A DNA stretch of 64,000 nt from Laetiporus sulphureus 93-53 (Eukaryota; Basidiomycota; Agaricomycetes; Polyporales; Laetiporaceae): positions 68,355 to 132,354 of the forward strand of contig NW_024468542.1 in the NCBI RefSeq assembly GCF_001632365.1. Reading direction: 5' to 3'. The notes under the pieces were generated by a model. It was not told the origin of the DNA, did not search any database, and saw nothing but the letters and a program-made list of their open reading frames with translations. Positions 1 through 64,000 of the stretch are shown here, one piece after another. Each line of letters starts with the position of its first letter. The stretch's first letter is position 1. The position numbers and the translations under genes were made by a program.

Positions 1-601
1 CGCTGATATCGTGCGAGAGATCAATGCGCTGGTTCTAAAGACGGAAGGTGAGACGGAACAATCTATCCTACAGCCTGCACAAGCCGTCGACGCCATCAAG
101 AGCCTTGGCATCGTCGTGGTGCCAGTGGGAGAGGTGAAGCTGAAAGGTCTGGAGGTCCCAGAAATGCTGTCGCTCGTGTACTCCGAGGAGCTCGCGGGCA
201 GGCAAGGTCTCAATCCTGGCCCCACAGATCCCAGTCCTTCCACTTCGCGCGTGCAGTTCAGTGTGGAGCAGATGCGAGAGCTCGCTCTCCTGTGTATCCG
301 ACTGGAAGCATTATCAGCAGGACGGGTTTGCCGGCCCAACTCTACAGCCTCTCGCAGCCCTTCACAGCCTGTGGATGAGCCCGCGGATGTTGCGTTCTCG
401 CATTGCAAACCGCAGACCCTTCTTCCCGCCATGGACAAAGCTTCTGACGCAGACCTCATGTACCTGCTCGACTCGCTCGCCACTAGAATTGATAATGCAC
501 TGACCAGATTATCTCTCAATCGTCTTACTATGGTAAAGGACCGGAATGCCACGGTCGACTCGGACTGGCTGCAACAATTGATATCCATTATCCGCCCGTA
601 A
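1..601 (+). CDS. Adenylate cyclase, C-terminal end (5' partial)
   Basis: The open frame enters from the left edge and ends with TAA at 599-601. The first visible residues, ADIVREINALV, are followed by the stretch VGEVKLKGLEVPEMLSLVY and then SEELAGR. This matches the end of the class III catalytic domain of fungal adenylate cyclases (Cyr1/Uac1 type), where a KLKGLE(T/V)PE segment is followed by a Val-Tyr-Pro-like strand. The remaining ~130 residues are a low-complexity tail. The enzyme makes cAMP from ATP and acts in the Ras/G-alpha-PKA nutrient pathway. The leucine-rich repeats, PP2C-like domain and most of the cyclase domain must lie outside the window. It converges with the acyltransferase gene on the other strand. 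Confidence 0.8.
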   Translation, partial: ADIVREINALVLKTEGETEQSILQPAQAVDAIKSLGIVVVPVGEVKLKGLEVPEMLSLVYSEELAGRQGLNPGPTDPSPSTSRVQFSVEQMRELALLCIRLEALSAGRVCRPNSTASRSPSQPVDEPADVAFSHCKPQTLLPAMDKASDADLMYLLDSLATRIDNALTRLSLNRLTMVKDRNATVDSDWLQQLISIIRP

Positions 602-895
602 TACATTTCCTGCTGGCAGTTTGGCAGCATTCCCGTTTCTGACTAACATCATCTTGTACCTGCTGTATCGCTATCGTGCTTTCGTCGTGCTTGATCCCCA
701 TTGTGCATGCTGTTCTTGTCTATCATTATTACCTTAACAACTGTATTGAATGCATTGGCGGTGAGACTATGTCTTGCGGAATGCGTGAGACGTCCGACGG
801 GCACACGCACAAGGTATGACAGGGTGTGCGGAATGAGAGGAGGTCGCGCACAAAACTTACTGAATAGGATGTACGTATGCTACAGCTCCATAACA

Positions 896-3412
896 TCAAT
901 GATGAAGTTCAGACTGTCCTGGTGCAACCCAGACAACGTCCTCGTCCCTCTCGCTGCCAACGGCCGCATCACTATCACCCTCACTGCTCAACGCCGCCCA
1001 GTCGCCCTCAATGCGGTCCTCCAACGCAGCGATGCGCGCGCCGCGCTGACGCAAAAAGGCCACCACCTCCCGCGCAGACCTCCAAGCCACCGGCTCCAAA
1101 AGCGCTTCCACGCCCTCGGCCGTGTCGACAAGGCCAGTATCAGTATTCTCTTCGACCACACCTCCGTATGCGCGTGCGAGGTGCGCGGACGCGCGGACGC
1201 GCTTTCCCTCGGCCTTGTCGAGCTGCGCGAAAAGCGATGCGAGCGCCTTGGCAGCCTCGACGCGCGCGCGCAGGACGTGCCTGATCAGGCGGCGTGTTGG
1301 CGGGCGGCGCCGTTTGCGTGCGGTGGGTAGTTGGGGAGGCAGCTGCTCGGCCTCAGATGGACTCGGCGTTGGCGTTGGCGTAGCCCGCCGCGCCTTGACC
1401 TTGGATCGGTCGACCCACTCATTTTCAGGCGGAACGTGCGGTACGGTGTACTGCGCGAGCACGGTAGATGAGAGATCCCAACGTTTGGGCATCCAGACGC
1501 CCACGAGGATGCGCCAAGCGGAGACGAGGCGTTTTGCGCTGCATTTTGTTATCAGCACTGCGCTTGTGAATCACGTCTAAAGGCATACCGTTCATAGTTA
1601 GCTTGACGACGGAGCAAAGTCAGTATGTTGGCGTCGCTCGTGAACGGCGGAAGCGTACCGTTGACCAGCTTAGTATGGTACATCGCGAACAGCACGACCA
1701 TTGCAGCCGCGATGACTGCGCCAAAGGTCGTATAACGCAGGAAGGCCCAGACGAAGAAAAACACAGCAGGGTAGATCAGCAGGAGGAGCAGGAGTCCAAA
1801 GACGACCTTGTTCTGCGCCTGCGTCTCTTCCTCGTCCTCGGCGAGACGTGCGCCGAAGCGCGCGAAGAGGTACGCGGGCGAGTGCAGCAGCAGAGGGCCG
1901 AGGAAGAACGGCAGGCGAACGAGCAGTGCAAGCGTATCACGTATGAGCAGGGTGAGTGTAAACAGTCTACTGGGGAGAGGGATGGTGCGATGAGGATCGA
2001 GCGTCTCCGGGAGGGGTAGTGAGGATAGCACTGAATTAGTGAGGTGGGTAGATTGGAGTAGTGAGTAGTATGTGAGTAGATGGCGTCGAATCGCTGTGAA
2101 ATTTGGAACCAAATCGGGTGTGGAGAATAGATCGACCAGGCTAGGGAGACTTATTAGCTGCAATAGACCAAAGCAGGCCAGGCACGTACGTTTGCGAGAT
2201 GATGACGAACTCGTCGAGGTTGATGGACTTTTCATTGTCCCAGAGCAGATCCCTCGCCATGCGCGCAGCATACAGAGTGTCCCTGCTGCGGGTCAGCACT
2301 ATGCCAGCAGGAATTAAACCATGCGTACCAATCCGGTGCGTTGACTGTGGTTTCGATCAACTTTTGCTCGAGCGCGGCAGTTAGTCGCTTCACTGCTGAG
2401 CGTGGGGCACCTTCTTCAATGGACATGAACTGCTCTAGGTACGGATCAATGCTCATGGGCGGACCAAACCTAGACAGTCCACAACGGATGAATAACTTCT
2501 CATACACCAACACAAGGCGGTCTCACTCCATGATAGCCTGTCAGCAATAGACGTCAGCACGTGCAGCAAGCGCGAAAGCGAACGTATTCACATTACTACG
2601 GTACTTTGTCTTGTTCGTGTAGACGATCGCGGCGGTGACGATGCGCACGTTCTCCGCGCCGGGCATCACGCGGTCTGGGTGTTCGCGCGCCCACTTGGCG
2701 TACTCGAGCGCGGCCCAGGCCGCGCCGTCCTTGACCTGCACGATGCGCGGCTCGGTGTAGGACGTGCCTTCGGGGAAGACGGCGACGGCGTGTCCGTGCG
2801 AGAGCGCGTCGAATGTGCCGAGGAAGAGTTTCTTGCGGTCTTTGGCTTTGCGGTCGACTGGGATGTTGCCTGCCGAGCGGAGGACGTAGTCCGCGATGGG
2901 GTTCGCGAATAAGGAGGCTGAGAACATGTTCCGATGTAGCTGGTGAGTGTGTGGAGATGCGGAGATGCGCACCTTTGGCCCAGAAGTGGAGGATCCGGTG
3001 GTAGGGGAACATGGTGGCTAGTACCAGGGGTTAGATGGGCGCAGTGGAAGTCAGAAAGGGAGAGGGCTTGCAGAGTATCGCAGGGTCAATCATCATGTTG
3101 TGGTGTGTCGCGATGCTGGGGGGTATCATACGTTAGCACCGTGCACCGCGTCGCGAAACAGGAGGCAGCATCCTCGACATGTTCAGCAGGACGCTGCATC
3201 CTCTCATTGGCTTTCCACGGAGCATCTCGAGTCTCGATGACTCCTCGGGAGCACGTCGAGCCAGACAGCATATGATGCACGACTTACACGATGATGGGCC
3301 CATTGCGGGGAACGTTCTCGCCGCCTATAATCCGAATTTCGGTGAAGAACGAGACCAGCGCCCACGCTGCGATCTGGCGCAGAAACCGGTGGAGGAAGTA
3401 CGCATTGGGCAT
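896..3412 (-). CDS. Glycerol-3-phosphate/DHAP acyltransferase-like membrane protein (PlsC domain)
   Basis: Multi-exon gene. The chosen start is the ATG at 3410-3412 (MPNAYFLHRFLRQ), because the longer upstream frame is a low-complexity Thr/Asp run. The first exon ends ENVPRNGPIIV and splices at GTAAGT near 3284 to an exon reading IATHHNMMIDPAI (about 3070-3125), the HX4D catalytic motif of PlsC acyltransferases. The next exons give SAGNIPVDRK, then FPEGTSYTEP (acyltransferase motif III), then an SMSIDPYLEQF-type segment. The C-terminal half has two long hydrophobic segments (1552-2271) and an Arg/Glu-rich cytosolic tail. This layout fits the fungal Sct1/Gpt2 family, which makes lysophosphatidic acid at the ER. 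A lysophospholipid acyltransferase is the alternative. It is divergent from SPC3. Confidence 0.75.
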
Positions 3413-3633
3413 CGTCGTCTTCGTCGTCGTCGTCGTCGTCGTCAAGAACAAGCACGCGCACGCCACCGGGGCTGCGAAGAGTGTGAGGTGAGCTGGCCGG
3501 GATGGGATGGAATGAGGAGGGGTCTCGTCCAGCGCTACCCCGCGTCGCCCAGAGAGCCAAACAGCGCACAACACCGCGCCCGACACGACTTGGGCGCTTG
3601 TTCGCGTGCGTGTCGATCAAGCCACAGAGCACG
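3413..3633. promoter_or_regulatory. Divergent promoter between acyltransferase and SPC3
   Basis: Only 221 bp separate the two start codons, so both transcripts must use this interval. Its left edge is the GAC/GTC trinucleotide run around 3413-3442. No clear TATA box is visible. Shared control of two ER-membrane genes is inference. Confidence 0.5.
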
Positions 3634-4902
3634 ATGCACACCGTCTACGCTCGGGTCAACAACGTCTCTGCGCTGCTCTCGTCCTGCACGATGGCGCTGC
3701 TCGCCGCCATCGCGCTCTCGTCGTTCCTCTTCACCGCGGACCCGAAGGGCTCGCTCGCCGTCGCCTCCGTGCAAGTGTGCGTCGAATCCTACGGCGCTGT
3801 GACCCGAACCTGATTCTGGCGGATGCTCTTAGGTTCACCGGAAACACACGGCGCTATGCGACGAAAAAGCAGGAGCTCGCGTTCGTGAACTTTAACCTGA
3901 CAGCCGGTACGTCCCCGCACCTATCCGCGCCGGCTCGTGCTCTGCTCAGCGCGAGACGCACCCGCCAGACCTCTCCCCTCTATTCAACTGGAACACGAAG
4001 CAGCTCTTCCTGTACGTGACGGCAGAGTACACGAACCGCCAGGGGGTGCGTGCGTTTGCATTTCCACCTACCCGTCCATTCTCTCTGTACCCATCCCGCG
4101 CGCACTAAGACACGCTGCTGGCCAGGTCACCAATGAAGTCGTCATATGGGACAGGATTGTTCGCCGTAAAGAAGACGCCAAGATCGAAACGGCGGGCCGC
4201 AATAGATATACTTTCCGCGAGATGAGCACGTCTTTCAGGTGCGCAGACCGGTCCAGCCTCGTCCGTTCGTCCCATCCTGTGTCCGCCGACGAGCCCGCGC
4301 ACCCATCCAACTGGTGTCGGCGTGCATCTCATTCGCTCGCGGCCGTTGGTCTCGGCTCGGGCATGCACGCTCATATATGTGGTTCTGCGAGACTCTACCG
4401 GCAAATTATGCTCTCGAACACAGCATGATGCCGTGCTCATGTATGGCGCGCAGCGTGGATGCCGGACGCCGTCCCATTTCTGGCCAGGCACGAACTTTCA
4501 TAGCCTTATGCCATTGCATGGCGTTGACGCCGGAAATCACGATTTTCGGTCACTTGCGTTCAATCAACGCCGTCCTGGTGTCCGCACTTCCGATATAGAC
4601 AAAGAGCGGCGTCGCGACCCTGTGGAGCCCATGAGCCACTCCACGCGTCCATCTTTTCTCATTCCGAATCGCATGCGCACTCCACACCCAAAATAACATC
4701 TTTCATATCGTCCCTTGACTACGTTCATCTCGGCTTCTCTGACTGTCCGCTCACGTTCGGTTCCTGTGCATCCAGGGACACGCCGCCGGCGAATTACTCT
4801 CTCAAGTACAACGTAATGCCGTACGTCGGGGTGCTCACGTACGGCGAGGCGGCACGGACGCTCGACGCGGTGCCCTTCCCGGCGCAGCACGAGCTCTCGT
4901 AG
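3634..4902 (+). CDS. SPC3: Signal peptidase complex subunit 3
   Basis: The start MHTVYARVNNVSALLSS at 3634 is followed by a membrane segment and DPKGSLAVASVQV, the typical Spc3/SPC22-23 N-terminus. Spliced exons then read KFTGNTRRYATKKQELAFVN, DLSPLFNWNTKQLFLYVTAE, VTNEVVIWDRIV and RNRYTFREMSTSF. The last exon reads NYSLKYNVMPYVGVLTYGEA and stops at 4900-4902. All these blocks are family hallmarks. Spc3 is a type II ER membrane protein needed for signal-peptide cleavage. Introns 1-3 are short. The last intron, about 4240-4776, is about 540 bp, far longer than any other in this region. Confidence 0.92.
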
Positions 4903-6012
4903 ATATTGTATGTTGCCCTCGAAACGATGTACGCCGCCGAGGCAGCATGGCCTGCTGGACCACGCGGGTGGTCTTTTTCTTTCTTTCTTTTTCATTTGCG
5001 CCGGCGCGCGTTGGAGAATTGTTAGCGTCCAAGAAAAATATAACGGCCGTTCCCGCAACGCATATGGCCTGGCGTGTTCTGCTCAGCACTGTCAAGCCTG
5101 GCTGATATGAGATTGATTTCATTTTAAGCTCGTGCACGCATCCATGCACCCGTCCGGAACGTCCCAGGACCCTTGTCGCTGGCACACGCCGTACCGTACG
5201 CATGCTCATTGACAAAGGAGCAGCTGGGCCGCTTCTGGCAGGTCTCCGAGCGAGATGCGGATGCTAGCTGGCCCTTCGGTGGTTCTCGTAAAGCGATTCA
5301 GGGTCATCAGACGGTTCTTTTTCATTTCGTGAGCGAACATTCGAACCGCTTTTTCGCACCGCGCGGGAGGTGCGTTAACTCCACCGAGGCTCGGGCAGGC
5401 TGCGATAATGGGGTGCAGCGCAAAGTTCGCCATGATTTCGTGGTTGGTATATATGATTGCGCGTGGCGTGCCTGGGCGATAGGACGGGTGGAGTGAGCGA
5501 CGTTGGCGTGGATGCCGCGTGGAAGCGATATCTCATTAATCAATTGCGACGTTCGAATGGATCGATATCATTGTAGAGGCGAGGCCCCGCGGTGTAAATG
5601 CGCAAAGTCGTGTTCGGTGCTCGGGAAAAGCCCAAGGTGGGCGCACGTGTCGTTGTGCGTGGTAGATCATGCTTCGAAATTGAAGACACGCTTCGTGAAT
5701 TCAACGGGCGCGCGGCCACCGGGGAGATGCCATATGCGTGGGGCTTCTTGATCGTCGATATCTTTGTTCCAGAAACGGGTTCGGCGTTGAGTACGATGTT
5801 CACGTCGACGCGCGAGGCCGCATGTCGAGCTATCTGCGAGGGTTCCATGCGTCGGCTGATCTCCGGGGTGGCGCGTGGCATGGGGATGCTGCGGGCGAAG
5901 AGGCTGGTGCTGATGGGCTGCTATATGGGCGGTGTCTTGTGCATAGACAAGGTCGGGCATGGCAGGCCGAAATGATTGACGCGAGCGCAGCAAGCAGGGC
6001 TCTTACGTCTGA
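4903..6012. other. Region with no confident gene; weak ORFs on both strands
   Basis: Short overlapping frames occur on both strands: a 125-residue plus frame at 5598-5975 and minus frames of 75-113 residues between 5206 and 5993. None matches a family I recognise and none splices convincingly with its neighbours. GC content is gene-like, so a decayed gene interrupted by the MITE at its right edge is possible. Confidence 0.35.
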
Positions 6013-6709
6013 AGGCGTGCTCAATTCTTAGAGTTCGGCACGCCAGTTCAGTTCGTCGACCTCAAATACCAAGGGGACGGCGATGCCGAGCAAATGCCGA
6101 GAATTACATAAGCAAATGTGGCTGTTGAGATGTCCGGCAGTTAATTCTATCTTTGGGACATTCCTACATTTCTTGTGTGAATTGCTGCTTGTGTAAACCC
6201 CAAATTGCGATGCGGACATCCCTGAAAAGAAGACTGCACACCCACAATCTTCTCACGGTTTGTGGTGTCCAGCTGCAGACAACCTACTGTGACGAATGGC
6301 TGTGTATCTCACTCTCACAAAGTCACAACATAGATGAGGAACAATGATGACATTGACAGCAGCTACTGCATGGTCCTGCATATTGCTGTCATCAAATGTG
6401 CTGAGATAGTCTGTGTAATTATTGCTTGGAAGCATTTTAACATTCAGGCTAAGCAACTCTGTGCATACATGTTGCAATCCATGGTAAACCAGAGCACTAG
6501 GGAAGGTGCGACGGGAGATGGCAATAAAAATCGAGAAAATGTAAAGCAATCCTTCGGAAATAATCTCGCCACTCCTGTTCCCTGCCTAGCGTTCCCACGA
6601 GCCACTTGGCTTACATAATATTCGGCATCTGCTCGGCATCGCCGTCCCCTTGGTATTTGAGGTCGACGAACTGAACTGGCGTGCCGAACTCTAAGAATTG
6701 AGCACGCCT
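6013..6709. mobile_element. MITE-like element with ~100-bp terminal inverted repeats and TGA target duplication
   Basis: The left end begins AGGCGTGCTCAATTC and its exact reverse complement closes the element at 6709. The outer 80 bp of the two arms are identical in inverted orientation, and similarity fades over the next ~25 bp. The element is flanked by the trinucleotide TGA at 6010-6012 and 6710-6712, a likely 3-bp target-site duplication. The AT-rich interior has no long frame. A 3-bp duplication fits PIF/Harbinger- or CACTA-type non-autonomous elements; the superfamily is not settled. Confidence 0.82.
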
Positions 6710-7171
6710 TGAGGCAATCAATGTCTCTCTCGGACCATCGAAATGGGCGGCTCTGTGCGTGGCGAGCACCGGTGTCCAATGTATCTTACCTCATGTCGCT
6801 GAGCAAAAACGTCAGAAGGACTGCTTGAACGTTATCACGGCGACTTACCGATTGAGCACTGCTGCACGCCGAAGTCTATTTCGCCAATCTGGAAGGTGGC
6901 CTTCTCCCCAACCCAACTCAGCGGCCCAACTGAAAAGTCCTCCAGAAGACGTAACAGCCCAACAGAACGGTAACGGCAGCTCCCGGCGGCTCTGACATGA
7001 ACGCGATCTGGTCTGCATCCGGAAGCTGCGTTCCACATGGGAAATGGTGCGATCGTCGGCGATGTGCTGCAGTAGCCATGCATTCCAGAAGGTCTCCCAC
7101 CGATACCCAAAGATGTTTTGGACGCGTTAATAACGCGCTCTCTCCTCGCCCCCATTGTCCCTCCACCCCTC
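6710..7171. other. Gene-free interval upstream of the Zn2Cys6 gene
   Basis: Contains the promoter and 5' leader of the plus-strand regulator. A minus frame (6835-7182) is open but not recognisable and overlaps that leader. I see no RNA gene. Confidence 0.3.
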
Positions 7172-8374
7172 ATGCAGACCACCGCCTACATCATCGACCT
7201 TCCGTCCGCCCATCCCTGGCTCGGAGACGGCGGCGCCCACTGGCCACACGGCGATTGCGTCCCCATCTCCGATCAACAGGTGCCTTTCTCACTTGCTCCG
7301 TGCTAATCCTCAGCTCATATCTCGCCAGATCGCCTACGACCCGTCTGTCGCGCTCGACGTCTGGCAGTATCCGCACGGATCGGTCGTCTACGATGCGTAC
7401 GGTACGACGTTGCGCGCGGTGTTGGCGTTCTGCAACTGAGCATTGTCCAGGTTATTCCGAGATGAACGAGCAATTGCTCGACGGCCCATCCGCATCCAAC
7501 TACGGAGCACCCGTGCTGCCCACCCTCGCGATAGCCTCCGATGGCGCATACGATCCGCCACCACACGACTGCCACTGGGATCAGCAAATGTCCTGCCTGC
7601 CCGACGCTTACTACCATCCCGCCGAGCACGCGCTGCAGTACGCTTCAGGCTTACTGTCTGCCTCTCCAGGTGCAGGTGAGAACTCCCTCCACTCTATCGG
7701 CATTTGACCTCTAGCTGAGCGCTGTCTCAGATTCATGCTATCCGAGCTTGGATGGCCATAACCATCCGAGCTTGGACGATCATAACCATACCGGAGTCCC
7801 CGCGCACAGAGCAAATCACGCGCGTCCTTCATCCGCACCGCACTGCGTCTACCCACACTACGAAGACGAACTCGCCCACGCGCACGGCGCGCACGCCCAC
7901 ATCCGCCCCCGATCCTCGCACGGCGCTTACCACCCCGCTCTCACAGACTGGGACCACGATCCGCGCCACCAGGTCCTCGCCATCCCCGCCGCAGCGTCAG
8001 CGTCCAAATCCGCATCCGGCGCGAGCAGACGCTCCTCGAGTAGTCACAGTCACAGTCATAGTCATGCACATGGCCAGGGCCAGAACCAGAACCAGGACGA
8101 ACCGCACCGCCGCCCGCTCACCCTCGCCTGCCTCTTCTGCCGGAAGCGCAAGATCGCCTGCGGCAGCCCGCCCCCCGGGGCCAAAGACCGTACCTGCAAG
8201 TAAGTGTCTCTGTCTCGTGCACGGCCTGTCGACTAAAATGTGTATTGCAGTCAGTGCGCCCGGCGAAACCTCAAGTGTGTCTACCCCGAGGGCTCCCGCC
8301 GCGGGATGCGCTCCAAGCTGCTCTACGCGCAGGACGCGCTCGCCCTCCAGCCCATCCCCATCAGCGTCTCCTGA
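7172..8374 (+). CDS. Zn2Cys6 transcription factor with C-terminal zinc cluster and His-rich region
   Basis: Starts MQTTAYIIDLPSAHPWLGD at 7172. Four short introns join five exons: donors at about 7280, after TAC-G near 7400, at GTGAGA near 7677, and at GTAAGT near 8201. The zinc cluster is almost at the C-terminus: ACLFCRKRKIACG, a linker, then TCNQCARRNLKCVYP. This gives C-x2-C-x6-C-x11-C-x2-C-x6-C with the last intron splitting the linker. It is followed by MRSKLLYAQ and a stop at 8372-8374. The middle is rich in His, including the repeat SLDGHNHPSLDDHNH and the run HSHSHSHAHGQGQNQNQ. Most fungal Zn2Cys6 factors have the cluster at the N-terminus. DNA binding is expected; target genes are unknown. 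Confidence 0.85.
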
Positions 8375-8725
8375 ACCGGCTTCCACGTTCCACGTTTCAC
8401 GTTCCATGTTCCATGCAGCACCGTCCCCTAGAGCACATTAATCACCTCACAGCCTATCCGCATTACTAGCACTCGTCACTTGCACACACACATAAGATAA
8501 GGAGACTCATGATCATGTCCGCGTCGTGAATATTGAATCGTCAAGGTGCGATCGGCGCCACCCCATTCTACACGGAATCGTAATGTACAACATAACACGT
8601 ACCGAAACAGATTGAAATATAACTTGTATGGTCCACATCCATCCACACCACTGAGAACATCCTAGATAGAGAACGACATCCCAACAGCGCCGAAACGCAC
8701 AATCCAATCCGTCCAGTCCAACACG
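8375..8725. other. Convergent 3' interval
   Basis: Lies between two convergent genes and would hold their 3' UTRs. Nothing else is recognisable. Confidence 0.4.
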
Positions 8726-11416
8726 CTAATGCTTGTTCGTGCTCGACACCAGCCTAATCCCCCCCTCAGAAGGCACCCCGCCCTCCTCCTCCTCCTCCTC
8801 CCTCCGCCACAAACTCCCGCTCTGCTCCCTATCATCATCCGGCTGCCCAGACGGATACCGCCTCCCGCCCGGAGACCGCCAAAACTGCAGCTGGTGGTGC
8901 TGGCGCGACGGCGACGAGCTGCTCCCCGTGTTCTTCCGCTCCCGCTTCGGGGGCTCGCCCACAGGCGAGCGCGCAAACGACCCGCCGACCGCCGTCGACG
9001 GCGTCTGCTCGAACAAGTCGAACACCCGCGGGTGGTGGTACGGATCGTCGCTCCCGCCGAGCATTGGCGGCGCCGTCCGCATCCCCGCCTCTTCTTCCAC
9101 ATCTTCCAGCGGCGAGAGCACGGGCAGAGTGATGACCTGCGCGTCGAACGTATCCTTCAAGTCGGTCTACACGAATCTATTAGCAGCGCTTTCGCCGACC
9201 CATCCCAAACCAAGACGCACAGCTTTCGGAGACGGGCTCATCGACTGATGACTCGCGCTCCTATGTTCATGCGTCGCAGAATTATCGCCCGTCCCAGGGA
9301 GGTGGTACGAATGCACCACGTCCTCCGTGTCAAACTTGATCGTCTGCTTCCTCGAACCAGGCAACGGCGAGCCAACGTCCGACGGCCGGCTCATCATCGA
9401 GAAGCGGTCCCCACTCGTGCCGTCCGGCGTCATCGGCATCGGCGGGTCAAACAGCTGATGGCGCTTCATCCCCGCGAGCGGGTCCCCGCCGGGCACAGGT
9501 GGGGCGTTGCTGTACCGCGAGCGCACCGACCCCGTCGCTGCGCTGGACATGCTCATCCTGTGAGCGCTCCGTGCGCGTATGACGCTTCCGATCATGCCGA
9601 ACCCGCCGCGCAGCGCGTCCATACCAGGGTCTTCGACCGCCGCCAAATTCTTTTCTTCCATGCCCTCCGTCTCCTTCCTGGCGGCCTGCAGCAGGATGGT
9701 AGATCGCCGATCGAGCATCTTGAATTCGGTCGGGTCAACCTTGGATAGCTGCAGGATCGTGATGCCGAAGCAGATGACGACGAAACCCATCACGAGCGTG
9801 ATGATCTGACTAGCGCTCGCTTTGAGTCCTTGGAACAGGACGATTGTCGTGAGCATAGAGAAGAACGTGACTAAACGGTGTTGGTTAGAGTCTCATGTAC
9901 TCGGACAGAACGATACTCACATATCACGTAGTAAGTCGGGGTAACTAAGAAAAGCAACGGTCAGCGCGCGAGATGTAAGACCATGTTTGACGCGACGTAC
10001 CCATTGCTACAAGAGAATACACTCCGTGAGTATCGGCACGACTGAATAGCACATCTTTCCAACGTACCGGTATTGAAGAGCGCCAGCGCCTTGTTGAGAT
10101 AATAAACTTCGGTGACTACGCATCCAATTCAGCACGACAACGTATAACGGCGTAGACTTGACCCTACTGAGAGTGACCGCGATGAATGCCATCAAGAAGT
10201 ACATGAACCAATACTTGAACTAAGGATGCAACAATGAGATGTTGCGCTCCCCAAGACCTTACTGCCGTACCTGGTTGTCACCCATCGCAGTGGTGACGAT
10301 CGCAGAGCCCAGTCCAGTGGTGACGCTTACGCTGATACCTCCGATCATGCTGCAAACCATAATGTACCAGAGCATGCTCTTTTTCCCGTACCTTCAGCGC
10401 TCAGTGATGAGCGATGTGTACGGAGCCCCCGAGAGTAAAACGACCAACCGGGGCGCAAAGAAGAAAATAATGACAAGAGCCGCTGCGATGAGTATGGAGC
10501 CGTACACAAGGAAACCCGGTGCGAGAAACATTTTCTGGAACAGCTTGATCTGCCCGATGGACGATTCCTGAGGGCCTGTCACACGAGAATGAGAACTGAC
10601 GCCCAACGAACACGGCTAATGGACGAACCGTTGAGCGCTATTATTACAGAGCCTATCTGAGGCGCCGAAACGTGTTAGACCGCTTGACAGTGCGCGGGAA
10701 AACTTGGCGTACGATACATAGTCCACATCCCAGCCATCCAAAGAAGCTCAGCTTCTCGTCAAGAAAGAAATGGGACAGGATGGCGCATATCACAACAGAC
10801 AATGCGCCCATAGGAGTCTGCAGCAAATAGGCCAACTGAGCGTACTGACAATCGGCACGAGATGACGTGATGGACACACCACAACGATGGCTTCAACAAA
10901 CGCGTATGCTGCGGAAACGTCAGGTCTCGAAGACAGTCCCAATGCGCATCTCCATACCGACAAAGTTACATATCTCCCCAAGGATCATCACTGGGAGCAC
11001 ACGACGTGAGACCGGTAGTTAGGGCGAGAAGGCGGACGTACTGGTCATTCCAAGCCACCATAGAGGCTGCGGTACAGTTAGACAAGGGGCCTGCGGACGA
11101 TCCTCACGTCACGGACGCACCGACTTCAAGTATGCGACACCCTCGCCGGCGACCAGTCCTTTCTGAGATCTAAGCAGACCCTTCTTTTTGAATACGAAGC
11201 TGGAGCCGATGAGCAGACCGCTGGAAATAGCAAGGATAATTCCAACAATCTGGACAGAGGGACATTAAAGTCAGCTTCTCCCATAGAGAGCAGGAGGATG
11301 AGGACCTTGAGGTTTCCGGAGACGGTGAATGAACCAGAGGCTGCACTGGAAGACGCCGACGCCGCGGCTGATGCGGTGGAAGAGGAGGAGATTGTAACAG
11401 TCACTGTCGCTGACAT
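8726..11416 (-). CDS. NIPA-type magnesium transporter
   Basis: The N-terminus at 11416 is a Ser/Ala-rich leader (MSATVTVTISSSS). Spliced exons then encode IILAISSGLLIGSSFVFKKK and GLVAGEGVAYL, AQLAYLLQTPMGALSVVICA with AILSHFFLDEKLSFFGWLGC, and several further membrane segments including YWFMYFLMAFIAVTLSR and FLVYGSILIAAALVIIFF. These match the NIPA (DUF803) family of about nine-span Mg2+ transporters. The last membrane exon (MLTTIVLFQGLKASASQIIT...) runs into a long Ser/Pro-rich cytosolic tail. A 54-nt intron with branch site GCTAAT (9168-9221) removes an in-frame TAG and joins the final exon, which ends SSTNKH. A long plus-strand frame over the tail is an antisense shadow. Confidence 0.85.
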
Positions 11417-12051
11417 GGTGCAGATAGTAATCTAGTGTACAGTAGTGCTGCGAGGGAACCCGGACCAGCAGGGCGAGGGCGAAAAGACGCGAGCGAGATG
11501 GAGGACGGGGACGAGCGCTGATGAGCGCTTATTTGCTCGCTTGGCCACAGTTGCTATATGCGGCACGCGGGCATAGCCACGCCACCCGTCTCGTTTCACT
11601 CCTTTCAAACGCAGGATTTAGTCATTATTTCTTAGTCTGAATCGTAATGAGAATGAGAAACAAACGCTCTTTACGACCTTGCTGGTGGCCTGGCGGACGA
11701 TACCGTTGAGACAAACTTTGAAATTTGGAGGAATCCAACTCGCCTGCGTCTCGATCCAGACGTGCCCGTTCGTTATCATTTACGACAAGACTACGATTGG
11801 TCATGGAGAGATGCTGCGGCCAAGTCAAACGCCGCGGAGCGTCGCAAGCGAAAACTGGCAAGCCCGACCAGTGGCTGGATTATTTGTTCCGAACTATGTC
11901 AACATAAAGAGTTATGCTAAGTGGACAACGTGTCAACCGGATCTGTCCCCAAGGTAGAATGCGCGATAAAAACACGATAAACAATGTAGAATGTATAGTT
12001 CCGTCTCCGCGACCCAATCTCATCACAGCGCGAGACAAACCGCCGAAGAAT
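11417..12051. other. Promoter interval of the NIPA gene
   Basis: Holds the upstream region of the minus-strand transporter and the 3' end of the kinase gene. No conserved frame or RNA gene is visible. Confidence 0.4.
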
Positions 12052-15024
12052 TCAAGACCGGAGCAGTACCCTTTTCGCCTGTTCGCTCGCTTGATGCGCT
12101 TTGGCAATTGACGGTCTCACCGTCCCACGCACAGGTAACGACCCGGTCGACGTAGTCCTATTCGCCATCCTGCCCGCCGCAGGCACCGTCCTCGTCGCCC
12201 GGGGCGTATTCACCGCATTCGCAGCATTGACCACTGCCATCGTGCGCAGCGTCGCGCCATTCTTCCGCGCGACAGCATTGCGAGTGGCATTTGGCTGGCT
12301 CGTGGCAGGTGGCAGACGTGACGGAATCGGCGCAGAGATTGTACGGGCGTACGCTTGTCGCTCTCTCCGCTTCAGGAACGGACTCGGAAGATTTTCCTCG
12401 TCCGAGAGGTCATAGCATGCAGCTGGCCGTGTTGGGATACTCGCAGGCGCGGTGGCTGTCGACGTCGCTGAAGACACAGTGGAACTCGCCGTCGAGATCG
12501 TCGAGGCTACAGACGATACCGATGATGCAGACGCAGACGGCCTCAGGCCTTTGCTTCGTGATGCTACAGTCGGAGTGCGGTCCAATGACGTTCGCCGTGC
12601 AGTACGGTCGAGCGAAGTCCGTCGTGGCCCTTGATCGAATATCGGCGCTTTGATCGGGTTGTCCAGCGAGAGCCGTCCGGAGGATGCTCTCTGTAGCGAC
12701 GGACGTCGCATCCTGTTCGCCTTGACTGTCGTCTGCGGCTGAGGCGTCTGCATCTCTTCCGAGTGCAGGCTCGCGCCCGTACCCAGGCTCGTCCGCCTCT
12801 TGGCCGGCGGCAGCGTGTCCGTTTCGTATCCATCCTCCGATACGCTCTCGCCTTCCTCGCAATCAAAGATCTTAGTAAAGTTCAGCCCTACCCGCGGCGT
12901 GTCCACGAAGAGTTTCGCGAGCTCCGATGGCCTCGGCGTCGCCACAGGCTCCCCAGTCGCAGTCAGGATCACGCCCTTCATTGCCGATGGCGGATCTGCA
13001 TCTGACGAAAACGAGTACAACGAGTCCAATGTCCCCGGGCGCGGCGTTTCGAAAACGAGCGGCTTGCAGAACTGTGATGGTCGCACGGGCGTGCGATCAG
13101 GCGAGTCCGCCAGGCGCGCGAGCGGCGCAAGGATGTTCTTCACCTCCTCGAGTGGCGTCTTCACCTTAGCGTTCATGCTCGCACCTACAGTCGGTTCTGC
13201 GTCAGCATGGTTGAATCTCCCAGCGGTGTATGAAGTGTCGCTAGCAGTACCCTTTTTTTCCGCTGCCTCCAGTGACGCCATCTTCTCCTCCAGCTCTGCG
13301 CGCACCTCGTCCAGGCGCTCACGTTCCTGGTCGAGCTCACCCGCCTGACTTCTGACCCACTCCATCCTCTCCTCGATCGCCCGGGTCATCGCCTCACGGG
13401 TTTTCGTCTCCCAATCAGACCACATCCGCGCAATGTCCTCTTCGCGCCGCCGCACCGCTTCCATAATCTCCTCTTCTCGCCTCGCCATGCGTGCTGCCAC
13501 CTCCTGCTCCTGCTTGAGGACTAACACACGCAGCTCCTCATCGCGCTTCGCGACCGCTTCCCTCACACGTACTTGCAGCATGTTCTCTGCTGAGACAGCG
13601 AGCCCGCGAAGAGACACGATCTGCTCGTCCTTCGCGGCTACGGTAGCAGTTAGCGCGCGTTCGCGTTCGGCAGCTGCTGCTTCTCGCGCGACGAGATCAC
13701 GCTCTCGGTTAATGAGATTGGCCTTGTGTGCCTTGACTTGGTTGAGCCTAGGGGAAGTACGTAACTGGGGTCATAGGGAGGAAACAAGATGACCACTGAC
13801 AGCTTCTGAGTCTCAGCGACTTTGAATGCAAGCTCCAGCCGTTCATGTCCTAGAAGTTGTGCTGCTGACGGGCGCATTGCGGGCTACGTACAGTCTCACA
13901 GGTCAGCGTTTACGAGCAATGGTCCCAACACTCACGTTAAGGTTCAGCATAGACTTGATGACGCTTGCGAGTGCATTACTGTACCCTTTCGGTAATGGTG
14001 GTATCCTTCCGTTCCTACGGAGGGCTACAGTAGTCTGAACGTGCGCATATATTTGCATACGCACCTGATGAGTATGCTAAGCTCCGCGTGTGTCTTGGCT
14101 TCGTGGAATGGCGGTTTGAGTGCACATAGTTCATAGATGAGACAGCCGAGGGACCAGATGTCCGACTTTGAGTCATATGCCTTCTCTTGCATGAGTTCCG
14201 GCGACATGTAGTATGGTGTCTGTCACAAAAAGTCCGCATACATTATGGGGACGTGCATCGCACGAGAGCATTCAGACGTACTCCGACGTAGGTATTGGCA
14301 AAGCTAGCCTGCGCGAGCGCCTTGGACAAGCCGAAGTCGCCTAGTTTCACCGTGTTGTTTTCGTCCAAGAATACTTTCGCAGTGTGAGATATACCTGTGG
14401 ATGTATGCCACGATCACTCACCATTGTCCGGCTTCAAATCACGATGCAGAATCTGCGGCCTCTTCTCCTTCCCATCCGCCTCTCCAGAGCCCCCAGCCCT
14501 TGTCGGGTTATTCGGATGGTGACAATGGTTGAGTGCAAGCAGAATCTGCATGAAGTAGTTCCAAATGGTGTCCTCCGGTACCGGCCGATTATACCGCTGT
14601 GCCTGCTTGATGATGCTCGAGAGGTCGCCGCCACCGCAGTACTCCATGAGAATGTAAAGAATCCCTGCATCGCGATCGACATGCCTATCATGGTAGCGAA
14701 CGATGTGTTCGTGGTGGAGGTCTTTGAGGATGTTCCTGCATAGGCGCAGGTTAGCCGAGCGAAGACGATGCCACGAAAAGAAGACGTACACTTCTGAGAC
14801 GATCTGCTTGCGGTCACGCTCTGACATGCGCTCAAAGTTGAGTTCCTTGCGTGCAAATATCTGGGTAACCATACGTTGCAATGTCTGTGAAGGTCCCACC
14901 GGAGAATGTTCAAGACTTTGTTACTGACCACGCCGTCCGATTTTCGTCGAACCTTTCTGATGATACCGAAGGACCCTGTGCCAATGACGTCGAGAGGCTC
15001 GTACAGGTCCAGTGGTGAAGACAT
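12052..15024 (-). CDS. nimA: NIMA-related Ser/Thr protein kinase
   Basis: Starts [20 protein letters not shown] at 15024. The glycine loop GTGSFG is followed by [10 protein letters not shown]. Downstream exons give [20 protein letters not shown], the alphaC-beta4 block [18 protein letters not shown], the hinge [14 protein letters not shown], the catalytic loop [10 protein letters not shown], a [12 protein letters not shown] activation segment, and [20 protein letters not shown] (PE motif, subdomain IX). [13 protein letters not shown] and the EYCGGGDL hinge are diagnostic of NimA/Kin3/Nek2. The second half (12052-13617) is a coiled coil rich in Arg/Glu followed by a Ser/Thr/Pro-rich tail ending VLLRS, as in NIMA kinases. 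It promotes mitotic entry and spindle/septum functions. The kinase domain carries an Ala/Gly/Glu-rich insert before HRDLKPDN. Confidence 0.92.
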
Positions 15025-16020
15025 GGCAGAAGGGAATAAAGCAGCTACAAGCGAAGCCGAAGGGAATGGATGAGGAGGAGATAGTCGGAGAGCGACTGGA
15101 GCGGTACAGCAACGACGAGCGCCAAGGTTCTGTCTCGGACCAAGTCGAACAGAGCGTGTCACGCGTAGATCACGTGAGCGTGTTTTCGCGTTTCATTTAG
15201 CTGCGACGCGCAAGACGCGCGCGAGCTCATCTCGCTCCTCGCTGAAATCCGCCGCGTTTCCCTGAGATTGCACGCGCCTGAGATGCATTATTTTGCTTGA
15301 GACACCTAGCGCTGAATATTGAATGCTCATGTTTCTCATAAGAGGCCTTTCCTTAGTTCAAATAGCCATTAGTGCAACATGAATGAGGTTGGAGACTTGC
15401 CGCATTACGACTAAAACCTCTCCCCGGTCTGGTCGGATGCACCGCTCGTGGGACATTGTTCTTCCATCGCAGGAAGCTAGTAGTATCGCACACCCTGAGC
15501 AGCTAAGTCATGCTCGGAACATAAACAGGCTCTCGAAGGCACGATCTTCGTTTGGCCGATTGCAGCACATCGATCGTTGATTGGAAAAACAGAAATATCG
15601 GCGAAGACTCGGTTGCGCACACGGTTGTGTCGCCTTGAAAGCGGCCACGAACCCTTGCAAGGCAATTTGCTGAGAGAGCGAGCGAGACGGGATTGGTGAT
15701 TGCTGGCGGAGATTGAGAGGTTCTTCAGTAGACTTTGTTCTCGCCTTCGCGGAGCACATGGGTGGATGGAAGCTGTACGGCCAATCGCCTCGTCCACATG
15801 GGCCGGGAGCACGCTGCTCTTTACTGTGCGCGTGCTCCGAGCTGGACCTTCGCGCAGAGCCAGATCGATATTGCCTCTCTCCCAATCCAGCCATCATGCA
15901 ACAGTCTAAACCTCGCATCTCCTGCCGCCTCTCCTCCTTTCCCCCACCAACGTAACCCCCTCTCCCCTCCCGCTCGCAGTGTAGCCTTCTCGCTCGTCTG
16001 TCATATCTCAAGCCCCGTCA
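15025..16020. other. Divergent promoter region, kinase and deaminase
   Basis: About 1 kb between two divergent start codons. Overlapping ORFs are present on both strands but none is recognisable, and no TATA box is obvious. It contains a CACGTG E-box within ATCACGTGAGC near 15170-15180. Confidence 0.4.
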
Positions 16021-17302
16021 ATGCGTAGGCAGCGAGCGATCCGAGGTTGACTCTATCTCATCGATCCCCATTCCACCAGGTCTCATCATCCGCGACAACG
16101 CTGTCCATGTCGGCGAGTACATCGGGAACTACATCTCCAAGCGGTACGCTACAGAAAGTTTGCGATAAGCCCTCGCTGACTGCCTGTACATCCAGTATCA
16201 ACGACTTTGCCCCCACTCCAGAGAAGCCGTTCGTCCTTGGGCTGCCCACGGGCTCCTCACCCATCCCGACGTACAAGCATCTCATCAAACTCATCAAGGA
16301 CGGAAAGCTTTCGTCAGTGCCGCAAACTCATACACTTCCAACCCGCGATCTAACGATCCACTCCGCAGCTTCCAAAATGTGGTCACCTTCAACATGGACG
16401 AGTACGTCAACCTCCCGCAGGACCACCCCGAGTCCTACCACACCTTCATGTTCCGCGAGTTCTTCTCTCACAGTACGCGCCCGGCCCCGTCTATCATCCG
16501 CTCTGAGCTAACTTACCAACCGCAGTCGACATCCGCCCGGAGAACGTAAACATTCTCAACGGCAACGCCAAGGACCTCATCGCCGAATGCAACGCGTACG
16601 AGGCCAAGATCAAGGCCTACGGCGGCATCGAGCTCTTTCTCGGCGGTATCGGCGAGGACGGCCACATCGCCTTCAACGAGCCCGGCTCTTCTCTCGCTTC
16701 GCGCACCCGCATCAAAACCCTCGCGTACGACACCATCCTCGCCAACGCCCGCTTCTTCAACAACGACATCGCCGCCGTCCCCCGCATGGCCCTCACCGTC
16801 GGCGTCGCTACCGTCCTTGACGCCCGCGAAGTCATCGTCGTCGTCACCGGTCAGCGCAAGGCACTGGCGTTGAGCAAGGCTATTGGTGAGTAATCTTATA
16901 TATGATCGTGGTGCCGATGATTGACCGCGTCGTGTTTTCTCTAATGCAGAGGAGGGCATCAATCATTTGGTACGAGGATCAGCCTTGCTTATCCGGACTC
17001 CCGTCTGATCACAAACAGTGGACACTGTCTGCGCTTCAGATGCACCCGTGGGCACTCATCGTCGTCGACGAGGATGCGACAGCCGGTATGTTCTCATTGA
17101 CCTCTCCACATTGACCCTTCCTCCCCGCTCCTTCAGCCATCATCTTTCGCATGCCGCTCACGGAACCTTTCCTGCTGCAGAGCTGCACGTCAAGACAGTC
17201 AAGTACTTCAAGTCGATCGAGCGTGTACAGGACGAGGTCGAGGAGATGCATGCCAAGATCAGACAAGGCGGCCTTCATGAGCCATTGGGCAGCATGGAAT
17301 GA
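16021..17302 (+). CDS. NAG1: Glucosamine-6-phosphate deaminase
   Basis: The first exon is only ATGC at 16021-16024. It splices over a 55-nt intron to give [19 protein letters not shown], the canonical family start. Further exons give [58 protein letters not shown], and [20 protein letters not shown]. The Asp, His and Glu of the active site ([16 protein letters not shown]) are all present. It ends HEPLGSME at 17302. The enzyme converts glucosamine-6-phosphate to fructose-6-phosphate and ammonia, the last step of chitin/GlcNAc catabolism. The length (about 280 residues) is normal. Confidence 0.95.
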
Positions 17303-17645
17303 GCTCAGCCCACTGTGCTCCGCCTTTACACAACCGGAATAGAAAGAAGCGCATCCTGGCCATTCAAAGTGAAAACATGGTCATTGTAATTTATGTCTTA
17401 CTTGCATATCCGAAGGAGATCTGGGTGCATGGGCTTTCATAAAGGTTTTCACGACATGTGTAGAGCAGACACGAGGATCTTGTTTCCGTGTAGGGAAATG
17501 AATACATGACGTTTCAAAATTTCATGTTGCACAATGCGCATACACTGCGCTCTTCTGCGGAAGCCAGACGCATATTGCGAGGCGATAAGAGAAATGAATA
17601 TCATGACAGCCCGACATCGGATAACACGAGACATATATGATCCAC
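17303..17645. other. Convergent 3' interval
   Basis: Separates the deaminase and ribosomal protein genes, which converge. Short frames only; nothing recognisable. Confidence 0.4.
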
Positions 17646-18648
17646 TTAATCCCAGCCCGTCGGAGCGGCAGCGTCAGCTCCCCAACCTCCAGTAGTAGCA
17701 GCGGGAGGGTCTGCTGCCCAGTCGGTGGAACCGGCACCTGTAGGCTCCGTAGACCAGTCGAGAGCACCTATAGCAAGTAATCAGCTCAAAACTGCAAACG
17801 AAATACAATTCATGACACGCACCGCCCTCGCCGGCCAATGCAGGGTTGATGCCGCCCACGGCGGGGGCAGATGTGGCTTCCCACTCGTTGACAGGCGCCT
17901 CGGCAACTGCGCCCGCAGCGGCCTCCGCCTTCGCCTGAGCCTCCTCCTGCTGCTGCTTCTCGACCTCCTCGGGATCGCGGTAGAAGAACATGTCCACCAT
18001 GACGTTCCAACCCTCGGGAGTGCGGGGGATCGTGCCGCGGAGGCGAAGGACTTCGCGCGCGAGGAGCCACCACATCAGACCGATCGAGTGACGCGACTTG
18101 TTGTTCGTTGGAATGACAACGTCGACGAACTTCAGCGGCGCATCGGTGTCGCAGAACGCGATGACGGGGATGTTGACGTATGATGCCTCGCGGATCGCCT
18201 GGTGGTCCACACGCGGGTCCGTAACGACAATCAGACGCGGCTCCTTGAATGAACGGGTGATATAATTGGTGAAAGACCCGGGCGTGAAACGGCCCGCGAT
18301 GGCTTGCGCGCCAGTATTTGCGGCGTACTTGAGTACAGCACGGTGCCCGTACGGGCGAGCAGAGATGATACAGACGTCGTTTGGATTCTCAATTGCTGCG
18401 ATGATACGAGCAGCGAAGACAAGCTTTTCCCAGGTCTTGCCGATGTTGAGTAGGTGGATTCCTGAGGAAACGTCGAATTCGGGGTGCGCACAAATCGTAC
18501 AACGTTACTGACCATCAGACCTCCGCTTCCAGACGTACGGCAACATCTGCTTGTCACAGTTTTTGCTACCAATGTGTGATTGCGCAGCCAGCAGGAGCTT
18601 TATGTCATCCTCGCTCGCGTTGAGCACAGATGGCAATTTTGACGACAT
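17646..18648 (-). CDS. RPS0: 40S ribosomal protein S0 (uS2, RPSA/p40)
   Basis: Starts [20 protein letters not shown] at 18648, then [11 protein letters not shown]. The second exon gives [74 protein letters not shown] and [18 protein letters not shown]. The last exon encodes the acidic, Trp-containing tail with [12 protein letters not shown] and ends PTGWD. These are near-invariant uS2 blocks. The protein is part of the small-subunit head and is needed for late 40S maturation. Two introns are present: one after about residue 45 and one before the tail. The length (about 290 residues) is usual. Confidence 0.95.
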
Positions 18649-19102
18649 GGTGGACCTAGACAGAGAAAGAAGCGCATCAACATCCGGTGGTCTTGGAAGC
18701 CATCCACCGCACGCCTCGCGCGAATTTCGCCGTTTTTGCGCAGAAACGAAGGGTGAACAACAGGAGACGCACCGCGAGGTTGTTTTGAGCCGGGCGTCGG
18801 GAAGGCGACGTAGGTGAGCTTGTAGACAGCGATTCGGGCGTGCTCGGTGTGGTCCTCGCCAGCGCTCAATCGTAAGTTCGCGACTTGCCGCAATATTCCC
18901 ACGCCACACTCGTTACAGTTTTCCTCTGTCCAGCACTGGCTTGACTTCCTCATCCTCCATCGATTTCGTCGTCTACTCCGTCCAAAGTGCTGGAGATATT
19001 CTGGTTCAAACTGCACTGCTGTTACGCTACCAGTTATGTGACCATCTGCTACTTTCGGGCTCTTTGAGATCAGGAAGCGGTACTCTGCAGCAATCTCTCC
19101 TG
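18649..19102. other. Promoter region of RPS0
   Basis: Intergenic stretch upstream of the ribosomal protein gene and downstream of the methyltransferase stop. No gene recognised. Confidence 0.4.
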
Positions 19103-20417
19103 CTAAGCCTCGTCAATACCCAGGTGCTCTTTTCTCGCCTCTCGTGCCAGTGCCGCGATCTCTGCAGGGCCTGTCTTGCAACACCCTCCTACAATTACTC
19201 CGTGCCAGACTTCTTGTTTCAAGATTGGCTGGGCCATCTCGCACAGCCTGCGTGCCCAACCCTCACCCACCGCTGGTGGCTCCCCTGTTGACCACGTCTG
19301 CGTCGCCGGATCGTACGCGTCGCCTCTATTTGGGTACACAACCAGCCACGGCTTCTGCTTGCCATTGAGTATATGGCCAACCGCACTCGTCATCTCCTGC
19401 AGTAGTCCGCCGAGGTACTTCGGTTCTGTGCAGTTAATGCCTAAACCCCATGGATGTGGTGTTTGAATGCGCCCTTTCTGTCCCAATGCGGCTTCCGCGA
19501 CGTCGCATGCCCTGAGTCTCTCTCCACCTTGTGTCCGCTCTTCGGGGAAGCGACCGCCGGGATATACGGTGCCGATCCACCACGGTTTCATTTCTGCTAC
19601 ACCTGTTTCGTTCTGTAGCATCCCTACGGCCCTGCGAATCGCTTTGACCTCCCTCGTGAGTGGCACTGTCTCGAATGCGATGAAGTCGATCAGGTCCCAC
19701 ACATCCCTGTCCTCCGTAAACACGCGCAGCCTCTCCAGGTGGAACGCCGTCAACGCATCTATAGCTTCTTCCTCGAGTCGCCGTCCCTCCTGGGTGTCCT
19801 GGAAGGCATTGCAATTCTTTCCGTCCTCGGAGTATCCTCGCGGACCATACGGAGGAGGGTAGAAGCCGTCGAATTCTTGCGCGGGAGAGAGCGTTGCTCC
19901 GAAAGGGCCTAACGATAGTGCGATGTTGATCCTTCTAGCAGTCGCCCACGCTCCGCTGTCCGCTTGTTCGTTCACGAAGCGTCTTCGGGCTTCCGCCGCC
20001 AGCTTGATAGCCTTGCACATTATCCGTTTAGCGTCGTCCTTCCCGTAGCCGCATCGTTCGAATGTGCTGAATGCACATTGGTATCTACATCTCCTTATGA
20101 GTAACTGGTCTGTGGCAAGGAGGGTTGCGTACGTTGAGGTGAGAATGACATCTGCGCCGGCCCGCAAGAACGCAAGATGTGTCTCGATAATCAGTGCCGG
20201 GTTGTCCTCGATAGGCTTCGCTGACCACAGGGGTGTGGATATGTTCTGGTGGAACATATCCTCCAGTGTCGTTCCCTACCGCCATGGACATCACGAGCAA
20301 TAAGCAATTTAGGCACGAGCATGTATTCCGGAGAAAGATGGTACGCACGAAACCACCGTCAAGCACGAGAACTTGCAAAACATGGGCATCTTTCCCAATG
20401 GACTCCGAAGTCTCCAT
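19103..20417 (-). CDS. Homocysteine S-methyltransferase
   Basis: Exon 1 (start 20417) ends VLQVLVLDGGF. A GTGCGT...GTAG intron joins it to GTTLEDMFHQNIS, giving the family's DGGFGTTLE motif. A second, 48-nt intron (GTACGC...GTAG, near 20077-20125) lies in frame inside what looks like open frame. Removing it restores ILTSTYQCAFSTFE. Zinc ligands are visible in WGLGINCTEPKYLGG and VIVGGCCKTGP. FIAFETVPLTREVKAIRRA is also characteristic. The enzyme moves a methyl group from S-methylmethionine or S-adenosylmethionine to homocysteine to make methionine (yeast Mht1/Sam4). An insert of about 30 residues with PYGPRGYSEDGKNCNAFQ is longer than in yeast. Confidence 0.88.
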
Positions 20418-20663
20418 GGTGAAATAAGGGTTTCGTGAACTGCAGAAAGACGAGTTGGACAGTTCCGGTCTCGGAGATGATGATGGTCAGGTTGAGAATG
20501 TTGGACACGCTGAGCTCGTCATAATCGATGGTCTAGAACGTCGAGTCCTGACCTAAGAGGTATTATGAGGCGAGTGAATCGTATACAAAAAGTTTCTAAT
20601 GCATAACATGTCATACACAAAGTCCGTACATGATCATGACTACGTACATAGCTACCGTATATT

Positions 20664-23600
20664 TTACACATGGGTGTTATTCCAAACCGAACGGACAACG
20701 AAGTCTGCAGGGTCTGGGTCTGTGATCTGTGAGAGTGCAGGGTTCACGACGAATTGCACTGCAAGAGGCGAAGGAAACATACTCAGTATAGGCTTACGCA
20801 CGGTGGATGATATAGGACTTGCCTTTGCGGTCGATTCCAGGAATCAGGTAGAAGCCATTGAACGGATTGCCGGTGGTGGTGTCAACGAAATAACCTACAG
20901 TTCCTGAGGGATGATCAAGCCATGCATATGCTGCAACGCCGCCTTTCGCGGAGAGCGTGAATGTCAGGCTATCCCCTGCAGTCAGGTCTATCTCAGGGTC
21001 GATCAATTCTGCGTTTGCGAGAGAAGTTGGAGTGTACTGTGTTAAGGTACTTCCGTTAATGCATTGCATTCTCACGGCAACGGACAGTGTACTCACGTAA
21101 GACTCCATGGTAGCCGTGCGGCCCTCAACCTGCGCGGTGACGTTGAGTAGCATGAACGAGTTTGTTGGCGTCGCCCCCTCCGGCAATATCACGTCGAATC
21201 CTTGCATCGACATGAGCACAGTATTATTCAGCGAGGGCGTCGAGAACTCGTGCGTCATTGTCCCCAGCTGGTTCCCCGCCCAGTCATACCACGTCAGCAG
21301 CGCTGTGCCGTTCACCGTGTACCATCTGTCGTTCGTGACCATGATATCCAAGGTCTCGTTATCCGGCGTCCAGAATGGGTAAACGATCACGGGTGAGTAG
21401 ATGCTCGCCATGCCGTAGTTGAGCACCTTCCACCGCCCGGAATATTCAATCGCCGCCCAACTCGGAGCCTGCCATATGTCGTTCAGCTGCCACACGAGCG
21501 CACCGAGGTTGTTCTCGCCGAGCCCCGCGCCGCGCCGGTACCATGCGATTTCGGAGATCATGTTCATTGATTGGAAGACCTGCGTGCTCCAGCACCACTG
21601 CGCGAATGTTTGATTGGAGTCGGAGGTGCCCGGCGTAGGCAGCCAGAGCTTGACTGCCATCGTCATTTGGCCTTGACCTTGTGGGGCGTTCGGGTTCGGC
21701 CATGCGAGACTGCCTGCAGGCGGATGGTGGTCGCGCGACATAACTACTGTCGAGTTGAATGAGTAGTCTTCAGGTTCCCGGAGGGCTTCTTCCCAGGTGT
21801 AGAAGGAGGGCATCGAGTGGAAGCTAGGTTGTGATGTCAGCATTGTTAATTGCGAACTTGCGACAGACAACCTACCCAAACTCATTCACAAACCTGCGGC
21901 GACGAAGTCAGATGCTTTCGAGCTCCACGTACGCAGAACACCCACCTGGCAACAGGGTAGGTACTGTAGTTGAACGCTTGCGATGCATCATAGTTGTAAC
22001 GTTCTGGGCAGAGTACATCAGCGTATCAACAGATCGTACTGAGAACTTGACACACCAGCGTTTCCATAGATATAACCAGGCGTCTTGTTCTCGAATCGCA
22101 GAACGTACGGATCAAGGCTCAGCACGCCGTTCGTCGTGGAGCAGTCTGTATAGGCCACCTGAGAGCCAGTAAGTATCGCTATGTCTTGACCATCAAACGC
22201 GACCTTACTGAAGACTGCTCTTGATACGTGATATCGTGCAGGAAGTCCTGGAACATGTACACGAACTATGCCATTCGGTCGATCAGTTGGTATCTCACAG
22301 GTTTCGCCAAGCGATACTCACTTCATCCAGATAATGCGTACCATTCGCATACGTATCGTTGATGTCAATGACGATGTTCTCGATCTCGTTTCCGCCAGCC
22401 CATTGCACGTTGCTGGGGTGCTTATTGATTCTGCGTACGTTCTCGCGCACTTCTGGGTCGATTGACACGAGAAGGAATTCGTTCAGCGGGTACGTTGCGT
22501 CCGAGAAAATCATCTCGGACCATGCGAGGATGCCGAGCTCATCGCAGAGAGAGTAAAAGTCGTATACGCCAGTCAATTCGTCGGACGGCTGGTAGATTCC
22601 TCCGCCCCAGACTCGGAGCTGCAAATAGTCAGCATTTGAAGAATATTTAGAGGCGAGTGACTTGTCGACGCACCATGTTCTGCCCGCTCAGAACAGCACT
22701 CTCAAGTACCCAGCGTACCTTCTCCGTCGTGATGCGGGGATAGAACGGGTCGAATGGGATAATGTTCGTACCCTTTGTATAGAACGCTTGGCCATTGATC
22801 ACAAAGTGCCACTGGTCTCCGGGCGTAATGCCCCTCGCGTCGATCTCTTCCTGCGGATACGCAGTCTGTGCGAGTTCGATTGTGCGGAATCCGCTTCGCA
22901 GTTGGAAGCTCGTGCTATCGAGGAACATTCCGAACTCGTCTCCGAGGGCGAGGGTGATTGTGAAGTTATATAGCGTTGGCGTGCCAAGGTCGCGCGGGTA
23001 CCACCGCTGCGGAACACCCTCGGGCACCGTCATCGTCGCGCTCACGAATGTAGGCGCGTTCGTCGACGCAGGTATCGAGCTGACGGCAATGGGCCCAGAG
23101 GATATATCCAGCTCGGGAATGGCGATCTCAATGGTTGGGCTGAAGCTTGGCAGGACCGAGCGCACACCGAGAGTGACGTTGACGAGCCAATCAGCAGTCT
23201 GATCAGGGGCGATGAGGGCAGTCTGCCCGAGCTTAGAGATCTCGAGAGAAGTCTGGTCGATGAAGACGCTGCCGCCATTTGATGCGAGAAGAGGATGCGC
23301 GGCGGGTGTATCATTACTCGTCTCGAATGTCGGAACTTCCGAGAGCGTAACCAGATATGCCGGCCTGAAAATGCCGGCCGGGACGAACGCTGGACCCTGC
23401 GCTTCATTAGCCCGTGCGTCGAATACTCACAAACCGAAAAGCCTCACCCAATCCCATCCAAAGTCAGACTGTATCTTGCGCTCATATTGGCGGAAACCTG
23501 CATATTCGAACTGCCGTCCCGTTATTGAAAACACAAGCTGCACCGGAAGCGTGAGTACTCACGTCGCTGGTAAGTGGAACCTCTGTGCCAGGAAGAGAGG

Positions 23601-24194
23601 TGACGTTCAATCCATAGAAGTAGGCAGATTCGAACGCGACAGTGATGTTACTGTCGCTCTCGGACGGCGAAGCAAGCATGTCTGTCACATCGTACACGTA
23701 CTGCCGGAACTGATTGTCGACCCAAGCAATGGGGTGGCCAGCGACAGTCTGAAAACGAGTGCATGAGTATCAGCGCTGAGATGACCGAAGCGTCACAGAA
23801 CGCACGATGTTTGCGATTGTATCCAGGCCGTAAAATACCAGTAATGTCCTCGTGGATGCATTCGAACCAACTACATCAGTATACGTCTTCAGATCCGCAG
23901 TGTATGTCCAGCTATCATTGACGATCCATCGTTGGGTATACTCTGCGAAGGTGAGACTTCAGCCGGCGGGTACGGTCGCGGAGGACACACACCATTGATT
24001 TCCAGCAGCGGTTCCGTGATGACTCCAGCTTGAAGGAGGTCAAGATGGGCCTGAGACGGCACTGAGCCTGGAATTACTATCGATCCGTTCCCATTCCTCA
24101 ACGTCCACTGAAGATCAGACAGGCTGAACACATTCGCGAGTGCGACTGCGGGGAGGGATGCTGCGATCGCAGCTAACAAAACCATGGCCCACAT
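20664..24194 (-). CDS. Secreted beta-mannosidase (GH2)
   Basis: Starts MWAMVLLAAIAASLPAVALA (24194), a signal peptide, then VFSLSDLQWTLRNGNGS. Many short exons follow. The sugar-binding domain includes GSVPSQAHLDLLQAGVI, and the jelly-roll part includes FEYAGFRQYERKIQSDFGWD. The barrel has LRVWGGGIYQPSDELTGVYD, WSEMIFSDATYPL and NVQWAGGNEIEN (acid/base Glu), with the nucleophile Glu in RFVNEFG followed by FHSMPSFYTW. The end, FVVRSVWNNTHV, matches fungal GH2 mannosidases and needs the final intron (about 20781-20815). Many NxS/T sites fit secretion. It releases mannose from the non-reducing end of manno-oligosaccharides and works with endomannanases in hemicellulose breakdown. Confidence 0.9.
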
Positions 24195-24237
24195 CGCGCC
24201 TATGAAGTAGCGATATTCGCCTTGCCCTCGTCTGCAT

Positions 24238-24250
24238 CTATATATATACA
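24238..24250 (-). promoter_or_regulatory. TATA box of the beta-mannosidase gene
   Basis: The minus strand reads TGTATATATATAGATG about 45-55 bp upstream of the ATG at 24194, a good position for a short-leader fungal gene. Confidence 0.6.
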
Positions 24251-24897
24251 GGCGAAGGAAGAATGTATCTACCAATGAGGCGGAAGCTGCGGTGACCCAT
24301 GACCGCTTTCGACGTGCGTGCTCGCTGATTCCGAGGAAAGACGGCCGGAAGAATTCCAAATCGATGATCAATTCACGTAACCGGAAAAAACGTGTTCGTT
24401 GGGAGCGGAGAACAAGACGCAGGGACTGTGCGCTTCGTTCGCGAGGTCAGAGTCAAAGATCATCGATCAGTACTAGTCTTCAGCAGCCTCCTGCGGCCAC
24501 TCATCCACGGGAAGGGGGGGTGAATGGAGTGGGCGCGAGAGTGGGTCAGCTTAAATTTGTGAGCAGCTTTAACTCGTGTTGATGCGCGTACGAAGGTGGA
24601 CTAAGGCAATCATTCGAAGCCTTCTCCAGATCAGATAATTAGCTTGATGTGGACGCCGTGCTGCTTGCCCGGCCACCGCAATTGCATGTGGACAGCTCGC
24701 ACAACCCGCGACACAATTAGACAAGGTACAGGCGGCCGCATAGACGATGGAAGACCCCGTGAAGAGAAACGCCAACCTCCGAATTTTGGCCATGACGACC
24801 ACCTAATCACGATTCGGTCGATTGTCGTAAGAGCTATATGTAGCAGCACGAGATCCGACGTCGGGTGGGCAGAAAGGTCTCGGATGAGAGCTCATGG
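24251..24897. other. Divergent intergenic region
   Basis: Upstream of the beta-mannosidase and the HNH gene. It holds a G-rich run near 24515-24522 but no recognisable gene. Confidence 0.35.
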
Positions 24898-26321
24898 ATG
24901 TTGGCAGTGAGTCCTGAGCTCGACGCGTCAGTGGCGCTAAATCCCCCTCGAGGCTGCTGGAACTGGCCCAGCACACCGATTTGCCCTTCGTAAGTTGCAT
25001 CTAGCCAGCTCAGCTCTGTCTGACACTACTGGTCATGTGGAGAAGCTCCCCTCTCCCCAGCCCTTGAAAGCCAATTTCACGCACACCAGCCCTTCCGTCG
25101 TCAGCGCATACAACCTCTGCCGCGCCGCCGAGCTACGGTATCAACCCGGCCCTCATAAGCCGCCTGAAGACAAGGTCATCGCAGGAAAGCTCATCAACGT
25201 GCGCATTCTGGGACATCTTCTGTCTTATGCCCCCAACGACACGGCTGTTGCCGGCCTAACGAAAGCCATCGTTTCTGAGGGAAACCAAGAAGTAAATCCC
25301 GAAGCGCTTTCTGAACTGGGGGATTTCTACAAGAATCACTTTTTACGTGCCTGTAAGTGCCAGCTTCCCCGGAGTGTACTTTCATCTGACGCCGTTGTTG
25401 CCATTTTACACTAGTTCGCCGTTTCAAATGTCGAACACCACATGCATCTACGCACCCTTCTAGGCCCTCCTTTGAATACACTAAAGAACAGATCGCGAGA
25501 ATACTCCAGGAGTATCCCAGAGATCATTATCACGCGCGAACTCTGGTATGTCTGGCAGCCAATGTTTTACGTACTTTGTTCTAATGGTGCCCAAAGGCAA
25601 TGCTCCGCGATGGCCATCGGTGCATGTTGACACACAGGACGGATGTCCATTACCATAGAAGCGTATACGCTCATACTGGCAAAGGCGGCTCCGAGAGCGT
25701 TTCTGCACTTGAATGTGCCCACATCTTCTCCGAATCCACCAACACCAACCTTCAGAATGCGGCGAAGGTATTGCTTCGCTTTTGTCGCCCGAAGGCTTAA
25801 ACCTGAGGATCTCGCAGCACAAATATGCCACAACGGCCTGGGCTGTTTTAGAACAATTTGGCTACCCTGCAATCGTCAAAGACCTTGCGGGTGCGAATGT
25901 TCATTCGCTGGTGAATATCTTGACGCTGGATCATACATGTGCACGAGCAATTCGATACGCTTGCGCTGTGGTTGGAACCTGTTGCGTTTCGAATGTGAAG
26001 CGCTTTTTCTGGCGACTTTTTCGACTCAATGACTTTGATCCTCAGAACAATTGTTACCGGATCGCTTCAGTGACCCAGCGCGAATGTCTCGGAATCATCG
26101 AGGAGTACGTCACCTTTAAATCATGCCTCCCTGGAGCCCCGTTGCCAAGTGCAAAATATCTGCAAATCCATGCAGCTTGTTGCAAAGTCGCGCATCTGTC
26201 AGGGGCATCGGGCCTTTTTGACAGAATGGAGGAGGAAATGGATTATGATCCCGATCCGGCCACTGTGCCCGCTTTCGCTAAAGCTTTGGAGGCACATTTG
26301 GAGCACATTACTCTGGTCTGA
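24898..26321 (+). CDS. HNH-endonuclease-like protein of the agaricomycete-expanded family; apparent frameshift
   Basis: Spliced exons give LGDFYKNHFLRAFRRFKCRT, HPSRPSFEYTKEQIARIL, AMLRDGHRCMLTHRTDV, LECAHIFSESTNTNLQNA, HKYATTAWAVLEQFGYP and LQIHAACCKVAHLSGASG. This is the large agaricomycete family with an HNH core (RDGxRCMxTxxxD then CAHIF). The N-terminus is uncertain. The open frame has no ATG; I placed it at 24898, where ATGTTGGCA plus a GTGAGT...GAG intron enters the right frame. Near 25935 the family motif HVHEQFDTLALWLEP is in the +1 frame, while the continuing frame reads unrelated residues until the next exon. Function is unknown; nuclease activity is inferred from the HNH core only. 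Confidence 0.65.
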
Positions 26322-26491
26322 GGCACCATCCCATCGACCCCGTGTAGCCATTAGTCTTTGGCTCACAAGTACATGCTGTGTTCGATGATCTTGACAGAAA
26401 ATCGAACTGGTGGTAGACCCAATTAGCGTGCGGTAACATGGCATTTCCTGTTCGCCATACAATCCTTTGCTTTGAGTTTCAGTGTGACATA

Positions 26492-27305
26492 CCTCACTCC
26501 GCACGTCTGCAGCAACACGGAACCGGTGATCTGCACGACTGCAGAAGAGTGCGGTAATACGACTGCGTAAGGATGGTGACTAATGATCTCTTGCTATTGC
26601 TGACTCGAACATGTTGCAGGACACGCTACGACTCGTACTGCGACCGCGGTCAATCCCGTCTGCTACCGCTTATCATGCAACAATTCTGACTCGTGCTATA
26701 AACAATGAACAGACGGCCGTGACTTCAACCCGTACCGCATGGGCAACACCACCTTCTATGGTAAGGAACTTCCGTAGACACGACCTCCCCGTTCACATTC
26801 GTCACCCATTTCATCACCTCGGACGGCACTTCGACTGGCACGCTCTCTGAGATCCGCCGCCTCTACGTGCAGGGCGACGTCGTCATCGAGAACTCATACG
26901 TACGTACACCCTTCTCCTTTCTGTGCGCAATCGACTCACTCCGGTACCTAGTCGGACATCTCCGGCATGTCCGCCTGCAACTCAATCACGGACGACTACT
27001 GCGTGGCACAGAAGACTGCTTTCGGCGACACAGATGAGTTTGAGACGCTGGGCGGGCTCGCGCAGCTGAGCGAGGCGTTCGAGGCCGGTATGGTTCTCGT
27101 CCTCTCGCTCTTGGACGACTACACCGTGGACATGCTCTGGCTCGACAGTGACTACCCTACGGACGAATCTGCCTCTGACCCTGTTGTGGCACGTGGCCCA
27201 TGCTCGACTTCATCTGGAGTCCCTGCGATCGTCGAGTCCGAATACCTGAGTTCCAACGTCATCTATTCGAACATCAAGTACGGTGACATCGGTACAACGT
27301 ACTAG
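26492..27305 (+). pseudogene. 5'-truncated GH7 cellobiohydrolase pseudogene
   Basis: The sequence follows the 3' two-fifths of the intact GH7 gene at 33534-35568 nearly base for base, starting at [12 protein letters not shown]. It lacks the signal peptide, N-terminal half and catalytic ELDIWE motif. Further damage: the Trp codon after SCYKQ is TGA at 26706-26708, and the segment after TTFYG has lost a base (GGTAAGG against GGTGAAGG), shifting the frame. The last exon (26967-27305) is still open for 112 codons, with only a handful of differences from the intact copy, so the duplication looks recent. Confidence 0.88.
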
Positions 27306-27715
27306 ATGATTGAGTTTATGGTACATTTTTCTACAAAACTTATCCAGAGGGAGAAATCCTAAGTCGCCTTGTTGCTTTAGGTCTGCTTAGTGTACGAGTA
27401 TGTTTGCATTTAAATCGTCTATCCTCCTTTGCCCTTGCATTCGCAAAATATGTGAGAAAACAAAAAGCAGTTGACAGAATGTACCTTTCATTAGCGAATG
27501 ATGAAACGCTAGTGCTCTTGTAGTTGTATAACGTGCGAGAATATATTGCGAGTTTTACTAGAATGAATGTATGGATCTCGCGGACGAAAGTAGAGCTGTA
27601 GGTCCATCGATCCCATCTCCGCATTCCTTATGGTGCGAAATGCATTGTCGTGTAGGGCCGAAGCGGATGCATTCCAAAAGGGTGGCCAACTTCGGCAGGC
27701 ATCCACCAGCGTTAG
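26492..27715 (+). repeat. Inverted segmental duplication, copy 1
   Basis: Pairs with 33055-34345 in opposite orientation. It includes the GH7 3' coding part and about 400 bp of 3' flank, shown by shared segments such as AATATATTGCGAG and CATTAGCGAATGATGAAACG. Similarity stops at the left edge in the middle of a GH7 exon. Confidence 0.85.
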
Positions 27716-27919
27716 TATGTACATATGACAGGGTGAGAATCAATACAGACAGCAATGTGAATTCCCGTGATAGATGGACAGAAGCTATAGTGTGGATGTA
27801 TGAGGGACAGTAGGATGGAGGACGTTGAAAATGATAACAGCACTGGAGGTTAGACGACATATAAGAGAGATTTTATTTTGGAGATTGTGGCAATAGGGCA
27901 AAGATCAAGCACAGTTCAC
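27716..27919. other. Interval between duplication edge and F-box gene
   Basis: Short non-coding stretch holding the 3' end of the F-box transcript. Nothing else recognised. Confidence 0.3.
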
Positions 27920-29650
27920 CTACGAACTTGGCATTAGAATAAACCGAGCGAAAGGGTCATATCCGGCACATACCAGTCTGCATGAGTTGGGTTCCAAGTC
28001 AAGTACATTTTGCGCATTTCGTGACCAGGTGAAGTGCTTCAACTTTTCCTGGAACCACTCCCGGTCTTGTCGCGGTAGCTCCGCATGAGTACAGACGTGT
28101 ATCTCCTCGAGCTTCGCACATGGGACCGGGAACTCTCGGCGAAGCGTGCGTTCAAGAACCAGTTGGTGGAGTAAGGACTTCAGCTCCTTGGAATGGCTGA
28201 CGTGCACGTACAGGCGAACGACGCGAGAAAAGCACCGGCGGTCGTCACGGATAAGGGCCATCATCTTGAGAAGCTCGTTGATGCGGGCCGCAGCACGGTG
28301 CTGGGTGACGCCATGGATGCTGAAAGTCACGGTCGACAAGGACACCGACAGCACGCCATACTGGTAGAAAATATTCGCATATGAGGGATGGATGATAATC
28401 TCGAGCGTGCGGAGCGAGGGAAGGCGTTCTCGGAACGTAGCAGCATTCTGCAGTGTGGTGTTGCCGAACCCATTAGTCACGCAAAGGGTGAGGGATACCA
28501 GTTGCGGGGCTGTGATATTGTCCAGCCATTTGCCCATCGTGTTCGATGTGACGCTCTGGAGGCTCAATCGCTCCATACCCGACAGAACAATGACGGACGA
28601 CGGCACGAAATCGTGCGGTTCGCATTTCCTGAGTGCGAGATGACGGACGTGGGGTAAGCCCTGCATGGTTTTACGGAATGCGCCGTCGTTGCGCTGGCCA
28701 GCGTGCAAGGAGCTGAGGTTGATGTCGAGGTCCTTCACGCGAGGGAAACGCTGCTCAAAGTTTGTAATTGTGGGGCATGCCTGTGCAGGAACGCGAATAG
28801 TGAGGGTCCGAAGGTTAGGAGCGGACACGTCGGTGAAGTCTATGAGCTGAGGTATTACTGCGCCATTGCCCTGCGATCCCAGAGGAGAGAAGTCGAAAGT
28901 GCATTCAAAATGCAGCAGGTTTTTGAGAGGTCCCTTGAGCACTATAGTGCGGGAGCCTGGAATAGTGAGCAACTCGCAGCTGATAAGGAATGTTCGCCAC
29001 CTCATCTGGTGCTCGGAGAGCAGGCTGATGAGCTGGCGGCAGTAGGATGCCATTTGAGCAGAGGTAAGCGAAGATCGCATTCCCATATGACGTAGATTGA
29101 TGCGAATATCCAAGAGTTTATCTCCCGACCGTTTGAGAGCATCCGAAACCAGGAATATGGGGGGTTTTTCGTCTGTAAGGACGACGATCGTCGTCCATAG
29201 CTCCGCGCAAGAATGCACGATGCATCGCCAGGTTCGACTAACAGCCGCGACACACACCACACGGCGCAGATGGGGTTGCTGCGTGGTGTCGTCGTGGACG
29301 TAAAACCTGAATACCCGCTGCAGGATTTCAGCAGGAACGCGACGGATGAGCGGGTCATCTTCGAAGATGAGAGTTGGCAAGGTAAACTTATGTGGTACGC
29401 TGCCTGTCGTCAAATCAAACACGACTGTGGCCCGCAATTCGTCATGTTTTTTGACATTCCTACCCTTCGAATCGGAATCATCCTCGTGTCGGAATCGCGA
29501 CGGCGAGGCGAGATCCCTCGTATGGGTTCCTGGCGTGGATTTCGACGCTGCCGAGCCCATCAATACAAAACTACTGCAACGGACGATATCTAAGGCATAT
29601 AAGTGATGAATGTCTTTTCGCGAATTGTCTGAAGGCGGCGCCTTGCTCAC
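27920..29650 (-). CDS. F-box protein with LRR-like C-terminus
   Basis: Single open frame of 576 codons. Residues about 101-150 read LIRRVPAEILQRVFRFYV and then VCAAVSRTWR-like residues ending CAELWTTI, the pattern of the F-box-like domain in agaricomycetes. The rest has repeated hydrophobic/Leu-spaced segments such as APNLRTLTIRV, LPHVRHLALRKC and LPSLRTLEIIIHP, typical of degenerate leucine-rich repeats. Such proteins are substrate adaptors of SCF ubiquitin ligases; the substrate is unknown. An internal Met at residue 31 (29560) begins MGSAASKS, a good N-myristoylation signal, so the true start may be there. Confidence 0.8.
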   Translation of the reverse strand: MSKAPPSDNSRKDIHHLYALDIVRCSSFVLMGSAASKSTPGTHTRDLASPSRFRHEDDSDSKGRNVKKHDELRATVVFDLTTGSVPHKFTLPTLIFEDDPLIRRVPAEILQRVFRFYVHDDTTQQPHLRRVVCVAAVSRTWRCIVHSCAELWTTIVVLTDEKPPIFLVSDALKRSGDKLLDIRINLRHMGMRSSLTSAQMASYCRQLISLLSEHQMRWRTFLISCELLTIPGSRTIVLKGPLKNLLHFECTFDFSPLGSQGNGAVIPQLIDFTDVSAPNLRTLTIRVPAQACPTITNFEQRFPRVKDLDINLSSLHAGQRNDGAFRKTMQGLPHVRHLALRKCEPHDFVPSSVIVLSGMERLSLQSVTSNTMGKWLDNITAPQLVSLTLCVTNGFGNTTLQNAATFRERLPSLRTLEIIIHPSYANIFYQYGVLSVSLSTVTFSIHGVTQHRAAARINELLKMMALIRDDRRCFSRVVRLYVHVSHSKELKSLLHQLVLERTLRREFPVPCAKLEEIHVCTHAELPRQDREWFQEKLKHFTWSRNAQNVLDLEPNSCRLVCAGYDPFARFILMPSS

Positions 29651-31699
29651 GGACTCACTCGATGCTTCAAGGGGTCCCGAGCCTCTGATACGACGGTGCT
29701 GTGATAGAACTGCTGGAAAGGACGGTGCGTGGCCAACAGAACAAATGAAATGGCGCCGTCGATCAAGCGAACTGCTAGCGGGGCCTAATCGAGTGGTCCT
29801 CCGGCAGAAGTTAATCGACGCGGAAGAGCCAATAAAGCCCAGACTCCGGTGTGCAACAGCAGACGCGGAGACCAGAAGACAAAACGAGCGAGGGCTCTTT
29901 AATGTGGCTGCAGATTTAGAGAAGAAAGAAAGTGAAGTGAAGCGGGCCCTGCTGCCAGTGATTGTTGATTTTCAGGACAATTTGGAGGCGTAATGACCCT
30001 GCAGAGCACCTTTATAAGTGCGTTTCGGCTACTTTCATATCACCTACGGCTTTGCTGCTGAAGATAAGATGCTCAAGTAGGTCGAAGACGCGGTATCCGA
30101 GATGGTGGTGCGCTGAGATGCGCGATGTTCAACCGTATTTACATCCGCGCCGCGTGACGTCACGTACCATCACACTCCGTGATGGACGCATTTCGATGGC
30201 CAGAGCATCCCACATATATGCACTTTCAATACTCATCACTCATATACTTAAAGGCCCGATTAGAGAACACGACATCGGTCTCCGAGTCGCCGTTGCGTTC
30301 GCCCCTGCAGTCCGTCTCATTATTCCGAGGCTCGAGCCATCGGCTGATGATCGATGCTTCTCGCATCGCTCTGCTGTGTCAAGTGTGGCGTTATGGGTAC
30401 CTGACTGGGTGTACTGGAGCATAATAGCACACTAAAAGTGCTGCTGGCTTGAATAATTTTCAATGCTTGTCGAGTCGGAGTCGATAGCTGAGATATCGGA
30501 AACGTTGGATGTGGCGCCACGCCACAACCGCGTCGCGTCGAGTCACATGCCCACGTTGTGATACGTTGTGACGCGATGCGGCGTTGGCGCTAAATCGCTA
30601 CTGGTGCAAGGTTCCGCTCCTGGTGTTAGGTTCGCTGGTCGAGTGCCTTCTGCCCAGAACGCTACTAGTCTGGCCTTGCAGCCCATCGAACGAATGGTAA
30701 GACTGCTACGATTAACAGGATTTATCCTGTCTCGGAGTCAAGAATATCAGGGTGGCCCATTCGATTGTCCACTTCCTTCCTCTAGTACTACTAGCAGGCT
30801 ATCCTCGTTCCCCAGCACTCGGGATGCCAAACCGGCGATTGCACTTTGTGCAGGTATTGTGGGTCTTCATTTGTGTATGACTCTTCCTTTCCCATGCTGA
30901 CTCGCTTGCTTCGCGCTACCGATTCCTGCGCATGAAGCATGACCGGCATGACCGCTAGGGGCAATCCACGTCGTTGTTCGCTCGAAGAACTCGCTCGCGA
31001 AAGTGCTTTGCGCTCATGGCTGGAATGAACCCGCGCCCAGAGACAGATCGGTTGACTCAGGGTTGCAGATGACCGGATTCGTTGCTGATCTCGTCTATAG
31101 CAACTACGTGTTCATACTTCTGACTTAATTGCAGACATTTTCTGTTTGCATAAGCAATCTCGTAGCGCAAGCGAAAAGGCGGTAAGCATTTGCATTTCCG
31201 CGTACTGGCCTGCACTTATTCGAGATACAGCGAAGCGCTCGACACCGTGGCATCGTACTACTTACAAGATCGAACAAGTAGAGTCGGACATGCACGAGGC
31301 GCATTGCGCGCATGTAGCTAGCGGTAGCAGAGTTGTTATCTGTTGCGGCTGGTTACCTCTTGCGGTGCGTCTTGTGCTGTAGTTGCCCGGCGAGGTGAGT
31401 AACATTTAGTAGTCTGATTACATCGGCCAGAAATGTGACCAAATTTCTTGTGGGACATCAATGTCTGAACTCTCGGAACTGGTTGCGATGCAGAGCACGT
31501 ATCATTTTCCGCTAGTGTTGCACGTGTCTACTTTCCTGCACTCGGTACTGGGCGTTGCCCAGACATCCCCAGACATCTCGTCCTTGATGCCGTTGTCGCG
31601 CCCATCAATCGTCGCGTACTATGTGGTGGATCACATGTCAGCCGTCGCTAACGTGTATGATCTCCGTCGGTTCATTTCGAGCGTACGGATCCCCTCTCT
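29651..31699. other. Large region without a confident gene, left of the gap
   Basis: Upstream of the F-box gene. A 127-codon plus frame at 29610-29993 and some shorter ones are open, but none has recognisable motifs or neighbouring exons. The interval holds a CRE palindrome (30154-30163) and one copy of a dispersed GCCACAACCGCGTCGCG motif (about 30521-30553). Confidence 0.4.
30154..30163. promoter_or_regulatory. CRE-type palindrome GTGACGTCAC
   Basis: Perfect 10-bp palindrome containing TGACGTCA, the core bound by bZIP factors of the CREB/ATF type, about 0.5 kb upstream of the F-box gene. Confidence 0.35.
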
Positions 31700-31799
31700 N
31701 NNNNNNNNNNNNNNNNNNNNNNNNNNNNNNNNNNNNNNNNNNNNNNNNNNNNNNNNNNNNNNNNNNNNNNNNNNNNNNNNNNNNNNNNNNNNNNNNNNN
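31700..31799. other. Assembly gap (100 N)
   Basis: Exactly 100 N, the usual placeholder for a gap of unknown length. An open frame that seems to cross it (31461-32339) cannot be trusted. Confidence 0.99.
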
Positions 31800-33054
31800 T
31801 GGAGAGAAAATGAAATCGCATCGCGGCTATCACCCTGGACCTCGGCCTTGCGGACTATTCGCCGCGTCTACTTGGCGATCACAAAATGGTTCCTGTTGGC
31901 CGTGCACTGCTTTGCTTTGGGTGTTATTCTGACATTCGAGTCTCAAAGTAGACTCTCCAACTTCGAGGCCTCTTCAAGAGCTGTCCGATGTAGCAAAGCT
32001 CTGGCAGACTACCTGAAATGGGTGTCGCATCCGAACTTTATTCGATTCGAACTCTATCATAGTCTTCACTTTTGGAAGATTGTCCGCGCGACTCCCGGAA
32101 CCTATCAATCGTACGTGCAGGTTTTCCTCCAATACCGTGAGTATCCTCTGTCGTCTGACTGTAGCTCATCCTACGTGACTCATGCTGCAATCGCAGCGCG
32201 TAAGCAGACTCTGCCGTGGTCGCATCTCCGGCGGCGATCCTTGCAACTTGGCTTTCTTTGCGCTATGTGTCACCCTAAGCCAGAGAACTACAATGAACGC
32301 ATGTTCCCCCGTTTCTCCGTTCCTGTTGCATATGCCTGATGAAAATCCGCTCTCCAGGTTTGTAGATGGCGAGCAAGATGGCCTTTTGCTCTGAAATTGG
32401 CCTTCTCTCCAGTGTGCCTCCTCTGCCTCAGTGATTCTGGACAGTGGTGTCATCATGGGCCATCCATATCACTGTTACGACGACCTATCACAACATGTTG
32501 GCGCGCATTTGACTGGTTTCTGCTTTGCAATACACATTCCGGTGTATGTGAAGGTATTGGCTTGTGAGAACGTACTGTGCAATACCCTCGGACGGTCCTG
32601 TATCGCAGCCATATGACTGATGTGGCATGCAAGAAGCACACGAGCACATGCGAAAGCTCTACAAATTATATCGAGATAATTTACCGGGACGTTGCACCCT
32701 CCTGTGCTAAAATCTGCGTCCATATCGTCTGGTGGGTAGAGGAGTTATTTGGCTTAGATGATGAGACCGTCAGTGCGTTCTTTTGGATTTAAGGCTTCAC
32801 ATCGCCCGGTGCGCATTCGCAACCATTCTATGATAACCGGCGAATGCTCGCACTAACCAGGATCTGGTCTGCCCAGCCCATCGGTAGCGATGAGCGGCTC
32901 CCACAAGTTCGGGACCCGGGACGAGCAGAACAGCTGCTCGCCAACACGCCATGTCATCGATATCGGTGCGCAGTAAGATTCCAGGCGCCAAGATCCTGTC
33001 ACGCACGATGCATTCTTTGCATGAAGCGCCTGTTATCTTTAACATGTGGTGACT
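31800..33054. other. Region without a confident gene, right of the gap
   Basis: Contains only short frames on both strands. One plus-strand frame interrupted by stops after 31800 is protein-like in composition, so a decayed gene is possible, but I could not identify it. Confidence 0.3.
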
Positions 33055-34345
33055 ATGGGTGCCGGTGGATGCCCGCCGAAGTTGGTCAATTTTCTGGAAT
33101 GCATCCGCGCTGGCCCACGCGAGACTGCTTTCCGCACCAGTAGGAACGCGAAGATGGAAACAACGGATCTACAGCCCTCCCTTTCGTTCGCGATATCCAT
33201 ACATCCGTTCTGGTAAAGCTCGCAATATATTCTCGCACGTTATACAACTACAAGAGCACTAGCGTTTCATCATTCGCTAATGAAAGGTACATTCTGTCAA
33301 CTGCTTTTTGTTTTCCCACATATTTTGCGAATGCAACGGCAAAGGAGAATAGACGATTTAAATGCAAACATACTCGAACAACTCTGATGGGGCCCAGCCG
33401 ACGTCAGCAGCGATCATGCTCCAGATGAGCCGCCGACGAGCAGGTACGCTGAGCAGACCTAAAGAAAGAAGGCGACTTAGAATTTCTCCCTCTGGATAGG
33501 TTTTATAGAAAAATGTACCATAAACTCAATCATCTAGTACGTTGTACCGATGTCACCGTACTTGATGTTCGAATAGATGACATTGGAACTCGGGTAGTCG
33601 GACTCGACGGTCGCAGGGACTCCGGACGAGGTCGAGCATGGGCCACGCGCCACACCAGGGTCAGAGGTGGATTCGTCCGTGGGGTAGTCACTGTCGAGCC
33701 AGAGCATGTCCACGGTGTAGTCGTCCCAGAGCGAGAGGACGAGAACCATACCGGCCTCGAACGCCTCGCTCAGCTGTGCGAGCCCGCCCAGCGTCTCAAA
33801 CTCATCTGTGTCGCCGAACGCAGTCTTTTGTGCCACGCAGTAGTCGTCCGTGATTGAGTTGTAGGCGGACATGCCGGAGATGTCCGACTAGGTACCGGAG
33901 TGAGTCAATTGAGCACGGAAAGGAGAAGGGTGCACGTACGTATGAGTTCTCAATGACGACGTCGTTCTGCACGTAGAGGCGGCGGATCTCAGAGAGCGTG
34001 CCAGTCGAAGTGCCGTCCGAGGTGATGAACTGGGTGACGACTGTGAACGGGGAGGTCGTGTCTATGGTCATTCCTTCACCATAGAAGGTGGTGTTGCCCA
34101 TGCGGTACGGATTGAAGTCACAGCCGTCTGTCCATTGTTTATAGCATGAGTCAGAATTGTTGCATAATAACCGGTAGCAGACGGACTGACCGTGGTCGCA
34201 GTACGAGTCGTAGCGTGTCCTGCGAAATGTTCGAATCAGCGATAGCAAAAGACAAGTCACCGCTAGACTTACGCAGTCGTATTACCGCACTCATCCGCAG
34301 TCGTGCAGATCGCCGGTTCCGTGTTGCTGCAGACGTGCGGAGTGA
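33055..34345 (-). repeat. Inverted segmental duplication, copy 2 (parent copy)
   Basis: Inverted partner of 26492-27715. Relative to copy 1 its 3' flank carries an extra segment of about 75 bp near 33382-33455 (between ATACTCG and GAGCAGACCTAAAG). Confidence 0.82.
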
Positions 34346-35568
34346 GGGCCGTCGCATAGGCGTTCGCCTCCCAAATATCCAACTCCATGCAGCAAGAGCC
34401 CATGTCACCGGTGCCGGTGTTCGCGTTGTTGGTCGAGGGAGTCCATCCAGCGACGTTTGCCTGCAGTGGAATTAGATGGCGAGCACACGCGCGAGTCAGT
34501 AGAACACACCAGGCCGCCGATGAACTTAAGATCCTGAGGGCATTGGGTGTCACAGTATCCTGAATTAATACACGTCAACAACTGTTCTTTGCGTAATAAC
34601 GAAAGAAGGGGGCACTCGCCTGCTCCATACTTCGCGCCGGCCTGTAATCAAGATCATACATAAAGGCGAAAAATAATAAAGGTAAGAGGAGATCAGAGAG
34701 CCAGTCAGCATGCCACATTCGCCCGCATGTGATTGAAGTCACAAACGTTGTTGTTTGAGTACCTGGAGGAAGCAGTTAGCAAGCTATGTCACGACCATCT
34801 CGAACAAAGGCGTACTCGGATACACCACCATCGGCATACATCTATTATGAATGACGTTACGAGAAAAGTGTGAGAGTCATACAAACCAACGAAGGGTAAT
34901 ATAAACTTACCTGAGAGAAATACAGAGCACCGTTGAGGCCGCAAGGTAAGTTGGATACGTCAACAGTGAAAGTAAATTCCTGGTTCCTGAGGTCGAAGGT
35001 CTGATACGTGCTCTCATTCTGCACGTAGGTTGGCACGGGTTACAGTTGATTTGCTTGTCCACTCCAAGCACTAGACAATTTGCATACCTCGAGGAGGTAG
35101 AGACGTGAGCCCACATTGCTGCCGGTGACGAAATCGAGGGTGAGCGCATCACCGCTCGAAGTCACACCGTATGTGCCTGTCTACCGCTGTTAGACGGATC
35201 GAACGCTGAGAAGAGTGACGCACCCTGGTAATCGGCGCCATCAAGGTAGCAGTCCTCCGCGCAAGACGTCGGGGTGTCGCAAATGGAAGTGTCCCATTCA
35301 TTGCCCGTGTAGCAATTCGTGCCGCTGTAAAGCGAGAAGGTCAAATATATCATACTGGGACGCTCCAACAAGCTCGCTCCCACCTCGAGTCGTGCACCCA
35401 GCGCCAGTTGGCGTCGAGCGTCACGCTCCGCGACAGCGTCGTGCATCCGCTCGAGGTGCACTGCTGAATCGTGAGCGATGGGTGCGTCTCCGTCGTGAGT
35501 GTGCCCGCCTGCTGGGCGTGCACAACGGCGACGAGGGAGAACAAAAGAAGGCTAGCGGCGCGATGCAT
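33534..35568 (-). CDS. GH7 cellobiohydrolase without CBM
   Basis: Starts [18 protein letters not shown] (35568), a signal peptide, then [19 protein letters not shown], the classic mature GH7 start. Spliced exons give [85 protein letters not shown] and [26 protein letters not shown] holds the nucleophile and acid/base Glu. Then come [20 protein letters not shown] and [14 protein letters not shown]. The enzyme ends at GDIGTTY, with no Ser/Thr linker or CBM1, as in many white-rot CBH-I paralogues. It cleaves cellobiose from cellulose chain ends outside the cell. About nine short introns are present. Confidence 0.93.
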
Positions 35569-35627
35569 CCTCAGTGGTCGAGTACACTGGGCAGGGCAGC
35601 TTGTCGATTGAGGGAGAATGCTGCAGG

Positions 35628-35638
35628 CTTATATACCT
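35628..35638 (-). promoter_or_regulatory. TATA box of the GH7 gene
   Basis: The minus strand reads GGTATATAAGC about 60-70 bp upstream of the ATG at 35568. Confidence 0.65.
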
Positions 35639-38600
35639 GCTCTCTGCCTCGGCAAGTGCTCTAACCGCACACATGACACTTCGCTGAAAGAAGATGGGGG
35701 GGCGCACAGACTCTGGCCTCGACGTCCCAAGAGCCCGCGAGGGTGGCATCTAGACCGCTCATGAAATTCGAATAGCTACCGCTGGACGTGGTTGAAGTCG
35801 CGTAAGGTGCCCTTGACCCATCAGAAGGAGGCAGTGAGGACCAGATTCCCACATTGCGAAGCGGATGTTGCGCGAAGCCGTACCCTATTCAGCCTAGGAA
35901 CCACTCAGAAAGCAGGTGATCTTAACATCAGACCGGTTACCGCGCGAAGTCCATGAAGTGCAGGTCATGTTGGCGGGGCTAGAGCGAGGGTTAATGAAGC
36001 GACTCGCTCCCGAGACCGAAGAAAAACCGCCAGCGACGACGGTACCTTCGAATGCCCGACACCACCGACGGGGAACCCTGCGTCATTGGTCGCCGTCGAA
36101 CGTAACCTAGAAATCGATGGATTCTGATGTACTGATTCGTTCACCGAGGTGCTGGTGTCTGCCTTGTGCCAAGCAGACTGAGGGTACTTAAAGCCAACCA
36201 ACAGACTCGATGGAGCCAGCTGAGCATGAAGACTGATCCGTTAGTTGTCTATGCTTCACGACAGAGCTGACACTCAACAGAGGTTATCTTCGGCCCGTCG
36301 ATCTAAGCCCGAGACTCGTGGGACAGCGTTTCTACTACAGGGGTGGACAAGGACATCGTTTCATTTGAGGGAGGCGCGAAGACCGGCGTGCTTCTGTTCA
36401 AAGAAGTGTCCATGGTATCTGAGTCATAAGGATCAATGCAAGGCCAGACAGATAGAAAAGATCAATCCGCCGTGAACGGGTTCTGTTGCATACGGAATGG
36501 GAATTTATGCCATCTGTAGTACATGCGCTTGAAGACAATCTGTCCACATGCAAAAGAGGGAGTACTTAGCGTATTCGCTTCTGATCCAGATATTGGTGAA
36601 GGACATGCACATCTCGCACGCATGCTCACCTCGCACATGCCTTCGGGAGCGCGTGAAATGGGTTCGTGTCTTCGCAAAGGCATTTCCTCCGTCGCCACCG
36701 TGACGACGATCAGCTGGCTTGACTTTCCGAAGTCTTTCCGATCAAGGTGGTCGTCCCTGGCACCTACATGCGTCGTCCTCCACTATGATGCTGCATAATT
36801 ATAATTGAGGTTGTGCCACCTACGCTTCTCATATGGTTTAGGACATACGATTGAGCGACCGCGAATTGTCATGTGATCACTCGGCTCGCGCTCACCGATT
36901 CACCTAATCACCTTGTCCAACGTGGGCACGACCATCGCCCGTGAGATGTCCTAGTGCCCTTGACTCGCTTATTCCGCGTCTGAACGCACGTTCTTGGACT
37001 TCTATCGAAAGCGCACCATCGGATTTTAAAATCATGTTGCACGCAGAATGCTCTAGGTCATCTGCGTCGTTGCAGTAAACACGACGTCTTCCCATCGCCA
37101 GTGACGCGGCTGATGCCCCGATATTCAATCCTTCCCGTGTTCTGCATTGCTGGGACACCTGATAATCGTGGGCTGCTGCGTATCTTTGTACTGCGACCCT
37201 GGAATATATAATGGCCTATATCCATTTTCTTATGAAGAAATGTATGAGCTCGCCATACGTATGAAGGGAGGACAAGTTACCTGCTCGTCGGTGCCGAACC
37301 GCAGCTCAGGCCCGCGAGCCTGAGAATCGATCTGCCTGAGGCACCTCGTATCCGTTAACTGAGGATGACATCACCATATTGGTCCCACTGGCGATTGAGG
37401 TCCTGACCAGCCTCGTGACGAATCGAGGGCAGCGATCAGGGAACAATGCTTAATCTGCTGTATTCATCTCGCAATACGGATGCGAGCTTTCTCCGATCTT
37501 GCGCCGAACACCACCTTCTACTACTTCTGCCGCCGTAGTGTCAATTCTGTTGGGTCAATGCATCCCCTCGTTGATGGCGGAGATCACCGCCAGGATTGAT
37601 GAGACATTTCGGCACTGACACACTCCCATTGGTTCTTTCGGGGATGTTCTTTGCAGGTTGCTTCGCAATACATAAGTGCAGTTGATCCGGCCAATTGAAG
37701 ATCAAGAGAACAACTGATTGGAGCCTGGGCAAACGGCCGAAGACCGTTCAGACGGTACGTTGAGACACGTTCAACCTGCGTATAGCAAACAATGTGCGCA
37801 AACGCTGTCGTCTCCAGTTCCGCCCAACGGATACCACACGTAATTCGTTGCACGGATATGTGTACGTCCGCTGCGTCTCTGGACGTTCTTTTTTAGGCAT
37901 GTTGGCGATATGTGCCTTTCAAGGACTACAGGGACGTGAACTGGCAGGAGCAGGAATACGACACAAATTTGGCTGCAATCGGGACGACAGCTGGGAGCGA
38001 TGACCGCTTGGATTGGTGAGCAGGATTGGTATGTGTCTCGTGGACAATTCGTCATGACGTTCTACCACGAACATCCTCTTGTTCTTCAGGTGTTTTGCGA
38101 GTATGAGGATTCATCCATCACAGCGGTCACTTCCACTTGAACTTCTCGTTCACATTGACATACCCGGTCATCCCGCTGCATGTGCCTTGCTCATCTTCCT
38201 GGCTGCTATGTGATGCTAAAGCTCGCGCTTGCGCGTGTCGAGCGGAGCCGGTCGCTTCACCTGGCATTGCCTCGGCAGCTTTCTGCGTCCGCACTGTTCT
38301 GATATTCTGAGCCGTTGGTCTTCTGCCAACCCATCGGGCTCTTGGCAAGGCTATGTTTGTCATCTTGAATAGTTCCGAGAGAACCGTTAGCCAAATGAAC
38401 TAAACGGTGATCCAGGAGAAACCACGGAGTATCCCTCGCACCCGAAGCATCCCGCCCTAGACCACATGGGGTCAGATGGCCACGGACGGATATTGTTGTC
38501 AGTTGCACGAACATAGCAAAAGCGGCAGAGCTGACCTGCGGACAAGCGCTTGATCTCGGCCTGCAGAGATTCAGATTCACACTGTCGGCCTCATGCTGAG

Positions 38601-39449
38601 CTATGGATTTCTTGGCCTGATACGACTGATTATGTGAGCATCTCGAAGGTCTGTGAAGTATAACATACCACCGACATGTATCACTTCGTGACAGGACAAT
38701 CATCAGAGTACAGTAAAAGAGGAGAGCGAGTACTCCCAATGCATAAACGATAATGGCATCCCTACAAACCGACATCGAGTTTAGGTGGCACAGGCGAGCG
38801 CAGATGTCGACATTGACGAAGTCTGTCAGATAGTACTGCCGGGAGAGTGTAAACATCTCGTCACTCGTCTTAAGCTGACATCAAGGTTGGCTGGATGGAT
38901 TGACGCACAAGAGCGGTCGAGTGTAGGTGACAATCTAACGAGGGTAGTAAAGGCAGGAGATCGCTTACTGCACTACGCATTGTCAACCTTATATCATTAT
39001 CTCCATGAAGTCAGTATCTGATGTGTTGACGCCAGCAAATGACGACATACCCGCGAGCACGAAATCGTGCACCCTGATTACTTGGTATCTTCGCAGGGTC
39101 ATACCAAGATGCATAGACATAGACGTTCCCCATGTCTGGTATGCGGTGATATTGATATAGCTGGCGTTGATCTCATTGGGCAGTATAATACTGGCGAGGC
39201 ATTTGTGAATCAGTTGACGTAGACAACAAATTTGATCACAGACGCACAGACCGTCTCATATTTCATCGGCCCCCCCCCCCGGGAAAGGTTTCTGCAAGGA
39301 TTAAGTGAGAGCGAAGATGAGTACAACTGCACTGTGCTCGCTTGAACTGCCTTCAGATCAACTGCCGAAGTCCTAGACCCAATGGCTTCTAGCCAGCCTG
39401 TATAAATCGAAGTATTCTTCCAGCATATCTGTGAAGCAGCTGTTCCGCG
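35639..39449. other. 3.8-kb region without a confident gene
   Basis: Upstream of the GH7 gene. Only short frames occur. The longest, 199 codons on the minus strand at 38257-38856, has one hydrophobic segment (VYALGVLALLFYCTLMIVL) but no other sign of a gene, so a decayed membrane protein is possible. A 10-C homopolymer lies near 39271-39280. Confidence 0.35.
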
Positions 39450-39676
39450 CTCGCGACACGAGAAAACAACGTTCCCGGTGAAACGAACCCCACTTGAAAC
39501 ATGATAAAGTCTTGTTTATGCTATGTGAATATGAAAATTGTATACAAAAAGGCCAACGTCTGAGAGTTTGGAAAAGAAACAAGTGTGGCGCGCGCCACAA
39601 CCGCATCGCGTTGTCTAGGATAATCACATGACCACGAAGTTGGACGACGGGCAGCGTCGCCGGCAGCTGCGATTCT

Positions 39677-40325
39677 CACCGCAGACATAAAGCGATTTGC
39701 GCATGTGGCAAATGCTTAGCAAATGTCGACAGGTTTTTTGCCTTTGTGATTTCAATATGCTATGGTTCCTTCCCACATTCCATATCAAGTATTTGCATAT
39801 AATATGTTAGAGGCAGAAATTTAAAATCATATATTTAAGAAATGACACCATTTTCAAACTCACCAAATACATTTAGAATTTGAGCGCTGTTGAATGTAAT
39901 CGTACATTTTTGAACTCCAAACCATCACATTTTTAAAATATCCAGTAGCAGAATGAAGGTGTAATTACGGTGAATGACTTTCATTCTAGTAACCTTGGTT
40001 AGAATGACTTCAGTAGGGAAGTAGAATGTAGGCATAATTACACCTTCATCTGCTACTGGATATTTTATACATGTCATAGTTTGAAATTCAAAAATGTATG
40101 ATTACATTCAACAGCACTCAAATTCTAAATGTATTTGGTGAGTTTGAAAATGGTGTCATTTCTGAAAATATATGATTTTAAATTTCTGCCTCTAACATAT
40201 TATATGCAAATACTTGATATGGAATGTGGGAAGGAACCATAGCATATTGAAATCACAAAGGCAAAAAACCTGTCGACATTTGCTAAGCATTTGCCACATG
40301 CGCAAATCGCTTCATGTCTGCGGTG
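39677..40325. mobile_element. AT-rich MITE, near-complete palindrome, TCT target duplication
   Basis: Two arms of about 290 bp in inverted orientation around a spacer of about 60 bp. The ends read CACCGCAGACATAAAGCG and, reversed, CACCGCAGACATGAAGCG. Flanking TCT at 39674-39676 and 40326-40328 is a 3-bp target duplication. Paralogous unit B has the uninterrupted site GCGATTCTCTTTCATACGG near 42950, which confirms the insertion and its borders. The arms differ at only a few positions. No coding capacity. A 3-bp duplication and CAC ends hint at a CACTA- or PIF-like family, which is inference. Confidence 0.92.
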
Positions 40326-40663
40326 TCTCATCGTATCACACGGCCTTCTCTTTTTTCGCGATATCAAGTTCCTTCTGAAGTGACGATACAACTGCTAGCA
40401 TTCTGCATATCGCTCTCGCATGTCGTTGGCAACACAGCTTTTCACCAATAACAAAGGCCCCCATCTGAAGGCCCTACGAGACTCGAGATGTACCCTCCGA
40501 GAACGCATAGCGAACTGCTCCTGTAGAATGCATGGGTTGGGCATTTAATTTAAAGGTGATGATTTAATGATTTACCGCATAACAAAATACGATAGAAACA
40601 ATTTGACCAACTTCTTTGCATAGCACAAGTTTGCAATACTCTCTGAGATCTTTCCCGTATACC

Positions 40664-42145
40664 TCATTCACCCATCGCCCCCAGTAGCTGGTTCAAGGTG
40701 TTCCCTTTTGCTTCATCTGCCTCACCCAATATCTTCCCCGCTGCGGCCTCGGAGTTATCGAACGGTCGGGTAGTTATCGACAGGCCCACATCCCTATTCT
40801 CCTGCTTTGCAGCTGTGTCGGAGATGCTGCTTGAGTTCCTCGCCGCCAATTCATGACGTATGCTTGTGGATAAGTATCTTCGTTTATCAGATGTATTGTC
40901 ATCCTGCGATCGTGTGCGAGAAGGTAAATGAAGGGGGGAGGCTGATGGTAGCCTCAATGGATGGTGACTGCCGCTGCATATTGGCGTCGGCGTCGCTTGT
41001 ACGTGGCCCGTGCTCTTCTCGTGGCCAGAGTCCGCTGCAGTTGGTGTGTGGCTTGCGCGTTTGGCTATCGCTTCCTTCATCGAGCCAAGCCAGTTGAGCG
41101 CAGCTGTTGCTTTCAGAGCCAGCACTGTCTGGCCGGCCTGATGCTGGTGCGGCCTGTCGCTTCTCTTGTCCAAGCAGCGAAATGGTGTTGTGGCGCGCGG
41201 CCACGGGGTTCGTTGAAACGAGATATGGCTCATCTGCCGTCGTGCACGTGAAGCGCTGATTGTAAGTAGACAGTTCGAAGAATGTGGGTCGATGAGTATC
41301 TCACCATTCTAGTGCGCGGCCGCCCATCGTCAATATATGTGCTCGGGTCAGCAATTCCAGGGTCTGTATCACTTTCCAACACCATAGACACCACATTGTT
41401 TGGTCCCAAAGGTGAGAACAGGATTGATTCGGGCTCTGGCCCGAATAGCGTGACCGGCTTCTCCTCATCATCCAGGTTGAGTGGCTGTAACTAAACGGAG
41501 GTCAGCACATTCATCTTGAACCTCGGACATGAAATCACCGACAGTATATCATTGTCCTGTGCCGCATCAATCATGATTCCATCTCCGCATACTGTCCCAC
41601 CTCCTTCAAGCTGACTCAGTTTCATCTCGCCCAGGATTGGGGAGAGTAACTCAGGCAAGGAAGCAGCTTGCTCGTTGCCTTGTTCGCGGGTCTGCGTAAT
41701 ACAAGGTAAGCACACAAATTGTCGCGGACATAGCCGGTCAGGCTGACTTACAGTTTGACCGTTCTTGGCCGTTTCAACTTGTGTGTTTGCGTAGGGAGCA
41801 ACCTTCATGAGTGTGTTGTCGATAGTTGGTAAACCATCTAACCACGTATTTCGCGGCAGTCGTGTCGCAGTCCCGCTACCCTTAACATTGCGCAGATTCA
41901 CTGGTGCGGACGGAGGCTCGGGTGGCAAAGTAGCATTGCGGTGAATATATGGGGTACTACCTGCTGTCGAGTTTTGGGGACGACGGCGAGACAAAGATTG
42001 TATAAGTACACGTCGTGCCGCTTTTCGTCCTTCGCCGAGCGGCTGGTGATACGCGGTGTGAGCCAGATACGTGGGCCATTGAGTGGAGTGTGAGGTGTGG
42101 CAGCAGACGAGTGGCGAGGTGAGAGGAAGAGCGCGACTTGAACAT
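40664..42145 (-). pseudogene. Unrecognised gene, tandem copy A (frame disrupted)
   Basis: The minus strand carries the segments MFKSRSSSHLATRLLPHLTL, LRNVKGSGTATRLPRNTWL, GEMKLSQLEGGGTVCGDGIM, LFGPEPESILFSPLG and a Ser/His-rich C-terminal exon ending LLGAMGE, separated by introns with GTAAG/GTGAG donors. Copy B has the same segments. The two copies do not keep one frame in the 5' part: A lacks 2 bp near 42070 and has an extra base near 41910 relative to B. No known domain. At least one copy is probably non-functional. Confidence 0.5.
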
Positions 42146-42669
42146 GGGCGTCTAGTTCACCACGGCTTGGCTGCCCACAGTGCTCCCGGAATGGCCCACC
42201 CGCGTGGGCCTGTGCTGATGGATTTCTCCCGTGATGTCGCTAGCGTCGCTCTGTAAACCTTAGTAGTGTGTTAGTGTTCCTCTTTTTATCTCGCATGCGT
42301 CCTCAGAGCCACCCGTTGTTCGTGCGCCTTTTCCCCCCATCTCTGACTCATGATTTGTCCTGTTGCAGTGGCATGCGCCACAGACATCGCCTCAGTCGAG
42401 ACCCGCCTGTAGGTTCTTATTATCTGTGGATTTTTATGAGTGGCTGTGGGGCCTTTTCCGTCTTCTCCGTCACCAGATAAGAAGTCCGAGGAGAACACCT
42501 TTCAGTCGCTGAATTGAAAGATTGTATGGGCTAGAGTGAGGCGAGACCACAATGTGACGCGGCCTACATTTTCGAATCCCATCTTTCACTGCAAGGCTCG
42601 TGAACATCTGAACATATCGTTTAACTGCATGGGTGAGACGACCATCGTCGCGGACCTCCCTTTTTCGCC

Positions 42670-45440
42670 GAGGCGCCACACGAGAAAACACAGTTTCCGA
42701 TAAAATGGAAGCCACCTGAAACATTATAAAGTCTCGTCTATGCTGTATGGGTATGAAAACTACCACGTTTGCGTGTACAAACAGCCAAGATCCGAGAGTT
42801 TGGAATAGAAACGACTCGTGTGGCGCGCGCCACAACCGCATCGCGTTGAGTCTATGAGAATCACATGACCGCGAATAGCGTTGCTCTCAAAGCGCCGAAG
42901 TTTTGCGCGCTCATATTGGATGGCCTACCGCTGGCAGTGCTGCGATTCTCTTTCATACGGTCTCCTCTAGCTTTAGCTTCGCGGTATCGAATTCCTCCCG
43001 AAATCACGATATAGCTGCTGGTATTCTTCGTCTCGTTATCGCACACTGTCGACAGCCCTGCTTTTTCCAATAATGAAGGCCACATCTGAAGGCCCTACGA
43101 GACTCGAGATGTACCCTCCCCGAAACACACAGCGAACGGCTATTGTACGATGTCTGGGCTGAACACCCAACTGCGAGGTCAAGATCCAATGATGAAAATA
43201 TGAAGTTCTTTTGCATAGCACAAGTTTTAATACTTTCTGGGACCTTTTTCGTGCATCTCTTTTCTCCCCGGTTCTCCTCTCCCTCGTCGGTAGAATAAAA
43301 GACCACTGACTCGCACTTGACATCAGTACACATTGCCCTGTGCCTTCAGAAGCTCGTCTAAGCCGTGCCCTTGTGCTTGATTTTGCTCGCCCAGTATCTT
43401 CGCCGCGGCGGCGTCGAAGAAGTCATCGAACGCTCGCGTAGTTCTCGACCGGCTCACGACCTTGTTTTTTTCGCTCTGCAGCTGGACTGGGGATGCTGCT
43501 CGAGTTCCTCCCCGCCAATTCGTGATGCACTCGTGTGGACAAGTATCTCCCGTTATCCGACGCGCTGTCGTCCTGCGATCGCTTGCGAGAAGATAGGTGG
43601 AGGGGGGAGCTTGATGGTAGCCTCGAGGGATGACGGTCGCCCTTACGCATTGCCGTTGGTGTCACTTGCACGTGGCTCGTGCTCTTGTTGTGGCCAATGT
43701 CCATTGTAGCTGGTGCGTGGTCTACGCGCCTCGCTATTGCTTCCTTCATTGGGCCAAACCGAGTGAACGCAGTCGTTGCCTTCGTGACCTGGTGAGCGAT
43801 CTTCGGCGCCGTCTGACTGGCCTGATGCTGGTGTGTTCCATCGCCCCTCCTGTTCAAGACTGTGGCGCTCGACCGCGAGGTCCACCGAGGTAAGGTGTCA
43901 CTTATCTGATAATGTGCACATGGTGGCACTGATTGTAAGAGACAGCTCGATTAGACCTGAGCGGATGAATTTCTCACCATTGAAATAAGAGGCCGCCTAT
44001 TGTCTATATGTGTACGTGGATAGGTCATGGAAGGCCCTGATTCATTGTCCAAGGCCAAAGAGACCACATTGTATGGTCTCAAAGGCGAGAATAGGATCGA
44101 TTCAGGCTCTGGCCCGAATGGATCCGCCAGCTCCTCCTCCTCGTCATCCGAATTGAGTGGCTGCAACTATACGAAGGTCAGTGTGTTCATTGCGATTCCC
44201 TGGCACGAACTCACCGACAGTGCCTCGCTCTCTTCAGTCACAGCAATCATAATCCCGTCACCGCGCACTGTTCTGCCTCCTTCAAGTTGACTCAGTTTCA
44301 TCTCCACCAGAATGGGGGAGAGCAGCTCAGCCGGAGGAATGGCTTGCTGATCGCCTTGTTCACGGGTCTGCATAACGGAAGGTAAGCACACAAACTGTCA
44401 CGGACTTAGCTGGTCAGGCTGACTCACAGTCTGATCATTCTTGGCCGTTCGGTTTTGTGTGTTTGCATAGGGAGCAACGTTCATGAGTGTGTTGTCGATA
44501 GTTGGTAAACCACCTGCCCACGTGTTTCGTGGTAGGCGTGTCGCAATCCCGCCGCCTTTAACGTTGCGTAGATTTGCCGGTGCAGAAAGGTTCGGGTGGC
44601 AAAGTAGTGTTGCGGCGAATATATGGGGTACTGCCTGCTGTCGAGTTTTCGGGACGATGGCGAGACAAAGACTGCATAGGTACGCGTCGTGCCGCTTTTC
44701 GTCCATCGCCGAGCAGCTGGTAATATGCGACATGAGCTCCAGATACATAGGCCATTGAGTGGAGTGTGAGGTGTGGCAGGAGAAGAGTGGCGAAGTGAGA
44801 GGAAGAGCGCGATTTGAACATGGGCGTCTAGTTCACCGCGGCTTGTTGTGCCCACAGTGCCCCCGGAATGGCCCGCCCGCGTGGACCTCTGATGACGGGT
44901 TTCTCCCGCGATGTCGCTAGCATCACGCTGTAAGCTGTGGCAGCATGTTGTTGTTCCTCTTTTATCGGACGTAATAGCTAATTACGATTTTGTAGAATCT
45001 TGAGCCCATTTGATGAATGTCCCTCCCTATCATCATGTCTCTCTCTCCTATACGTCCTCAGAGCCACCTGTTGTCCATGCGGCCTTTTTTCTCCTCTGTG
45101 ATTCATGGCTTATCTCGTTGGTGTGCTGCAGTGGCGTGCGCCACAGACATCGCCGCAGTCGAGACTTGCCTGTAAGTCCTTATCGTCTGTGGATTGTTTG
45201 TGAGTGGCTATGAGCCCTTCCCCCCTTTTTTCCATCAGAAGTTCGAGGAGAGCACCCCTCAATCGCTCGATCCCTCGTGGAATTGGAAGATTGTGTGCAT
45301 TAAGTGAGATGGGGTCACAATGTGGCGCAGTCCATGTTTCCGAGTCCCATCTCTCATCACAATGCTCGTTAGCGCTGAACATACGGTTAGACTGCATTGG
45401 TGAGATGCAAACCGCCGCAGAGCTGCGTCTCATGCCACGT
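42670..45440. repeat. Tandem segmental duplication, unit B
   Basis: Partner of unit A, lacking the MITE. It has an extra segment of about 90 bp near 44965-45055 (TATCGGACGTAATAGC...). The last ~200 bp match the junction between A and B, as expected for a tandem array. Confidence 0.85.
43323..44821 (-). pseudogene. Unrecognised gene, tandem copy B (frame disrupted)
   Basis: Same order of segments as copy A: MFKSRSSSHFATLLLPHLTL, LRNVKGGGIATRLPRNTWA, VEMKLSQLEGGRTVRGDGIM, FGPEPESILFSPLRPYN, and a C-terminal exon ending AQGNVY at 43323. A run of seven A near 43465 adds one base relative to copy A and moves the C-terminal frame. In the 5' part an alternative frame starting MYLELMSHITSC (44748) is open into the LRNVKGG block. 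Product unknown; the homopolymer indel could also be a sequencing error. Confidence 0.5.
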
Positions 45441-48400
45441 CTTTCAGCGTGCAGGCAGTTTGTTCGCATTTTTTTCAAGTGGTGGGACGCCTGGGACGCC
45501 CTTCGCGAGCCTTATAGATCACTTTGATCTGTATATATGTTCGCAGTATATGTGTGTTTCCCTGCGAATTAGTGTTGCACTTAATCCCGCACGCACACAC
45601 GGACGACGTGTTGCGTGGGATGGTCCCTGTTTCATTCAAAATTCCGGGGCGTAAATGTCCTGCATCTCTAATCGATGCAGCTTTTAGTCCATTCTGCGGG
45701 TTTTACAGTCACTATAGTCATCTGCGCCGCTCACCTGCCGAGTTCTGGCGCGGTTTCACAGCCTAATTGGCAGCTGTTGCTGGGGCACTACACGGTGTCT
45801 CAGTCTCTAAGAGGATGATACTGAGTGTTGTCATAAGAAACAAGGAGAAAATCATAAAAAGCTTGATTGATCGGGTTGCTGAGTGGCTCTTGAGCACTCC
45901 GCGACGCCACCCAAGAAATGCAAAGTTTATGCCGCATTAGCTATGGAATAACAAAAATGCACGGCTCTTTATATCAATTCTTTCGTTCCTTTATACTTTC
46001 ACGAAGTTGAGCTGAGCTAACGAAGAGTTTATTGGATATGATGCCATGCCACAACCGCGTCGCTCGGCCACAATCATGTCGCGTTGAGTCATGTGATCGC
46101 GACTCAAAGCGTTGGTCATCCGCTTTGCCATGAAACGGACCTTCGTACGTAGACACAGGAAGAGATATCTCGAACCATTGGTGAAAGAAGGATATCGGAA
46201 GCCTGCGCAAGAGCACAGCGGACTTCGATAGCCATAACCGGTCAAAAGTACGTCGTCAAACAGATGACGCATCGGCATGAACACTCGAGCTCATCCAAAG
46301 CCTGAGCATCGCAGATTGAGAAGTAAAGTATATCAATGCTGTTCCTTGCGTGTCAGCATGCGGTCCGCTACAATGCCCATCGATATAATTGTATGACCGT
46401 GATTACCTTGCAGCATCTACCGTTGCACTTGCGAAAATGCATGTAGTCTTCATGTCTTACATTGAGCGTATTGAAACATTGCACGATACATCACCGGGTA
46501 TACAGTCATTAAAATCATACTGCGGCCCTTTAAATGCAGGACAGGTCATTAAGTGAAAGTGAAAAATCCGCCACATCAAGCTTAAAATGCTATCTCTCCA
46601 GCCTGCGCATCGTCAGGGAACTGTATTCATGTCAGCAAGATGTCAGTGACATGACAAAGAAAACTCGACAGCAACAAACCTATCGAAGAAACGTTCGGCG
46701 TCCACCACGTCTGCACCGGCGTACAAGGAGTATAATACACAGGCAACAACACCACTGGCATCCAGTGTGTGACCGAAGCTTGCGAAGGTGACCTAGCCTT
46801 TTGTGTTGTTGAGGCCAATTGAGGCGGACGCGAGGGAGGTATCGTTACTTGACTGCGTGCAGGATGTACCGACGCCATAATGTTGGTGTGACTCACTTTG
46901 CAGAACGTTCGCTGCAAACATTAGCGCATTCGCTGTGTTAGCCTAGTCAGAGTGCCACGAATAAACTCACCAATGCGAAGTCCCACAGTCTCTCTGATGT
47001 TTCCAGATACCACGAACCTCCCGCGTAGCTAGCGTCCGCGACCCTACGCCACAATGAAAGGTCAGGAGATGAACATTCGATGATGCTTAGACGTACTGTC
47101 GATGAATGGCGTCACATTCTAACTTATCGTGGTCGATCAACTCGTCCCGCAAGAGAGCTATGATATTCAAGGCTTCGGAATGAAGAAGCCGCGCTCTTCG
47201 ATACTTCTTCTCTTGCGATTTGAATGGGCTGCTCGAGTGAAAGGATCCATCACTGTCGACTCTGATTATGATGTCGTGAATTGTGCTGGCAACGAGGGGC
47301 GAAGGCATGATAGCCAGATGAGAAGGGAGGTGGAAGGAGTTGTCAGAAACTTCGCTCTATAAGCAAGCCCCCAGCAGCCGCAACACTGACATTTTCGTCG
47401 TTGTGGACAGAAAAGGCAAGGGCGGGTCGTGCATCGCCTCAGATCTCAGGCACAGCAATTGCACCCAAAACGCGTTTCCAGGAGAGAGAGCGCGACGTCA
47501 ATGCATTCGCTGTACGCTAGCTTGTAGAACGAACGTCCAGAAGCACCAAAGTGGAAGCTAGATGTTGTCAAACACAGTTTCACCGGTTCAGGTCGAAAAA
47601 GACCGTTAAGCAAGTCAGAATTATGGAGAGATATCGAGGACGTCAAGGCGCACAGCACAGCGAATGTTAATCAAAGACAGTGCAAGGTCTAACACGCGCA
47701 AGCAGTACCGGTTCGATGAGTCTAAGAACAGTGAGAAGGCTGTAGAGTTGAAACAGAGTTTCCAGCTGAGACTTGTGGTCGTTGCTTCGCTCAGAGCTAG
47801 TCAGGACTCAGGACTCAGTAGACGGAGATAGCCCCTTCAGACCTGCGCATAGTAACGTGATGACAATCCGCAGATGCCCGGATCATGCTTGAACGTACAA
47901 ATTTTCCCAGATTATCCGAAAGTGTCAGGGAGATACTTTGTAGTGGCTGTGCTGACAGCGAGATGCTTGCACTTGTGACAGGTTCTAATGCGCACACTTT
48001 TGGAAACCTACAGCACAAGGCCGGTGAAGAAACCATAAAATCCGTGCATCACGGATACAATGGGCCTAAGGAGGTTGCGACTCACTCGAAGCTTGTATTC
48101 GTGACAGATGGCGAAGGTCGGACAGATCAGCATAGTAACAACTTCAAGGTTCGTAAACATCAATATTAGCCACTATCCAACGCCACCGACGCGTCAGTCA
48201 CATGGTGGAGCGCGTCGCGTCTGACGCGACTGGTCACTGGAGAGCACGAACCACGGCTTATCAACGTCTTAAACCTATTAGTACTAAGCTTGAGGCACTT
48301 CTACTATAATTTTTGAAACGCAAGAGCGCATGGTGCGAGTTCCTCATTTCAGTCATGACAGCCATCGCGTTTGTATTGACGATTTGCTTCCATCCAAGAT

Positions 48401-48495
48401 AACACAAGGTTCAATTGATAGTATCTGACCTTTGAGTGCATTCTGTCTTTTCATGATCTACGTGAGCCTGATTAAATTGATAGGATGACTAGAAA
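45441..48495. other. 3-kb region with only fragments
   Basis: Contains a further copy of the dispersed GCCACAACCGCGTCGC motif (46045-46107). A possible degenerate minus-strand gene lies at about 46780-47310, with spliced segments SEALNIIALLRDELIDHDK and VADASYAGGSWYLETSERLW, for which I have no firm family. A GACGCGTCAGTCACATGG variant lies near 48187-48205. Confidence 0.35.
46045..46107. repeat. Dispersed CACAACCGCGTCGCG...GAGTCACATG motif (one of four)
   Basis: Similar copies lie at about 30521-30553, 39594-39630 and 42829-42870. Shared core: GCCACAACCGC(G/A)TCGCG followed within 6-30 bp by TGAGTC and CATGTGA or CACATGA. Two copies (39585-39598 and 42820-42833) are preceded by the 14-bp palindrome GTGGCGCGCGCCAC. 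Confidence 0.55.
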
Positions 48496-49209
48496 CTATG
48501 TAACATGCACTTCTGACAAACCGTGCTCATTGCGAAATTCCTCCCACTCAAGCCAGTTCTGCTCCACCGCCCGATAGACCGGTTTCCAACCCAGGCATGT
48601 ATGGAACCCGCCCGTCCTTTCAGTTGTCCAATTCCGCGCTACGAAGTCCCCCCGCTCGAGAGTCACATCCGCCGAGCACAGCGTCCATTGCCTCAGGTAG
48701 TTGAAGCAGTGATGAATGTGCCCCTGATGTACAGGAGGCAAGCTGTTCCAACCGTCCTCGAGTGCAGAGCGTATGCTGCGCAGACAATGGAGCTGGTGGC
48801 ACATGGGTACTGCGAACATGCGCTTTTCTGGCCCGAGCCGGACGTGATTGTCGCCTACGAGTGGCGCCGTCCATAGCCACTCCTCGTACGCCTCTGGGGC
48901 CGTCAAGGAATAGTGCACGCTGTCCTCAACGAGGAGTTTGGTTGGTCCTGCGTCGACCGGGAACAACTCTGGATAGTCACTGCCGATCCATGCTTCAAGG
49001 CTGTTAGTTGTATCGAAGGCTCACTACAAACGGTACTCACAGTGAGCCTCCATCGGCTCTGCATGCGTCCATCTCGGTGTCCTACGCAGACGCTTGGCGG
49101 CCCTCATCGTGTCCACAACATCCTTCAACGTGCTGTTGCAGATGGCAGACGCGACAATCAGGAGGCAGAGTACGCAAGACAAAGTCCACGGGCTTGTCTG
49201 ACCCGACAT
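48496..49209 (-). CDS. UstYa-type (DUF3328) oxidase-like protein A
   Basis: Two exons, 49041-49209 and 48496-48992, encode 221 residues. The N-terminus has one membrane segment (SCVLCLLIVASAI). Then come WIGSDYPELFP, typical of the family start, and the two diagnostic motifs: MCHQLHCLRSI (HxxHC) and IHHCFNYLRQWTLC (second His-Cys motif), followed by DVTLE. UstYa proteins in ascomycete dikaritin clusters oxidatively crosslink or cyclise RiPP core peptides; the paired HxxHC motifs are thought to bind metal. Both motifs are intact here. It lies about 4.4 kb from the precursor gene and is divergent from the GNAT gene. Function on the local precursor is inferred from linkage. Confidence 0.88.
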
Positions 49210-49482
49210 GATGGGGGAAGAAAGAAAGATGCGCAAGTCGGCGGGTTCCAAGAAGGTCAGTAGTCATGTCATATAAAATGGATGTGGTTATTCCTATCAG
49301 AGCGCCCTTCTTTGATGGAGCGGCTCTGCAGAACACGATGCGCCACATGGATTGCAGACTTCTGATCTTGATGCCGCGTGCACAGCTTGTCCCGGCAGCG
49401 AAGGCCGCCTTACTAATGAGCACATATAACGGATGCGTATTATTTGGCTCATCGCCTCACTCGATCCTAGTCAAACGGTACC

Positions 49483-50534
49483 ATGTCATCGCTGACAATT
49501 ACGCGCGTCGAACAACCCTCGCGTGAGCTCTGCTCTTCGTTCTGGCGATGCAGGCCAGACTGACTGTCCTCAGCAAAACTCATCGATGACTCCGTTAATC
49601 TATTCGTCGCCCTCATGAAGTCTGGTAAGGCAAGTATTCGTCTGAATGACAACGTGACTGAGGTCTGCCAGATCCCGCAATCGAGAGTCTCTGCGGGGGA
49701 GACGTCAGCCTGGCGGGTCCGATGGCCAGAGCGATGCTCAATGCAGGCGTACTCGCGGGGGAGTACTATGCAGCGCTCGACGAGAACGGCGAGCTGGCGG
49801 GTTTCACGCTCTGGATGCCACCCGGCCAGGAGATGTTCAGCACGTAAGTACTATTTTCCCGAGCGCTTCGGAAGCCAAACACCTTGTGCACAGGCAGGAA
49901 CAACGCGACCTTGGCTTGACGGACTTCATGGCAAGGCTGCCGCCGGAAGGCAAAGAGTATTACAAGGACACCGTGCGTACAGCCTTCTCAAATACGTCGG
50001 TTCTACATAGGGCTGCTGACCACGACCTCTGCAGTACCTGGCGGAGTTCCCAGGCTTTGTGAGCAGCTGTATCGGGCCAACGGTGAGCATGGCTGTGTCC
50101 TTCATGCTAGGGTCGACTGTTCGGCGCTCATCTCTTGATGTCCAGGGTAAGGTGGATTCGTGGTGGCTTCATATGGCGATGGTCCGGCAAGAAAGACAAC
50201 AGCAAGGGATCGCGCGGTCACTTATTGGGCTTGTTCGGGACAAGGTGCTGCATTGTTCCGATCTTCCTGCATTAGGGTCCGTCTGCTGACGAATAGCTAT
50301 TGTAACAGGCCAAGGAGAAAGGCGAGACGCTCGCGTGTAGCACAACGACACTGACGAATGCGAGTGCCGTAATTGTGGCCTTCTGGCATCCCACAATTTC
50401 TCATGCAATGCTGTTTTCAGGCATTGGTGTACAAGGCTCTCGGGTTCGATCTGAAGGGCGAGCGGAACATGCCTTCACCGTGGGGAGATTGGCCGCTCTA
50501 CGTCTTTGCCCTAGATACGAAGTCTTCTGATTGA
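49483..50534 (+). CDS. GNAT-family N-acetyltransferase
   Basis: Starts MSSLTITRVEQPS at 49483. Seven exons; one intron, 49625-49662, is only 38 nt. Joined segments: SVNLFVALMKSGLPD, GGDVSLAGPMARAMLNAGVL, EYYAALDENGELAGFTLWMP, WWLHMAMVRQERQQQGIARS (motif A: hydrophobic strand, then Q/R-x-x-G-x-A), and ALVYKALGFDLKGER (motif B region). It ends ALDTKSSD. This is the GNAT fold, which transfers acetyl from acetyl-CoA to an amine. Proteins with this MARAML and EYYAA start are common in agaricomycetes. It lies between the UstYa gene and the precursor, so acetylation of a peptide amine or detoxification is possible but unproven. Confidence 0.85.
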
Positions 50535-51082
50535 TGAAACTTTGCCCGAAGCTTCTGTATGTATATTATTCTGGCTCGGGGCGCCTGGAGCAGGTTTCGA
50601 GGCTCGAGAGATAGTCGGAGATAGCTCGAGTGAGCTGAGTATGAGGACTGGGCTGTGTTGTTAGACAGCGTGATTGGGAATGATGCGCGAGCTCGCCGAT
50701 GCAAGTAGTCTGCGTGATGGGCGCAGAAAGGGCAAATTCAAAGGTGGAAATGGAAACGCCACAAGGTCGCAGCGCCGGCGCTTGTAATCGACCTTGTCTG
50801 ATGGCGATGTCCACCATCCAGACAACTGCACAACTTGAAGGAAATCAAACTTCTGATTTTCGACTCTGAATATCAACGATTCCTTACGAATGGAGCATGG
50901 GCATCTTGCTTGAAATTCGATAGTTCATACTGCTATCAACATCATGGTTCTTCCTCGCATCGCTTTCCTGCCATCTTCCTCCGCACCGCCTCCGACCACA
51001 AGGTTCCTCAACCCTGTCGAGGACTTCTTCTTCTTCCAGGCTGTAGCTACCGTGTGCAAATTGCGCAGGGTTCAAGGACATT
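50535..51082. other. Intergenic stretch
   Basis: Between two plus-strand genes. Short minus frames (50498-50876) are open but not recognisable. Confidence 0.35.
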
Positions 51083-52088
51083 ATGCACGACCGTAGTGAG
51101 GAAGTGATCGCACTGTTGGACGCAGGGTCTCGAGAGGAGGACGACACGCCGGAGAAAGGTGGGCGACAGTTCGCTATGGATAGCTCGTCGTCGTCGAGGC
51201 TGACAACGTTCGCCAGCATCCCATGCACGGAGCCAGTCGCAAACCATTATCTCCTCTCTACTTCATGGGACAACTGGCATCCTCGTGCTCTTCATTGTTC
51301 TCGACCTGATCGCCTTTCTGTATGTGTTCCGCTCCGTCCTAGCTTTGTCCGGGCCTTCCACGGATGAATTCGAGTTTCGAAATCCGTACATTGGGTTGGA
51401 CGAGCTGTATGCATCGGGACGAGTGAATGCGTCGCGGTACGATCCCATCGTCAACGTGCCTCGCGTAGCGGCACAGGTCAGCAGCACCGAGCCTAACAAG
51501 GTCGGCGTCGAGGACGAGCATCGGTACCTGAGCAATTTCGGTACCATGACTCCATTGGATCGCCATCTCCAGGTCTCAAGCACGGTACGTACACCAGCTC
51601 GGTTCTGTCTGGCTAAGCTTACACGTCCTCGCCGTCCTCGCAGATACACACCATTCTTCAGTTCCGAACGATGGACTATGGCATGGAAAGCTGTGCGTTG
51701 GCTCTTCGTCTTCCCTCTCCAGAGGACAGCGAGTCCCTCCAGCTCGCGGAAGGCGCTAGAGACGTGCATCTCGACGTCTGCGCGCTCGATGTCTCACGTC
51801 AGCTCAAACCGCGCTCACTGTCATGGGCGACCCGCCCGCGCTGTCAAACACACGTGGGCACTCTCGTTGCCGGACCGGGCGAGGAGGTGCGGTTCCCCGA
51901 ATTTCCGTGCAGCTGGGGATCCCTCCACACGTATGAGATTTCCTGCAGCGCAGACTCTCCCGATTGTCTAGTGGACGTGTGGGCAACCAGGAACGGGACT
52001 TGGGGTGAGTTATTGATTCGTTTGTCTGCACTTAGGAGACCCTGATCTTGTTCCAGGAATATTCATGTATCAGTACCAGACCGTCTAA
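51083..52088 (+). CDS. Single-pass membrane protein of an agaricomycete family, function unknown
   Basis: Exon 1 starts MHDRSEEVIALLDAGSREED (51083). A 58-nt intron (GTGGGC...GCCAG, branch CTGAC) joins it to SQTIISSLLHGTTGILVLFI, a membrane segment. The lumenal part has NPYIGLDELYASG, NVPRVAAQVSS, RYLSNFGTMTPLDRHLQVSS, IHTILQFRTMDYGMESCAL and FPCSWGSLHTYEISC. The last exon reads IFMYQYQTV and stops at 52086-52088. I associate this pattern (YLSxFG, DRHL, QFRxMDYGMExC) with an uncharacterised family seen in basidiomycetes. The even-spaced Cys and topology fit a secretory-pathway protein. Its place between GNAT and precursor suggests a role in the peptide pathway; that is inference. Confidence 0.8.
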
Positions 52089-53585
52089 CAGACTCCGCTC
52101 ACCAGGAGAGAGTCTGCGTTGTCAACTAGAGTTCATTGATGTTACTATTCATTTTGCCAATTCCGTGATGACAAAGCAGCGAACTGGTCGGATTGTACAT
52201 TGTAAGAGATCAGCTGCGCTACGGAAGAATCACGACCTCGTAGTGCCAAAGTGAGTGATTTATATTGGACTAGTCAAGATCTCCCCTCGGAACTGAATTT
52301 CCTCTCAATCTATCAAGGAAGCAGTGTTCGCAGGAGGCCCCGGCGCAGTCTTGCGCGCTCAGGGCTCGATTTCGGAGTGCCCTCCGACAGCCTTCTTCCG
52401 GGCGGTCCATTGCTCTGCCCCATTCAGTCATTTGACTAATTCCCTAGTCAATCAAGACTCATTGGATCCATCTGGCGTGCTGACCTGACAAGTCATAATT
52501 CGAAATTAACGGAAGGTGCAACTGTCTGTTCCCAATGGTTACGCAAAGGATATCGCTACTTGCATAAAGCTTGCAGACATCGTGAGTACTCCGTTCATGC
52601 TCTTATAATTCGAACGTGATGCTGAATGATGTCGCAAGTGCACAATCACCCATGCTAATCATATCGTGTTGCCTCGATTCACCTGGTATCAGGTCTAGTG
52701 CAAAAAAAGTAGGTGACATATGGCTCGCATCCTATTGAGAGAATGGTGCCATCAGCTTCGAATTTTCGGGCCGCCTTCGAGACTGAATCAGTACCGAGCG
52801 CTGGGAAGACGGGTGATCGTCGGTTCGCATCAGTCAGTGGGATTTGATGTTCGTGTGTGTGTCATGCTCCACTTAGGTACTGTTCTGACAGCATAGCCAT
52901 AGGAGATGTGTTCGCACCGGTGTGTACATCGTTGGCTAGAACACAGCCTCTACTGAATTTGCATTTCTCTCGCGGTCCGGCGACTTTGGATGCGCCCTGG
53001 GTGTCGGTGAAGTTCTGAAACAAAGAAGAAATGAACGGAAGATCTTTCGATGGTGATTGTATTTTTGACCTTCCGCTTAGGTTGGTGATCAACGAATCAA
53101 GATGTGGATTTTCCTCCTCGCTTCGATGTTCTACTCCCGATGTCCCGTTTTCTGAATTCAGACAAACAAAGAGCGATGTATACCACACTCTCAGAGGCAC
53201 AGAACAGTGGTTTCTACCCATTACTATCAATGGGGTCACAGTACAAACATATTACGGAAATGATACATTCACAAGTGGGACCGGGGGTGACATCTTATCA
53301 AGACACAGGTACACGGCTAGAACCCAACAGTCAAACCGAAACATGCCCGCAAATACAATCCGAAGCGTCCGGACTTCTCTCAACGACAACTTTGAATTCG
53401 GGGGGTGCTCAACGGCAGTAGCAACACAAACATGATGATGATTCTGGAACCTCCACTAATGGGTTCCCTCTTCGGGCATATGCGCATGTAACGCGGACAT
53501 ACGCACGTCCGTCTGGGATAATGATGAGTGATATTCAATTTCTATTGCTCGTTCTCGACGAACCTATGATCAATGGGTCCAACAA
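52089..53585. other. 1.5-kb region without a confident gene
   Basis: Overlapping frames of 105-134 codons exist on both strands around 52862-53435, but none has known motifs. It may hold the 3' UTR of the precursor gene. No further core-peptide copies were found here. Confidence 0.35.
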
Positions 53586-54151
53586 CTAAGCAGGAGACAG
53601 GAATACTGCATCAGTAGGCGATACTGGATGTGCTGCGGGAGGATGATGAGCCGTACACCCCCTGATTTTAGAGGCGTGCACTTGCCTTCGTCACGCCGCT
53701 CGCGGGGACGCAGGAAGACAGCATCTACAGGCGACGTCTCTTCTGCGAGAAAAAATGAGCCAAATATTGATTACGACGGTATTTCGGACTTGCCTGCGGC
53801 ACGTCTCTCTGCGGGGCGTAAGAAGATGGCGTCCGTGGGCGATGCCCTTCTCTCGACTGAGAGGGATAAGGGGTTGAGGACCAGACTCTGACGACGATCT
53901 CGCAAAACCGACTCACCAGTGGCGGGTGCTAGGAATACTGCATCGATAGGCGATACTCCTCGAGCAACTATCACAAGGGACATGCCGGTGAGCAGCGTTG
54001 AATGATTACTGCCTTCTGACGTACCTTGTGCACGCCTGGCGGGACGAAGGAAAATTGCATCCGTAGGAGCGGCAGCTCGCTCCTCTACAGGAATTGCATA
54101 GACAGCAGAAAGAGCACAGGCGACAGCGAAGAGAGCGGTAAATACTTTCAT
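53586..54151 (-). CDS. Candidate RiPP precursor with five core repeats (dikaritin/KEP type)
   Basis: Five exons: 54025-54151, 53917-53967, 53794-53856, 53686-53742, 53586-53632, totalling 345 nt (114 residues). All four introns are phase 1 and 51-60 nt long. Introns 1 and 2 are GT-AG; introns 3 and 4 use a GCAAGT donor (GC-AG). Exon 1 encodes a signal peptide (MKVFTALFAVACALSAVYA) and the first core. Each exon carries one core: APTDAIFLRP, SPIDAVFLAP, SPTDAIFLRP, SPVDAVFLRP, SPTDAVFLSP. Arg-Arg pairs follow cores 1 and 3, precede core 3, and follow core 4, fitting Kex2 cleavage. A signal peptide, repeated cores, dibasic sites and linked UstYa genes are the signature of dikaritin precursors. 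No core has a Tyr; Phe is the only aromatic. The product is unknown. Confidence 0.88.
53590..54075 (-). repeat. Five imperfect core-peptide repeats, one per exon
   Basis: On the minus strand the recurring DNA segment is of the form TCGCCTACTGATGCAGTATT. Copies sit near 54045-54075, 53930-53955, 53815-53840, 53705-53730 and 53595-53620. The consensus peptide is [SA]P[TIV]DA[IV]FL[RAS]P; Pro2, Asp4, Ala5, Phe7, Leu8 and Pro10 are invariant. Confidence 0.9.
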
Positions 54152-54199
54152 TTTGACCGAAGGGGGGGGGACGTTGTGCTCACTCGTCCTACCGCTTAG

Positions 54200-54210
54200 G
54201 TCTATATACC
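54200..54210 (-). promoter_or_regulatory. TATA box of the precursor gene
   Basis: The minus strand reads GGTATATAGAC about 50-58 bp upstream of the ATG at 54151, the same arrangement as the GH7 gene. This suggests a strong, short-leader promoter. Confidence 0.6.
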
Positions 54211-55262
54211 CTCACGCAGTGGCTGAAACTCTTCGAAGCCTCTATGGATATACATATACAGTCATGCTGTTCTGTATTGCAGTGCAGCCGAACGCCCGCG
54301 CATCGTTGACTGAATCTTCGCCCGGTCCCGCACGGCAACTACTATCAGCGGCCAACTAGCGCACTCCGTTTCCTGATCATGATGGGTTCCGCGCGCGCGC
54401 GCGATTCTCGCAGAAGAAGCACATGCTGAATGGAAGTTGGCTGTTATCTGATGCATGATGCGTGAGTTCTGCTCTCTTCCGAAACGGGCAATTATCATCA
54501 GTGCATGTGGAACGTGCGTGTTCGTTTCACCGCTCCTTCACTTTCATGTCCTCGTCTGCCAATTACGCTGCCGTATCCGGATCCTTTATGAGCGTTGCGA
54601 CGTAGGCTTGGCGGACGCAGTGCCACAAGCCTTTGCCAGCATGCGCCACAATGGACGACACGATCGCGCCATCATTCTAGAGCAGCTCTATCTTCGGTGA
54701 GTTGTACCCGTCCATCAGAAGGTGTCCAATGTACAGCCCATACTTACGCTATAACTGATGTCATTTATGAATAGTCGTTGTACTAGGGCGCGCTTGTGCC
54801 GTATTGGAGAACTCTGCGTTTCCGGCACGTTAGCTCTCGGGACGCCGGGACTGCCATCAACGGCGGCTGTCGGTCGCTCCTCGTGGAATAGTTGACAGTA
54901 CACGGCACGTTTGATAGGATAGGATCTCTAGGTATGTGCGCGGCACTAGCATCTCGAGTGTTAGTCGTTTTGCCTTCACGGCGATGTACTTTGCAGGAAT
55001 AGATCAAACGTTAAATTGCCGATGATGTCCTTTCATCGAACGCTCTGCGCAGCCGAAGAAGTGAAACTTGGTGGAATGTCCGCTTACAGAATAGCGTAAT
55101 CCGGTTACTGGCGACTTGAGGCTCGTTTTGCAAGCCACTACGAGCGAACCTTGATCTTTACACTCGGGCGACCCTATTCAGCAGCAGCATCTTCGAGAAG
55201 GCAAGGCTACTATATTTCAATGGACAAGATGGTTTAATCACGGATGTATTATCTTGTGCACG
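54211..55262. other. Intergenic region between precursor and UstYa-type protein B
   Basis: About 1 kb. It includes an alternating (GC)n run at about 54391-54403. Short frames only. Confidence 0.35.
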
Positions 55263-55963
55263 TCAGAGCCCTCCGGACATGGATTCCTGCGCCTCTCGCC
55301 ACTGAGCGTATTCCAGCTGGTTCCTCTCAATCTCCTTGTACACCGCTCCCCAATCCCTGCATTCATATGTCCCATACAAGTCGATGGGCGCGGTATTCGA
55401 CGGCGCAAGGAATGGCTCTAGCTGTAGATCTCCACGACACAACACCATCTGCTTCACGTAGTTCAGGCAATGCCTCGCCAGCTCCGACCGGGCGCTCTCA
55501 TCGTCCTTGTCGCGGTCGAACAGGAGCTCTTCGCGGATGACGTTCAGGCAGCGCAGCTGGTGGAACATGGAGACGGTGAACGGCTGACGATGGGGCCCGA
55601 GGTGGAGGAGCCCGGACTCGCCGGGGACGATAGAGGACCACTCGGCGATGCCGTCGGGAGTGTCGAGTTGGAAATGCATCGAGTTGTCGGAAGCCATGAG
55701 GACGTTGGGGATTTCGATGGGCCAAGCTTCTGGATAGTCATCTCCGAGGTATGCTACGGCATTGGAGCTAATAGTGAGTTACGTGTCATTGCACGCATGT
55801 TGTCGCCTTAAAGGGCCTGCTTACTGTATTCTCTCGTGACCTCCCACATAAGTGTCTTGAGCCATATCGTCGCGCAAACCTTCACAATGAGGCTGAAGCC
55901 TACAAGCGCGAAGCTGAGAGTCGTCGGTGAGGCATGTAGGCGCTTTACGAAAGAGCTGTGCAT
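55263..55963 (-). CDS. UstYa-type (DUF3328) oxidase-like protein B
   Basis: Two exons, 55825-55963 and 55263-55753, encode 209 residues. The start is MHSSFVKRLHASP, followed by a membrane segment (LSFALVGFSLIVKVCATIWL). Exon 2 begins YLGDDYPEAWPIE, the family signature. The first motif reads MFHQLRCLNVI: the second His of HxxHC is Arg. The second motif reads RHCLNYVKQMVLC, followed by DLQLEP. The lost ligand may mean altered metal binding, or a partner role with protein A; in ascomycete clusters two UstYa homologues often act together. It lies about 1.1 kb upstream of the precursor on the same strand. Confidence 0.86.
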
Positions 55964-56989
55964 CCGTCGCTATCGAATTAGGAGACCGGCTTGCGATAGC
56001 GAGACTATTGCTAGTGAGTATTTGAGTGCTGAAGAATCATGAAAGACTCGCCCTTATGCTCTAAGAAAACAGGCTTGCTCGTTCACAGCCATCATCATGC
56101 ATGGACAAGGTTCTGCCGACTGCATCGCAATCGCGGCCCCTCGGCGCCAGAGCGCCAGAAGAAAATGTAGAGAAAATGCACGGCGAATCGGCGAAAACAC
56201 GTCCCTGATATCATCCTGCTTCGACTCCCACGTCCTTTCAAACTAGGAAATTCCAAATTCCAATCCTGCGGCTCGGGTTAGCCGACTTGCTTCATTCCAT
56301 CAGTACGCGCCGGAGCGAAGCGCTCCATCTCCGCATCATGACATAGCAGCATGGCTCTGGAGCCGACGGAATGAAGGAAGCATGTGGTCCATATCCGGAG
56401 GACAGCACTCAATTTGTGCATCGACTTTCCAGCATTCCCCGCCGCTACTAACGGTGTGCGAGTAAGCAGCGCCGCTGACACAGAGGGTGCCGCTCATCGT
56501 GATTTGCTTCCGCGAGCGAACGATCCCGTACACATACTGCTGCCGTCCATTGCGAAACGTAATGCATACACCGCAGCAGCAGCTCCGACCTCCGAGATCA
56601 GCAGGACAGGCCAAGGCCGAACCACGATGCATGGGCAGTAAGGCTCGGCCTGCGCTAGCGCGGGCTCTTCTGTCAAAGAGCATATGGGGTATCCCCGTTT
56701 GACACCTCTACACATGAGAGGGAAACTTTTCCCGATGACTTGAGGTCGCTGCCAGTGCATAGCCGAGGCCCGAGGCTGTCTATGAGTTACGACTGTGCCC
56801 GTCAGGCACGACCACCATCCTCCACTACGTCCATCAGACAGCAGGGCGACGACGCACACGCACTGTTTGTTTCGTCGATCGTTTGGATAGCAGGGAACTG
56901 TACATAATCCATTGATAGCCGTCGCGCCCCGGGCCTGATCTGTTCCCCTCCCTTCCCCTCCTCCCATCCTGTGAGTATCGACAACCGCG
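55964..56989. other. Intergenic region, source of a segmental duplication
   Basis: Promoter of UstYa-type protein B and of the membrane protein gene. The part 55964-56440 recurs at about 58938-59370. No gene recognised. Confidence 0.45.
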
Positions 56990-58248
56990 ATGTCCACCAA
57001 GGTCTTCGAGCATGCCTTTTACATCGGTGGCCAGATGAGCGCCATCCTCTACGGTGCGTCCTCCAATCAATTGCCCAGGACACACAAAGACCTGATGCAG
57101 ATGCCACCGATCCTAATCACCGACAGGCGTCGATCTCGTCATGTACTTCACGACGATGCAAGCGCTGCTAACAAAGTCTGACGCGCGGCGGAGCGACCGG
57201 TTCTTCACGGTGTACAGCACGATCATGCTGCTCCTGCTCACGATCGACGTGTCGACCAACGCCGTGTGGGGCGAGCAGATGTGGATAACGTTCCGTGACG
57301 AGCCCGGCGGTGTGCCCGAGTTCATCGCGACGCAGACTGCGGTGTGGTACGAGACGCTATCGTCGACGTCCGTCGTCGCGCTGATTTTCATGAGTGATGC
57401 GCTACTGGTGAGTGGCTGGGCTCTGATGCGAGTCACGGATCAACGATGAATGGCTGTCGCAGATCTACCGCTGTTTCATCCTCTGGGGATCCCGCTTGGT
57501 CATCATCGTCCTGCCAATTCTCGTCTACCTAGCCGCCTTCGGTGCGTCCCCACCCTTCCCAATCTCACGCCCACTCACGCCTCTCCAGCCCTCGCCATCT
57601 GCGAGCTCGTCTCCGCAGGTGTCCCGGGCGGAGACTTCTTCGCAGGCAAGTCCGTCAACTTTGGCGTGCCCTACTATGCGCTCTCAATCGCGCTCAACAT
57701 CTGCCTCACGCTGCTCATCTGCGGGCGCCTCGTCTACCTCTCGCGCTTCGTGCGCGCCGCGATGGGCAGGGAGAGCGCGCAGCTCTACACGGGGCTCGCG
57801 TCGCTCATGATCGAGAGCGCAGCGCCGTACAGCATGCTCGGTATCATGTTCCTCGTGCCGTATGCGCGCGGGAGCGACGTCAGCATCGCGTTCGGGCAGG
57901 TGTGGGCGAAGCTCACGGTGAGTGCCCTCGTGTGCTTGTTCGTGAAGCGGGATGGGGTCTGATGCGGACACGTACCTGCAGTGTCTCTCGCCGCAGCTTA
58001 TCGTCCTCCGCGTTGCGACGCGTCGCGCGTGGGACCGCACGACGATCAGCCAGGCACAGAGCATGCAGTTCGCGACGGGGGCGACGTCGACCGTGCAGCC
58101 GTCGACGGGCACGTCCAAGTCGGATAAGGAGGACGAGTTGTTGCCCATTACGTTCTCGACCGTCGGCGGGAACGGTGCAGCGCTGTTGAGCCCCGTCTCG
58201 GATCAGGGCTCTGGAAAGTGGAGCAGGAGCGGTGTTGGTGAGGTGTAG
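56990..58248 (+). CDS. Multi-spanning membrane protein (agaricomycete 7-TM type)
   Basis: Starts MSTKVFEHAFYIGGQMSAIL (56990) and splices to GVDLVMYFTTMQALL. Hydrophobic segments follow: YSTIMLLLLTIDVS, SSTSVVALIFMSDALL, LVIIVLPILVYLAAF, YYALSIALNICLTLLICG and ASLMIESAAPYSMLGIMFLV. The short motif IYRCFILWGSR and the layout of seven spans with a Ser/Thr-rich cytosolic tail are typical of a large, uncharacterised membrane-protein family in basidiomycetes. Introns are clean GT-AG; the last joins KLT to CLSPQLIVLRVATRRAWDR. A receptor-like role is possible; no ligand can be inferred. Confidence 0.8.
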
Positions 58249-58419
58249 GGCGGATGGGGTCGAGGAGGATTTGTCGCTCGCTTGTTTCTTTGCTTGCTTG
58301 AGGTACCCAGACATCTTACTGTAGGCCTGTTGTACTCAGTATTCTTGATGATATCCTGCTATGATCGATATGCCTATATAACAATTTGAATGCACCCAGA
58401 GTGAGCAAAATATACACTT

Positions 58420-58545
58420 CGATGTTGTACATAGTAGTATCCTTCGTCGATCAAGAACACGCGAGGATCCGCAAGTAGACGAATTATATGGTACGCAGGT
58501 TCGCCACGAGCGATAGCGGGTGTGAAAGAGGCGGAGAGGTGGAGG
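58420..58545. repeat. Direct repeat X, copy 1
   Basis: Matches 59425-59555 in the same orientation: both contain TATCCTTCGTC(G/C)ATCAAGAAC followed by a CGCGAGG and GCAAGTA segment. Part of the local duplications between the membrane protein and methyltransferase genes. Confidence 0.7.
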
Positions 58546-58714
58546 GCGCTGGGAGGCGAAGCGTTCATGAGAGGAGGACAAATATTGGGCGAGACGACGG
58601 GCATAACGCCTATGAGTTGGTGGGGGCGCTTTCAAGAGGACCCTTGATAATCCCTATGGGAGGCCAGTCTGCTGTCCGGATATGAGTAGATACTTCTGAA
58701 GCCCGCAAGGTTGT

Positions 58715-59370
58715 GGATAGTTATATCCTAGGTACGCTACGGCATTGGAACGAATAGTAAGTTACGTCTAACAGCACGGATGATGTCGCCTTGAAAAACG
58801 AACCCGCTTACTATATTCTCTCCTTACCTCCCACGTAAGTGTCTTGAGCCATATCATCGCGCAAACCTTCACGATGCGAGAGAAAAGCTGAGGGTCGTCG
58901 GTGAGGCGTGTAGGCGCTTCACGAAAGAGCCGTGCATCTGTGGCTATCGAATCAGGGGCAACAGTGACTATTGAGCATGCGCGACTCACCCTTACGCGAC
59001 GCTGTAACGGAACAGGCTCGCTCGCTCGCAGCCATCCTCATGCAAGGACAAGGTTCTGCGGACTGCATCGCAATCGCCGCCCTCGGCGCCAGAGCATGCA
59101 TCATATGTAGAGAAACCCATGGCCACGTCGAATCGGCGAAAAACACGTCCCTGATATCATCTGCCTCTACTCGGGCCCCCATCCTTTCAAACCAGCAAAT
59201 TGTAAATTCTAATCCTGCGGCTGGGATCAGCTGACTTACTTCATTCCATCAGTAAAACGCGCCGGAGTTGAAGCGAACCATCCACATCGTGGAGGCTCTG
59301 GAACCGAACGGAATGAAGTAAGCATGTGGTCCATATATCCAGAGGACAGCAATGTAGTTTGTGATTTGTG
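58715..59370. repeat. Duplicated UstYa-B 5' region
   Basis: Collinear with 55730-56440: same order of intron start, exon 1, leader and upstream DNA, sharing CTTGAGCCATATC and AAACACGTCCCTGATATCAT. The following ~50 bp (ACAGGCGTCGATCTCGTC) match the exon-2 start of the membrane protein gene near 57123-57140, so the copy is a mosaic with an internal deletion. Confidence 0.85.
58812..58937 (-). pseudogene. UstYa-type exon 1 remnant
   Basis: Begins MHGSFVKRLHASPTTLSF, like protein B, but is 13 bp shorter inside the membrane segment, so the frame is lost. Exon 2 is reduced to its first few codons and contains a stop. Not functional as a protein. Confidence 0.85.
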
Positions 59371-59424
59371 CCTTGAATGCATGCACATGATGCCCCGATC
59401 GTAGTCACTGACAGGCGTCGATCT

Positions 59425-59555
59425 CGTCGTATGATATACACTTTAGAGTTGTACGTAGCAGTATCCTTCGTCCATCAAGAACGCGCGAGGGTTCGCAAGT
59501 ATACGAATAGTATGGTAGGGAGCTCGCCAGCGAGCAATAGCGGGTATGAAGGCTC
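59425..59555. repeat. Direct repeat X, copy 2
   Basis: Partner of 58420-58545, with scattered substitutions and no coding potential. Confidence 0.7.
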
Positions 59556-59637
59556 CTGAGAGTCCATAGGTAGACAACTATACTTGCGTTAAAATGATGG
59601 CTTGCGCAGAGTCCACGGGTGCGTCTACTGCCAGAGA

Positions 59638-60836
59638 TCACAGGTAGCGGTCCGTCACCAACGCGTGCCGGCCCCGGATGTTCATGAACGAATACTAGAA
59701 GAACCGCTCCGTCAGCCACACACCAACTCACCGCTCGCCCACTCACCTCGCTCAGATCCGGCCTCACGCCCTTGATCAGGTTCACGTACACGAGATTCGG
59801 CTCGGCGAAGAATGGGCGCAGGCCCGCAGCCTCGAGGCTCTCCCACCACGAGTTGAACCGGGCGAACGTGTGGTACCCACTGTCCGGGCGCGCGTGGAGC
59901 TCGATCTGCAGCTGGCCGATGGGGAGGACGGGCTGCGGAGGTGGGGGAGGAGGGCCGTGTGGGTGCCGTGGAGGGGGAGGGAGAGCTGAGGCGTTGGCCC
60001 GGGTGACGTGGTCGATGAAAGTAGACAGCGCAGCAAATTCCGCGCCCTCGATGTCGATCTGCGGGAGTTGGATTAGCGATACACAGGCGAGCAGCACGCG
60101 ACACGCACCTTGAGCACGTCGATGAACTCGTGCCCGTTCATCTGCATGAGGCTCGCAAGCGACCACACCTGCGTGCCGTCCGCCCACACGCCGTCCTGCG
60201 GCCCCAGTGCCCACGGCGCAAAGTGCGCCCTCGCCCTCAGCTCCTCGTCCTGCTCGATCTCCGGCCCAAACGCGCGCACGCTAAAGTCGTATCCCCACAC
60301 CTGGCATCCGGGCACGGCGCGCAGGAGCGCAGCCTCGAAGGAAGACTCGTTGTTCACCCCGAAAGAGTAGACGACGCATGAGGGCTGCGCTGCGAGCCGG
60401 GCGAGCCCGCAGAGCCACTTGCCGCCGTCGCCGAGGGTGCCGACGCGGTCGACGCGGTGCGGGCACTGGAAGGCGGGGATGTAGAAGTCCCAGAGGGTGT
60501 AGAAATCGTCGCGTAGTGGGAACCTGGTAGTGTACGGGAACTTAGGGTCAGCGTTAATGCGGGCGCGTAAGAAGATAAGAAAGCGCACGCCTCTACGCGC
60601 TCGGGTGTGGGCCCCCACTTGCGCACCATCATCTGACGCTCACGCAGGACCTGTTCGTAGCGTGCCTCCTCCTCCATGACTGCCCAGCGTGTTGCATCGA
60701 CGCCCCTGCCTCTGCTGAAGGAGCCGCCGTGGCCATTTGGGGGGCCTGGCGGGAAGAAGCAAAAGACGAGGAGAACGCTGATGACTGTGAGGGCGGTGAG
60801 CAGCGGATGGCGGTAGAGGAAATGCTTTGGCGTCAT
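59638..60836 (-). CDS. METTL24-like membrane-anchored methyltransferase
   Basis: Starts MTPKHFLYRHPLLTALTVIS (60836). A single N-terminal membrane anchor (VISVLLVFCFF) and a Pro/Gly-rich stem follow. The conserved part reads FQCPHRVDRVGTLGDGGKWL, CGLARLAAQPSCVVYSFGVN, CQVWGYDFSV, VLK|IDIEGAEFAALSTF (SAM-fold beta4) and QLQIELHARPDSGYHTFARF. The pattern R-x-G-x-x-x-DGGKW-C is that of METTL24-like (FkbM-related) proteins. The last exon ends ALVTDRYL at 59638. A Golgi/ER type II topology is likely. It is about 3.7 kb from UstYa-type protein B. A peptide methyltransferase role is speculative; the family is also widespread outside such clusters. Confidence 0.8.
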
Positions 60837-61384
60837 TCTGGCTGCCTAGCGGGGTATGCAAGCGAAGGATGGAGGCCTGTTGAAGTCGGAGAGGTTGAGA
60901 ACGGTGGGCTAGGGGAAATGTTAATGAGAGGAGTTGGGCGAGACGACAGGGGTAACGACGATGACTTGGCGGGGGCCCCGTTTCATGTCAGCCATGCTCG
61001 TCGTCTGCAGCGACAGCTCCGCTCACCGAGCGCTGTTTCTAGAACCCCAGTTGCGCAGCGCAAAATCCCCGGGAGACACTCGTGGTTTGCTCGAACCCTC
61101 TGAGTCGGTCTCTCGGGTATTCATGATTTTGATGTCTATCAGGTTATCAACCATGCCAGGATTGACGGCGACACGACGCGCTCAACGGAAAAAATAATGA
61201 ACACTGGATTCATCCTTTCGGAATGTGACGTGAAGGCGGGGACCACCTCATCTGCGCTTCGGTGAGCTACGCGATCACTAGCACCCCTGAAAGAAGTCCA
61301 GCCGGCTTGTAATATTATTGACATACGCGATGATCAGCGTAGAACAATCGCACGCCTCACTGCCCTGCCTCTTCGCTTCATGTT
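60837..61384. other. Intergenic region upstream of the methyltransferase
   Basis: Promoter side of the methyltransferase gene. Frames up to 124 codons on the plus strand are antisense-type shadows. Nothing recognised. Confidence 0.35.
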
Positions 61385-61845
61385 TCGCCTCTTCGCTGCT
61401 CAACGCTTGCTAGCCGACTGCTAGAGCGACTACCCAGAATCGCTGCTCGTAGCAAGTTGTCCTGTCGAGACGGCACCGTTCAATCTGTAGACGCCAGCAA
61501 CCAGATCTTTGCTTTCTTAAAGTTCCTGCAAGCCGGAGAATGCATATACGTTTTCCTAATCTTGCCATGCTCGGAGAATGTGAAGGCGATGATTTGTGCT
61601 TGTGGCCACTCTACCAGCCTCTCTTCCAGGCTTTATGATGAACTTGTCTTTCATCACCCACCCAGAGCTTTCGCCTCGAAGAGACTCAAAAAAGCGTGAA
61701 ACGTCGCCCTCCTCAGCCTCTTTATTATCGCCATCCGAGAGGCAGCGGATCGTCGAAATAAGTTTTCGCTCCTGAGTAACAAGGCGAATTGCCCTCTCAA
61801 TCGCAGGCGAAAAGGATAGCAACATAAGACACATCAAGATAGGTT
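61385..61845. repeat. Direct repeat Y, copy 1
   Basis: Matches 62040-62395: both begin TGCTCAACGCTTGCTAGCCG and end with GCGAATTGCCCTCTCAATCG and CATAAGACACATC. Copy 1 is about 100 bp longer. Confidence 0.85.
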
Positions 61846-62030
61846 CGAAAGAGTAGACGACACACGAGGGCTGCGCGGCGAGCCGGGCGAGTCCGCAGAC
61901 CCACTTGCCGCCGTCGGCGAGGGTGCCGACGCGCTCGACGCGGTGCGGGCACTGGAAGGCCGGGATGTAGAAGCCCCAGAGGATGTAGAGGACGCTGCGC
62001 GACGGAAACCTGGCAGTGGATGGCATACTT
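61845..62030 (-). pseudogene. Methyltransferase fragment
   Basis: Encodes WGFYIPAFQCPHRVERVGTL then ADGGKWVCGLARLAAQPSC, matching about 60 residues of the gene at 59638-60836. Coding similarity ends abruptly on both sides at the Y repeats, so it is a transferred gene piece, not a gene. Confidence 0.85.
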
Positions 62031-62039
62031 CTACACTGC

Positions 62040-62395
62040 TCAACGCTTGCTAGCCGACTGCTATAACGATTACCCAGAACCGTTGCTCGCAGCAACTTCT
62101 CCCTTCGGGATGGCACCGTCCAACATGTAGACACCGGCAATCAGGCTTTTACTCCCTCAAAGTCCCTGCAGACCAGAGAGTGCACATCCGTCTTCCTAAT
62201 GTTCAGAGACTCTGGAGAGCGTGAAGCGTCTTGCCCTTCTCAACCAGCAGATCATCGACCGCGCGGCTGGGTACCCGTGCAAGACAATTTCTGCAACTCA
62301 GCTTGCAAAGTATCTATATCTCCCTGTTGGCGAATTGCCCTCTCAATCGCAGGTGAAAAGAGTAGCTACATAAGACACATCGAGATAGTTTCAAA
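62040..62395. repeat. Direct repeat Y, copy 2
   Basis: Second copy of the Y repeat. With copy 1 it brackets the methyltransferase fragment exactly, which suggests that the two repeats and the fragment moved or were rearranged together. Confidence 0.85.
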
Positions 62396-62454
62396 AACAA
62401 GTCCACAGATTCCAGTCAGAAACTAACAACGACCGACTCCCCATCAATCTGCCT

Positions 62455-64000
62455 TCAGACATCAAACTGGAAGTCCTCTTCCAACCCATCAAGAGCGTCC
62501 CCACCAAACTCGATCAACGCGTCCTCCTCTGCTATGGCTTTTGTCACCCCGCCAACCATACCAGCCGGCGCAGCAGCGGAAGCAGCCTTCATCCTGCCCA
62601 ACCCGCCTTCTGTCCTGCTTCTTGATGCCTCGCCTGCAGCCTTTGTAGCCGGTACCAAGCGACCAGTGACGCTCTTGCTTTGCGTGGCTGTTCCTGTGGA
62701 CCTTGTCGACCTCGCTGGTACGTTACCGACCGCAGCCCTACCAGAAGGTGTCGCAACGGCTGGCCTTCTAGCCGCTACTGTACTCGACTTTGTCGCACTC
62801 GAAGGAATCACTCGAGCAGCGGGCACCGCAGGCTTCCTCGCACCAGTCACGCTGCGTGCTGCCGACGCCGCAGTAGAGCGCGTGAGCCGGCTGGTCGTGC
62901 TCGTGGCAGTGCGAGTGGACGTCGTAGGCGCTGGCTTGGCAGCGCCGGCGCCGGCGCCGATGGCGGATCTGCTTGTGCTAGTGGAAGTGGCGGATGCGGA
63001 ACGCGTCGGGATGGTGGTCGTCTTGGTCGTTCGCGAGGGCGCGCGGGTGGGTGGACCGCTGGTCGCTGATGGCGCGGAGGAGATGGCGGAGGGTGGGCGC
63101 GTGGGTGGCTGGGGTGTAGATGTGGGTGGCTGGGGTGTAGGTGTGGTCGTGGCATTGGACTCTGCTACGCTTGATGGAGAGAAGAAGATATCATCCTCGT
63201 CATCTGTACATAATAGTTTATCGATATGAGATGTGACTCATGAGTAGACCACTGACGTACCGAGCTCAGGAAGTTCGAGCCTTTCCCATTTAGACGGATC
63301 CGCGACGAACCCGCTCGCGAGCCATACCTCTTCCGAATCGATCTCGATCTCGATGTCCGCAGCATAGTACGCATCCACGGAGTCGTCGAACTTGGGGCAG
63401 TAAGCCATTTCCAGTAGGGTCTTACCAACCACACTGTAATCGGGCATCTCGAACGGGGGCTCGTACGGCGGGACTGCACACGAACAATCATGAAGCGCAC
63501 CCGCAGAACCTATTTGCGCCAAGGCACTCACTGATCGCCGTCGGGGGCATGTACTCGATCTCATCATAGTCCTCCTCCTGCACCTCGACCTTCTCTTCCT
63601 CGGCCTCCGCCTCCGCGACGCTCACATCCCCATCGCTCACATCCCAGTGGTTCCCCGTCGTGATCGGCGTCTTGAAGCAGTTGCCCACCAGACTCGGCCG
63701 CGGCGCGCGCAGGCTCTTCCGCGCGGACGACGGGCGGAGAAGCGCCCCGGGACTGATGGCGGGCTTCGCTGGGGTGTCGTCGGCGTCGAGGAGGGACAGC
63801 TTGGCGAGCTTCCCTGTTTTGGGAGCCGGGCTTTCGAAGGGCACGGCGGGCGCGACGCGGTTGGGGAAGGGCGTCTTGTCGCCGAGCGGGCGAGCGATGC
63901 GCACCATGGGCTTGATACTGTTGCTCAAGGCCTTATGGCTCTCTACAATGGGGTCCTGTGAGAGAGAAGCTAATGCGATAGAGCAGTCAACTCACGGACG
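62455..64000 (-). CDS. Unrecognised acidic / Ser-Thr-Ala-rich protein (5' partial)
   Basis: The first visible exon begins after the acceptor near 63962 (DPIVESHKALSNSIKPMVRI, then ARPLGDKTPFPNR). It includes an acidic run (AEAEAEEEKVEVQEEDYDEI). A second exon reads PPFEMPDYSVVGKTLLEMAY, FVADPSKWERLELPEL. A GTACGT intron leads to DDEDDIFFSPSSVAESNA and a Ser/Thr/Pro/Ala-rich stretch with SKS and Arg-rich segments. It ends DALDGLEEDFQFDV at 62455. The 5' part lies beyond the window. The layout (basic-rich middle, acidic ends, PLGDKTPFPNR) resembles small cell-cycle regulators such as securin, but I see no firm match and assign no function. A long plus frame at 62534-63229 is its antisense shadow. 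Confidence 0.65.

Follow-up and report, generated by a model that had tools for sequence, protein, structure and literature searches.

Precursor proteins with repeated peptide cores have been found by surveys in most fungi (PMC7329392). In the available part of that survey, which mined annotated proteins, DUF3328 genes lie near 1647 of 5372 repeat precursors from Ascomycota, and for Basidiomycota the 2020 count gives such a gene, at a distance of at most 15 genes, beside 103 of 1680; the shares are printed as 30.1% and 6.1%. Its author considered it possible that cyclisation is almost absent from Basidiomycota. Tyrosine was present in 65.6% of the repeats near cyclisation factors, and thus not in all of them. 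In the dikaritins (ustiloxin, phomopsin, asperipin-2a and victorin), a multicore secreted precursor with Kex2 sites is accompanied by UstYa genes, according to the excerpts available (PMC9233826, PMC6514808). An older definition, as given in the portion of PMC12048977 at hand, also placed a tyrosinase, methyltransferase, peptidase or transporter in the cluster, though later clusters are without some of these. Closer in taxonomy are the peptides from Kex2-processed repeat proteins (KEPs) of agaricomycetes, which share the fungal class and the precursor logic of the locus described here, and whose detected forms are linear or minimally modified; the terms “UstY” and “DUF3328” occur 0 times in the available text of that study (PMC9769878).

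The locus lies in Laetiporus sulphureus 93-53, an agaricomycete polypore. The window, meaning the whole 64,000-nucleotide stretch analysed, is positions 68355-132354 of contig 33 (C33; C numbers denote contigs) in a genome of 38.6 Mb and 124 contigs. Its features are as follows.

17677-18504, minus strand: match to ribosomal protein S2 / 40S SA, an ordinary gene
19106-20275, minus strand: match to homocysteine S-methyltransferase, an ordinary gene
48496..49209, minus strand: UstYa-1, 221 residues; PF11807, E 8.3e-14; two exons, 49209-49041 and 48992-48496
About 49722-50531, plus strand: GNAT acetyltransferase gene with introns; PF00583, E 1.4e-5
51204..51968, plus strand: uncharacterised protein containing a hydrophobic stretch, without a hit in Pfam or NCBIfam
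53586..54151, minus strand: candidate precursor gene, signal peptide and five cores, 114 residues; spliced model of five exons, 54151-54025, 53967-53917, 53856-53794, 53742-53686 and 53632-53586
55263..55963, minus strand: UstYa-2, 209 residues; PF11807, E 2.4e-16; two exons, 55963-55825 and 55753-55263
60076-60639 and 61559-62140, minus strand: two matches to Methyltransf_22 (PF13383), separated by about 1 kb

With the Basidiomycota KEPs linked to DUF3328 (PMC7329392, as excerpted), the locus shares the phylum, the signal peptide, the repeats parted by Kex2 sites and the close DUF3328 gene. It differs from them in that the precursor matched no protein searched and carries one core per exon. 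The likeness to the dikaritins extends to the multicore secreted precursor, the Kex2 sites and the UstYa genes. The differences, judged against the parts of PMC9233826 and PMC6514808 available, are a basidiomycete host, a tyrosine-free core unlike YAIG or FYYTGY, the incomplete HXXHC motifs of UstYa-2, and the lack of a tyrosinase, peptidase or transporter among the ORFs scanned.

The preliminary description had placed a secreted precursor with five cores and Arg-Arg sites at this position, and the spliced model bears it out. Each of the five exons carries one core. The four introns, of 57, 60, 51 and 53 nt, all have splice signals and are all in phase 1, so that duplication of an exon keeps the frame. 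The donors are GT in introns 1 and 2 and GC (GCAAGT) in introns 3 and 4. Each of the first two introns has a length divisible by three and holds no in-frame stop, so that reading through both gives an ORF of 126 residues with three cores, which ends at a stop in intron 3. A TATATA sequence lies 52-57 nt upstream of the ATG. The predicted signal peptide, an ER signal of the kind expected of a KEP, is MKVFTALFAVACALSAVYA-IP by sequence and a simple hydrophobicity rule. The cores follow the pattern xSP[TIV]DA[IV]FL[RAS]P and read AAPTDAIFLRPA, VSPIDAVFLAPA, ASPTDAIFLRPA, TSPVDAVFLRPR and VSPTDAVFLSPA; six of the 12 positions (P, D, A, F, L, P) are invariant, phenylalanine occurs in all five copies and tyrosine in none. 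The repeats start 113, 108, 111 and 117 nt apart on the minus strand. In the spliced model one Arg-Arg site falls in each of the four gaps between successive cores, the Kex2-type dibasic spacing that marks a KEP, and there is no KR or KK past the signal peptide.

That the repeat is not a chance product is argued by a scan for coding repeats, which found five copies at the precursor but never more than two in a shuffle; of 300 dinucleotide shuffles, none held three or more. A sensitive scan covered 234 kb, made up of the window itself, its edges (20 kb), the surroundings of other UstYa genes (130 kb) and a 20-kb control; it placed only this gene and one on C30 above threshold, each also on the antisense strand. 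Over the ten pairs of core repeats, differences at the three codon positions number 33, 22 and 69, of 120 each. Changes are mainly synonymous (pS 0.66, pN 0.21); since one antisense frame also has a low pN (pS 0.56, pN 0.24), the test does not single out the coding frame; the remaining four frames contain stops. The 36-nt cores align with scores of 8 to 22 (shuffles, -4.5 to -1.9) and the longer introns with scores of -2.5 to 9 (shuffles, -6.9 to -4.7). Intron pairs 2-3 and 3-4 are still clearly alike, to which splice signals may contribute. The core copies look old, and the peptide looks to be under selection.

The core was said to be unlike known ones. A protein database search with the precursor (342 candidates) found no relative at E <= 10, nor did an artificial doubled precursor used as query find one at that threshold in a capped set of 7992 candidates scored. 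The precursor is unmatched there although the neighbouring UstYa-2 is annotated. The DNA pattern of the core has seven matches genome-wide, five in the precursor and one each on C121 and C123; a reversed control pattern has one. The C121 and C123 matches share the same 20 bases and were set aside, the C121 stretch having been read and found to hold nothing resembling the precursor.

UstYa genes lie on both sides of the precursor, as earlier described, and so provide the nearby DUF3328 gene that is characteristic of dikaritins. UstYa-2 is the nearer, 1.1 kb off on the same strand, and its two-exon model is identical to the public L. sulphureus 93-53 protein LAESUDRAFT_728090 (100% identity, 100% coverage). 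Both are of UstYa type, as described, but only one of them is canonical. Dikaritin DUF3328 proteins are expected to contain two HXXHC motifs (PMC12048977, available part). UstYa-1 is canonical, with both complete (HQLHC and HIHHC), but UstYa-2 has HQLRC and LARHC, each one histidine short. We use “R-type” as a working label for a UstYa protein with one histidine missing per HXXHC motif. None of 120 aligned sequences, drawn from the 120 of 131 database matches listed and including UstYa-2 itself, has histidine at either lost position, though the search seeds on shared words and may favour like motifs. The named matches span many Agaricomycete genera, with close ones in Rhodonia, Fomitopsis, Daedalea and Serpula, and by its sequence UstYa-2 is a member of a wide Agaricomycete subfamily with this motif form. 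No relatives were found in viral or prokaryote contigs, and a sequence search of the PDB gave no match below E 0.5. The predicted structure of UstYa-2, from 19 sequences, is confident in the membrane helix only (mean pLDDT 56, pTM 0.32).

A search of the genome returned 22 UstYa exon matches, which were grouped by hand into about 18 genes at 10 places in the 38.6 Mb. Four R-type genes were found: the one on C33 and those at C55:66.1 kb, C31:117.0 kb and C13:638.6 kb. Each lies within 7 kb of a UstYa gene with both HXXHC motifs complete. At the other six of the ten places there are UstYa matches and no R-type gene was found. In a tree of 14 of the roughly 18 genes (C30:202k and three on C93 were left out) and seven database sequences, eleven R-type rows split from the rest with support of 100/98. 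No single supported group unites the complete partners, and the branch of C13_638k is long. We infer that an R-type and a complete protein work as a pair, by analogy with ustiloxin, which requires both UstYa and UstYb (PMC6514808, in the text available). Joint duplication of an old UstYa pair would give the same picture. The occurrence of His-poor and complete genes together at four loci offers a handle on why such oxidases often come in twos. At C55:65.6/66.1 kb and C31:117.0/117.5 kb the complete and His-poor genes are convergent, their matches about 0.3 kb apart. The UstYa gene at C5:981 kb has lost a different part of the motif (FRQLDC). Several UstYa-like genes lie at C93:47-59 kb, where in-frame stops in some matches may represent introns or decay.

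The same fungus pairs a precursor with UstYa elsewhere. On C30, at about 204.9-205.5 kb on the plus strand, is a second secreted repeat precursor with ten tyrosine-ending cores of the form [ED/G]xL[VIT]DDTP[EDS][IVF]Y and with KR or RR between them. UstYa exons at C30:202431-203128 lie about 2 kb away, an arrangement usual for dikaritins. The repeat scan found no repeat family at the paired UstYa loci on C55, C13 and C31. A search that gave 12 candidate starts in the 234 kb, three of which correspond to the C33, C30 and C55 genes, produced a candidate secreted precursor of 50 residues with a single core at C55:67432-67225 (minus strand). Its gene has a single phase-1 intron, and the protein contains one KR and ends in GEYKGPTLALCF. 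The R-type UstYa match is 0.9 kb away; we regard this candidate as a lead only. A secreted ORF of 56 residues without dibasic sites occurs at C13:639978 on the plus strand; the R-type match at C13:638.6 kb is about 1.2 kb away.

The sequence itself reads as a signal peptide, five conserved cores with RR between neighbours, and a UstYa gene on each side. We consider it probable that the locus encodes a Kex2-processed repeat protein together with its own UstYa pair, that is, a dikaritin-type RiPP with a tyrosine-free core. The five exons would be spliced and the precursor protein would enter the ER. Two membrane-anchored UstYa proteins would oxidise the cores; the presumed catalyst is UstYa-1, which has both HXXHC motifs, and the His-poor UstYa-2 would be its partner. 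Kex2 would cut at RR and Kex1 would remove the arginines, to give five secreted peptides of 13-21 residues, with further trimming possible. For the linear, arginine-free peptides the calculated [M+H]+ values are 2037.113, 2111.149, 1387.722, 1886.961 and 1752.844, and oxidation would lower them by 2.016 or 4.031. Because the core has no tyrosine, the modified residues would be phenylalanine or aliphatic side chains. The gene may have grown by duplication of its symmetric phase-1 exons. We count for this reading the architecture, the shuffles, the codon pattern, the UstYa genes on both sides and the pairing on C30. Against it stand the GC donors at two of the four introns, the tyrosine-free core, the loss of half the motif histidines in UstYa-2, the pS/pN values of the antisense frame, the missing precursor homologue, the lack of a tyrosinase, peptidase or transporter among the proteins scanned, and the two of four UstYa pairs (C31 and C13) that have no repeat precursor nearby. 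In victorin, phenylalanine is cross-linked and is used rather than tyrosine (PMC9233826, as excerpted); a tyrosine-free core therefore does not exclude the chemistry.

The main rival is that the precursor is indeed a Kex2-processed repeat protein but releases peptides that remain linear and act in signalling or defence, while the UstYa proteins act on another substrate or are chance neighbours. It would fit the absence of tyrosine from the cores and the UstYa pairs on C31 and C13 that stand without a repeat precursor. It also agrees with the survey, in which 1577 of 1680 Basidiomycota repeat precursors lack a DUF3328 gene at a distance of up to 15 genes (PMC7329392, available part), and with the peptides detected in four agaricomycetes, which are linear or minimally modified (PMC9769878, available part). 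Yet UstYa genes occur at only some 10 places in 38.6 Mb and both precursors in the 234 kb adjoin one, an argument that is weak because most of the 234 kb was picked from the surroundings of UstYa genes and the outside control amounts to just 20 kb. Overall we judge this rival rather unlikely. It is improbable that the gene is real but its model differs, with introns 1, 2 or more partly retained to give the three-core read-through or alternative forms: the two stop-free introns and the 126-residue ORF would allow it, but splice signals occur at all four introns, and cores 4 and 5 are conserved as much as the others. A decayed or untranscribed repeat seems very improbable. Although the annotated proteins hold no match to the precursor, the frame is maintained across four introns and is joined by a signal peptide, a codon-position pattern and TATATA before the ATG.

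Dikaritins were described as known mainly from ascomycetes, which is correct for the characterised ones; the 103 Basidiomycota precursors already linked to DUF3328 in 2020 lie outside that statement, and since they were counted then, the Laetiporus locus is not the first of its kind (PMC7329392, as excerpted). The suggestion of a new class in an agaricomycete is not supported. What is new is the exon-per-core layout, the tyrosine-free core and the R-type UstYa partner, none of which, nor the R-type group, was found described in the literature searched, from which subscription papers were largely absent. For UstYa-type peptide chemistry on a tyrosine-free core, the locus is a concrete candidate from a basidiomycete. 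The antiSMASH rule (PMC12048977, available part) would probably miss it because no peptidase is seen beside the precursor.

A broader and more doubtful proposal is that Agaricomycetes have an ancient UstYa system of two components, an oxidase with both HXXHC motifs and an R-type partner, that acts on short secreted peptides from intron-split precursors with either a core in each exon or just one core, and that the rarity of DUF3328-linked precursors in Basidiomycota is largely an annotation artefact. If so, gene callers and repeat searches would miss such precursors because they are split by introns. Were they common, part of the gap between ascomycetes and basidiomycetes would be an annotation effect.

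Among the 22 window proteins scanned with Pfam there is no tyrosinase, peptidase or transporter, and the only methyltransferase matches are those to Methyltransf_22. A GNAT and a membrane protein had been included in the proposed cluster. Both are present, but their membership is doubtful because relatives occur elsewhere and none at a UstYa locus: those of the GNAT at C13:269 kb, C42 and C10, and a single distant one of the membrane protein at C13:256 kb. Both are probably bystanders. The closeness of their relatives on C13 hints that they are old neighbours unconnected with the peptide.
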